Source of the DNA: a virus
DNA: 31,391 nucleotides
Strand: one strand, 5' to 3'
IMG/VR virus record: IMGVR_UViG_3300028025_003054
Coordinates: 1-31,391 of that record
Shown here piece after piece: positions 1 through 31,391 of the stretch. The notes beneath the pieces are model-generated. The model searched no databases. It saw only the letters and a program-made list of their open reading frames with translations, and was not told the origin of the DNA. The position numbers were made by a program, and so were the translations under genes. Numbering within the stretch: the first letter of the stretch is position 1; each line of letters starts with the position of its first letter.

Positions 1-170
1 TTTAGCATAACCATCATCATTGCTACATCTCTTGGGTTAATCTCTCGGTGTAAGTAAGCTGACCATAAGTTTGCAATATCGGCAAAACTTTCCTCTGCTT
101 CACCATGCGTTGCTTGCCTGTCCTTACATATAATCTCATTAGCCTTTTGTAATATCTCTGTTCTATTCAT
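1..170 (-). CDS. DUF6378-type phage protein, C-terminus cut by window edge
   Basis: The reading frame begins with ATG at 170 (MNRTEILQKANEII) and is open to the left edge, so only the first 56 codons are present. The visible part, with 'CKDRQATHGEAEESFADIANLW' split by HG-x-A-E and followed by 'INPRDVAMMMVMLK', matches the pattern of small phage proteins I know as DUF6378: a D-R-x-x-x-HG motif and then a DVA-MMM-LK helix. Their function is unknown. It is the last visible gene of the minus-strand early/lysis operon, 8 bases downstream of the endolysin. An AGGATAAGAC leader lies directly before the start. The family call rests on recalled sequence pattern only. Confidence 0.7.
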   Translation of the reverse strand, partial: MNRTEILQKANEIICKDRQATHGEAEESFADIANLWSAYLHREINPRDVAMMMVML

Positions 171-178
171 GTCTTATC

Positions 179-661
179 CTATGTCATTAATAAATTATAT
201 TCATCTTGCCTACGCTTAACTAATCCGTTTAACACTTTACCACCGCCACGATTATATTTCAATAATGCTTGGCCTGCCATATCTTTATCACCGCGTAACA
301 AAGCAGAACGAACACTACTCCTTTGCAATAACCCAATGCCACCATTGAAAGCGAATGAGCATAAAGCGCTAAACATTCCTTGAGTGAATCGATAAGACAC
401 AGGGAATAACATAGTAACTCCTCTTTCAAATCGTGCAATATCTTTAACAAGTAAATCATTTATTTCCTCTTTACTCCATACTCTGTTATGTTCTGCTTTT
501 AGTGAATATGCTTTTCTTTGTGCTAATGGCAATCGTGCCTGTTCGGGATATAAGACATGGCCGTAACCAATCGTATAAAGCAAAGCCGGACACAAATAGG
601 GCCTACTATAAAAGCCCTCATATTTTTTTATGATTGCTAAACCTTTATCGCATATCTTCAT
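179..661 (-). CDS. GH24 phage-type lysozyme (endolysin)
   Basis: This is a muramidase that cleaves the glycan strands of peptidoglycan at lysis. The N-terminus shows the family signature: E15 in 'KKYEG', then C24, T30 and 'GYGH' at 32-35. This fits the known E-8aa-D/C-5aa-T catalytic spacing, with Cys in the place of the Asp of T4 lysozyme. The C-terminal half has 'FNGGIG' and 'RRQDEYNLL', typical of the second lobe. At 160 residues the length is normal. No signal peptide or signal-anchor is visible, so export should depend on the holin. The start overlaps the holin stop by 4 bases (ATGA), which fixes this start and shows translational coupling. Confidence 0.93.
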   Translation of the reverse strand: MKICDKGLAIIKKYEGFYSRPYLCPALLYTIGYGHVLYPEQARLPLAQRKAYSLKAEHNRVWSKEEINDLLVKDIARFERGVTMLFPVSYRFTQGMFSALCSFAFNGGIGLLQRSSVRSALLRGDKDMAGQALLKYNRGGGKVLNGLVKRRQDEYNLLMT

Positions 662-1140
662 TTTTTAAATGCTTGAGTGCCAAACCAAAATGAAACAACT
701 GAAGCCCATATAATTTGTGTTTCATCATCCCATAATAAATTCATAGCAATTTGGAAATCAACACCTGTGCGAATAGCATAAAAGAAACCAAATACTTCTA
801 CAAATACAAGTAAGCTAAATAAACCATAAGTGATAATAGGTCTTACTAATGCGCGAATATTAACAACCCATTTAGATGCGCCTTTAGATATTTCAATATC
901 ATGGTTATATAAAGCATTGCGCTCTTGTGCTTGAGCTTCTACTTGTGCTTGTTCTAAATGTATTTCCTCAACCTTTGCTTGTGCTACAAATCCACGCTCT
1001 GCCATTTGCAGTTCTCGTTCTGTTTGTAATCGAGCCATGTCCATCTCATGCTTTTTATCAGAGCGATCCTGAAAAAAGTTAAGGATGTTTGGCAATCCGC
1101 CACTAAAGAATGATAATAATGATGATATAAGGGTTAGCAT
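658..1140 (-). CDS. 3-TM holin-like protein (GTA-type holin family)
   Basis: Probable holin that opens the inner membrane for the endolysin encoded just downstream. The N-terminal 20 residues are hydrophobic, followed by a charged, Gln/Glu-rich helix (about 25-85) likely to be coiled coil, then two clear membrane segments near 97-120 ('IITYGLFSLLVFVEVFGFFYA') and 138-155 ('IIWASVVSFWFGTQAF'). This layout and the closing 'WFGTQAFKK' match the 'Holin of 3TMs, for gene-transfer release' family as I know it. The gene stops inside the first codons of the lysozyme gene. Confidence comes from layout plus neighbour, not from a profile search. Confidence 0.82.
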   Translation of the reverse strand: MLTLISSLLSFFSGGLPNILNFFQDRSDKKHEMDMARLQTERELQMAERGFVAQAKVEEIHLEQAQVEAQAQERNALYNHDIEISKGASKWVVNIRALVRPIITYGLFSLLVFVEVFGFFYAIRTGVDFQIAMNLLWDDETQIIWASVVSFWFGTQAFKK

Positions 1141-1141
1141 A

Positions 1142-1534
1142 TTAATTTCCTATTGGGTTAGTCATAGCTTTATTTAAAGCTTTCATTTGTTGATTTAATC
1201 CTTCTACTTGCGCTTTAACCTCTGATCGAACGCTTGATAAAGCCGCATCAACTTCTCTTTGTGATCCGCGAGCTAATGCACTTGTTTCTCTTGCTGATCC
1301 ATTAGCTTCATACGCTAATTCAATTGCTTTGAGTGTTCTTGTTTCTTGTGCATTAATTCTAAACTCTAATTCTTTAACTTTACTTTCATCATATGATTCA
1401 ATTACCGAAACCATTTTGTTGTAAGTTGTAATTCCTGTAAAAACTATTGGCCCTACGACCGATAGCAAAGTTCCACCTATCCAAAACAGTTGTTTCAGCG
1501 ATAAGCCCCATATAAATTCCTTGTTGAAGTCCAT
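1142..1534 (-). CDS. Membrane-anchored coiled-coil protein, possible inner-membrane spanin
   Basis: A 130-residue protein with one membrane segment at about 15-38 ('LFWIGGTLLSVVGPIVFTGI'), followed by a long charged helix (about 40-120) rich in Glu, Arg and Ala that should form a coiled coil. This is the shape of an i-spanin (Rz-like), and it lies one base upstream of the holin in the lysis cluster. No family motif is recognised, and no lipoprotein partner (Rz1-like) is seen, so the spanin role is only inferred. An AGGA ribosome site about 8 bases before the ATG supports this start, although the first 137 bases overlap the end of the gene upstream in another frame. Confidence 0.65.
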   Translation of the reverse strand: MDFNKEFIWGLSLKQLFWIGGTLLSVVGPIVFTGITTYNKMVSVIESYDESKVKELEFRINAQETRTLKAIELAYEANGSARETSALARGSQREVDAALSSVRSEVKAQVEGLNQQMKALNKAMTNPIGN

Positions 1535-2369
1535 AATGATTTTCCTGCTCTAAATTGTAAGAATCAACCATAGAAGGTTGAACTAAATTATTTGGGCTTT
1601 GCAATAAAGCCATACTTAAAACTATTCCCAATCCGGGAACAATTTCAATGTCTTTTTTGTTTTCTGATTTATTATCTTCTTTTTTAGGCTCTGCTTTAAC
1701 TTCAGTTGTAGTGCTAGTTAATGCATTGCTAAATGTTTGAACAGGTTCTGCCTGTGCAATTACAGATTCTGTTATCGTGGGCGTAACACTTGTGTTGAGT
1801 ATCCCGTTCGGATTGACAGGGCTTACTACACTCACAGGACTTGTTACATTGTTCTGATTGTCCAATGTCATCTTGCAAGTATTGGATATTTCCGACCAAG
1901 TTGTCCAAGTTGGCAAACCATACGGATCGGAACATTGAGAAGCTCTCAATTCTGTTACTAATCCTTCGTATCCACTCGCGCATGATAAAGTTCTCGTTTC
2001 AGTTGATGAAATACAAGTAGGCGAATCAGCAATGCAATTATTAGATGCATCTTGCCAAGCCGACCAATTACTATTGCTACAAGTATAATACCTAACTTGA
2101 TTTAATGCACCTGAATAATGAACAGGGCATGATAAAGTTCTAGTTTCTGTAGCGTCTGTGCAAGCAGGTTGAATATAAGGTGCGCATATTGGATCATTAG
2201 GATAATATGGACACCAATATCCTGTTAGCGCAGTTGCATTATCTATATCATAGCATTGTAAATTTGTTATGTATCCATTGCGATCAGGAACATAAGTGCA
2301 ATACCAAGCATAAGCGTTACTGCTTATCAGCGTTAGAAGCAGGATCAGGAAGCTTAAAATTTGAGCCAT
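1398..2369 (-). CDS. Exported Cys-rich repeat protein (TSP1-like modules), function unknown
   Basis: I start it at the ATG at 2369, which gives a clean signal peptide (MAQILSFLILLLTLISSNAYA, with likely cleavage after AYA); the frame is open a little further upstream. The mature part has two copies of a roughly 45-residue module: C-x5-TETRTLSC, then a Gly, then a Cys, then W-x-x-W and a closing C ('NWSAWQDASNNC' and 'TWTTWSEISNTC'). Such 'TRTLxC...WxxW' repeats are known from exported bacterial and phage adhesin-like proteins. A Ser/Thr/Pro-rich then Lys/Glu-rich linker follows, with a short hydrophobic stretch ('IVPGLGIVLSMALL'). Its role in the lysis operon is unknown. The last 137 bases overlap the next gene out of frame. 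Confidence 0.68.
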   Translation of the reverse strand: MAQILSFLILLLTLISSNAYAWYCTYVPDRNGYITNLQCYDIDNATALTGYWCPYYPNDPICAPYIQPACTDATETRTLSCPVHYSGALNQVRYYTCSNSNWSAWQDASNNCIADSPTCISSTETRTLSCASGYEGLVTELRASQCSDPYGLPTWTTWSEISNTCKMTLDNQNNVTSPVSVVSPVNPNGILNTSVTPTITESVIAQAEPVQTFSNALTSTTTEVKAEPKKEDNKSENKKDIEIVPGLGIVLSMALLQSPNNLVQPSMVDSYNLEQENHYGLQQGIYMGLIAETTVLDRWNFAIGRRANSFYRNYNLQQNGFGN

Positions 2370-2817
2370 ATAAATTATAGAATCTTTCAGGATATTTTTT
2401 AAACCAAGCGCGTCTAGCCGCATCGCCTAATGAGCCACCAAAAGGACATGGACTGCCTGCCATTTCCATTGCTTCCCATGTGGCTAAATCCTGACACATT
2501 AAACTAACGCCACTTACTTTTAATCCTAAATTAGATAGAGCTTCAACTTTAACTATTCTTGCGCAATTCTCATCTTCTACTGTAAATCCACCGCTAATAG
2601 AAACAACACCTGTATTAGCACCGCCTGATACACCTGTTTTACATATCTTGGGATTCATAGTTGAAATAGATGGAGCAATAGCTGAAGGAACAGGCATTCC
2701 TTTATTGTTTGTCGTAATATTAGTATCAGCCGCTAATACTTGATCAGAAATAATAGCTAATAAGCCACCAATGATAAGCGACAATATAAATACTGTAACC
2801 TTGTTTAAAACTTCCAT
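2317..2817 (-). CDS. Exported hypothetical protein with signal peptide
   Basis: Not recognised. The N-terminus is a convincing signal peptide (MEVLNKVTVFILSLIIGGLL... with likely cleavage after VLA near residue 29). The mature part of about 135 residues carries five Cys, the last in a 'GSPCPFGGSLGDAARRAWFKKYPERFY' stretch, and no membrane segment. The ATG at 2817 shares its A with the stop of the SprT-like gene upstream (TGATG) and has GAGGAA before it, so I prefer it to the TTG one codon earlier. The 3' end overlaps the next exported protein by 53 bases. The two exported proteins sit together before the holin and could act in the periplasm at lysis or exclusion (inference). Confidence 0.7.
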   Translation of the reverse strand: MEVLNKVTVFILSLIIGGLLAIISDQVLAADTNITTNNKGMPVPSAIAPSISTMNPKICKTGVSGGANTGVVSISGGFTVEDENCARIVKVEALSNLGLKVSGVSLMCQDLATWEAMEMAGSPCPFGGSLGDAARRAWFKKYPERFYNLYGSNFKLPDPASNADKQ

Positions 2818-3158
2818 CAAAATTCCTCTTCGTTTAAATTATGTATATTACAAACTATTTTAGCGTATTTTTTAAACTTTGATTCATGCGCATCAAAATC
2901 ATTGTGACCTGAATACCATAAAAAGCAATGAATCATCTCATGCATCATAGTATGAGTTATTTTATTCCAATCATCGCATGATCTATCAATTTGTATTCTT
3001 GGCGGATCGTTTATAAACCATCCAAAAGCTTCGGTGTTTGATACTACTTCGAATGTAACTTTGTGAGCCGCCGGCAAGTGCCATTCATTAAACGGCGGAA
3101 GTAAGGAAAGCATCCTATAGATTTTGCGCAGATTCTGTTTTGTTAAGAGCTTGGCCAT
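2817..3158 (-). CDS. SprT-like zinc metallopeptidase
   Basis: A 113-residue protein with the zinc-protease motif HEMIH at 73-77 and a likely third ligand H91 in 'DAHESKFKKYAK', the arrangement of SprT/SPRTN-type peptidase domains. The C-terminal zinc ribbon of host SprT proteins is missing, as is usual for the short phage versions. Host SPRTN proteases digest proteins crosslinked to DNA; whether the phage protein does so is unknown. The ATG at 3158 lies inside the HNH gene (44-base overlap). An internal ATG at 3113 just after the HNH stop is an alternative but would remove 15 residues of a plausible helix. Confidence 0.8.
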   Translation of the reverse strand: MAKLLTKQNLRKIYRMLSLLPPFNEWHLPAAHKVTFEVVSNTEAFGWFINDPPRIQIDRSCDDWNKITHTMMHEMIHCFLWYSGHNDFDAHESKFKKYAKIVCNIHNLNEEEF

Positions 3159-3552
3159 AGTCTGCGTCTGTATAAGTAATTAGTCCGTTAGGTGAATAAT
3201 ATAAGTATTTTCCGTCATTTTCTTCTTGTGTCTTTAAAGTATGATGTGGCACGCATAAGCTTTGAAATAAATTATTTTTAAATTTATTCGCATCTTGCCT
3301 ATGCGGAAATATATGATCAATTGCAACCGCTTCAACAACCTTGCCTTCTAAAAGACAAGCTTGACATAAAGGCGCTTTGCTTAATTGAGCTATTCTTTGT
3401 TTTTTCCAATAAGCCGTAGAATAAAGCTTACTATTGTCTTTATCTTTTTGCGTTTTTTCGCCACCATGAATATTACAAAAGGCAGATCGACTTGTTTTAA
3501 GATTGTTACAACCTAATTCGCGACATTTATCACTAACAGGCGTATAAGGCAT
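3115..3552 (-). CDS. HNH endonuclease with two zinc-binding clusters
   Basis: DNA endonuclease of the phage HNH class. An N-terminal knuckle (C10, C15, C26, H29) is followed by the HNH module: C63-x2-C66, then 'AIDHIFPHR' with catalytic D79-H80, then C100-x2-H103-H104. Length (145 residues) and layout match the phage HNH proteins that cooperate with terminase in DNA packaging. Here the gene is not next to visible terminase genes but between a Ref-like nuclease and the SprT-like gene, so a packaging or recombination role is open. There is no sign of a self-splicing intron or of a broken host gene around it, so a homing element is less likely. Confidence 0.85.
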   Translation of the reverse strand: MPYTPVSDKCRELGCNNLKTSRSAFCNIHGGEKTQKDKDNSKLYSTAYWKKQRIAQLSKAPLCQACLLEGKVVEAVAIDHIFPHRQDANKFKNNLFQSLCVPHHTLKTQEENDGKYLYYSPNGLITYTDADYGQALNKTESAQNL

Positions 3553-3564
3553 AATTTAATTTTA

Positions 3565-3855
3565 TCATATTTGACCTTCTAAAATTGTTAAAGTTTGTTG
3601 TAAAAGTTCCGATTCTGTCCCGTATTTTGTTTCGAATGTCTTTTGTCCAGCGTGAAGTGCCACACCAAATCCACCATTTTGATGATGCATTGGGCAAAGA
3701 GGTATGGCACTAGACCAATGACTTTTTTGAGCAATCCCAACGCCATGTCTAATATGGTGAATATGTGGTGCAGAATAGCCATAACCAAGATTGCGACAAA
3801 CAATGCAACCAATTTGAGATAGTTTTTCATAATGTTTTTTCTCATCTTTATTCAT
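3565..3855 (-). CDS. Ref-like RecA-dependent nuclease
   Basis: A 96-residue protein with C17-x2-C20, 'HIHHIRHG' (31-38), C54-x2-H57-H58 and 'GVALHAGQKTFETKYGTE'. This is the pattern of the Ref (recombination enhancement function) family, whose P1 member cuts DNA where a RecA filament has invaded. The P1 protein is longer; this is the compact form common in small phages. It probably serves recombination or host DNA attack. The gene overlaps the preceding nuclease-like gene by 8 bases. Confidence 0.8.
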   Translation of the reverse strand: MNKDEKKHYEKLSQIGCIVCRNLGYGYSAPHIHHIRHGVGIAQKSHWSSAIPLCPMHHQNGGFGVALHAGQKTFETKYGTESELLQQTLTILEGQI

Positions 3856-4300
3856 TTAAGTCATGCAAATCTTGTTGCGGAATATTATAAGCTGGCCTGT
3901 TAGGTTGTAATTCACCCCAATACTTTTCGTTTTTAGCTTCATAACCCCAAATCCAACCTCTAATTGTGTAATTACCATCAATGCCAGTAATAAAATAAAA
4001 TTTACGATTATCAGCATCAGATTTATGAATAATTAAATGGCCTTTTTCGTATGAAGTTGATCTTACTTCAACATGATCCACATCAACATCATTTATTTGA
4101 CCACATCCGCCCCAATGTAATTTTAAAAATTTAGCAACTGCCCTTTCAGTCAAACATCCTTCAATCATAGTTTGCCATTCGCTTCCAGGCTTTAATCCAT
4201 GTGTATAAGCATATCCTGATTTTAATCTTTGCATCCTTCTTAAAACACCCGACATGGCAGTTTCAATAATTTCAGCTTGTGTAAGTTGTATTTTTATCAT
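3848..4300 (-). CDS. Unknown phage protein, possible PD-(D/E)XK-fold nuclease
   Basis: 150 residues from the ATG at 4300, which overlaps the stop of the NinB-like gene (ATGA); a TTG four codons earlier is less likely. In the middle, 'DVDVDHVEVRSTS' resembles the D...ExK/R core of restriction-type nucleases, with Arg where Lys is usual, followed by 'HLIIHKSDADNRKFYFITG' and 'GWIWGYEAK'. I know similar proteins from phage replication regions but no proven function. It lies in a run of four nuclease or recombination genes, which supports a DNA-processing role. The fold assignment is tentative. Confidence 0.6.
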   Translation of the reverse strand: MIKIQLTQAEIIETAMSGVLRRMQRLKSGYAYTHGLKPGSEWQTMIEGCLTERAVAKFLKLHWGGCGQINDVDVDHVEVRSTSYEKGHLIIHKSDADNRKFYFITGIDGNYTIRGWIWGYEAKNEKYWGELQPNRPAYNIPQQDLHDLNE

Positions 4301-4665
4301 TCCATTGACCAACCTAAATTTGAAAAATAGACCTCAATGTTCTGAATATAATTTGCAAATTCCTCGACTGTAAGATCACTCGTTGAGCGAACATAGGGAA
4401 CTTGAATTCCGTTAATAGTTTTCTGTTCAGATAAGAAGAGATGGCCACATAGTAAATGGACTTCCATTGGTAAATAGCCCGTAAAATTAGATATGCTTTT
4501 ATAAAGCCTGCCCCATAAAAATTTATTGGCTTCAAGCGATCTTTTACTGTCAGCCTTTTCTTTGATTGTAACTTGTGGCAGTTTGCCATCTTTGATTAGC
4601 TCTTCCAAATAAATCATCAGTTGTTTGATATTGTGTGGCGTTACTATCCAATCTTTCTGTTTCAT
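4297..4665 (-). CDS. NinB/Orf-like recombination protein
   Basis: Lambda NinB (Orf) binds single-stranded DNA and SSB and helps load recombinases in place of RecFOR. This 122-residue protein shows the expected pattern: 'SLEANKFLWGRLYKSIS' (helix), 'GYLPMEVHLLCGHLFL', a V-P-Y-V-R-STS-L core, and 'EEFANYIQNIEVYFSNLGW' near the end. An AAGGTG ribosome site lies upstream of the ATG. It is flanked by a helicase-loader-like gene and nucleases. Its 5' part is overlapped by the small ORF upstream. I recognise the family from pattern only. Confidence 0.72.
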   Translation of the reverse strand: MKQKDWIVTPHNIKQLMIYLEELIKDGKLPQVTIKEKADSKRSLEANKFLWGRLYKSISNFTGYLPMEVHLLCGHLFLSEQKTINGIQVPYVRSTSDLTVEEFANYIQNIEVYFSNLGWSME

Positions 4666-4819
4666 CTTTCAGCACCTTTGCGTTATCGTGTATTTTAAGT
4701 ATCTTATTCCCATCCCATAGTATGTATCTATTTGCGCCATCAGCAAGATTGTATCGAGAAATATAATAATTATTGCGTTCAATGCAATATTCACTTACCT
4801 TTTTCCATTTATTTTGCAC
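4550..4819 (-). CDS. Small hypothetical protein, GTG start
   Basis: An 89-residue frame starting at GTG and overlapping the upstream gene by 11 bases. Residues 1-51, before the NinB-like gene starts, look like real protein ('NNYYISRYNLADGANRYILWDG'); the last 38 residues overlap NinB out of frame and are low in hydrophobic residues. No family recognised. Either a true overlapping gene or one whose end has drifted into its neighbour. Confidence 0.45.
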   Translation of the reverse strand: MQNKWKKVSEYCIERNNYYISRYNLADGANRYILWDGNKILKIHDNAKVLKDETERLDSNATQYQTTDDLFGRANQRWQTATSYNQRKG

Positions 4820-5240
4820 GAATAGCTTCTTTAGCAGTCTTTAGAGATATAGCAGGATAATTTTTAGGATTAGCAATAATACGATGCGCCCATGCTCGCA
4901 TATCTTTTATCTTTTTATCTTCTATAGGCATTCTTTCATGCGCGATTGCTAATAATTTATCTGCGTGTGCCTTGTTTTGCTGATTGTTTAGTTTAGGTGC
5001 TTGCAATTGCACAAACTCAACAGGCTTTTCCCGGCAGAGCTGTAAAATGTCAAAAACAGTCGGCATAAATTTATTATTATCAACCCATTTATCAAAAGCT
5101 TTTGTAACTACATTAAATTCATACTTATCAAGTTTATGAAACCAAACTCTCAATGTATCTATATCTAAATTGGGTTTTTGATAAAGCGATGTAACTGTGT
5201 CCATCATAGATTTAAATCCTATCTTATCTTGTTCAATCAT
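4809..5240 (-). CDS. Helicase-loader-like replication protein
   Basis: A 143-residue mainly helical protein. The pattern 'L..L..Y.....FNVVTKAFDKWVDNNKFMPTVFDILQLC' resembles small phage helicase loaders (the family that loads G40P-type helicases), in which a helical domain ends with a 'PT..dil' segment. The Lys-rich C-terminus ('IKDMRAWAHRIIANP') could contact DNA or helicase. It lies downstream of the DUF1376-type replication gene in the same operon. No helicase is seen in the window, so it may load the host DnaB or one encoded outside (inference). Confidence 0.5.
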   Translation of the reverse strand: MIEQDKIGFKSMMDTVTSLYQKPNLDIDTLRVWFHKLDKYEFNVVTKAFDKWVDNNKFMPTVFDILQLCREKPVEFVQLQAPKLNNQQNKAHADKLLAIAHERMPIEDKKIKDMRAWAHRIIANPKNYPAISLKTAKEAIRAK

Positions 5241-5249
5241 ATTAATTCC

Positions 5250-5393
5250 TTATTTAGCCATCATATATAAACCAACATTTCCAAGCGCATATCCAAAATA
5301 ACAAATACTCATGCCATTGTTCCCAAGATAAAATTGTTCTGCACTAATGTAAGCATAAATTAAACCTGTAATAATAATTAGTGTGTGGCTCAA
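5250..5393 (-). CDS. 47-residue membrane protein
   Basis: A short frame starting with TTG that overlaps the stop of the gene upstream (TTGA). The protein is SHTLIIITGLIYAYISAEQF, then LGNNGMSICYFGYALGNVGL and YMMAK: two hydrophobic helices around a short polar loop. Proteins of this shape, with a closing 'GYALGNVGLYMMA', recur in phage early regions. Function unknown. Confidence 0.6.
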   Translation of the reverse strand: MSHTLIIITGLIYAYISAEQFYLGNNGMSICYFGYALGNVGLYMMAK

Positions 5394-5581
5394 AATGGTG
5401 GCTCGTCTTTTATTAAATCAAATACATTTTCTTTTGGTTGAGGTGGCAAGCGTTGTATTTTATGATTCGGTCTATGTAATACATAACATTCAGCTTCATG
5501 TTTTGTCCTAAAGCGCATGATAGGTTCGCCCACATCATCAAATACTAAATATCTAAATAATACTTCCATAGTTGCAATCAT
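5390..5581 (-). CDS. Small phage protein with SSB-like C-terminal tip
   Basis: 63 residues from the ATG at 5581, which overlaps the stop of the tiny gene upstream (ATGA). The body ('YLVFDDVGEPIMRFRTKHEAECYVLHRP') looks like a small alpha/beta domain seen in many phage early regions; no function is known. The protein ends in KDEPPF, close to the acidic D-D-x-P-F tip by which SSB recruits replication proteins; this could be chance or mimicry. Confidence 0.65.
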   Translation of the reverse strand: MIATMEVLFRYLVFDDVGEPIMRFRTKHEAECYVLHRPNHKIQRLPPQPKENVFDLIKDEPPF

Positions 5582-5679
5582 AAAAATAACCAATATATTG
5601 TCAATGATAATCCTAATAACAATCCAAATAAGCCGCCAATAATTAATATTTTAATTGCAATATTAATAATCTTTTCCAT
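5578..5679 (-). CDS. 33-residue membrane peptide
   Basis: MEKIINIAIKILIIGGLFGL followed by LLGLSLTIYWLFL: one long hydrophobic helix with a short charged head. The ribosome site GGAAGAG lies 5 bases upstream of the ATG and the stop overlaps the next ATG (ATGA), both good signs of a real gene. Function unknown. Confidence 0.55.
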   Translation of the reverse strand: MEKIINIAIKILIIGGLFGLLLGLSLTIYWLFL

Positions 5680-5767
5680 TAAACTCTTCCCATAAAAAAT
5701 ATAAGACGAGAGAAATAACCAAGAATATAACCAACCACAAAATAAAACCAACAATCTTAATGGCCAA
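5663..5767 (-). CDS. Possible 34-residue membrane peptide, TTG start
   Basis: The frame starts with TTG 11 bases inside the end of the gene upstream and encodes AIKIVGFILWLVIFLVISLV followed by LYFLWEEFNGKDY, a single membrane helix with an acidic tail. No good ribosome site is visible, and it overlaps the next peptide by 17 bases. Kept because it fills an otherwise empty gap and has a convincing helix. Confidence 0.35.
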   Translation of the reverse strand: MAIKIVGFILWLVIFLVISLVLYFLWEEFNGKDY

Positions 5768-5981
5768 CCACAAATTTGCTACTGTCATATTTTTTCTCAA
5801 TACCATTAATAGTTTTAGAATTTTTCACTCCAAGCTCACTTATAACTAAATTATGACTTTTACCGCGAATGTCTTTCATCCATTGAATTGAATCAGGTTC
5901 AAAAAATGAAATCATTTTCCAAACAAGGTCGCCATTTTTATTGTATTCCTCTATAAGATAAGCTTTAGTTTCCATCTTCAT
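5757..5981 (-). CDS. Small hypothetical protein
   Basis: 74 residues, soluble, mixed charge ('YNKNGDLVWKMISFF', 'SIQWMKDIRGKSHNLVISELGV'). Not recognised. The ATG lies 17 bases inside the upstream gene with AGGA before it. Part of the run of small genes between the wall hydrolase and the replication genes. Confidence 0.6.
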   Translation of the reverse strand: MKMETKAYLIEEYNKNGDLVWKMISFFEPDSIQWMKDIRGKSHNLVISELGVKNSKTINGIEKKYDSSKFVVGH

Positions 5982-6231
5982 TATCCTGATTAATTAACCT
6001 AACATCTTTTAGCTTACGACTATTGCCATCAAATACAAATTCCACATTACATTTTGCCCATCGTCTTTTATTTGTGGCCGCTAATAAACCTACTTTGTCA
6101 TACATTCTTAAAAATACAGAATATGGCGCAACTATATCTTCTTTTGGCGAAACTGCGGTTTTCGCTATTTCTTGAACATTGAGTTCGCCATTTAACTGAC
6201 GAACCCAAGTTTCTAAATTATTCATTGTCAT
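5965..6231 (-). CDS. Small hypothetical protein
   Basis: 88 residues; a helical N-terminus ('NLETWVRQLNGELNVQEIA') is followed by a likely beta segment ('RRWAKCNVEFVFDGN'). No family recognised and no membrane segment. Two ATGs (6231, 6225) are possible; an AAGAAAGACAAG leader precedes the first. Confidence 0.62.
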   Translation of the reverse strand: MTMNNLETWVRQLNGELNVQEIAKTAVSPKEDIVAPYSVFLRMYDKVGLLAATNKRRWAKCNVEFVFDGNSRKLKDVRLINQDNEDGN

Positions 6232-6247
6232 ATCTTGTCTTTCTTGT

Positions 6248-6601
6248 TTAATAAAAAATGTGATTGTTATGTGCTAACTTAACCACTTTATCTTTAGCCC
6301 AATATGGTTTTATATTTTTTGTATGAAACCATTTTGCGCCCCTTGTTGGATCATCTATCCTTTTTTCTAAAATCGCTTTTGCAAGCGGTTCTAAATAAGC
6401 TATCTGCGTTTTTGTAGGCATCCCATAATCAATAAATTGATATTGCTTGGGTTGCTTAATTATTGCACAAATAGTTTTCGGATAATTTGGATCGGCTTTG
6501 CGGTTAATCGCAGTATAAGCAGTTGCAACCATGCCAATATTGCCTTCACCCCTTGCTTCACCCCACATAAGTGCTGATAAACATAATATTTCATTAAGCA
6601 T
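6248..6601 (-). CDS. SleB-type cell wall hydrolase
   Basis: A 117-residue protein with 'LMWGEARGEGNIGMVATAYTAINR' near the N-terminus, the signature of the SleB/Hydrolase_2 domain, in which the Glu of 'WGEA' is the likely catalytic acid of a lytic transglycosylase. 'YQF.DYG' and 'KWFHTKNIKPYWA' further along fit the family. It lacks a signal peptide and any binding domain. It sits directly after the replication gene, far from the endolysin, so it is a second wall enzyme; it might act at late lysis with the holin. Confidence 0.85.
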   Translation of the reverse strand: MLNEILCLSALMWGEARGEGNIGMVATAYTAINRKADPNYPKTICAIIKQPKQYQFIDYGMPTKTQIAYLEPLAKAILEKRIDDPTRGAKWFHTKNIKPYWAKDKVVKLAHNNHIFY

Positions 6602-6609
6602 TGTCTTTC

Positions 6610-7275
6610 CTAAAATGTTACTGATACGGACTTTTCATCTTCCCAAGAATGGGATCGTATCCATGAAGCCGGATAAGGAATGAATTGTCCACCCTGCTTA
6701 AACCATTCAGGCGATTGTTTCTGCCATTCTAATGCTTTAAGAACAACTTCTATATTAGGTCTTATCGTATTCCAAGCTTTTCTAGCATCTTCCTTTTTTT
6801 TCTTTTTAGGAAATGCCTGCCAAAATATTTCAAAGTCTTTAGAGATGTATTGGTTATTGGTTATTAAGTTATTGGTTATTGGTTTATGGTTAGTGGTTAG
6901 TTGAACGCCCGTTGATTTTATTTCAACGCCCGTTGAACGCCCGTTGGAATTCGCCCGTTTTTCAGCGCTTAAACGACCTGCCTTACTAGCAGTTTCAAGT
7001 CTTTCTTTATAAGTTTGTATCTCACGATCTGACCTTCCTTGAACATAACCGCCTTCAGTTTTAGTCCAAAAGTCCATAAGAACATTTCGCATAGCTTGTT
7101 TTTCATCTTCAGTCCTCGCATTAAATAATCTAAAAAGTTTATCTTCATCAGCCGGAAGCGGCTTTTCATCAAGATAATACTGATCTAATAACTGTCGATA
7201 GCACCCATGTTCAAGCAATGATAAATGAGTTGTATCCTTGCGGTAATCCGCAATATTGTATTGGTAATAATGCAT
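6610..7275 (-). CDS. DUF1376-type phage replication protein
   Basis: Probable replication initiator, functional counterpart of lambda O. Residues 1-100 form the DUF1376 (YdaU-like) domain: 'HYYQYNIADYRKDTTHLSLL', 'Y..LLDQYY..E.PLP.DE'. Residues 105-142 are a low-complexity linker (GRSTGVEIKSTGV..., TNNHKPITNN-type) whose DNA is made of repeats. Residues 147-216 are the C-terminal domain seen in replication proteins of this class ('FEIFWQAFPKKKKKEDARKAW', 'IPYPASWIRSHSWEDE'). A GAAAGGGA ribosome site precedes the ATG. It follows the VRR-NUC gene and heads the replication genes. The family is clear; the initiator role follows from context. Confidence 0.82.
   Translation of the reverse strand: MHYYQYNIADYRKDTTHLSLLEHGCYRQLLDQYYLDEKPLPADEDKLFRLFNARTEDEKQAMRNVLMDFWTKTEGGYVQGRSDREIQTYKERLETASKAGRLSAEKRANSNGRSTGVEIKSTGVQLTTNHKPITNNLITNNQYISKDFEIFWQAFPKKKKKEDARKAWNTIRPNIEVVLKALEWQKQSPEWFKQGGQFIPYPASWIRSHSWEDEKSVSVTF
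6850..6959 (-). repeat. Two iteron-like repeat arrays inside the replication gene; candidate origin
   Basis: On the plus strand, 6850-6899 is built from TTGGTTA heptamers: exact at 6850, 6857 and 6872, with one-base variants at 6879, 6886 and 6893. Next to it the octamer CGCCCGTT occurs four times, beginning at 6906, 6927, 6938 and 6952, three of them inside AACGCCCGTT. One AT-rich array next to a GC-rich array within the linker of an initiator gene is the layout of lambda-type origins. The origin role is inferred. Confidence 0.6.
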
Positions 7276-7325
7276 TCATTCCCTTTCTCTTATCTTGTAA
7301 CGCTTTTCGCACTATAAACCGAAAT

Positions 7326-7682
7326 TTATTTATCTTGCAAGTATTTTTGGATTATTTTTTGGCCTTCCTCAAACCCATAGGCCACTTCCGCACCATAACC
7401 CATTGATTCTGCTAGGTTTAAAAACTGCTCTTGATTCTGTTGTAATTTTGCACTTTTATCCTTTTTCATCTCAATAAATAGACCATGTAGGCCATTGGCC
7501 GGGATCATAAGAAATAGGTCTGAAACGCCTGCCGTAACCCCTTCAGCCTTTAATTTTATAGCCGTTCCTATATGCCTTGCGCCCCCATTTGGTATAGCAA
7601 ACAGGCATTTTGCCATTAATGGATATTGAAACCTAAACCATCGTATAAGCAAAGACTGTGCCAAGTGTTCATTATTTTTCAT
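7326..7682 (-). CDS. VRR-NUC domain nuclease
   Basis: A 118-residue single-domain VRR-NUC protein of the PD-(D/E)XK superfamily: 'IPNGG.R' (30-36), 'LKAEGVTAGVSDLFL' with D55, then 'GLFIEMK' giving E71-x-K73, then Q84 in a closing helix. Phage versions of this size are structure-specific nucleases thought to act on branched DNA. It is the first gene of the minus-strand early operon, its ATG facing the divergent promoter region; no clear ribosome site is seen, so it may have little or no leader. Confidence 0.9.
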   Translation of the reverse strand: MKNNEHLAQSLLIRWFRFQYPLMAKCLFAIPNGGARHIGTAIKLKAEGVTAGVSDLFLMIPANGLHGLFIEMKKDKSAKLQQNQEQFLNLAESMGYGAEVAYGFEEGQKIIQKYLQDK

Positions 7683-7776
7683 AAAATATTTAAAAAATAG
7701 TTGTATTTAATTTTAATATAGGCATAATAACACCTAGCAACACATTTTTATTAACGAAACTTTTAAGGAAACTAAA
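7683..7776. promoter_or_regulatory. Divergent intergenic region with likely early promoters
   Basis: This 94-base AT-rich gap separates the leftward early operon from the rightward recombination operon, so it should hold a promoter for each. For the rightward operon, TTGTAT (7701-7706) and CATAAT (7723-7728) with a 16-base spacer make a fair sigma70-type match. No equally good pair is seen for the leftward direction. No operator-like inverted repeat stands out. Confidence 0.5.
7751..7765 (+). repeat. Leader repeat, copy 1 (TTAACGAAACTTTTA)
   Basis: The same 15 bases occur at 7751-7765, before the first gene of the rightward operon, and at 8872-8886, before the ERF gene; each is followed within four bases by AAGGA and then a start codon. 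It may be a conserved translation leader or a binding site. Copy 2 overlaps a stop codon. Confidence 0.5.
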
Positions 7777-8118
7777 ATGCAAATTCAAACAAAAGACTTT
7801 AGATTCGTAGCCAAACTTGATAAGTATGAGCATCATACTGACGCTAATGGCGTTATTCGTTGGAATTCTAATAACTCTGTCCCACCACGCGATATTCTCG
7901 AATTAGCTTATCTTGATGGCAAAATTTCAGAACAAACACTTACAACTAGCCTTGCAACAAAATCCCAAGAAGATGATGCATTTTTAAAACAATATATTGC
8001 AATGCGTCAAAAAATTGGCTATTCAGAGGAAGAGCTTTGCGAAATAAATGCAAACTTTGATTTAAGTGAAACAGTTGTTGATGTAATCACAGGTCAAATA
8101 ATTAGGGGTGCGGTATGA
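7777..8118 (+). CDS. Hypothetical early protein
   Basis: 113 residues, first gene of the rightward operon. N-terminal segment 'FVAKLDKYEHHTDANGVIRW' looks beta-rich; the middle is helical ('PRDILELAYLDGKIS', 'DAFLKQYIAMRQKIGYSEEEL'). No family recognised. AAGGA lies 9 bases before the ATG. Its stop overlaps the next ATG (ATGA), so the two genes are probably translated together. Confidence 0.7.
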   Translation: MQIQTKDFRFVAKLDKYEHHTDANGVIRWNSNNSVPPRDILELAYLDGKISEQTLTTSLATKSQEDDAFLKQYIAMRQKIGYSEEELCEINANFDLSETVVDVITGQIIRGAV

Positions 8119-8372
8119 AAAAATTATTAACCGCACTATTAATCGCACTCCCGATCATAGCGGTCGGGGGTGAATCACCTAAACTTCGATACAATTGGGT
8201 TGAAGATAAATATAATTACGCACCTAAAGAAGCCAAGCTTAAATACAATTGGACTGCCGACAAATACGAGTTTGTTGCACCAAATTCAAAACTCAAGCAT
8301 AATTCGCAAAGCGGTAATTATGAGTATGTTCAAACGCAAATTGATCCTTATAAATCTGAAATAGGGGAATAA
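8115..8372 (+). CDS. Exported 18-residue-repeat protein
   Basis: An 85-residue protein with a signal peptide (MKKLLTALLIALPIIAVGG) and a mature part that is almost entirely three tandem copies of an 18-residue unit beginning at K23, K41 and K59: K-L-x-[YH]-N-x5-[KN]-Y-x-[YF]. Copy 1 is 'KLRYNWVEDKYNYAP', copy 2 'KLKYNWTADKYEFVAP', copy 3 'KLKHNSQSGNYEYV'. Aromatic residues recur at fixed places, suggesting a small beta-repeat structure outside the inner membrane. A periplasmic protein in an early recombination operon hints at superinfection exclusion or envelope change, but that is inference. No known family is claimed. Confidence 0.75.
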   Translation: MKKLLTALLIALPIIAVGGESPKLRYNWVEDKYNYAPKEAKLKYNWTADKYEFVAPNSKLKHNSQSGNYEYVQTQIDPYKSEIGE

Positions 8373-8373
8373 A

Positions 8374-8487
8374 ATGACAACACAAAATAAGAAGTTAATT
8401 GTTTATACAATTGCCATATATGCGTATTTTGGCTTGTGGTTATATGTATTGTATCCTTTACTAGACAAATTCTTGAAAGGCGTATAA
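8374..8487 (+). CDS. 37-residue membrane protein
   Basis: MTTQNKKLIVYTIAIYAYFG followed by LWLYVLYPLLDKFLKGV: a single long hydrophobic helix with a short polar head and a basic tail. AGGGGA lies 7 bases before the ATG, which starts one base after the preceding stop. It may work with the exported repeat protein encoded just upstream (inference). Confidence 0.6.
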   Translation: MTTQNKKLIVYTIAIYAYFGLWLYVLYPLLDKFLKGV

Positions 8488-8488
8488 T

Positions 8489-8875
8489 ATGACGACAAAT
8501 CAATCACTTACGGGGGCTGATATGGCTGAAGAAATTTTAATTAAAGATAAAATTCATATACAAGCTTTACACCATCCTGATCCTGATTTTTATGGCGATG
8601 ATGATCAAATTAGGAATATGCAAGAACTTATTGAATATTACCTAACTTTTCAATGTAAAAATTGGGGTGAACTTTACGCTGATGCTGAAGATTCAGCTCC
8701 ATTTATTAGTAAAATTCATAACATATTATTTGACATTAAAGATGATGAATTAGGCCGTATCCGGGATGAGTTTGATAAAGCTATTAAAGACATGGCTAAA
8801 TATGTTTTTAATAACCATGAAACTAATCGTTGGGCTAAACGAATCTATGATGCTACAATTGAAAGTATTATTTAA
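8489..8875 (+). CDS. Hypothetical acidic protein
   Basis: 128 residues, strongly acidic and helical ('IRNMQELIEYYLTFQCKNWGELYADAED', 'DDELGRIRDEFDKAIKDMAKYVF'). Not recognised. The ATG at 8489 follows the preceding stop closely with AAAGG upstream; the ATG at 8522 behind GGGGG is an alternative (MAEEILIKDK). A small acidic protein in an early operon could be a DNA mimic, but nothing here proves that. Confidence 0.65.
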   Translation: MTTNQSLTGADMAEEILIKDKIHIQALHHPDPDFYGDDDQIRNMQELIEYYLTFQCKNWGELYADAEDSAPFISKIHNILFDIKDDELGRIRDEFDKAIKDMAKYVFNNHETNRWAKRIYDATIESII

Positions 8876-8886
8876 CGAAACTTTTA
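8872..8886 (+). repeat. Leader repeat, copy 2 (TTAACGAAACTTTTA)
   Basis: Identical to the 15 bases at 7751-7765. It overlaps the stop codon of the gene ending at 8875 and sits 16 bases before the ERF start codon, just ahead of an AAGGATAAG ribosome site. Confidence 0.5.
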
Positions 8887-8901
8887 TAAGGATAAGACAA
8901 G

Positions 8902-9447
8902 ATGAAAACATCGGAAAGCATCAAACAGATTGCTGAAGCTTTAGTGTCGGCGCAAAAAGAAATTAAATTTGCCGTTAAAGATTCTACCAATCCTCATTAC
9001 AAATCTAAATACGCTAACATCAATTCAGTTATTGATGCGGTTAAAGCGCCATTAAACAACAATAATATTGCAATACTTCAGTCGTTAAGTCCATCCGATG
9101 ACGGAAAACTACATTTAACTACTCGTTTAATTCATAGTTCGGGGGAATGGATTGAAGATACTGCCGTCTGCCCTTTGCAAAAACAAGATGCGCAAGGATT
9201 AGGTAGCGCAGTTTCTTACATTCGCCGTTATAGTTTATCTGCATTTTTAAGCCTTTATTCTGATACGGATGATGATGGCCAATCTGCCGCCCTTAATGCC
9301 GCAGATTATCTTCAAAAAATTAACCATAGTCAAACATTGGAAGAGTTACAGGCTAACTATAATTTTGTTATGGGTGAAGTTAAGAATGATCGCACTTTAT
9401 CTAAAATGGTTATTGAAGCTAAAGATAAAAGAAAGGCAGAGCTATGA
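8902..9447 (+). CDS. erf: ERF-family single-strand annealing protein
   Basis: Recombinase that anneals complementary single strands, as Erf of P22. The 181-residue protein shows the conserved core: 'LVSAQKEIKFAVKDSTNPHYKSKYANINSV' near the N-terminus, a middle 'LLTTRLIHSSGEWIED' type beta segment, and 'DAQGLGSAVSYIRRYSLSAFLSLYSDTDDDG', the family's best-known motif. An AAGGATAAG leader precedes the start. The partner exonuclease (YqaJ type) is encoded two genes downstream, the standard pair for phage double-strand-break annealing. Confidence 0.93.
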   Translation: MKTSESIKQIAEALVSAQKEIKFAVKDSTNPHYKSKYANINSVIDAVKAPLNNNNIAILQSLSPSDDGKLHLTTRLIHSSGEWIEDTAVCPLQKQDAQGLGSAVSYIRRYSLSAFLSLYSDTDDDGQSAALNAADYLQKINHSQTLEELQANYNFVMGEVKNDRTLSKMVIEAKDKRKAEL

Positions 9448-9617
9448 TTACAGGCACAAAAAACAGTAGTTTTTACGGAGTGGAGTTATCCTATTCGGCT
9501 AGAGAATTAATGGCACTAGAAGCCCGTAAAACAAGAATAGAAGCCTTAAAAAGAGCAATGGGTGATAAATACCTATTAGCACCATTAACTAAAAAATTAA
9601 ATAAACCACTTAAATAG
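9444..9617 (+). CDS. 57-residue hypothetical protein
   Basis: Starts with ATG overlapping the erf stop (ATGA) and ends 8 bases before the exonuclease gene. Helical and basic: 'SYSARELMALEARKTRIEAL' then 'KRAMGDKYLLAPLTKKLNKP'. No family recognised. Its place between annealase and exonuclease suggests a role in that pair, or simply a small passenger. Confidence 0.65.
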   Translation: MITGTKNSSFYGVELSYSARELMALEARKTRIEALKRAMGDKYLLAPLTKKLNKPLK

Positions 9618-9625
9618 GAACTTAC

Positions 9626-10300
9626 ATGGAAAGAATTATTAGGGGTATTGAGCAGGGCAGTTCCGAATGGATGGCTTTGAGAATTGGCCGCATAGGTGGA
9701 TCACGCATAGCTGATCTGCTTACTGAAGGTCGCGGCGGTGCTGAATCTTTAACTCGCCGTAAATATAAAAATGAATTAATTAGGGAAAGGCTAACAGGTA
9801 AAAAATTAGAAACTTATAAAACACCTGCAATGCAACGAGGAATAGATTTAGAACCAATGGCTAGAGCATGGTATGAAGTTAAATATAATACTTTTGTTGA
9901 TCAAGTAGCCATTGTTAAACATCCTACTATTGAAGGTGGCCAATGTTCACCGGATGGCCTAGTTGATGCTACTAATTCTTTAATCGAAATCAAAATACCC
10001 AATCCCGAAAACCACTTGGACAACATCCTTACGGGTGGCAAACAGTTAGATCAGTATTACGATCAGGTTATGTGGCAATTGGCCTGCGTTCCCGGCTCTA
10101 ATAGGAATGAAAAAAGAGAATTTTGCGATCTTGTATCTTTTGATCCTGATATGCCGGATCATTTACAAGGGTTCGTAAAGCGTATTTATCGGGATGATAA
10201 ATATATTAAAACAATGGAAACTGCGGTGATCGCGTTTTTATCTGAAATAGAAACTATCGTTAATAACTTAAAGGAAATACAAAATGGCAATAACCCATGA
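9626..10300 (+). CDS. YqaJ-like (lambda-exonuclease fold) recombination nuclease
   Basis: 5'-3' exonuclease partner of the ERF annealase. Signature features: 'GSSEWMALRIGRIGGS' at the N-terminus; 'RGIDLEPMAR' with E76; 'SPDGLVD' with D110; 'LIEIKIP' giving E121-x-K123; and 'YYDQVMWQLAC', the Q-x-x-x-Q helix that closes the active site. Length (224) is normal. AGGAA lies before the ATG; the end overlaps the following gene by 17 bases. Confidence 0.93.
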   Translation: MERIIRGIEQGSSEWMALRIGRIGGSRIADLLTEGRGGAESLTRRKYKNELIRERLTGKKLETYKTPAMQRGIDLEPMARAWYEVKYNTFVDQVAIVKHPTIEGGQCSPDGLVDATNSLIEIKIPNPENHLDNILTGGKQLDQYYDQVMWQLACVPGSNRNEKREFCDLVSFDPDMPDHLQGFVKRIYRDDKYIKTMETAVIAFLSEIETIVNNLKEIQNGNNP

Positions 10301-10520
10301 TTTAATCGCTAAAACAGGCGAATACACTAACGCTAACGGCGAAACTAAAGCTCGCTGGACTAAAGTAGGCGTGGCAATGAGCAATAAATCAGGCGGAACT
10401 TCTTTGCTTTTAGAATCTATCCCTGTCAATTTTGACGGCTGGGTAACAATGAGAGAACCGCAACCAAAAGCTGATGTAACTTCAATACATGGAACTGATA
10501 AAACTGACTTACCATTTTAA
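10284..10520 (+). CDS. Small SSB-like protein with acidic DLPF tip
   Basis: 78 residues: 'GEYTNANGETKARWTKVGVAM' then 'LLLESIPVNFDGWVTMREP', a beta-rich body shared by small phage proteins next to recombination genes, and a Pro/Asp-rich tail ending DKTDLPF. SSB proteins end in D-D-x-P-F, the contact for DnaG, RecO, PriA and exonuclease I. Body, tail and position after ERF and YqaJ suggest a single-strand binding protein or an SSB mimic; direct DNA binding is unproven. AAGGAAATAC precedes the ATG. Confidence 0.6.
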   Translation: MAITHDLIAKTGEYTNANGETKARWTKVGVAMSNKSGGTSLLLESIPVNFDGWVTMREPQPKADVTSIHGTDKTDLPF

Positions 10521-10595
10521 TGATTTTACTGATGGCATGAGCCACAATGTAGCCCATAATGAAATTGCAGTATTTTTTTAATTAAGGAGTTTATT

Positions 10596-10667
10596 ATGTG
10601 GACTACACCATCAGCTCAAGAAATGCGTTTTGGTTTTGAAGTAACTATGTATGTAATGAATAAATAA
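10596..10667 (+). CDS. pqqA: PqqA-like pyrroloquinoline quinone precursor peptide
   Basis: A 23-residue peptide beginning MWTTPSAQEMRFGFEVTMY and ending VMNK. Length, the 'MW..P' start, 'R.GFEVTMY' and above all E15 and Y19 (E-x-x-x-Y) match bacterial PqqA, whose Glu15 and Tyr19 are crosslinked by PqqE with PqqD and trimmed to make PQQ. A strong AAGGAG ribosome site lies 6 bases before the ATG. It is the last gene of the recombination operon, 75 bases after the SSB-like gene and followed by two hairpins. No pqqB-E genes are in the window, so host enzymes would process it. PQQ is the cofactor of methanol and other periplasmic dehydrogenases. The peptide match is strong; the effect on the host is inference. 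Confidence 0.9.
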   Translation: MWTTPSAQEMRFGFEVTMYVMNK

Positions 10668-10691
10668 GTTATACAAAAATATAACTTTTTA
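10667..10691 (+). terminator. AT-rich hairpin after pqqA
   Basis: AAGTTATA (10667-10674), a five-base loop and TATAACTT (10680-10687) form a perfect 8-bp stem followed by TTTAT, directly after the pqqA stop. Weak as a terminator because the stem is AT-rich; it could also protect the 3' end of a short pqqA transcript. Confidence 0.45.
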
Positions 10692-10735
10692 TAGGTGAAT
10701 AGCGTTCTTCAGAAAATCGGTATTTACCAATAATT

Positions 10736-10758
10736 AAGGGGCTTCATGCCCCTTTTTT
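10736..10758 (+). terminator. Rho-independent terminator of the rightward operon
   Basis: AAGGGGC (10736-10742), loop TTCAT, GCCCCTT and a run of six T ending at 10758: a GC-rich stem with U-tract, the clear end of the recombination/pqqA operon. Confidence 0.88.
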
Positions 10759-10982
10759 ATCGTGTGTATAGTGTGTAATATATAATACATTTTAATAGTT
10801 AATAAGCGCTAAATATGTTTATATTAACTACTTAAATAGTTAATATGTCGAAAAAAGTATATATTTTGTATATATTACTTTTTTGCATTTAATTATTAAA
10901 ATTTCATGCAATTATTAAATATTGTTTTCATTCTTTTCTATATAAATCAATGATTTGAGTGAAAACGGATGTAAAGTATATT
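10759..10982. other. AT-rich convergent intergenic region with inverted repeats
   Basis: No gene is seen. The region lies where the rightward operon and the leftward late operon meet. AAAAAAGTA (10851-10859) and TACTTTTTT (10876-10884) are exact complements with further TATAT pairing inside, forming a hairpin with an A-run on one side and a T-run on the other, so it could terminate transcripts from both directions. Other elements are TAGTTAA repeats at 10796-10845 and two AATTATTAAA repeats. A GTAAA/TTTAC hairpin at about 10968-10992 overlaps the end of the next leftward gene. Confidence 0.5.
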
Positions 10983-11153
10983 TTACAATCCATATCTTAA
11001 ATTATATCTATATTCATCCCACCACCATTTGCGGCGATAAGTTTTAAATTTCTTTTCAATCCTAGCGTATTTATCAACTCGGCGCATTGGTATCCAACGC
11101 CTTAATAAAAGCTTTCCAGTAGGACTTCTTTTAGTCCTAAAGTAAATAGTCAT
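10983..11153 (-). CDS. 56-residue basic protein
   Basis: MTIYFRTKRSPTGKLLLRRW through 'KKFKTYRRKWWWDEYRYNL': strongly basic with a WWW cluster. Its ATG overlaps the stop of the preceding gene (ATGA), which supports expression. Last gene of the late operon. No family recognised; the charge would suit nucleic acid binding. Confidence 0.6.
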   Translation of the reverse strand: MTIYFRTKRSPTGKLLLRRWIPMRRVDKYARIEKKFKTYRRKWWWDEYRYNLRYGL

Positions 11154-11362
11154 TTTATATAATGATCGCCAGTATTGTTATTAAGACCAATCATATCAAC
11201 CTTATCTTGATCCCATGAAGTTGTTTCATCAGAATCATAATAGCGTTCCTCATAAAACTTATTCTTTTTATTGCCCCAAATTTTTTCGTAATTTTCATCA
11301 TACAAACTTTTTTGTTTAAGTTTATTAGTTGATCCTTTTCCGGCTTCACTATATTTACTCAT
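11150..11362 (-). CDS. Small hydrophilic hypothetical protein
   Basis: 70 residues, very rich in Lys, Asp, Asn and Tyr ('KSLYDENYEKIWGNKKNKFYEERYYD'), probably disordered. The start overlaps the end of the HNH-type gene by 8 bases. Not recognised. Confidence 0.6.
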   Translation of the reverse strand: MSKYSEAGKGSTNKLKQKSLYDENYEKIWGNKKNKFYEERYYDSDETTSWDQDKVDMIGLNNNTGDHYIK

Positions 11363-11714
11363 AAATTTTTTTTACCCAATTAGCAAAGTTAATTAATTCT
11401 GATTTATCAGCAGTAAGCTTCATAGCATTAGCTTTAAAAGATATTACCTGAATATTGCCTTTAATGTAACCTTTATCATTATCAATACGATCAAGGCTAG
11501 GGCTTAAATCTCGATTACCATCAATAGCTTTTTTAATAGGAAGTCCCAAAATGGGACATATTTCAGGAATAATTATATCGGATATTTCTATATTGAATTC
11601 AATGCCTTTTTTTAAAGCACGATGTCGAGCTAACTGATAAAGATTTTTTTCTCGGTTCTTGTCTTTCCAAGCCCTTAAATAATCTTTTGTTTTGCTTTTA
11701 TCTTTTAAGGGCAT
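11355..11714 (-). CDS. Endonuclease VII/HNH-like protein
   Basis: About 119 residues from the ATG at 11714. 'CPILGLPI', 'SPSLDRIDNDKGYIKGNIQVIS' and 'KANAMKLTADKSELINFANW' form the pattern of small phage HNH/endonuclease VII-like proteins: a D-R-I-D catalytic strand and the 'GYIKGN.Q..S..AN.MK' helix. The usual second zinc Cys pair is incomplete (one CP knuckle only). Such nucleases resolve branched DNA or act as mobile elements; here the gene sits at the end of the late operon. A TTG 12 codons upstream is a less likely start. Confidence 0.72.
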   Translation of the reverse strand: MPLKDKSKTKDYLRAWKDKNREKNLYQLARHRALKKGIEFNIEISDIIIPEICPILGLPIKKAIDGNRDLSPSLDRIDNDKGYIKGNIQVISFKANAMKLTADKSELINFANWVKKIYE

Positions 11715-11718
11715 TATT

Positions 11719-11880
11719 TTATTTTTTAAATTTAGAACGCGCCCATTCAAAAATCCTTATGCAATACCAAATTATTGATAATAATGCGGCAATAGCCGGT
11801 AAAAATTTCATGACAGTTCCTAAAACTGTAATTCCCGAAACTGTATCTAATATATGTTTCGTGTGTTCTTGCATATCCAT
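11719..11880 (-). CDS. 53-residue membrane protein, class II holin-like
   Basis: MDMQEHTKHILDTVSGITVL is an amphipathic start, followed by one strong membrane helix ('FLPAIAALLSIIWYCIRIFE') and a basic end 'WARSKFKK'. Similar small proteins ('ALD..S..T.......PA.AA..SI.W..IRIYE') are common in podoviruses and siphoviruses and are often labelled as putative class II holins. It lies at the end of the late operon, while a 3-TM holin already sits beside the endolysin. The role is inferred from shape. Confidence 0.65.
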   Translation of the reverse strand: MDMQEHTKHILDTVSGITVLGTVMKFLPAIAALLSIIWYCIRIFEWARSKFKK

Positions 11881-11894
11881 ATTATTTCTTTCTA

Positions 11895-12083
11895 CTAATT
11901 AATGAGATGGCGCTCGAGAGCCATAAACAAATCGCCGCTAGAAGATATATAACAGAGAGAACCATCAGATAATAAAATAACCAAATAATTTTTATTATCG
12001 TAGTAATCAGAGCCAACATCTTTGATTGTTTTATTTTGTAGAAAATCGAATATGTCATCAATGGTTTCATGGGAAGTTTGCAT
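11895..12083 (-). CDS. Small hypothetical protein
   Basis: 62 residues: 'ETIDDIFDFLQNKTIKDVGSD' then a beta-like 'NKNYLVILLSDGSLCYISSSG'. The ATG lies 17 bases inside the GT9-like gene. Acidic and soluble; preferred over the hydrophobic overlapping frame at 11882-12070. No family recognised. Confidence 0.6.
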   Translation of the reverse strand: MQTSHETIDDIFDFLQNKTIKDVGSDYYDNKNYLVILLSDGSLCYISSSGDLFMALERHLIN

Positions 12084-12510
12084 TTAAACTTTCTATCACT
12101 ATTTCAGGACTAACAAATTTATCTGCATCATGTTCTGTATGTTCCCACCATAGGAATTGGTTTTGAACCAAATTGTTCCGATCCTTTAAAAGATTAATAT
12201 TTTTGGGATGCCCAAATATTAGAGGATCAGAAACAGACCATAGAACTATACCATATTTTTGTCTGTCCCAACAAAAATGTTGAAAAAAAGAATCGCAACT
12301 TATCCATGTTCTGCATTGATCGACAAGGCTTCCAAGCTCATCTAGTGATAAGTTTTTTCTAAAGTCATCAACCAATTGTTCTTCACCTTCTATGCCTACT
12401 TGAACTATTGGCTTATCGATTAGTCTAATAAGTTCCTTCCAGTAAGGATAGTTTTTAGGATTAGCCTTACCATTTCTTAAACTTTTAGAATATGGGCTAA
12501 TAATAATCAT
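12067..12510 (-). CDS. GT9 (heptosyltransferase-like) C-terminal half
   Basis: 147 residues that begin at 'MIIISPYSKSLRNGKANPKNYPYW', which looks like the start of the second Rossmann domain of GT9 sugar transferases, and continue with 'IVQVGIEGEEQL', 'LGSLVDQCRTWISCDSFFQHFC' and 'SDPLIFGHPKNINLL', the nucleotide-sugar side of that fold. The N-terminal domain is missing here, but the protein encoded just upstream ends in a segment that looks like it; the two genes overlap by ATGA. Together they may form one two-domain transferase. Likely to glycosylate virion proteins or host surface glycan (inference). Confidence 0.72.
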   Translation of the reverse strand: MIIISPYSKSLRNGKANPKNYPYWKELIRLIDKPIVQVGIEGEEQLVDDFRKNLSLDELGSLVDQCRTWISCDSFFQHFCWDRQKYGIVLWSVSDPLIFGHPKNINLLKDRNNLVQNQFLWWEHTEHDADKFVSPEIVIESLNANFP

Positions 12511-13475
12511 AGATATAACTTCTTATAAGCATTTTCCAAGCTATCAGTCCATTTCCATTCAGCCATCTTTTTATAAATGCTCCATTGATCCACATCGCCA
12601 AATAAAGCTTGAGCTTCAGCAATAGGTCTGCCGGGAATAATTTCAGGATAACAAGTAAATATTTCTGCATTTGTAATGTGCGGCATTACACGCTTAAATA
12701 CAATATGATCGCCCATGCCCACATTTAAAACTACAATTTTTTTATCTTTATAAGCTAAAGTATTTCTAAAAATTAATTCATCATGTTTATATAGTTGCTC
12801 ATTATTTTCTGATCTAATGCCGCCTTGTGGGTTTTTAAGATGCCATGTAGTTGCATCAGGAACAACTAAAAGTTTATAGCCTTTTTGATGTAGGCCATAA
12901 GTAAATAATGTTTCCTCTCTATGTGCTACTCTTGACAAACCTAAATTGTAATCATGGATGCCGGCGCGATAGAGAAAAGAGCAATGTAAATGCTCAACTT
13001 CTTTTGTTTCTTTTATTTCCGCCCATTGAATATTAGGTTCTCGATCAATATCTTCTATTTTGCCTGTGCATTTAGAAGTATCAGGATTAAAAGGCAAAGT
13101 TAATATTGCGCCACCTATAGCTCCAACCTCATCATAACTGTAACTATATAATGTTTCTAATACATTAGGTTCGGGTATGGCATCATCATCCACGCGCCAA
13201 ACCCAATCATAGCCCATAGTATTTGCCATTTGATGAATATGATGTTGGCCTTTTTTAGGGGCATATATCCATTCCCATTTAATGCCTTTATGTTGCAAGA
13301 TACTAAATAAATGTTGATAAATAAAGTTATTACGCATATCTTCAGGCGCATCATTATCATCAAATATAATTAATTTGTCAGGAAGCTTTGTTTGATTGGC
13401 AATAGCATTGATCACTATTGGAAGTGTTGAATTGTATCGACCTCTTGTCGCCACCGAACATAAAACACTAGCCAT
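12507..13475 (-). CDS. GT2 glycosyltransferase fused to a GT9 N-terminal-like domain
   Basis: Residues 1-240 are a GT-A fold family 2 transferase: 'SVATRGRYNSTLPIVINAI', 'IIFDDND' and the metal-binding 'WRVDDDAIPEP' (D96-D98); 'HREET' (185-189) is the likely base region and 'TWHLKN' near 210 binds metal. Residues 245-322 change character: 'KKIVVLNVGMGDHIVFKRVMP', 'CYPEIIPGRPIAEA' and 'WTDSLENAYKKLYL' resemble the N-terminal domain of ADP-heptose-type GT9 enzymes. The gene overlaps the upstream methyltransferase by 8 bases and the downstream GT9 half by 4. Acceptor unknown. Confidence 0.85.
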   Translation of the reverse strand: MASVLCSVATRGRYNSTLPIVINAIANQTKLPDKLIIFDDNDAPEDMRNNFIYQHLFSILQHKGIKWEWIYAPKKGQHHIHQMANTMGYDWVWRVDDDAIPEPNVLETLYSYSYDEVGAIGGAILTLPFNPDTSKCTGKIEDIDREPNIQWAEIKETKEVEHLHCSFLYRAGIHDYNLGLSRVAHREETLFTYGLHQKGYKLLVVPDATTWHLKNPQGGIRSENNEQLYKHDELIFRNTLAYKDKKIVVLNVGMGDHIVFKRVMPHITNAEIFTCYPEIIPGRPIAEAQALFGDVDQWSIYKKMAEWKWTDSLENAYKKLYL

Positions 13476-14097
13476 GATCCCACCTCATAATCATAAGGTT
13501 ACATCTATTTTTATCATTAATAGTTTGTGGTTGTTCTGCAATGTAACCATGCTCATTAATGTAATTAAATTTAAAGTCGGAAAAGTGTGATTCATTTAAG
13601 CCATGAAGCTTATGGTGTTCGCCCCAAAATCCTACAGGCTCATTATGTGGAGTGGTCAATAAAAGTCGTCTGCAATGTTGTTTTAATTTTTGTGCTATTT
13701 TTAATCCATTATCAATATGCTCAATAATTTCAAAAGCAATAATAGTGTCGTATTGTTTTAAGGGAAAAGTATTAATGTCTGCATAAGCAAAAGATATGTT
13801 TTCATTCCATTGTTGTTCTTGTGCTACTTGAATAATAATAGGATCATAATCTAATCCCATGTAATTAATGTCATTAGGAAGGAACTGTGATCCGTATCCT
13901 GTAGAACATCCTATTTCAAGTATATTTTTACCAAGAAGATGGCGGTTAGCCCAAAGATAACGAGTGGCTTCTCTAGGATAGACAGGATCGCCTTTTAGAA
14001 AAACCGCTCGCTCATAATTGTTAGATAATAAATATCTATATAATTGATCATCATATTGTTTAGCATACGCTAAAGCATCTTGTTTTGTCTTATCCAT
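13468..14097 (-). CDS. Class I SAM-dependent methyltransferase
   Basis: 209 residues with the SAM-binding motif 'ILEIGCSTGYGS' (59-70), the acidic end of strand 2 in 'MGLDYDP' (D83), and 'DTIIAFEIIEHI' (motif IV region), the pattern of Methyltransf_11/UbiG-like enzymes. No DNA-methylase catalytic motif (NPPY, PC) is present, so a sugar or small acceptor is more likely. It overlaps the GT2 gene, which suggests that the two act on the same glycan, for example by capping it. Confidence 0.88.
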   Translation of the reverse strand: MDKTKQDALAYAKQYDDQLYRYLLSNNYERAVFLKGDPVYPREATRYLWANRHLLGKNILEIGCSTGYGSQFLPNDINYMGLDYDPIIIQVAQEQQWNENISFAYADINTFPLKQYDTIIAFEIIEHIDNGLKIAQKLKQHCRRLLLTTPHNEPVGFWGEHHKLHGLNESHFSDFKFNYINEHGYIAEQPQTINDKNRCNLMIMRWDHG

Positions 14098-14106
14098 TAA
14101 TGTCCT

Positions 14107-16509
14107 TTATGCGGCTGGATATACGGCATCCACTAATTGTCCCGAACTTAAAGCAGTTGCAAAAACTATTTGATTGCCTGAAGTTACAGTTACATCGCTT
14201 CCATTTCTCATTCTAACGCCTTGTAAATATACATCAATTTTACCTGAAACATAATTTAAGCTTGTCGAAAATGTAGTTTGCGATGCAGTTGATGTAAATG
14301 TATCGTAAGTTAATGATCCTGTTGATACGCCTGAATAGCCTGAATAGCCTGATATACCACTAAAACCACTAGCGCCATTTTGGCCTGAAAATCCGCTTAT
14401 TCCAACTGCGCCTGAATATCCGCTATAGCCTGAATAGCCTGATATTCCCACTTGACCACTATATCCTGAAATTCCTTCAGCTCCACTAAATCCGCTATAA
14501 CCACTAATTCCGCTAAAGCCTGAATAACCTGAAAAACCGCTAAAACCTGACACGCCAATATTAATACCTGTGTAAGCAATAGCTTGAACAACATCGGTTA
14601 CTGTGCAAGGGCTAATAGTAAATGATGTGCCATTAGTAGCCACTACATCAGCATCAGCTAATTTAGCACCATTTCGATATACATCTAAATAACCAACAGT
14701 ATATGAAACATTAAATACAGTTTGCCCGGCAGTAGGTGTGAAATCAGTTACAACTCTTGCGGTGCTAGTTGCGTTAATGCCACTATAGCCACTATAACCA
14801 CTATAGCCTGACACGCCCGAACCTGAATAGCCTGAATAACCTGAAATGCCACTTGCGCCTTCAGCTCCACTAAAGCCTGATATACCTGACGCGCCATTGA
14901 TGCCACTATAACCTGACAAACCTTGTTCGCCACTATAGCCGGAATAACCTGAATATCCTGACAAGCCGGGAGCGCCAATTTCGCCACTCCATCCACTATA
15001 GCCGCTAAATCCGCTTATACCTTCCGCACCTGAATAGCCTGAAAAACCACTATATCCACTAGCTCCATCAGCACCGCTAAAACCGGATATACCTGAAGCG
15101 CCATTAATGCCACTAAATCCGCTTAAACCTTGTTCGCCACTATAACCACTATAGCCGCTATAACCACTTAAACCTTGAGCGCCAACCTGTCCCGAATAAC
15201 CGCTAAATCCGCTAATGCCTGACGCTCCGCTAAAACCACTATAACCACTAAAACCACTATAGCCACTAAAGCCTGATACACCATTAACAAGAGCAAATAT
15301 TAAATCATGATTATTAGAAAAACCTGTAGTGCCTGTGCCTACACTTGAAATTAAATTAACAGGGTATTCCCAATAAGAAGTAGAAGTGCCTGCATTATAA
15401 TGAATAGGCGTTCCATTAATTTCCCAAGTTTGAGAATTAGAGCTTGAAGTTCTATCTTGAATAACAAATTGTTCGGTTTCTTTTAGTAATGCCAAATAAA
15501 TATCAACATCATCATTATTTTGAGTAAGATGTGAAACACTAATTGCCGTTGCACTTATTTGAGTTGCATTGTTCCAAGTTAAATATCCATTTCCCGGATA
15601 ACCTGATGTTGCAGTTGTATTTGCATTGTATTCAAAAAAGCTTGATGATGAGCCGGGAGTTCCGCTAAATCCGCTAATGCCTGAATAGCCTGACGCACCG
15701 CTAAATCCTGAAAAACCTGATTGACCTACTTGTCCGCTAAAACCGCTATAGCCACTAAATCCTGACAAACCAACTTCACCGCTAAAACCGCTATAGCCTG
15801 AATATCCTGATTGGCCATCTTGACCTGAATATCCGCTTAAACCATTTATTCCTGAATATCCACTAAAACCTGATATGCCTGACGCGCCGGAATAACCACT
15901 TAATCCGCTAAAGCCTTGCGCACCAACTTCGCCTGAAAAACCACTAAAGCCTGATATACCGGATGCGCCAATTTGGCCACTAAATCCACTAAAACCACTA
16001 TAGCCACTAGCGCCGTCTAAACCCGAATAACCACTTAAACCATTTACGCCTGAATATCCGCTATATCCGCTTACGCCTGATCCGCTAAAACCTGAATAAC
16101 CTGATATACCACTAGCGCCATTTTGACCTGAATAGCCACTAAAGCCACTAATTCCTTGTGCGCCACTAAAGCCACTTATGCCTTGAGGGCCTGTAGCTCC
16201 ACTATAACCACTTATACCTGATCCTGAATATCCGCTAAATCCTGATTGACCACTATAGCCTGATTGACCACTATAACCTGACTGACCATCCTGACCACTA
16301 TATCCACTAAAGCCTGATATACCTTGTGGGCCTGTAGCACCGCTAAAACCACTATAGCCGCTAAAGCCGCTAGCTCCACTACCGCCTGCGCCACTATAAC
16401 CTGAAAATCCTGAAAAACCTGATAAACCACTATATCCTGATTGACCAGCAGTAGTAAGCTCAACTGTTAAATTATTTGAATCAACAACATCTATTTGATA
16501 ATTAGCCAT
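14107..16509 (-). CDS. Collagen-like tail fibre, Gly-X-Ser repeats
   Basis: An 800-residue fibre with three stretches of strict Gly-X-Y triplets, about residues 24-285, 407-580 and 648-732, mostly G-F-S, G-Y-S, G-A-S and G-I-S with rare G-P-Q. Three non-repeat domains interrupt or end it: about 286-406 ('FFEYNANTTATSG...', beta-rich), about 583-647 ('GQTVFNVSYTVGYLDVYRNG') and the C-terminal 734-800 ('SQTTFSTSL...GKIDVYLQG'). The last two are related beta modules found on many phage fibres. A trimeric collagen-like stalk with receptor-facing heads is likely. It follows the tip and fibre genes, and glycan enzymes follow it. Start ATG at 16509. Confidence 0.88.
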   Translation of the reverse strand: MANYQIDVVDSNNLTVELTTAGQSGYSGLSGFSGFSGYSGAGGSGASGFSGYSGFSGATGPQGISGFSGYSGQDGQSGYSGQSGYSGQSGFSGYSGSGISGYSGATGPQGISGFSGAQGISGFSGYSGQNGASGISGYSGFSGSGVSGYSGYSGVNGLSGYSGLDGASGYSGFSGFSGQIGASGISGFSGFSGEVGAQGFSGLSGYSGASGISGFSGYSGINGLSGYSGQDGQSGYSGYSGFSGEVGLSGFSGYSGFSGQVGQSGFSGFSGASGYSGISGFSGTPGSSSSFFEYNANTTATSGYPGNGYLTWNNATQISATAISVSHLTQNNDDVDIYLALLKETEQFVIQDRTSSSNSQTWEINGTPIHYNAGTSTSYWEYPVNLISSVGTGTTGFSNNHDLIFALVNGVSGFSGYSGFSGYSGFSGASGISGFSGYSGQVGAQGLSGYSGYSGYSGEQGLSGFSGINGASGISGFSGADGASGYSGFSGYSGAEGISGFSGYSGWSGEIGAPGLSGYSGYSGYSGEQGLSGYSGINGASGISGFSGAEGASGISGYSGYSGSGVSGYSGYSGYSGINATSTARVVTDFTPTAGQTVFNVSYTVGYLDVYRNGAKLADADVVATNGTSFTISPCTVTDVVQAIAYTGINIGVSGFSGFSGYSGFSGISGYSGFSGAEGISGYSGQVGISGYSGYSGYSGAVGISGFSGQNGASGFSGISGYSGYSGVSTGSLTYDTFTSTASQTTFSTSLNYVSGKIDVYLQGVRMRNGSDVTVTSGNQIVFATALSSGQLVDAVYPAA
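14330..16440 (-). repeat. Low-complexity DNA coding for the Gly-X-Ser triplets
   Basis: Highly repetitive 9- and 18-base units encoding GFSGYSG-type peptides, broken by unique blocks at about 15290-15650 and 14570-14765. Synonymous codons vary between units, so the repeat is kept at protein level more than at DNA level, but recombination between units could still change the fibre length. Confidence 0.8.
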
Positions 16510-16510
16510 G

Positions 16511-16990
16511 TTAGTTTACCACTCCGTCTGATCGCACTAAAAATAATAAAAATATAATCATATCTTGCGCTGGAGTTGAGCCACTCGCTGGAAATGAAAT
16601 TTTAATTCTACCTGAAAAACCTACGCAAGGATCAGCATTAATATCTAATTGTGCGTCAGTAGAAATAACTGACCATGTGGATTCGTCTATTTCTAAAGTA
16701 AATGAGCCTGCGGCATCAACACGATTAGATATAGTTAATGAAACAGGGGATGGTGGTGGGCTATAATCTGCAATATCAAAAGTAAGCCCATAACGAGAAT
16801 CACGAATATTAGATAATTGCCTACGAATAATTTGAGCATTAATAGTAACTCCAGTTAAATCAACTGGCGTTCCATTGCTTTTAAATGCTAAATTCCAATA
16901 TGTTTTTTGATTATATACAAGTTCGCCTGCAATAATTTCATTATCAAAGCCCGACACTTGTTGAAGGGTATTTTTATTAAAGATCGCCAT
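16511..16990 (-). CDS. Hypothetical virion protein of the fibre module
   Basis: 159 residues, beta-rich: 'YNQKTYWNLAFKSNGTPVDLTGVTINAQIIRR', 'AAGSFTLEIDESTWSVI', 'GFSGRIKISFPASG'. The 'DLTGVTI.AQIRR' part resembles N-terminal domains of baseplate or receptor-binding-associated proteins. It ends one base before the collagen-like fibre start. Likely an adaptor between tail tip and fibre (inference). AAGGAAAAAAA precedes the ATG, after an 80-base gap in which I see no gene. Confidence 0.62.
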   Translation of the reverse strand: MAIFNKNTLQQVSGFDNEIIAGELVYNQKTYWNLAFKSNGTPVDLTGVTINAQIIRRQLSNIRDSRYGLTFDIADYSPPPSPVSLTISNRVDAAGSFTLEIDESTWSVISTDAQLDINADPCVGFSGRIKISFPASGSTPAQDMIIFLLFLVRSDGVVN

Positions 16991-17070
16991 TTTTTTTCCT
17001 TACAAGGTTAATAACGCAAGCATCTCTCTGACGCAATGCGATGGTCTTATCTTGTTTTTATAATTATAAT

Positions 17071-17505
17071 TTAACTCGACCAAATTGCAGTAGGAGTTGT
17101 TGGAAAATTTACATCTCCAGCTACAGGGTTTATAGCTATAACTCTTACTTGATTTCTAAATGTAATAAACTCTGCTTGATTAGTTAAATATGGATTACTT
17201 AATGCTGGATCAGCAACATCAGGAATTGTTGTCCAATCAGTTTGTGTTAGCAAATTAACCGCAGTAACTTTATTATCTTGAGCAGTAGGAACATAAGGTG
17301 GTGGTGGCACATATTCAGCTACTACACCATAATTACCCGCTACACATTGGTCAAATATTTGTTTAGATGCTGGGTTGCTTGTATCTAAAGGATTAGCACT
17401 AAATGGCACAAATTTTTCTTTTAAGTCATCAAAGTCTACTTCACAGTTAATAACTGTGTGTTCTGCGTTAGCCCAAATAGGGTTTTTTACATTTGTATAA
17501 TTCAT
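17071..17505 (-). CDS. Phage tail assembly chaperone-like protein (fibre module)
   Basis: 144 residues. The second half, 'NKVTAVNLLTQTDWTTIPDV', 'NPYLTNQAEFITFRNQVRVIA' and 'FPTTPTAIW', is the pattern of the Phage_tail_APC family of fibre assembly chaperones: N-x-x-A-x-x-L-L-x-x-T-D-W, then EF-x-x-(Y/F)R-x-x-VR. The first half is a variable domain with a PPPPYVP hinge. It lies between the two fibre genes it would serve. Confidence 0.8.
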   Translation of the reverse strand: MNYTNVKNPIWANAEHTVINCEVDFDDLKEKFVPFSANPLDTSNPASKQIFDQCVAGNYGVVAEYVPPPPYVPTAQDNKVTAVNLLTQTDWTTIPDVADPALSNPYLTNQAEFITFRNQVRVIAINPVAGDVNFPTTPTAIWSS

Positions 17506-17515
17506 ATATTTTCCT

Positions 17516-18070
17516 TTAAGATATTCTTACCCAAAGACCTGAAGAAGCCACGCTACCAGTATTATCAGCATTTGCACTTGACATACATCTCCAAGTTCCT
17601 GTATTTATTAAAGTAACGGCTACAGTTCCATTTGCCGCTACATTCCAAGTGGTGTTGGCTCTATAAATGGATGTGCCTGTTGCATATAAACTGCTTCCAG
17701 CAATAGTAGTATTAACGTCATAACTTGTTCTATCTTGTGGTCTACCTGTAATATAACTACCAATAGCATATAATGTAGTATTAGTAATTGCACCTGTTTG
17801 ACCATTAAGAGAAGTAACACCGCCACCTGCTGGCGTGGATGATATCCAAGTTGATCCGTTTGAAGTTAATATATTACCATTTGATCCAGGAGCTACTACT
17901 TGAATGGCGCTTGTGCCGTTACCTAAAAGAACATTATTAGCAGTTAAAGTTGCCGCCCCTGTGCCACCATTAGCAACCGCTTGAATGCCTGTAACACCTG
18001 TGGCCACATCAAGCTGACCTGATGTATTTACTTTATTAGCCAATTGGCTTAAATTAAAAGCTTGTGTCAT
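17516..18070 (-). CDS. Tail fibre-like protein
   Basis: 184 residues: a short helical head (MTQAFNLSQLANKVNTSGQL) then 'GTGAATLTANNVLLGNGTSAIQVVAPGSNGNILTSNGSTW', a beta-repeat seen in many phage fibres, and a C-terminal beta domain ('TWNVAANGTVAVTLINTGTW...SSGLWVRIS'). Located between the tip protein and the assembly chaperone. A short side fibre or a fibre base is likely. Confidence 0.72.
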   Translation of the reverse strand: MTQAFNLSQLANKVNTSGQLDVATGVTGIQAVANGGTGAATLTANNVLLGNGTSAIQVVAPGSNGNILTSNGSTWISSTPAGGGVTSLNGQTGAITNTTLYAIGSYITGRPQDRTSYDVNTTIAGSSLYATGTSIYRANTTWNVAANGTVAVTLINTGTWRCMSSANADNTGSVASSGLWVRIS

Positions 18071-18079
18071 TTTTTCCCC

Positions 18080-21000
18080 TTATGCCGCACCTGCGGACGC
18101 AAATGTTTGTTGAATAAATACGACTGAAGTTGTTGTATATGCAGTTGTTAAACTCCATACACCTGTGGAAGTAGTATAATCAACAGATTCTTCTAATAAT
18201 AACCCATTTGCGTATAAATTGAAAGCGTTAGCACCAAAATTAAATGAATAATTAGTTTGTCCTGCTACGCTAAAAGTTAATACATTAACAGGTGTTCCTG
18301 TAGGAGTTGTTAAATTATTACCACTAAATTGAATATTAATTAATTTGCCAGTTGTTGTTGATGGAAAATTGCCTAATACATTTCCTGCTATATCAAAATC
18401 TTGCTCATTTAAAACAGTTCCATTTATAAATAAAAATTCATACCCTGATTGAAATTCCCATAATGTAGGGGTAAAACTAGAAGCTGAAGTTAAATCTTCT
18501 TCCCACCTTGTAAAAGCAGGATAAGAAGCATTTGTAGCACGATAATTATAAATATTGTCGCCAGCTACAACACTTGTTACAGTTGTTGTAAAGGTAATAG
18601 TTCGCGTTAAGTAATTAACGCTTGATACAGTATATTGAGTTGGAGTGCCTGTATTGGCAAAAGTCATTTTACTTCCAACCAAAATAGCTTGATAAGGCAT
18701 AGTTGCACTATCCCAAACTACATCCGCACCTGATACACTATCCACAGTTAAATGAGTATTATCATAAAATACGCCACTAGATTTAGCGCGCATAGATATA
18801 ACTGATACAACATCATTTAAAGTAGCACCTACGCTTAATGTAACGCTTGCTGATGCGTCTGTATATTCTGTTTCAGATAATAAACAACCATTTTGAAATA
18901 CTAAACATTGATCAACAATATAATTAGCATCGCGAGTAACGCTAAAGACAGTTTGACCTGAAGTAGCATCAAAATTATCAATCGTAATAAAAAAATCATC
19001 AGGAGCAGTAAATCCTACTACTCGACCATAAATATCAATCGTTAAAGTAGCGGCACTTCCTGTTTTAGTAGAAGGGCCACCAAAATCTAAAAATTGATCT
19101 AGTGAAGCTACGACTTGCCCTGTATTAGTATTTTGAACTTTAATTTGACCTGTGCCAATAGTTGTTGTTCCTGTGCCAATCACTTGTCCAGTAGCTTGAT
19201 CTAAATCAATAATATTTGTTCCATCAGGTAAAGCTGACCATATTCTAGGATTAAATTTTAATGCAGTAGTAGGAACAAAAGAACCAGTAGCGCCAGCGTA
19301 ACCTGCAAAGTCTGTGTCAAAACTAAATTTACGGCTTTGTCTATTTGCATAAGCAAGGTAAATATTAGTTCCAAAAGCAGGATCAGCTAAATACCATTTA
19401 TAATCGGCAGGATTAGAAGATGGACTTGATGATGCAGTATTAAAAAGACCATAATAAAGTCTATTAGCAGGGCTAAAATTAAAGTTGCTTGATCCAGTAA
19501 TATTGTCAGCATAAGCTACAGAAAGATATTTTTCAGTATATTGAAATGTTCTTGGTCGCCATTGAAAAACGGCTGATGCTAATGAAAAATCACTTGTTGC
19601 AATTTGATTAACCATGCGACTAAAAAAATACCAATTACCTGCTGAAATGCCATAAAGTTGCACAGTTGGCATAGCAGTATTAGGACTATAAGGATTGCCA
19701 TTAGATTGAATGGCCGTAGTGCCTGCAAATATAAGTTGAGCAGTTGTTGGGTATTGATAGGCTGAATACCAAATTTCAGCATATTGCGTTATACCAGCGC
19801 TTGAGCTTGTAACAGTTATATCAAAATAAGGATTATCAACTGATGGATAATTAGCTGATATAACAGGAACGGGAATTGTGCCAAAAGTAACAGGTGATCC
19901 TATACCTGTATTGGGTGCAGGTGTAAATTGAGTTATATTGCGATCATCATAAACTTGTGGATTATATTCCATTAAAGTTAATTCAGCCGTAATTGCACCT
20001 GTGTCTGCTATTTTTTCTATAACTTTTGATACCCTAAATAATTTAGCCGCCCATCCATAATTAGTATTAGTTACTGTTACTATATCACCAGCTTCTAATT
20101 GAATGCCAATATATGTAATTTCTAAAACAACTTGTAAATCTTCTCTTGCCGCTTCAAGCATTCTGTTTGCAAGGTATTGAGCCGTTACATTGTTGTTTGT
20201 TAAATATAAATTAACTGATTGTTTATTAACAGGCTCATTTGGAAATAATAATTGAGGTGCAATAGTTTGAAGATTAAATGTTGCTGAATTAAATGTATCT
20301 TTTTCTGATACATCAGGAAATTTAACTTCTATAACATTAAAAGAATTTGCCAAATCTATTGGTGTTATTTGTATAGGCGAAATAATATTACTATCGCTTA
20401 AAGCCATTGCTATTGTATAAGATGGTGTTTGTGTAATAACGCCCCAAGTGCCTGTAATCTCATTATATTTAACCAAACAATCGCAACAATCTGACATTGC
20501 TTGAATGTTTTGCATAATTTTTTGATTAGTATCTATTACGCCATTAAATTGAAATCTTGGTTGAGTTGAGCTTCCACCTGTATATGGCGTATAAGTAAAA
20601 GATGCATTTGAATAAGTATTTAAAGCAGTTAATGATGCAGTATCAATTTGAGATGTAGCAATAGCCGCACCATATCTTGTAGAAGTAAAATAATCTAGGA
20701 AACAATCGCCGGGAGCAATTCTTGAGTTTGTTACTTCAAACCTTGTTGATTGTAATGCAGTTAAAGCACGATCAGCATTATATTTAAGATGAATAATTGC
20801 AAAAGCACAATTGCTCATTAATTTAGTGCTATCCCATGTATAAATTAATCCTGCTGATTGCATAACAGTTATTGCAGATATTCCACTATTAGTTGGATTG
20901 CTTGAGCCATTACGATATAAATATATATCCATATATCCAGCTATATTTTGAACTTCGCTAGTTGATTCATCTTCTAATGAATCGACAGAATATCCATTAA

Positions 21001-21445
21001 CATTAAAATTAACTTTTTTACCGCCCCAATATATATTTCCAAAAGTAATAGTATCAGGCGATCCACCTGTTTCTGTGTTTGTTACTTCAGATAAAGATAT
21101 AACCCAGTATATGTCTTGATTGTCTGCCGTAATAGACATATCGGTAACAATGCCACCTACATAAGCTTTGCCATAAACAACTGGCAATTTATTATCGCCA
21201 GCAGGCGGAAGTTGTTGGCGACTGCCAGGATTAGGTTGATTAGCCTGTTCAAAATTACCTGCGCTTGGTGGTTTTGGCGCAAAAAGACTAGATACAATAG
21301 TTGATGCAATCATATTAATTGCAAACCCAACAACTGTTGCAGTAAATCCTGAAAGGCCAATAGCGGCGGCAATAATAGAACCTGCCGCTAATGCTTCAGA
21401 GCAATATAAAAACCAAATTAAAAATATTAATATAAAACGAATCAT
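18080..21445 (-). CDS. Tail tip protein (lambda J-like, host specificity)
   Basis: 1121 residues from the ATG at 21445, which overlaps the GNAT stop (ATGA). After two hydrophobic N-terminal stretches (a signal-like one ending 'EALAAG', then 'IGLSGFTATVVGFAINMIAS') comes the J-type start 'DNKLPVVYGKAYVGGIVTDM'. The body has hub-like domains ('DCCDCLVKYNEITGTWGV', 'LEITYIGIQLEAGDIVTVTNTNYGW') and a fibronectin-like middle. The C-terminal third holds three beta modules of the 'GQTVFSVT...VFQNGCLLSETEY' type, which look exchangeable. It should contact the host receptor. Size and order fit siphovirus tips. Confidence 0.87.
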   Translation of the reverse strand: MIRFILIFLIWFLYCSEALAAGSIIAAAIGLSGFTATVVGFAINMIASTIVSSLFAPKPPSAGNFEQANQPNPGSRQQLPPAGDNKLPVVYGKAYVGGIVTDMSITADNQDIYWVISLSEVTNTETGGSPDTITFGNIYWGGKKVNFNVNGYSVDSLEDESTSEVQNIAGYMDIYLYRNGSSNPTNSGISAITVMQSAGLIYTWDSTKLMSNCAFAIIHLKYNADRALTALQSTRFEVTNSRIAPGDCFLDYFTSTRYGAAIATSQIDTASLTALNTYSNASFTYTPYTGGSSTQPRFQFNGVIDTNQKIMQNIQAMSDCCDCLVKYNEITGTWGVITQTPSYTIAMALSDSNIISPIQITPIDLANSFNVIEVKFPDVSEKDTFNSATFNLQTIAPQLLFPNEPVNKQSVNLYLTNNNVTAQYLANRMLEAAREDLQVVLEITYIGIQLEAGDIVTVTNTNYGWAAKLFRVSKVIEKIADTGAITAELTLMEYNPQVYDDRNITQFTPAPNTGIGSPVTFGTIPVPVISANYPSVDNPYFDITVTSSSAGITQYAEIWYSAYQYPTTAQLIFAGTTAIQSNGNPYSPNTAMPTVQLYGISAGNWYFFSRMVNQIATSDFSLASAVFQWRPRTFQYTEKYLSVAYADNITGSSNFNFSPANRLYYGLFNTASSSPSSNPADYKWYLADPAFGTNIYLAYANRQSRKFSFDTDFAGYAGATGSFVPTTALKFNPRIWSALPDGTNIIDLDQATGQVIGTGTTTIGTGQIKVQNTNTGQVVASLDQFLDFGGPSTKTGSAATLTIDIYGRVVGFTAPDDFFITIDNFDATSGQTVFSVTRDANYIVDQCLVFQNGCLLSETEYTDASASVTLSVGATLNDVVSVISMRAKSSGVFYDNTHLTVDSVSGADVVWDSATMPYQAILVGSKMTFANTGTPTQYTVSSVNYLTRTITFTTTVTSVVAGDNIYNYRATNASYPAFTRWEEDLTSASSFTPTLWEFQSGYEFLFINGTVLNEQDFDIAGNVLGNFPSTTTGKLINIQFSGNNLTTPTGTPVNVLTFSVAGQTNYSFNFGANAFNLYANGLLLEESVDYTTSTGVWSLTTAYTTTSVVFIQQTFASAGAA

Positions 21446-21876
21446 TGCATCCAATTTTCTTCTATTTTAGTAAATCCAAATCTTGCATAATTAATATCAG
21501 GGCTTGTTGTCATTTTAGTCATCGTAAATAATTTAATTCTGCCTTGATCTTTTAGTTCTTTAGCTTTATCTATATAAGCTTTTAATAATTTATATCCAAC
21601 TGTTTTATGTCTATATTCAGGTTTTACATACCAAGCTAATTCATATAATGCTAAAGTTTTATCGCACCATACTACAGGGCTAATAATGCCCATAATAAAT
21701 CCTATATTATCTTTTAGAAAAATCACACCTCGACCTGCAATAATACTATCTATAATGGAATTAAAATAATCAGGATTATCAATATCTTTATATTGCTCTA
21801 TTGGGCTTTCATCCCTAAACATTCGCATCATATTTTGTAATTGTATTTTGTCGTATTTTGTAGCTTGTCTTATCAT
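21442..21876 (-). CDS. GNAT-family acetyltransferase within the tail module
   Basis: 144 residues with the acetyl-CoA site 'LAWYVKPEYRHKTVGYKLLKAYIDKAKEL' (motif A: R-x-x-x-x-G-x-K/L) and a fair C-terminal 'YARFGFTKIEENW'. It overlaps both neighbours by ATGA, so it is made together with the minor tail and tip proteins. GNAT genes in this position recur in phages of this type. Substrate unknown: a virion protein, a host protein or a small molecule. Confidence 0.85.
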   Translation of the reverse strand: MIRQATKYDKIQLQNMMRMFRDESPIEQYKDIDNPDYFNSIIDSIIAGRGVIFLKDNIGFIMGIISPVVWCDKTLALYELAWYVKPEYRHKTVGYKLLKAYIDKAKELKDQGRIKLFTMTKMTTSPDINYARFGFTKIEENWMQ

Positions 21877-22637
21877 ACATCCTTGCCAAAAGAATAATTA
21901 ATTGTTTCTATAAAGCCAACTCTTGCCATAGAAGTGTCCGTTGGATTCCAATACATCCAAGCGTTATCATTGGTATATCGACCGGCAGTTCTATTTTGTA
22001 AAATAATTTGAATACTTGATGCGGCTATATTTATAACGCCCACATACATTCTTATCTCTTCCATCCATTGTTCGGATATAGCAAAAGAATTTACATAGCC
22101 CGTAAAAAATTTATATAAACCGCCTGTGCCGCCTGTTGTTATTAATGCGCCATTAGTATCAAAAAATCCATGCCACATTTCAATATAAGAACCTTTTATT
22201 TCATGGCCTAATGTCCAACCTAATAAAGCGGTATCAATACCCACAATAGTCATACTTGTTTCATTGGCGGTTGATTTAATATCTCTTTGAACATCATTAA
22301 TTTTAACTAGGCCACCTAATGCGTCAAAAGGTTCGCTATCAACTGCGGCTATAGTTAATGCGCTTGGTGTTGTAGCAAATCTATAAATAACACTTTCATA
22401 AACTGTTCCTGTGCCTGATCCAATACCTGTGGCTACAAATACTGTTCCATAGTTATTATTGGCCGCGCCAACTAATGTCCAATCTGTAACCGCACCTGCG
22501 CCTGTAACAGTAGTTCTAACTGTATAAGTTTGACCAATAACAAGATTGCCAGCAATAACAGTAGCTCGCGTAGTAACGCGAACAAAGTCTGCCATTCTTA
22601 TATTGTTAGTATTAGTTACGGGAGTTATTACATTCAT
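21873..22637 (-). CDS. Minor tail protein with inserted small beta domain
   Basis: 254 residues. The C-terminal part ('FKFFTGYVNSFAISEQWMEEIRMYVGVI', 'LQNRTAGRYTNDNAW', 'FIETINYSFGKD' pattern) is typical of baseplate/minor tail proteins in small siphoviruses. Residues about 28-80 ('GNLVIGQTYTVRTTVTGAGAVTDWTLVGAANNN...GTGTGTV' pattern) form a glycine-rich beta unit that recurs in unrelated phage structural proteins, so it looks like an inserted module. The gene is coupled to both neighbours by ATGA overlaps. Confidence 0.72.
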   Translation of the reverse strand: MNVITPVTNTNNIRMADFVRVTTRATVIAGNLVIGQTYTVRTTVTGAGAVTDWTLVGAANNNYGTVFVATGIGSGTGTVYESVIYRFATTPSALTIAAVDSEPFDALGGLVKINDVQRDIKSTANETSMTIVGIDTALLGWTLGHEIKGSYIEMWHGFFDTNGALITTGGTGGLYKFFTGYVNSFAISEQWMEEIRMYVGVINIAASSIQIILQNRTAGRYTNDNAWMYWNPTDTSMARVGFIETINYSFGKDV

Positions 22638-23314
22638 AGAACATCTTCAATTGCTACAAAAGGGCCATTCCAAGATATAAATGAATCATTAGTCATAGGC
22701 ACTAATGTATAAGTAGGATACTCGCGCAATATAACAGGAAATGTAACGCCTGTATAAGTGCCACCGCCTAAAGATATAGTTGTTCCATATTGTCCAATAA
22801 CTGCGCCAACTGCACTTGCTAGAGTATCAATTAGATTTCTGTGAACAGGAATATTAACAGTTGAGCTTCCACCTCTTTGAACATCAGCCGTTGCAATATA
22901 AGCATATCGACCTACTTGGCAAAAATCGCCTTTTTTAACAATATAAGCCGTTGAAGATATACTAGGCAAACTACCTAATACAAGTGTTTTATTAGCACTT
23001 GAAGTTTGCCATTGGCAAGCCGTTATTTGACCTGATGTCATATCGCCTTGATAAGCTACATAATTAAGCCAACCAATATTTGTAAAATTAAGATATTGTT
23101 CTGTAGCTTTATCTGCTACACGCAAGGATGATAATAAATCCCTATTTTGACTATAAAGCAAATACTTCATAGGATTCATAGTAAATTCAAAAGGTTGAAC
23201 AGTAAGAAGTTCGGAAGTTGAGATGCGCTGATTGCGACTTAAAACTTGACCTACAAGCTTTTGATCATTAATTGCAATTGATTCTGAAACTTGTAATATT
23301 GTATTTAATGACAT
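22634..23314 (-). CDS. Minor tail protein (distal tail region)
   Basis: 226 residues, beta-rich, no motif of known function ('PFEFTMNPMKYLLYSQNRDLLSSLRV', 'GQVGRYAYIATADVQRGGSSTV'-type segments). Its place directly after the tape measure gene is that of distal tail proteins, with one or two more baseplate proteins following. Function inferred from gene order. Confidence 0.65.
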   Translation of the reverse strand: MSLNTILQVSESIAINDQKLVGQVLSRNQRISTSELLTVQPFEFTMNPMKYLLYSQNRDLLSSLRVADKATEQYLNFTNIGWLNYVAYQGDMTSGQITACQWQTSSANKTLVLGSLPSISSTAYIVKKGDFCQVGRYAYIATADVQRGGSSTVNIPVHRNLIDTLASAVGAVIGQYGTTISLGGGTYTGVTFPVILREYPTYTLVPMTNDSFISWNGPFVAIEDVL

Positions 23315-23316
23315 AA

Positions 23317-25128
23317 TTATGATCTCGATTGTGGCAATGATCTTGTAGCGGATTGATTAGCCGCAAATACCGCTTGTTTATTTCGTGATAAAAATTGTGT
23401 TGCAGATTGCGTATCAATAGCGCTCATGCTTGCAATATAAGGCCCATTATACACTACTTGAGGGCCACCGCCCATAGCAGAGCCTAATTGATTATTTGGA
23501 ATAATAGTGCCTGCGGTTTTAGGAATAAATAATTCAGGGCCGCTCTCGCCAACTAAACTTGGCATTCCAACTGGCGGATTACCACCATCAGCAAATCCTT
23601 TTAATTTAATTCCGCCTGTAAAAGCTTTTCCACCGCCGCCACCACCGCCGCCAAATAGACCACTAAAAAAACTACCAATACCTGATGATTGAAATATAGA
23701 TGTAGCTTGAGCTTTTAATTGTATTTTAAGTAAATCACCAATAATACTTTTTGCTAAATCACCAAAACTTAATTTGCCTGTTTCAACAAATCTTTCTAAT
23801 GCAGTTTCAAGATTTTGTGTTACAGATACGAATGCTTGCTCACCTAATTTAGCCGCATTGGAAGCGTTATCTGCGTAAGTAGCAAAAGCTTTTTGCCAAC
23901 CAAACTCAAAACTTCTTTGAGCTTCACCAATTTGATATGCTTCTTTAGCCCTAGCTTTTTCAGCTTCAGCCCATTTATTAGCTTGATCTTCAGTCATCTT
24001 ACGACCAAATTGATCGCCTAAAGTTAATTGCTGACGCTTTTGTTCTATGTCAAATAATTCTAATTGAAGTTTTCTTTCATTCTCTGTAAGAAAAGCTAAT
24101 TCATGTTCTTTTTGTAATCTCAAACCTTTTGCTTGAGTAATAAGCAATTCTTTTTCATAAAATTCTTGTTGCCTTTTTGCCGCTTCAGCCAATCGTTTTG
24201 CTTCAGCTTCAGCTTCTTTATTTCTAGCTTCCGTAACCTCTCTAATATTTTTTTTAGGTGCGGCTACACCACCAATACCTGACATGATGCCGGGAACATT
24301 AGCACCTTGAACTGATCCAAATTCTCTTTCACTTGGAGCAACATATTTTTGAAAACCTTCTTTGTCTTTCCATGCCGCCCACCATCCTGCTTCTTTTCTA
24401 ATCTCTGCAAATCTTTGAACTAATTTACCTTGTTTTTCAAAGTGCCTTTCCATTGCTTGTGTTGCCGCATCAAAAGCAGGCGCAAGTGCTTCAGCTAAAT
24501 TTACTTTTAAATTAAAAAATAATTTGTCTAAACGATCAACTGAAACGCCTATTTTTTTAAATGTTTCGTCTGATTCTGCAAATTTATTTTTACTTTTTTC
24601 AAATTCATCAGCCAGCCCTTTAATATCAACACCGCGAATAGCTCGGCCAAACATATCCATAGCTAAAGCATTTCGTCTAGTAGTATCTTCAACTGCGGCT
24701 AATGATTTAACAGTTTTTTCAAATAAATCTTGAGGGGCAAGAGTTCTTAAATCTTTTAAAGATACGCCAATAGATAAAAATGCTTTTTGTGCTTTTTCTG
24801 ATCCTTGCGCGGCTTCATCAACTTTATTTGCGAATGATGCCATAAGTTTACCAGCATCATCACTATTACCACCATTTTGAGATAGAGCATTGGACATCCG
24901 CAATACAGATTGAACGGACATTTCATTAGCTTTAGCGACATCATTTATTCTGTCGGCAAAGTTAATTGCTTCGCGAGCGGAAGCGGCAAAAGCAGTTCCA
25001 ACCGCAAGTAAAGATATTTTTGCGCCTGTGCTAAAGCCTTCTACTTTGTCTTTAGCCTTGCCTAGATTGGCATTAAACTCGCCAGCATCAAGCCCAAGTA
25101 AAACCGCTAATCTTGAAATAATTGCCAT
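23317..25128 (-). CDS. Tail tape measure protein
   Basis: 603 residues. N-terminus 'IISRLAVLLGLDAGEFNANLGKAKDKVEGF' is the usual start of tape measure proteins; the middle is a long coiled coil (about 300-400, 'AEAEAKRLAEAAKRQQEFYEKE'); near the C-terminus is 'FADGGNPPVGMPSLVGESGPELFIP', a well-known tape measure signature. With about 1.5 angstrom per residue the tail would be near 90 nm (estimate). A glycine run precedes the signature. Confidence 0.9.
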   Translation of the reverse strand: MAIISRLAVLLGLDAGEFNANLGKAKDKVEGFSTGAKISLLAVGTAFAASAREAINFADRINDVAKANEMSVQSVLRMSNALSQNGGNSDDAGKLMASFANKVDEAAQGSEKAQKAFLSIGVSLKDLRTLAPQDLFEKTVKSLAAVEDTTRRNALAMDMFGRAIRGVDIKGLADEFEKSKNKFAESDETFKKIGVSVDRLDKLFFNLKVNLAEALAPAFDAATQAMERHFEKQGKLVQRFAEIRKEAGWWAAWKDKEGFQKYVAPSEREFGSVQGANVPGIMSGIGGVAAPKKNIREVTEARNKEAEAEAKRLAEAAKRQQEFYEKELLITQAKGLRLQKEHELAFLTENERKLQLELFDIEQKRQQLTLGDQFGRKMTEDQANKWAEAEKARAKEAYQIGEAQRSFEFGWQKAFATYADNASNAAKLGEQAFVSVTQNLETALERFVETGKLSFGDLAKSIIGDLLKIQLKAQATSIFQSSGIGSFFSGLFGGGGGGGGKAFTGGIKLKGFADGGNPPVGMPSLVGESGPELFIPKTAGTIIPNNQLGSAMGGGPQVVYNGPYIASMSAIDTQSATQFLSRNKQAVFAANQSATRSLPQSRS

Positions 25129-25130
25129 AA

Positions 25131-25439
25131 TTACTTACCTTTAAATCTATCCATTTTAAAGTTTGGTGCTTGGCTCATAAATAAAAGTAAAGAATTGCTA
25201 GGATCAGCTTTTTCTATTCCATAAATATAATCATAAGCACTACCCAAAACGCTTTTTAGAGTATAAGGCGGGCTACTACTTGCTCTTAAATAATTAAAAA
25301 CTCCCGATGTAAGAGTTCCTTGCATAGTTAATAAGCTTCTATTTCCAATTAACCCGTCAGCATACATGACTGTTATTTCATTCATGGTTGCTTCATCTAA
25401 AGCGTCTATATCTTGTATTGTATGCCCGTTAAAGACCAT
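25131..25439 (-). CDS. Tail assembly chaperone second part or small tail protein
   Basis: 102 residues between the chaperone-like gene and the tape measure, the position of lambda GT. Seen: 'IQDIDALDEATMNEITVMYADG' and 'GNRSLLTMQGTLTSG', no known motif. Its reading frame is open upstream of the ATG through the end of the gene before it, so it could also be expressed as a frameshift fusion. Function by position only. Confidence 0.6.
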   Translation of the reverse strand: MVFNGHTIQDIDALDEATMNEITVMYADGLIGNRSLLTMQGTLTSGVFNYLRASSSPPYTLKSVLGSAYDYIYGIEKADPSNSLLLFMSQAPNFKMDRFKGK

Positions 25440-25471
25440 AGCCGCTCTAACTTGAGTTCTTAACGAGCTTG

Positions 25472-25942
25472 CTACTTTGACTTTATGTCTTTATAGTCAG
25501 GGCTAATAACCTCATTAATTTTTTCCACTAATGTCATTTGAACTGACAATGGAAATTCAGCTTCTACATCTTCATAAGTTATATCTTCTAATGATCCTGT
25601 TTCAGGTATTAGAAATTTAATATATTCAACTATTCTATGTTGCAATATATGTTTATTCTTGGCGGTTTCTCTCATTGATCTGCCATCAATAACCATATCA
25701 TTATCTTTTATTTCTACGCCTTCTTTTTCTTTAAGGCCATCAAATTCTTTGAGCATTTTTTGATACTCAATCTCAACTTTTTCCTCATTAGGATTTTTAA
25801 AGTAATTATAAATAGCTTCAATTTCAGATACGCTTGGCACTCTTACTTTAAATGTATGATCGCCTAATTCAAACGACCTAGTTAATACTGATAATCTATT
25901 TTCCTCGTATTTTTTACCGAGCGCACTTCCTAATTTACTCAT
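25472..25942 (-). CDS. Tail assembly chaperone (gpG-like)
   Basis: 156 residues, acidic, helical, in the position of lambda G, upstream of the tape measure. 'LGDHTFKVRVPSVSEIEAIYNYFKNP' at the start, a Lys/Glu-rich middle helix, and 'FPLSVQMTLVEKINEVISPDYK' at the end. Such chaperones coat the tape measure protein during assembly. No strong motif; assignment by size, charge and order. Confidence 0.65.
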   Translation of the reverse strand: MSKLGSALGKKYEENRLSVLTRSFELGDHTFKVRVPSVSEIEAIYNYFKNPNEEKVEIEYQKMLKEFDGLKEKEGVEIKDNDMVIDGRSMRETAKNKHILQHRIVEYIKFLIPETGSLEDITYEDVEAEFPLSVQMTLVEKINEVISPDYKDIKSK

Positions 25943-25951
25943 ATCTTTTCC

Positions 25952-26506
25952 TTATGTTGTTAAATTTTTTGCTTTATAAGAATCCATTTTTTGTTTAATA
26001 ATAAGACCTAATTTTGTTGCAACGGCTTGAGCTTGTGATTCTAATGAAACACGCATAAATGGTTTGGCTGACATATTAGCCGTTCCAAATTCGTTTGCTA
26101 TTGCTCTAGCATCAAACATAACGCCAGCTTCAGTATAAAACTTTTTTTTAGCCTTTTTATACTCTTTGCCTTTTAGATCGCCATATTGAGCGTGAAATTG
26201 TTGTTTTAATTTTTTAGGAATTGGCCGAGATGAAACAAGCGATATGACAGAATCTTTTGGAGTTACATATCTTGACTTCATATCTTTTCTAGTAGGTCGC
26301 CTTGCGGTGATATACAAAGAACGATCCAATGCGCCTGTGTCTTTAGGTGATAGTGCTTTAGCCATAGCCAATACAGGTTTCATGGCTTCTCTAACGGCTG
26401 GTATTAATACTTTGCTTTTTGCGTCTTTGTCGCCAAATTGCTCTTGAAATTCTTTAAATGCATCAAGAGTTTCTTTTAAACCATTGACGGCAAACTTGAC
26501 ACTCAT
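25952..26506 (-). CDS. HK97 gp10-like tail/connector protein
   Basis: 184 residues, basic. 'VREAMKPVLAMAKALSPKDTGALDRSLYI' and the closing 'ANEFGTANMSAKPFMRVSLESQ' are the family's two best-known motifs. In most phages it stands between head closure and tail terminator genes; here it lies after the tail tube gene, an unusual order. Proposed role: joining head and tail. Confidence 0.82.
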   Translation of the reverse strand: MSVKFAVNGLKETLDAFKEFQEQFGDKDAKSKVLIPAVREAMKPVLAMAKALSPKDTGALDRSLYITARRPTRKDMKSRYVTPKDSVISLVSSRPIPKKLKQQFHAQYGDLKGKEYKKAKKKFYTEAGVMFDARAIANEFGTANMSAKPFMRVSLESQAQAVATKLGLIIKQKMDSYKAKNLTT

Positions 26507-26733
26507 TATTCCGCCTTAATTATTTTTTGATAAATCGTATTATTAAGTTTAATAGCGTAATCAACGGCTTGTTCGGGCGTTAATTTATCAGCATGATTTT
26601 TAGCAATATCATGGGCTAAAGCAATGCCTGTTAATCGTTGTTGGGCAAACCCAAACCAGTTCTTTTGACCTGAACCAGCTTGGGATACCAAATAACTTAA
26701 TAGATCATCAGTTGTTTTAACTTGTGTTGTCAT
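26506..26733 (-). CDS. Small hypothetical protein of the tail module
   Basis: 75 residues, helical ('DDLLSYLVSQAGSGQKNWFGFAQQ', 'LTPEQAVDYAIKLNNTIYQKII'). No family recognised. Stop and next start share one base. Its place between the tail tube and gp10-like genes suggests an assembly factor. Confidence 0.62.
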   Translation of the reverse strand: MTTQVKTTDDLLSYLVSQAGSGQKNWFGFAQQRLTGIALAHDIAKNHADKLTPEQAVDYAIKLNNTIYQKIIKAE

Positions 26734-26750
26734 TTCTTTTCCTCAATTAA

Positions 26751-27242
26751 TTAAGAGTTAGACCATCCGTATTGGTTGCCGCGCGGATGAACTGTAAACA
26801 TACATTTAGCTTCAGCAGTTGGGTTAGGATCAACTTGGAATTGACCTACGCGACCATTAAATGCATAAGCAACATAGTTTGTGCCATCAGTTGCTAAAAT
26901 TACAAAAGTTCTATCAATTGTGCCATTTTCAGCATCATCTCTCATTAATAGTAATTGTGTATCTGCAGGATTCCATGCCGCAGTAATGCTCATTGATGTT
27001 GGAGCGGCTTGTGTAGGAATCTTGTCAGATTGACGAGAGCCTGCAACATTGTAATTAGCCATTGCATCATCTTGGCCAAAAGCAGGAATAGCTTCTACTG
27101 GCAAAAGATTAGCATCAACCGCAATTGGATTAACATCTGTCCAATCTGATAATTCAGCTATTGTTAAAACAGTTGGAGTTGCACCCGGTTGGCAATATAG
27201 AGATGCGCTAAAACCCGGTAAAACTTTATTTGGAAGTGCCAT
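26751..27242 (-). CDS. Major tail tube protein
   Basis: 163 residues, acidic beta-rich protein with features of the tail tube: 'ELSDWTDVNP', 'SRQSDKIPTQAAPTSMSITAAWNPAD', 'ATDGTNYVAYAFNGRVGQFQVDPNPTAEAKC', in which the unit 'GRVGQF..DP......K' marks the central sheet. Its own ribosome site (GTGAGGAAATAATT) is strong, as expected for an abundant protein. Identified by size, composition and place before the chaperones. Confidence 0.8.
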   Translation of the reverse strand: MALPNKVLPGFSASLYCQPGATPTVLTIAELSDWTDVNPIAVDANLLPVEAIPAFGQDDAMANYNVAGSRQSDKIPTQAAPTSMSITAAWNPADTQLLLMRDDAENGTIDRTFVILATDGTNYVAYAFNGRVGQFQVDPNPTAEAKCMFTVHPRGNQYGWSNS

Positions 27243-27277
27243 AATTATTTCCTCACATTAAAAAATTAAAAAAGTTC

Positions 27278-27697
27278 TTATGTTGGTATGTATAAGGTGC
27301 AATCCATAAATATATTATGAAGCCCAATCTCATTGTCGTATCCATGATATAACCACACTACATCTGCTTTTGAAACATTAAAACTATGACCGCCGCCACC
27401 AAAAGTTCCACTATAGCCATGTAGTGATTGCAAAATATCGTTAGCGGTATCAAAACCATCTGCCATATTTTGTGTAAACACACTAATCTGAAAAACAGGT
27501 GTATCTATGCCTTTAATACTTTGTATATTGCCAGTATATACTGGTTGATGCACATCTCTTAATTGCCAAGTAAGAAATTTAGGTTGCGTTGCATAATTTC
27601 TATTAAAATTAGCATATACAGGTATAGGCGTAACTATACTAGATAATTGTGCCTGTATTGCCTGTGCATATTCCCTAACATCTTGTTGAGTTGCCAT
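27278..27697 (-). CDS. Tail terminator/completion-like protein
   Basis: 139 residues: helical start ('DVREYAQAIQAQLSSIVTPIPVY'), then 'TWQLRDVHQPVYTGN', 'PVFQISVFTQNMADGFDTANDILQSLHGYSG' and 'IFMDCTLYI', the alpha-beta pattern of gpU/DUF3168-like tail terminators. Starts directly after the stop of the head closure gene. Assignment by pattern and order. Confidence 0.72.
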   Translation of the reverse strand: MATQQDVREYAQAIQAQLSSIVTPIPVYANFNRNYATQPKFLTWQLRDVHQPVYTGNIQSIKGIDTPVFQISVFTQNMADGFDTANDILQSLHGYSGTFGGGGHSFNVSKADVVWLYHGYDNEIGLHNIFMDCTLYIPT

Positions 27698-28042
27698 CTA
27701 TACATCTACACTTGGTTTATTAAAGTAACATATTAAAGTTACACTCATTCTATCATTAGATATACTAGAATCAGCTATTCGCCAATCAACATTTTGATAA
27801 GTTATCGAATATAAATTATCGTTATCTACTATATCCCTTGTGTTTGGTGTGTAATTAAATTTCATTTGCACCAAATCACTATATATTCTAAATTTTTCTG
27901 AAGTGGCCACATTAGCTCTTACTTCGGATATTAATGGCCTACTTGTAAATTTAAGCGTTTTAGTTGTTTGTGTTTCACCATAACTACTTGTGGCAAAAGA
28001 CAAATCATTAACTTCTACTGTTTCAAATTTTGTTATTGCCAT
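27698..28042 (-). CDS. Head-closure-like protein
   Basis: 114 residues, beta-rich: 'TSRPLISEVRANVATSEKFRIYSDLVQMKFNYTPNTRDI' and 'YSITYQNVDWRIADSSIS' recall SPP1 gp16-type stoppers ('a..f...r' .. 'I.Y....Wri....'). Position between connector and tail terminator fits. The stop abuts the next start. Confidence 0.68.
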   Translation of the reverse strand: MAITKFETVEVNDLSFATSSYGETQTTKTLKFTSRPLISEVRANVATSEKFRIYSDLVQMKFNYTPNTRDIVDNDNLYSITYQNVDWRIADSSISNDRMSVTLICYFNKPSVDV

Positions 28043-28708
28043 TTACATTACCAATGGTTTATAAGGTCTTAATAAACAATCTACTCCATAAGGAATCTTT
28101 TGCAAACCACTTGCAACTGATTCTGATCTATTATTATAAAGATGCGTAAATAATAATAAGCCAGCTTGCTTAATTACAGGATAAGCCTGTGTAAAGTTTG
28201 CATTTTGTGTATATTCAACAATAACAGGGCTTGTTCTATAAGTGCTTACATCCGATGGAATACCGCTACTTAAAACAACTTTATTTCCTGTCGAATCATA
28301 GTAATAACTACTAGAAGCAATAGTTGTTAAAGTGCTTGGTGTGTTCCCATTGTAATAAGCAACTTTATTAATAGCTAAATTACCGCTATTAAACTTATCA
28401 ACATAACTTGTAACTGGTAAATCTAAATAAACAGGCGTTGAAAAATTAGCTGATAAGCCATAGTAAACTCTATATGCAGTAGGAAAGATTGACATACCAA
28501 GATAATCTTCAATATGCATACGAACCGCTAGTTCCAAACTTTCCAAGTAAGTATCTTGCGATTCGTCAGTTCCTAAATTTAACTGTTGCGCTATTTCGTC
28601 TATACTTAACCAGTTTGTAGTTAAGTCGCGACTAATCTGTTCAAATTTATCATAATTGAACGGATTGCGAGTAGTTCCATACGGCACTTGCCCAAGCGTG
28701 TCGCTCAT
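28043..28708 (-). CDS. Head-tail connector (gp6-like adaptor)
   Basis: 221 residues. 'TYLESLELAVRMHIEDYLGMSI' is the typical helix of gp6-like connectors; a beta insertion with 'VYLDLPVTS' and 'VEYTQNAN' follows, then the closing helix 'AYPVIKQAGLLLFTHLYNNRSE'. It would form the ring between the portal and the stopper. Immediately downstream of the second capsid gene. Confidence 0.85.
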   Translation of the reverse strand: MSDTLGQVPYGTTRNPFNYDKFEQISRDLTTNWLSIDEIAQQLNLGTDESQDTYLESLELAVRMHIEDYLGMSIFPTAYRVYYGLSANFSTPVYLDLPVTSYVDKFNSGNLAINKVAYYNGNTPSTLTTIASSSYYYDSTGNKVVLSSGIPSDVSTYRTSPVIVEYTQNANFTQAYPVIKQAGLLLFTHLYNNRSESVASGLQKIPYGVDCLLRPYKPLVM

Positions 28709-28710
28709 TA

Positions 28711-29769
28711 TTAAACCCCTACTAAAAATACGCCTGCAAAAGGATTTCTAACAGTTGATGCTAATCGTTTTTCTGCAAATAAAGTAATAAAGCCCGGTGC
28801 AGTTTGATCAAAGCGTTTAATATTCATTTCCTCTGCATCAGCAATAGTTAAGAATTGATCCCAATTTGCTAACACGCCTGAAATTTTACCTGCGGCTGGA
28901 GCATCTAAATAAGGATTAACAATTACCGGGAATCCAAATAAATAAACTAATGATCCACCATCTTCCGTTCCCGTTTCAACAAACATTGGAGCGCCACCTG
29001 TCGATCCTTTTAATTTTCTTAATTGAGAAATTAAAGAAGGATGTAAGTGCCATGCAGTTGTAGGTAATGCCCAATATTGACCGGGCAATAAATTGGCCGC
29101 ATTAACAATATCGTCATAAGTGATTGCTGAAGCTGAAAACTCTTCTTTTAAAATAGTATGAATACCATTAGTTATAGCAGTTCCACTTGAGCCATAAGAT
29201 GCGGCTGAAGTGCTTGTGTTATAAACAACTAAACCGCGCAAACCGCTAGTTCCACCGGTTGTTGTTGTTGTTGATCCTGCTTGATCGTTGTTAATAGCCA
29301 TCGACTGTGCTTCTAGCGATGATAGCTCTAGCATTAAGTCGTTAGAAATAGCTGGATCGATGCCATTAATATCATCCATAACGGCAGTTCTAATTGGTAA
29401 TTGTGCAGTAATAACTCTAGTGGGCAATTGCCATATTGTTGTAGCAATATTTGGGCTACCACTATTAGGAGTTACAGGGTATGTAAAAGGGTTTGTTGCG
29501 TCTGCGGCATTACCTGTTTTAGCCACAAATTGAGCGGCTGATCCTGTGTATGTAACTTGACGGCTTCCCATTCTAAATGGGTTTGCATATCTTAAAGCGG
29601 CAAAAGCGTCATCAAAATAAACTCGACCACCAATATTTAAGCCTGATCCTGTTAGCGTTGATGCTTCTTCTACATCTTTGGTCTTATTATTATCAGTAAA
29701 ATTAACTGTGGCTTGACCTTCAGTTAAAGCCTGTTTAATGCCATTTAAAATTTTTTCAGATGTATTCAT
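28711..29769 (-). CDS. Second HK97-type major capsid protein paralogue (short form)
   Basis: 352 residues. It shares a long series of motifs with the capsid gene before it: 'EASTLTGSG..IGGR', 'FAALR..NP.R..SR', 'QF.AKTGNA', 'PIRTA..DDI.G', 'EAQSM.INNDQ', 'SGLRGL', and near the end 'EKRLAS...PFA'. It lacks the first 90 or so residues of that protein (the coiled-coil scaffold-like arm) and starts close to where the mature capsid domain begins. The start has an AGGA ribosome site (TTAGGAATACAAATG), no promoter is seen, and a terminator hairpin lies upstream, so it should be made in lower amount. Role: minor capsid subunit, vertex or alternative capsid (inference). Confidence 0.88.
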   Translation of the reverse strand: MNTSEKILNGIKQALTEGQATVNFTDNNKTKDVEEASTLTGSGLNIGGRVYFDDAFAALRYANPFRMGSRQVTYTGSAAQFVAKTGNAADATNPFTYPVTPNSGSPNIATTIWQLPTRVITAQLPIRTAVMDDINGIDPAISNDLMLELSSLEAQSMAINNDQAGSTTTTTGGTSGLRGLVVYNTSTSAASYGSSGTAITNGIHTILKEEFSASAITYDDIVNAANLLPGQYWALPTTAWHLHPSLISQLRKLKGSTGGAPMFVETGTEDGGSLVYLFGFPVIVNPYLDAPAAGKISGVLANWDQFLTIADAEEMNIKRFDQTAPGFITLFAEKRLASTVRNPFAGVFLVGV

Positions 29770-29790
29770 TTGTATTCCTAATTAGTTAAG

Positions 29791-29819
29791 AAAAAAAGGC
29801 GGCGATAAAACCGCCTTTT
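29791..29819 (-). terminator. Terminator hairpin between the two capsid genes
   Basis: Read on the minus strand: AAAAGGCGG, an eight-base loop, CCGCC and a run of seven T. This is a 9-bp stem with U-tract, 19 bases after the stop codon of the first capsid gene and 22 bases before the second capsid start. Partial termination would leave the first capsid gene as the most expressed of the operon. Confidence 0.9.
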
Positions 29820-29837
29820 CCCCGTATTACATTAATG

Positions 29838-31172
29838 CTATAGATCAGCAGTTGCAGTTGATCTGTAACGAACTAAAGCAAAAGGATCAACAATAGATGT
29901 TGCTAATCGTTTTTCGCCATAGAAAGTAATAGAACCTGGCAATGTTTGATCATAACGGCGTAATACCATGTTTAAACGATCAACAATAGTATGACCTCTA
30001 GTAAAATCACCAAAATACATTGGATATAAACTATCAGTTCCAGCCGATGCTGAATATTTAGAAGGTGCATTTACATAGGTATTAACTACAACATCAAAAC
30101 CTAGTAATGAGCCTACAATACCATCATTGCGTGCTAAACCATCAACATAAATTGGTCTGCCTTGTGTATCTGTTAAACCACGAATTGCTGAAAGCATTAC
30201 AGGGTTAATAACAAATTTAGCATTAGGTGTCCAATATGCTTGTGGTAATGCATAAACAAAATTAACAACATCTTCATAAGTTACATTGTTTGTTAATGCG
30301 TTTCCGTTTGTTGTTAATTGATCGTATGTTGCTAGATCATGCAAACCATCGCTTGATGCTGTGCCTGATGAGCCAAAATCTGAAGCTGATGTTGTGCCGC
30401 CTGTGTAAGAAGCATTAGCGCCCGGATATTGATTAAGACCGCGTAAGCCGTCAGAACCACCACCGCCAGTTGGACTAGCCACACCTTGATCGTTGTTTAT
30501 AATCATAGATTGAGCTTCGCGTTGGCTAAATTCAGCTAACATATCTGAAACTACATTAGATTCCAAACCATCGATGTCATCTAAAGCCGCAGTTCTAATT
30601 GGGAATTGAACATTCAAATCTTTTAAGTTTAATTGCCAAATTGAAGTTGCTTCAGTTGTAGCCGCAGTATTATTAACAATACCATAACCCCAACCAGCGC
30701 CAGCATTACCTGTTTTAGCTCTAAATTGATATGTAGAAGCGTCAGTAGCAACAGAACGAGATACACCGCGCATAGGATTTTCTAAACGCAATGCCGCAAA
30801 TACTGGATCATAAGCAGTTCTACCACCAATGCCAGCGCCTGAACCTGTTAGAGTTGAAGCTTCTTTGAGGTATGCGTCATATTGACCAGCATCTTCAAAC
30901 ATTTTAATTTCTTTTTCTACGCGACCATTGCCTTTCATAAATTCAGCAAGTTGTCCTTTAACCATACGATTAACTTCTTGCGAAATTGATTTGTATGTTT
31001 TAATTGTTGTAGGTGCATTAATTGAAGCAACTTTAGCTTCAAGTGCCGCAACTTTTTCATCAAAAGAAGCTACAGTTTCAGCAAGTTTAGCATCAACAGT
31101 AGCAGTTACTTCTTCTACCTTTGCTAAATTTGCCGCTTCTATAGCGTCTAGTTTTTCAATGATTTTTTCCAT
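29838..31172 (-). CDS. HK97-type major capsid protein with N-terminal scaffold-like arm
   Basis: 444 residues. Residues 1-60 are a coiled coil ('KLDAIEAANLAKVEEVTATVD', 'SFDEKVAALEAKVASI'), typical of the delta/scaffold arm removed by the prohead protease; residues about 105-444 are the capsid domain with 'IGGRTAYDPVFAALRLENPMR', 'SQREAQSMIINNDQ' and the closing 'YGEKRLATSIVDPFALVRYR'. AAGGAT lies before the ATG. The protease cut should fall near residues 90-106 (inference). Probably the main shell protein because of the arm, strong leader and following terminator. Confidence 0.92.
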   Translation of the reverse strand: MEKIIEKLDAIEAANLAKVEEVTATVDAKLAETVASFDEKVAALEAKVASINAPTTIKTYKSISQEVNRMVKGQLAEFMKGNGRVEKEIKMFEDAGQYDAYLKEASTLTGSGAGIGGRTAYDPVFAALRLENPMRGVSRSVATDASTYQFRAKTGNAGAGWGYGIVNNTAATTEATSIWQLNLKDLNVQFPIRTAALDDIDGLESNVVSDMLAEFSQREAQSMIINNDQGVASPTGGGGSDGLRGLNQYPGANASYTGGTTSASDFGSSGTASSDGLHDLATYDQLTTNGNALTNNVTYEDVVNFVYALPQAYWTPNAKFVINPVMLSAIRGLTDTQGRPIYVDGLARNDGIVGSLLGFDVVVNTYVNAPSKYSASAGTDSLYPMYFGDFTRGHTIVDRLNMVLRRYDQTLPGSITFYGEKRLATSIVDPFALVRYRSTATADL

Positions 31173-31175
31173 GAT

Positions 31176-31391
31176 TTATCCTTTTAAACGATTGTTAAGA
31201 TGTTTAAGAAGTTCTCTTTGCTCAAAAGCTTTAAGCAATTCTGCTTCTTGGTTTACCACCGCATCGGATTCACTCTGAATAGGTGTATTTTCAAAAATAA
31301 CTTTAGGCTCATCCCGAGATTCTAAAATTTGTTTGAAAATTGAAGATGCGGTGGTCGCATCTTTTCTTGAAAGTTTTGCATCACGCAATGC
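31176..31391 (-). CDS. C-terminal end of a probable prohead protease, cut by window edge
   Basis: The frame is open to the right edge and ends three bases before the capsid gene start. The visible part, '(A)LRDAKLSRKDATTASSIF' then an acidic stretch and a helical Glu/Leu/Arg-rich end, resembles the tail end of HK97-type prohead or S49-type proteases ('LRDAG.SR.eA'), and this is the gene order expected (portal, protease, capsid). No catalytic residues lie in the window, so the assignment is by position and a short motif. Confidence 0.58.
   Translation of the reverse strand, partial: ALRDAKLSRKDATTASSIFKQILESRDEPKVIFENTPIQSESDAVVNQEAELLKAFEQRELLKHLNNRLKG

Follow-up and report, generated by a model that had tools for sequence, protein, structure and literature searches.

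A stand-alone pqqA cassette in a virus of Methylophilaceae and its upstream dyad resembling a host operator

A virus record of 31,391 bases from IMG/VR (hereafter the window, i.e. the whole stretch of DNA that was analysed) carries, at the end of its recombination genes, a very short gene for PqqA, the peptide precursor of PQQ. We regard this gene as a genuine moron-like auxiliary cassette that supplies PQQ precursor in a phage of Methylophilaceae, and we assign to this reading, whose functional part is inferred from sequence, a probability of roughly 0.78. A wider interpretation is that phages of Methylophilaceae near-universally and convergently carry a stand-alone pqqA, wired through a copied operator into an undescribed PQQ regulon of the host, and thereby track the cofactor demand of the host; this we favour with less assurance, at somewhat better than even odds.

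It should be noted that the idea of a phage PqqA is itself not new. A 2020 study of Lake Baikal already described a Methylophilaceae phage population with PqqA (VP_266; PMC7678222) and proposed that it supports methanol oxidation. Unlike the window, VP_266 has a T4-like genome and also encodes a methanol dehydrogenase, and it was presented as a single case, without regulatory site, cassette structure or prevalence. In a 2026 study of reservoir sediments (PMC13188868), viral pqqA, pqqE and pqqD are reported, with pqqA among the viral auxiliary genes; in the part of that article available to us, pqqA is filed under phosphate solubilisation, with no analysis of host, context or regulation. The searchable text of the papers on Venkman, Melnitz, MEP301 and phages of the MEP401/402 type contains no mention of pqqA (the P19250A paper was outside the scope of this search). 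The ubiquity, the cassette structure and the host operator of phage pqqA appear to be unreported, as judged from a literature search mostly without subscription papers, which likewise returned no description of a pqqA operator in Methylophilaceae.

The pqqA gene and its cassette

The 23-residue peptide MWTTPSAQEMRFGFEVTMYVMNK is the product of a 72-bp ORF on the forward strand of the window (Table 1). The sequence-only reading had named it PqqA on account of its length, its MW..P start and the residues E15 and Y19 within E-V-T-M-Y, all of which are present as described, and two curated profiles agree with this assignment, namely Pfam PF08042 (40.3 bits, cut-off 21.1) and the NCBIfam equivalog TIGR02107 (37.2 bits, cut-off 20). 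Both matches span nearly the whole peptide, and because both scores are well above the curated cut-offs, a chance ORF is excluded. The window ORF has two further attributes by which a PqqA is recognized: it falls among ORFs of about 22-29 residues preceded by a ribosome-binding site (the AAGGAG already pointed out is indeed there, although translation is inferred from sequence only), and it has the E-x3-Y pair that is cross-linked by PqqE. A third attribute, adjacency to pqqBCDE, is lacking; this is not strictly defining, because the hosts have several pqqA genes and usually one pqqB-E set, so that most copies are orphan. No solved structure matches the peptide by sequence. It is clear to us that the ORF is a genuine PqqA, while its acceptance by PqqD and PqqE and its conversion to PQQ are inferred.

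Table 1. Features of the pqqA locus in the window (coordinates refer to the whole window).
Feature	Position	Strand	Evidence or remark
Erf-like single-strand annealing protein	8902..9447	+	PF04404 1.2e-26, phrog_2324 1.2e-49
YqaJ/RecE-like exonuclease	9626..10300	+	PF09588 3.9e-19, phrog_149 1.5e-39
78-aa conserved protein, function unknown	10284..10520	+	phrog_37570
'PQQ box' dyad TTAATGATTTTACTGAT	10517..10533 (core 10518-10532, centre 10525)	+	resembles host operator YTMATGA-N3-TCATKAR
Whole inserted cassette	10521..10735	+	aligned with L328, which has the empty site; 3' end may be off by a few bases
Putative -10 hexamer CATAAT	10555..10560	+	exactly 30 bp downstream of box centre
Ribosome-binding site AAGGAG	10584..10589	+	sequence; six bases 5' of pqqA ATG
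pqqA, 23-aa PQQ precursor peptide MWTTPSAQEMRFGFEVTMYVMNK	10596..10667	+	PF08042 3e-10, TIGR02107 1.8e-9; conserved frame and residues
Cassette terminator, 8-bp hairpin then T-run	10666..10690	+	fold -4.5 kcal/mol, z -2.6
Recombination-operon terminator GGGGC..GCCCC, T6	10736..10759	+	-12.7 kcal/mol, z -3.8; kept in L328

The gene sits 3' of an operon encoding Erf, the YqaJ exonuclease and the conserved 78-residue protein. The last of these is perhaps SSB-like by its position, the small gene at the corresponding place in MW202481 being annotated as a putative ssDNA-binding protein. The initial placement of pqqA in the recombination operon is correct insofar as the gene lies at its 3' end, but pqqA is part of a separate, inserted cassette. 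In the relative L328, which has no cassette, a GGGGC/GCCCC terminator directly follows the stop codon of the 78-aa gene; compared with it, the window contains about 215 additional bp that hold most of the upstream dyad (the PQQ box, see below), the -10 hexamer, the ribosome-binding site, pqqA and a hairpin terminator. For the same reason, only the first of the two terminators that had been credited to pqqA can be left to it: since the second is kept in L328, it belongs to the recombination operon.

In the other phages too pqqA is intergenic, with at least 60 bp upstream in 90% of cases, and a Shine-Dalgarno-like stretch precedes every copy scanned. Terminator-like hairpins were found within 60 nt after 41 of 124 phage pqqA genes, compared with 4 of 580 random windows. 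The cassettes occur in either orientation and in 80 different neighbour contexts among 112, and 40 of the 113 for which both flanks are available are antisense to both neighbours; these need a promoter of their own, because both neighbours run in the opposite direction. The first feature of a moron, a self-contained insert for which an empty-site relative is known, is met by the intergenic cassette and L328. For the second, a promoter and a terminator of its own, sequence signals were found and are enriched, in the absence of transcript data.

The suggestion that the phage carries pqqA without the rest of the pathway also held. No pqqB-E genes were present next to the phage pqqA copies at any locus inspected, and no PqqE scored above the cut-off in 49 whole virus records, 48 of which contain exactly one pqqA (the remaining record is a known spurious match). 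A PQQ-dependent alcohol dehydrogenase of 628 residues is encoded at positions 34049-35731 of one pqqA phage contig (L054/G078; 72,356 bases), in agreement with the report from Lake Baikal of methanol dehydrogenase in Methylophilaceae phages (PMC7678222).

Two observations concern other parts of the window. An 800-residue protein encoded on the reverse strand (14107-16509) consists mostly of collagen-like repeats of the SGFSGYSG type, and is probably a tail fibre or part of a receptor-binding structure. Two adjacent genes, also on the reverse strand (28711-29769 and 29838-31172), have a match in common, the major head protein family phrog_10, which suggests a duplicated capsid gene.

Occurrence and conservation in phages

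Relatives of the window were gathered through its YqaJ exonuclease, blind to pqqA, the criteria being a YqaJ at least 76% identical and enough sequence. In 54 of these 55 relatives pqqA is found about 310 bp downstream of YqaJ; two distant YqaJ homologues (28%) are without it. When IMG/VR was searched with the codon pattern W-x10-G-x-E-V-T-x-Y, at least 120 contigs matched, and among the matches listed the PqqA ORF was confirmed in 119 of 120 (the other, L020, was spurious and has no PqqA ORF). A narrower scan, limited to the Val codon GTG, gave 115 real cases out of 120 among the matches listed, and five spurious ones; scaling by the proportion of GTG codons (5/119) leads to a total of roughly 2,700 contigs in IMG/VR, a figure that is uncertain several-fold. 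IMG/VR records are mostly fragments, and cultured methylophages devoid of pqqA have been incompletely counted.

A tblastn search of a phage collection returned ten genuine pqqA records, i.e. Methylophilaceae phage P19250A (KX815270), the Methylophilales phages Venkman, MEP301, MEP401, MEP402 and four Melnitz variants, and a Manatee Spring podovirus (MW202481). The gene is present in all nine Methylophilales or Methylophilaceae phage records seen in the collection, which is not to say in all known phages of these hosts, as the collection status of HIM624-A, MEP431-434 and Venkman EXVC038S was not established. The peptide of P19250A, Venkman, MEP301, MEP401/402 and Melnitz is the same as that of the window (77-91% identity). 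P19250A has pqqA at the window's place and orientation. The Venkman, MEP301 and Manatee Spring genomes also have the gene at that end of the recombination genes, but in reverse orientation. The phages bearing pqqA fall in different lineages (Zobellviridae, Kyanoviridae and others). The methylotroph host that had been surmised is supported by the closest isolate, P19250A, whose host is a member of Methylophilaceae, and by the peptide type of the window, which is almost confined to that family. Phage pqqA may serve, for uncultured viruses of methylotrophs, as a simple host marker.

In most collection records the pqqA locus is unannotated; the annotation of some has another hypothetical ORF at this place, antisense to pqqA. 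That ORF callers would overlook the gene on account of its size had been anticipated; its 69 coding bases are below most limits, and it is absent from the annotations of the published isolates. Within one host family, pqqA is a near-universal yet overlooked phage gene.

Across 115 distinct phage coding sequences, W2, P5, R11, G13, F14, E15, V16, T17 and Y19 are invariant. The codon pattern had fixed W2, G13, E15, V16, T17 and Y19 beforehand and left P5, R11 and F14 free; because it fixes both E15 and Y19, independent evidence for these two residues comes from the YqaJ-based sample, in which a looser pattern was used. The same 115 sequences have a pN/pS of 0.20, with many synonymous differences, and the two alternative frames are nearly always interrupted by stops. 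This pattern points to a functional peptide and not to an RNA or a chance ORF. Lack of conservation of E15, Y19 and the reading frame in related phages had been put forward as grounds for rejecting a phage pqqA; on inspection they are conserved (54/55 relatives, 119/120 of the IMG/VR matches listed). Moreover, 47 of the 127 peptides in the phage set, including the two commonest, are identical to a sampled host PqqA. A peptide near-identical to Methylophilaceae PqqA and a gene under purifying selection are what is required of a host-derived metabolic gene.

The data may also be read as the trace of mobile Methylophilaceae pqqA cassettes that enter phages by recombination and bring no benefit. 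Such traffic would be in keeping with the several scattered, and often orphan, pqqA copies of the hosts, and with the many neighbour contexts and both orientations seen in phages. However, the nearly complete retention downstream of YqaJ, the low pN/pS and the presence of the gene in all Methylophilales records seen would be unexpected in compact genomes, and the lone relative without pqqA, L328, has a clean empty site and not a ruined gene. We consider this explanation very improbable.

The upstream dyad in phages and hosts

In the regions that precede phage pqqA, motif discovery yielded TaATGaTTTTc.ttAt (log-likelihood 584, compared with 55 for shuffled sequences), and a separate discovery upstream of host pqqA gave TcATGAattTcaTtAG (886 compared with 59); both are versions of one dyad, YTMATGA-N3-TCATKAR. 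In the window, the dyad shares bases with the stop codon of the preceding gene; its first half-site is exact and its second imperfect (ACTGAT for TCATKA). It is the best match in the whole window for the phage-trained matrix (18.9 bits) and for the host-trained one (14.1 bits). The latter, in whose training no phage sequence was used, peaks at position 10518, immediately upstream of pqqA. The feature that marks the Methylophilaceae pqqA regulon, an upstream dyad at the promoter, is present in the window, albeit with the second half-site imperfect. Over all phages, the host-trained matrix reaches at least 8 bits in 69 of 115 upstream regions, compared with 1.4% of control windows. With the strict cut-off, about 40% of the phage cassettes, including that of MEP402, lack a strong box, and in some phages with other PqqA types pqqA lies about 10 bp behind the upstream gene and has no box.

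In 25 of the 73 phage cassettes with a box, a TATAAT-like hexamer follows the box centre at a distance of exactly 30 bp, the maximum in 500 jittered controls being 11. With this spacing the box lies near -42, where activators that take over the function of a -35 element classically bind. A plain sigma-70 search (-35 plus -10) upstream of phage pqqA showed no enrichment, because the box is paired with a lone -10 at fixed spacing. The regulator binding the box would be an activator, but this is an inference from the spacing; there are no binding data, the protein is unidentified, and a repressor is possible.

All 60 sampled Methylophilaceae genomes contain pqqA, in 1-12 copies each, which are scattered over the genome. 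Multiple pqqA genes, beside other pqq genes that are usually single-copy, were noted earlier for this family (PMC4109929), and orphan pqqA copies in Methylovorus MP688 are ascribed to Ge et al. (2015) in PMC6520949, the source through which that work is known to us. The orphan chromosomal pqqA of Methylophilaceae (PMC4109929) is comparable to the phage gene, having the same peptide and the same PQQ box and lying away from pqqBCDE. The exact dyad occurs 0-6 times per genome (0-1 times for the reversed control), and 34 of 40 host sites fetched unselected are upstream of either pqqA (33) or pqqB (1), at 96-135 bp from the pqqA start where this was measured. One of the 33 pqqA genes is an F14S variant, and in Methylophilus methylotrophus an additional dyad precedes pqqB. 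In the hosts, the main box is mostly located 53 bp before the -10 and is accompanied by a weaker second half-site 23 bp downstream, whereas phages mostly have one box, at 30 bp.

The dyad is a candidate mark of a PQQ regulon whose regulator is unknown, and the phage seems, as far as motifs can tell, to add a further pqqA copy to this multicopy regulon of the host. With the box that phages and hosts share, a candidate regulon for PQQ synthesis comes to light in a family that plays a central part in methanol cycling, both in freshwater and along coasts, and phage pqqA appears to be a clear case of a phage gene under a host metabolic control element.

It is conceivable that the box itself is what matters, as a decoy that titrates the host PQQ regulator and shifts host pqq expression, the peptide being incidental. 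The box is indeed common to the host pqqA promoters, but the peptide is subject to strong purifying selection and is invariant at its catalytic and binding positions, and many phages retain pqqA without a strong box, among them the boxless genes close behind an upstream phage gene; we therefore give this idea little credence.

As a side observation, in the host loci L249-L294 pqqA or pqqB is preceded by a dyad of high specificity that looks like an operator, often with the second half-site 23 bp downstream. At position 1001 of L294, one of the few host dyads that do not precede a pqq gene lies between a methanol dehydrogenase-like gene and a small gene, and could be due to chance.

Proposed role of the phage peptide

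On infection, the PQQ regulator and RNA polymerase of the host would transcribe phage pqqA, host PqqD and PqqE would cross-link the phage peptide at E15-Y19, and the other Pqq enzymes of the host would finish the cross-linked peptide into PQQ. One PqqA peptide is consumed for each PQQ; therefore, an extra precursor gene alone could lift PQQ output, and pqqA copy number is a plausible control point. The extra PQQ would keep methanol dehydrogenase supplied, and hence energy and carbon flow, in lytic growth. A search of 27 records detected no tyrosine integrase, so that the benefit probably falls during lytic growth, as is consistent with lytic phages. We propose that phage pqqA follows the host's own multicopy solution. 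Because most phage records supply neither a PQQ enzyme nor a dehydrogenase, the benefit depends wholly on existing host proteins, and the size of any gain in PQQ is unclear, because the methanol dehydrogenase molecules that predate infection have received their PQQ already.

This suggests that the supply of precursor peptide, and not the level of the enzymes, limits PQQ in infected methylotrophs. If true, supplying a ribosomal precursor that is consumed, instead of an enzyme, would represent a distinct design of phage metabolic gene, and expression of phage pqqA would rise and fall with host cofactor demand. Cultured phage-host pairs exist (P19250A, Venkman, Melnitz and MEP301), which makes the system directly testable.

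The opposite effect can be imagined, in which the phage peptide binds PqqD or PqqE as a poor substrate and stops PQQ synthesis in the host, altering its metabolism or excluding rivals. The peptide is carried without enzymes, and sequence data do not separate a substrate from an inhibitor; however, more than a third of the phage peptides (the 47 of 127 mentioned above) are host PqqA itself, E15 and Y19 are never lost, and one phage has, besides pqqA, a gene for a PQQ-dependent dehydrogenase. Sabotage of this kind seems to us quite unlikely, and supply of the precursor remains the preferred reading. Finally, an artefact, either a bacterial contig taken for a phage or a chance ORF, might be suspected because some other database matches are bacterial (a record of Acinetobacter phage MD-2021a with pqqABCDE), but it is refuted by the same gene in cultured phage genomes, and the window reads as phage from end to end, with genes for capsid, tail, tape-measure, endolysin and primosomal proteins as well as Erf and YqaJ.

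The two Acinetobacter phage MD-2021a records, which were the sole further tblastn matches in the phage collection, were rejected as examples of phage pqqA, since the match is weaker and the one inspected carries bacterial pqqABCDE. Both CAKLQF020000010 and CAKLQH020000055 have a PqqA of bacterial type, and the latter, in which the pqqABCDE cluster is found, is likely to be host DNA filed under phage.

Seven lambdoid prophage-like contigs from the GTG scan (L377, L389, L421, L429, L430, L441 and L452) carry, close to an end of the contig, a pqqA of Klebsiella type, which in some cases lies beside a TonB-receptor-like fragment or start. This pqqA may be host flank, with integration beside the host pqqA, or prophage cargo. 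Phage pqqA types unlike those of Methylophilaceae were observed in L380, L416, L394, L374 and L034, one of these contigs being 221 kb long, and pqqA may not be confined to phages of one host family.

Follow-up and report, generated by a model that had tools for sequence, protein, structure and literature searches.

The window, by which we mean the whole 31,391-nt stretch analysed here, is a virus record whose right end truncates a prohead protease gene, and the genes considered below lie on its minus strand close to that end (Table 1). In the direction of transcription the order is the protease tail, a major capsid gene (A), a 68-nt spacer, a second capsid gene (B), a head-tail adaptor gene and then the tail genes, A being transcribed before B. 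The protease gene stands directly upstream of A and is of the S78 type; residues 67-180 of APC43889.1, its counterpart in the Methylophilaceae phage P19250A, match Pfam Peptidase_S78 (PF04586). Judging from the gene order of that phage, terminase and portal genes would be found past the contig end.

Table 1. Features of the capsid gene region, in positions of the window
Feature	Position	Strand	Evidence
S78-type prohead protease, C-terminal 71 residues, truncated by the contig end	31176..31391	-	90% identity to P19250A APC43889.1 residues 199-269
A, major capsid protein, 444 aa, ATG start	29838..31172	-	ORF, BLASTP, PHROGs, Pfam, AlphaFold2, fold search
Parts of A: scaffold (delta-like) domain with long N-terminal helix, residues 1 to ~103 (boundary taken from the conserved EASTLTGSG motif rather than from cleavage mapping); HK97-fold capsid domain after it			
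Hairpin resembling a terminator, in the A-B spacer, core GGCGG...CCGCC with seven T after it	29790..29823	-	Folding against shuffles, conservation
B, paralogous capsid protein, 352 aa, ATG start	28711..29769	-	ORF, BLASTP, PHROGs, Pfam, AlphaFold2, fold search
Parts of B: ~34-residue leader without long helix; HK97-fold capsid domain after it			
Head-tail adaptor (Ad1-type), first gene after B	28043..28708	-	phrog_40/phrog_442, Pfam PF05135

Elsewhere in the window, an 800-residue tail fibre (14107-16509) is made up mostly of collagen-like repeats, with nine Pfam Collagen stretches, and adjoining glycosyltransferase-like and methyltransferase-like genes follow just after it (12507-14097), possibly for modification of the fibre or of the host surface. 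At 8902-10300 and 6610-7275 an ERF-type annealing protein with a YqaJ/RecE-type exonuclease and, on the other strand, a DUF1376/primosomal protein constitute a small recombination and replication set.

A preliminary description of this DNA had taken the two genes to be tandem paralogs encoding HK97-type capsid proteins, and this was borne out. In a single BLASTP comparison the proteins share 137 of 338 residues (41%, E=1e-68), their profiles align at 43% identity (E=7.8e-91), both match the phrog_10 major head protein in PHROGs, and both match Pfam Phage_capsid (PF05065) above its curated cut-off of 24.2 bits, A with 120.7 bits (1e-34) and B with 57.6 bits (1.7e-15). No sequence match to the T4 gp23/gp24 family was obtained, Pfam at E<=0.001 returning PF05065 only and PHROGs returning only phrog_10 and phrog_15928. 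The AlphaFold2 models are of moderate confidence (pTM 0.72 for B, 0.59 for A), and for both the best fold match is the RcGTA capsid, that of the Rhodobacter gene transfer agent (B to 6tsu_B5, Z 23.4 over 263 residues at 3.8 A; A to 6tb9_A4, Z 21.6 over 255 residues at 4.0 A), with the HK97 capsid 1ohg reaching Z 17.4 for B and 15.8 for A. These searches place both proteins in the HK97 fold and do not distinguish a hexamer role from a pentamer role. Three segments of A, residues 251-258, 286-292 and 372-379, are missing from the middle of the capsid domain of B; we take this region to be the A-domain, with limits drawn from the secondary structure of the B model and the topology of HK97 rather than from a superposition of coordinates. 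Residues conserved in both A and B are densest in the N-arm region (12 of 30 columns), and only 10 positions are conserved but different in the two proteins, these being spread over more than one region.

The two proteins differ at the N-terminus. A starts with a 49-residue helix (residues 2-50 in the AlphaFold2 model) and has about 103 residues ahead of the stretch EASTLTGSG, and it thus carries the helical N-terminal domain of about 100 residues that characterises HK97-like fused scaffolds, with the motif at about residue 104. This domain is absent from B, the leader of which has about 34 residues, with a predicted helix at residues 3-17 (AlphaFold2), and ends in the same EASTLTGSG stretch. 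The earlier claim that only one of the two carries a scaffold arm therefore holds for the long helix, which A alone possesses, but not in the sense that B is armless. The further suggestion that B needs no protease maturation is not upheld, since B keeps its short leader and, as in A, the motif at the leader end, so that it may well be processed too; in T4, a precedent for such trimming, the prohead protease removes 10 leader residues from gp24 and 65 from gp23 (PMC9958956, in excerpt).

The motif varies between genomes. In P19250A both proteins read AGLQGSG where those of the window read STLTGSG, which might suggest that a cleavage motif has co-evolved in the two proteins. This was rejected: in the A proteins of L052, L168, L172 and L238 a glycine-rich GNPAG form replaces the motif at the scaffold end, while B retains LTGSG, and we therefore claim only that conservation of the motif is shared.

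Among 50,697 phage records, P19250A (KX815270.1), which infects the freshwater LD28 clade, was the sole match to B and the sole close match to A. It has both genes in the same place and in the same tandem order, with portal and S78 protease genes upstream of the pair; its 462-aa A is 71% and its 352-aa B 72% identical to those of the window, although it is annotated as having a "gene transfer agent capsid protein" (A) and only a "hypothetical protein" (B). In IMG/VR, 267 relatives were found by an A scan and at least 597 by a B-profile scan, the best 80 of each being taken. The genome of P19250A is 38.7 kb, and most of the long contigs of the clade are 35-39 kb. One contig, L291 (IMGVR_UViG_3300022748_000017), has 75,987 nt, about twice the usual length, and may be a concatemer or a misassembly.

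To avoid bias, the presence of B was counted only in loci found by A queries. The first set comprised 127 such loci, from which 10 without an A end and 2 with less than 200 nt downstream were left out and identical A ends merged, and among the resulting 98 distinct loci with at least 200 nt downstream, B lies directly after A in 97. A scan with a divergent A protein gave the same order in 67/67 distinct informative loci among its best 80, and a second divergent-A scan, with 74 new loci among its best 80 and 5 of these too short, in all 62 distinct loci; the three sets share contigs and are not additive. The sole exception, L204, is a MAG contig that begins with the last 69 codons of A and continues with ORFs that look bacterial by eye; as a probable chimera or broken end of a prophage it carries little weight. 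The two-copy arrangement, which the preliminary description proposed to survey in related phages and which might have been absent from the close ones, is thus fixed in the clade.

Outside the clade the pair was not seen. Relatives of the single capsid protein of the Rhizobium phage RHph_X2_25, which is 25% identical, gave 78 loci, and B follows the capsid gene in none of 65, in a BLAST test that would miss a very divergent B; the locus scans are pattern-based and biased to near relatives. No single-copy intermediates of about 57% to 25% identity were found among the best matches to the divergent A queries and one outgroup query, and the duplication is therefore not datable inside the clade. 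Two single-capsid outgroups have a protein of about 140 residues matching phrog_5707 between the capsid gene and the adaptor, in the slot of B (L247:4919-5344 and L248:4888-5310).

A tree built by a quick method with no bootstrap from 3 outgroup proteins and 78 proteins each of A and B places all B proteins on one side of a branch with an SH-aLRT value of 100, which fits a single old duplication fixed in the clade; tree and locus counts together point to an A/B split that is both old and fixed. This agrees with the earlier view that recent duplication is less likely, and a recent duplication or an assembly artefact can be rejected on the same two grounds, the two-copy order in all informative clade loci but one and the single old split. 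As judged from codon comparisons, purifying selection acts on both genes, with median dN/dS values, over 1193 non-independent pairs from 139 loci, of 0.19 (A) and 0.17 (B); as the two values are similar, loss of function in B was rejected.

B is nevertheless more divergent between genomes than A, with a mean identity of 60% against 69% (78 genomes). Across 64 genomes the identities of A and B are correlated at 0.53, the lowest value of the six gene pairs formed by protease, A, B and adaptor, the others giving 0.62-0.75. Among all pairs of 180 loci, many of them redundant, a close A is accompanied by a distant B in 303 and the reverse holds in 100. Tight co-adaptation of A and B was therefore not found, and these comparisons indicate that the two genes are exchanged separately between related genomes. 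In one such locus, L025, compared with the window, L024 and L017, A is 91% identical to that of the window while B groups with the B of L024.

The spacer between the genes is itself conserved in structure. In the window, an 86-nt stretch here forms a better fold than 197 of 200 shuffles (z -2.96). A G+C-rich hairpin, defined as at least 6 pairs of which at least 4 are G-C, was present downstream of A at 161 of the 162 distinct junctions; at 140, three or more consecutive T lie at its foot. By the same definition hairpins were found in 11/150 cases around the B stop, 6/149 before A and 120/3240 mononucleotide shuffles. Across the junctions the inner six-pair stem takes 58 different forms, so that the structure persists despite changes in sequence. 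A terminator scan of the entire window gave 13 candidates where shuffles averaged 11.3, which is no excess, and the case for the hairpin therefore rests on its conservation and not on the motif alone. Three outgroup phages with a single capsid gene also have a hairpin after that gene; the element was thus probably present before the duplication and did not arise for the sake of B. It is most simply understood as an ancient attenuator or mRNA 3' end following the major capsid gene, beyond which the duplicate B lies, and its conservation after A suggests that A is made in excess of B.

In several sub-lineages (e.g., L080, L081, L101, L197, L198, L235, L254-L257) B has about 440 residues, with about 90-100 residues before the usual leader and a normal spacer (L080:2816-3110 and L101:5936-6230 for the extra part). 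The added domain matches phrog_2859 and occurs in separate branches of the B tree. It is also found near the start of long annotated major capsid genes in the Synechococcus phages S-CBS1 and S-CBS3 and the roseophage CRP-406, and within the annotated capsid maturation protease of phage DSL-LC01. Its position in the long capsid genes, as in S-CBS1 and CRP-406, suggests that the N-terminus of B belongs to head assembly; the domain would then imply that this N-terminus points into the procapsid interior and is able to carry a load.

Three known systems are helpful for comparison. The scaffold of HK97 and D3 is an N-terminal domain of the capsid protein itself, 102 residues long in HK97; in D3 it forms towers beneath each capsomer, taken as coiled coils, and also clamps the inner surface of the shell, before being removed by proteolysis (PMC12749128, in excerpt). 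A resembles these proteins in its helical N-terminal domain of about 100 residues and the S78-type protease gene upstream; the difference is that in HK97 and D3 a single capsid protein forms both hexamers and pentamers. In T4, as in the clade, the capsid gene has been duplicated within one phage and the paralog has the shorter leader, here about 34 against about 103 residues to the motif. According to the excerpted account (PMC9958956), gp24 forms the pentamers, is about 20% identical to gp23 and is the minor copy, both copies are processed by the prohead protease, and some gp24-bypass mutations map to the A-domain. T4 differs in its prolate head and in having a core that is separate and digested by protease (same excerpt), whereas here the phage is HK97-type, of about 38 kb, with the scaffold fused to A.

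The staphylococcal satellite SaPIbov5 offers the third comparison. Its Ccm is likewise an HK97-type capsid homolog with a shorter leader domain beside a full-length capsid protein (CP), that of the helper phage phi12: it is 24% identical to CP, has a delta domain of 87 residues against 128, and occupies pentamers only, the hexamers being helper CP; Ccm expressed without phi12 gives no capsids, and in phi12/SaPIbov5 the A-domain packs around the capsomer centres (PMC8569155, in excerpt). Unlike Ccm, which is satellite-encoded and redirects helper heads, B is conserved and belongs to the phage itself, lying within its head gene run.

We propose, with an even chance of being right, a division of labour within one shell, in the manner of T4 gp24 and SaPIbov5 Ccm. 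A would drive procapsid assembly through its N-terminal scaffold domain and form the hexamers; B, with an HK97-fold shell domain and short leader but no coiled-coil scaffold tower, would be unable to form a shell alone and would enter the procapsid of A at the pentameric vertices. We infer this placement from the missing A-domain segments together with the shared N-arm residues, which would suit contact with A at the ring border and a different packing within B's own ring. The S78 protease of the same genome would trim both proteins at the equivalent site, and the hairpin after A would keep its transcript more abundant than that of B, connector and tail genes, thereby setting the ratio of the two proteins. 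Capsid T number scales with genome size (PMC8814770, in excerpt), and from this scaling and genomes of 35-39 kb we infer T=7, that is, 360 copies of A and about 55 of B. An extension of this proposal, which we regard as unlikely, holds that the duplication split a scaffold-bearing from a tower-less capsid protein, so that no bundle lies under the pentamers and the space there, with the exchangeable N-terminus of B, holds a protease, an interior domain or cargo, the B with the extra domain being the loaded form.

Of the roles suggested in the preliminary description, vertex protein and mixed shell both remain live options, and no support was found for a decoy or a size variant. A mixed shell, in which B has no fixed site but is built in alongside A at many positions or throughout, hexamers included, and adjusts stability or curvature, would be in keeping with the common fold, the common N-arm motif, the profile identity and the similar selection on both genes, but we consider it unlikely: in both experimentally solved pairs, T4 (PMC9958956) and SaPIbov5 (PMC8569155), the excerpted sources put the paralog at pentamers only, and the attenuator-like hairpin conserved upstream of B argues for unequal amounts. 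Ccm acts on phi12 through pentamer occupancy (PMC8569155, in excerpt) as a governor of head size, and B could by analogy fix curvature, and hence size, by early entry at vertices or elsewhere. Ccm, however, redirects the heads of a foreign phage, while B is present in nearly all informative loci of a clade whose contigs are mostly 35-39 kb, so no second head size is implied and such a role appears quite improbable.

It is just as improbable, in our view, that B sits at one special place instead of all vertices, such as a ring adjacent to the portal, or carries cargo there. The location of B past the hairpin, in one gene run with connector and tail, and the extra N-terminal domain of some B genes would be compatible with this, yet there is no direct sign of it and no precedent in the literature examined. 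A role outside the finished virion, as assembly regulator, decoy or chaperone, or as a cement protein added externally, could find a parallel in the small phrog_5707 gene that takes B's slot in two single-capsid outgroups; we hold it to be very improbable, because B keeps a full capsid fold, the N-arm motif and a leader, features for which a decoy or cement protein has no obvious need.

How five-fold and six-fold rings are made from one fold is a long-standing question of capsid assembly, to which T4 and the staphylococcal satellite have answered with a second capsid-type protein. A dedicated vertex paralog is therefore already known as a solution; what appears new here is the two-capsid pair in this clade, no report of the arrangement in these phages having been met in the literature searched, a search that the original P19250A genome paper (Moon et al. 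2017) lies outside. Apparently the same solution has become fixed in a large clade of freshwater phages with genomes of about 38 kb, and this clade offers many natural combinations of A and B, two proteins set cleanly apart by the scaffold domain, with P19250A available as an isolate.
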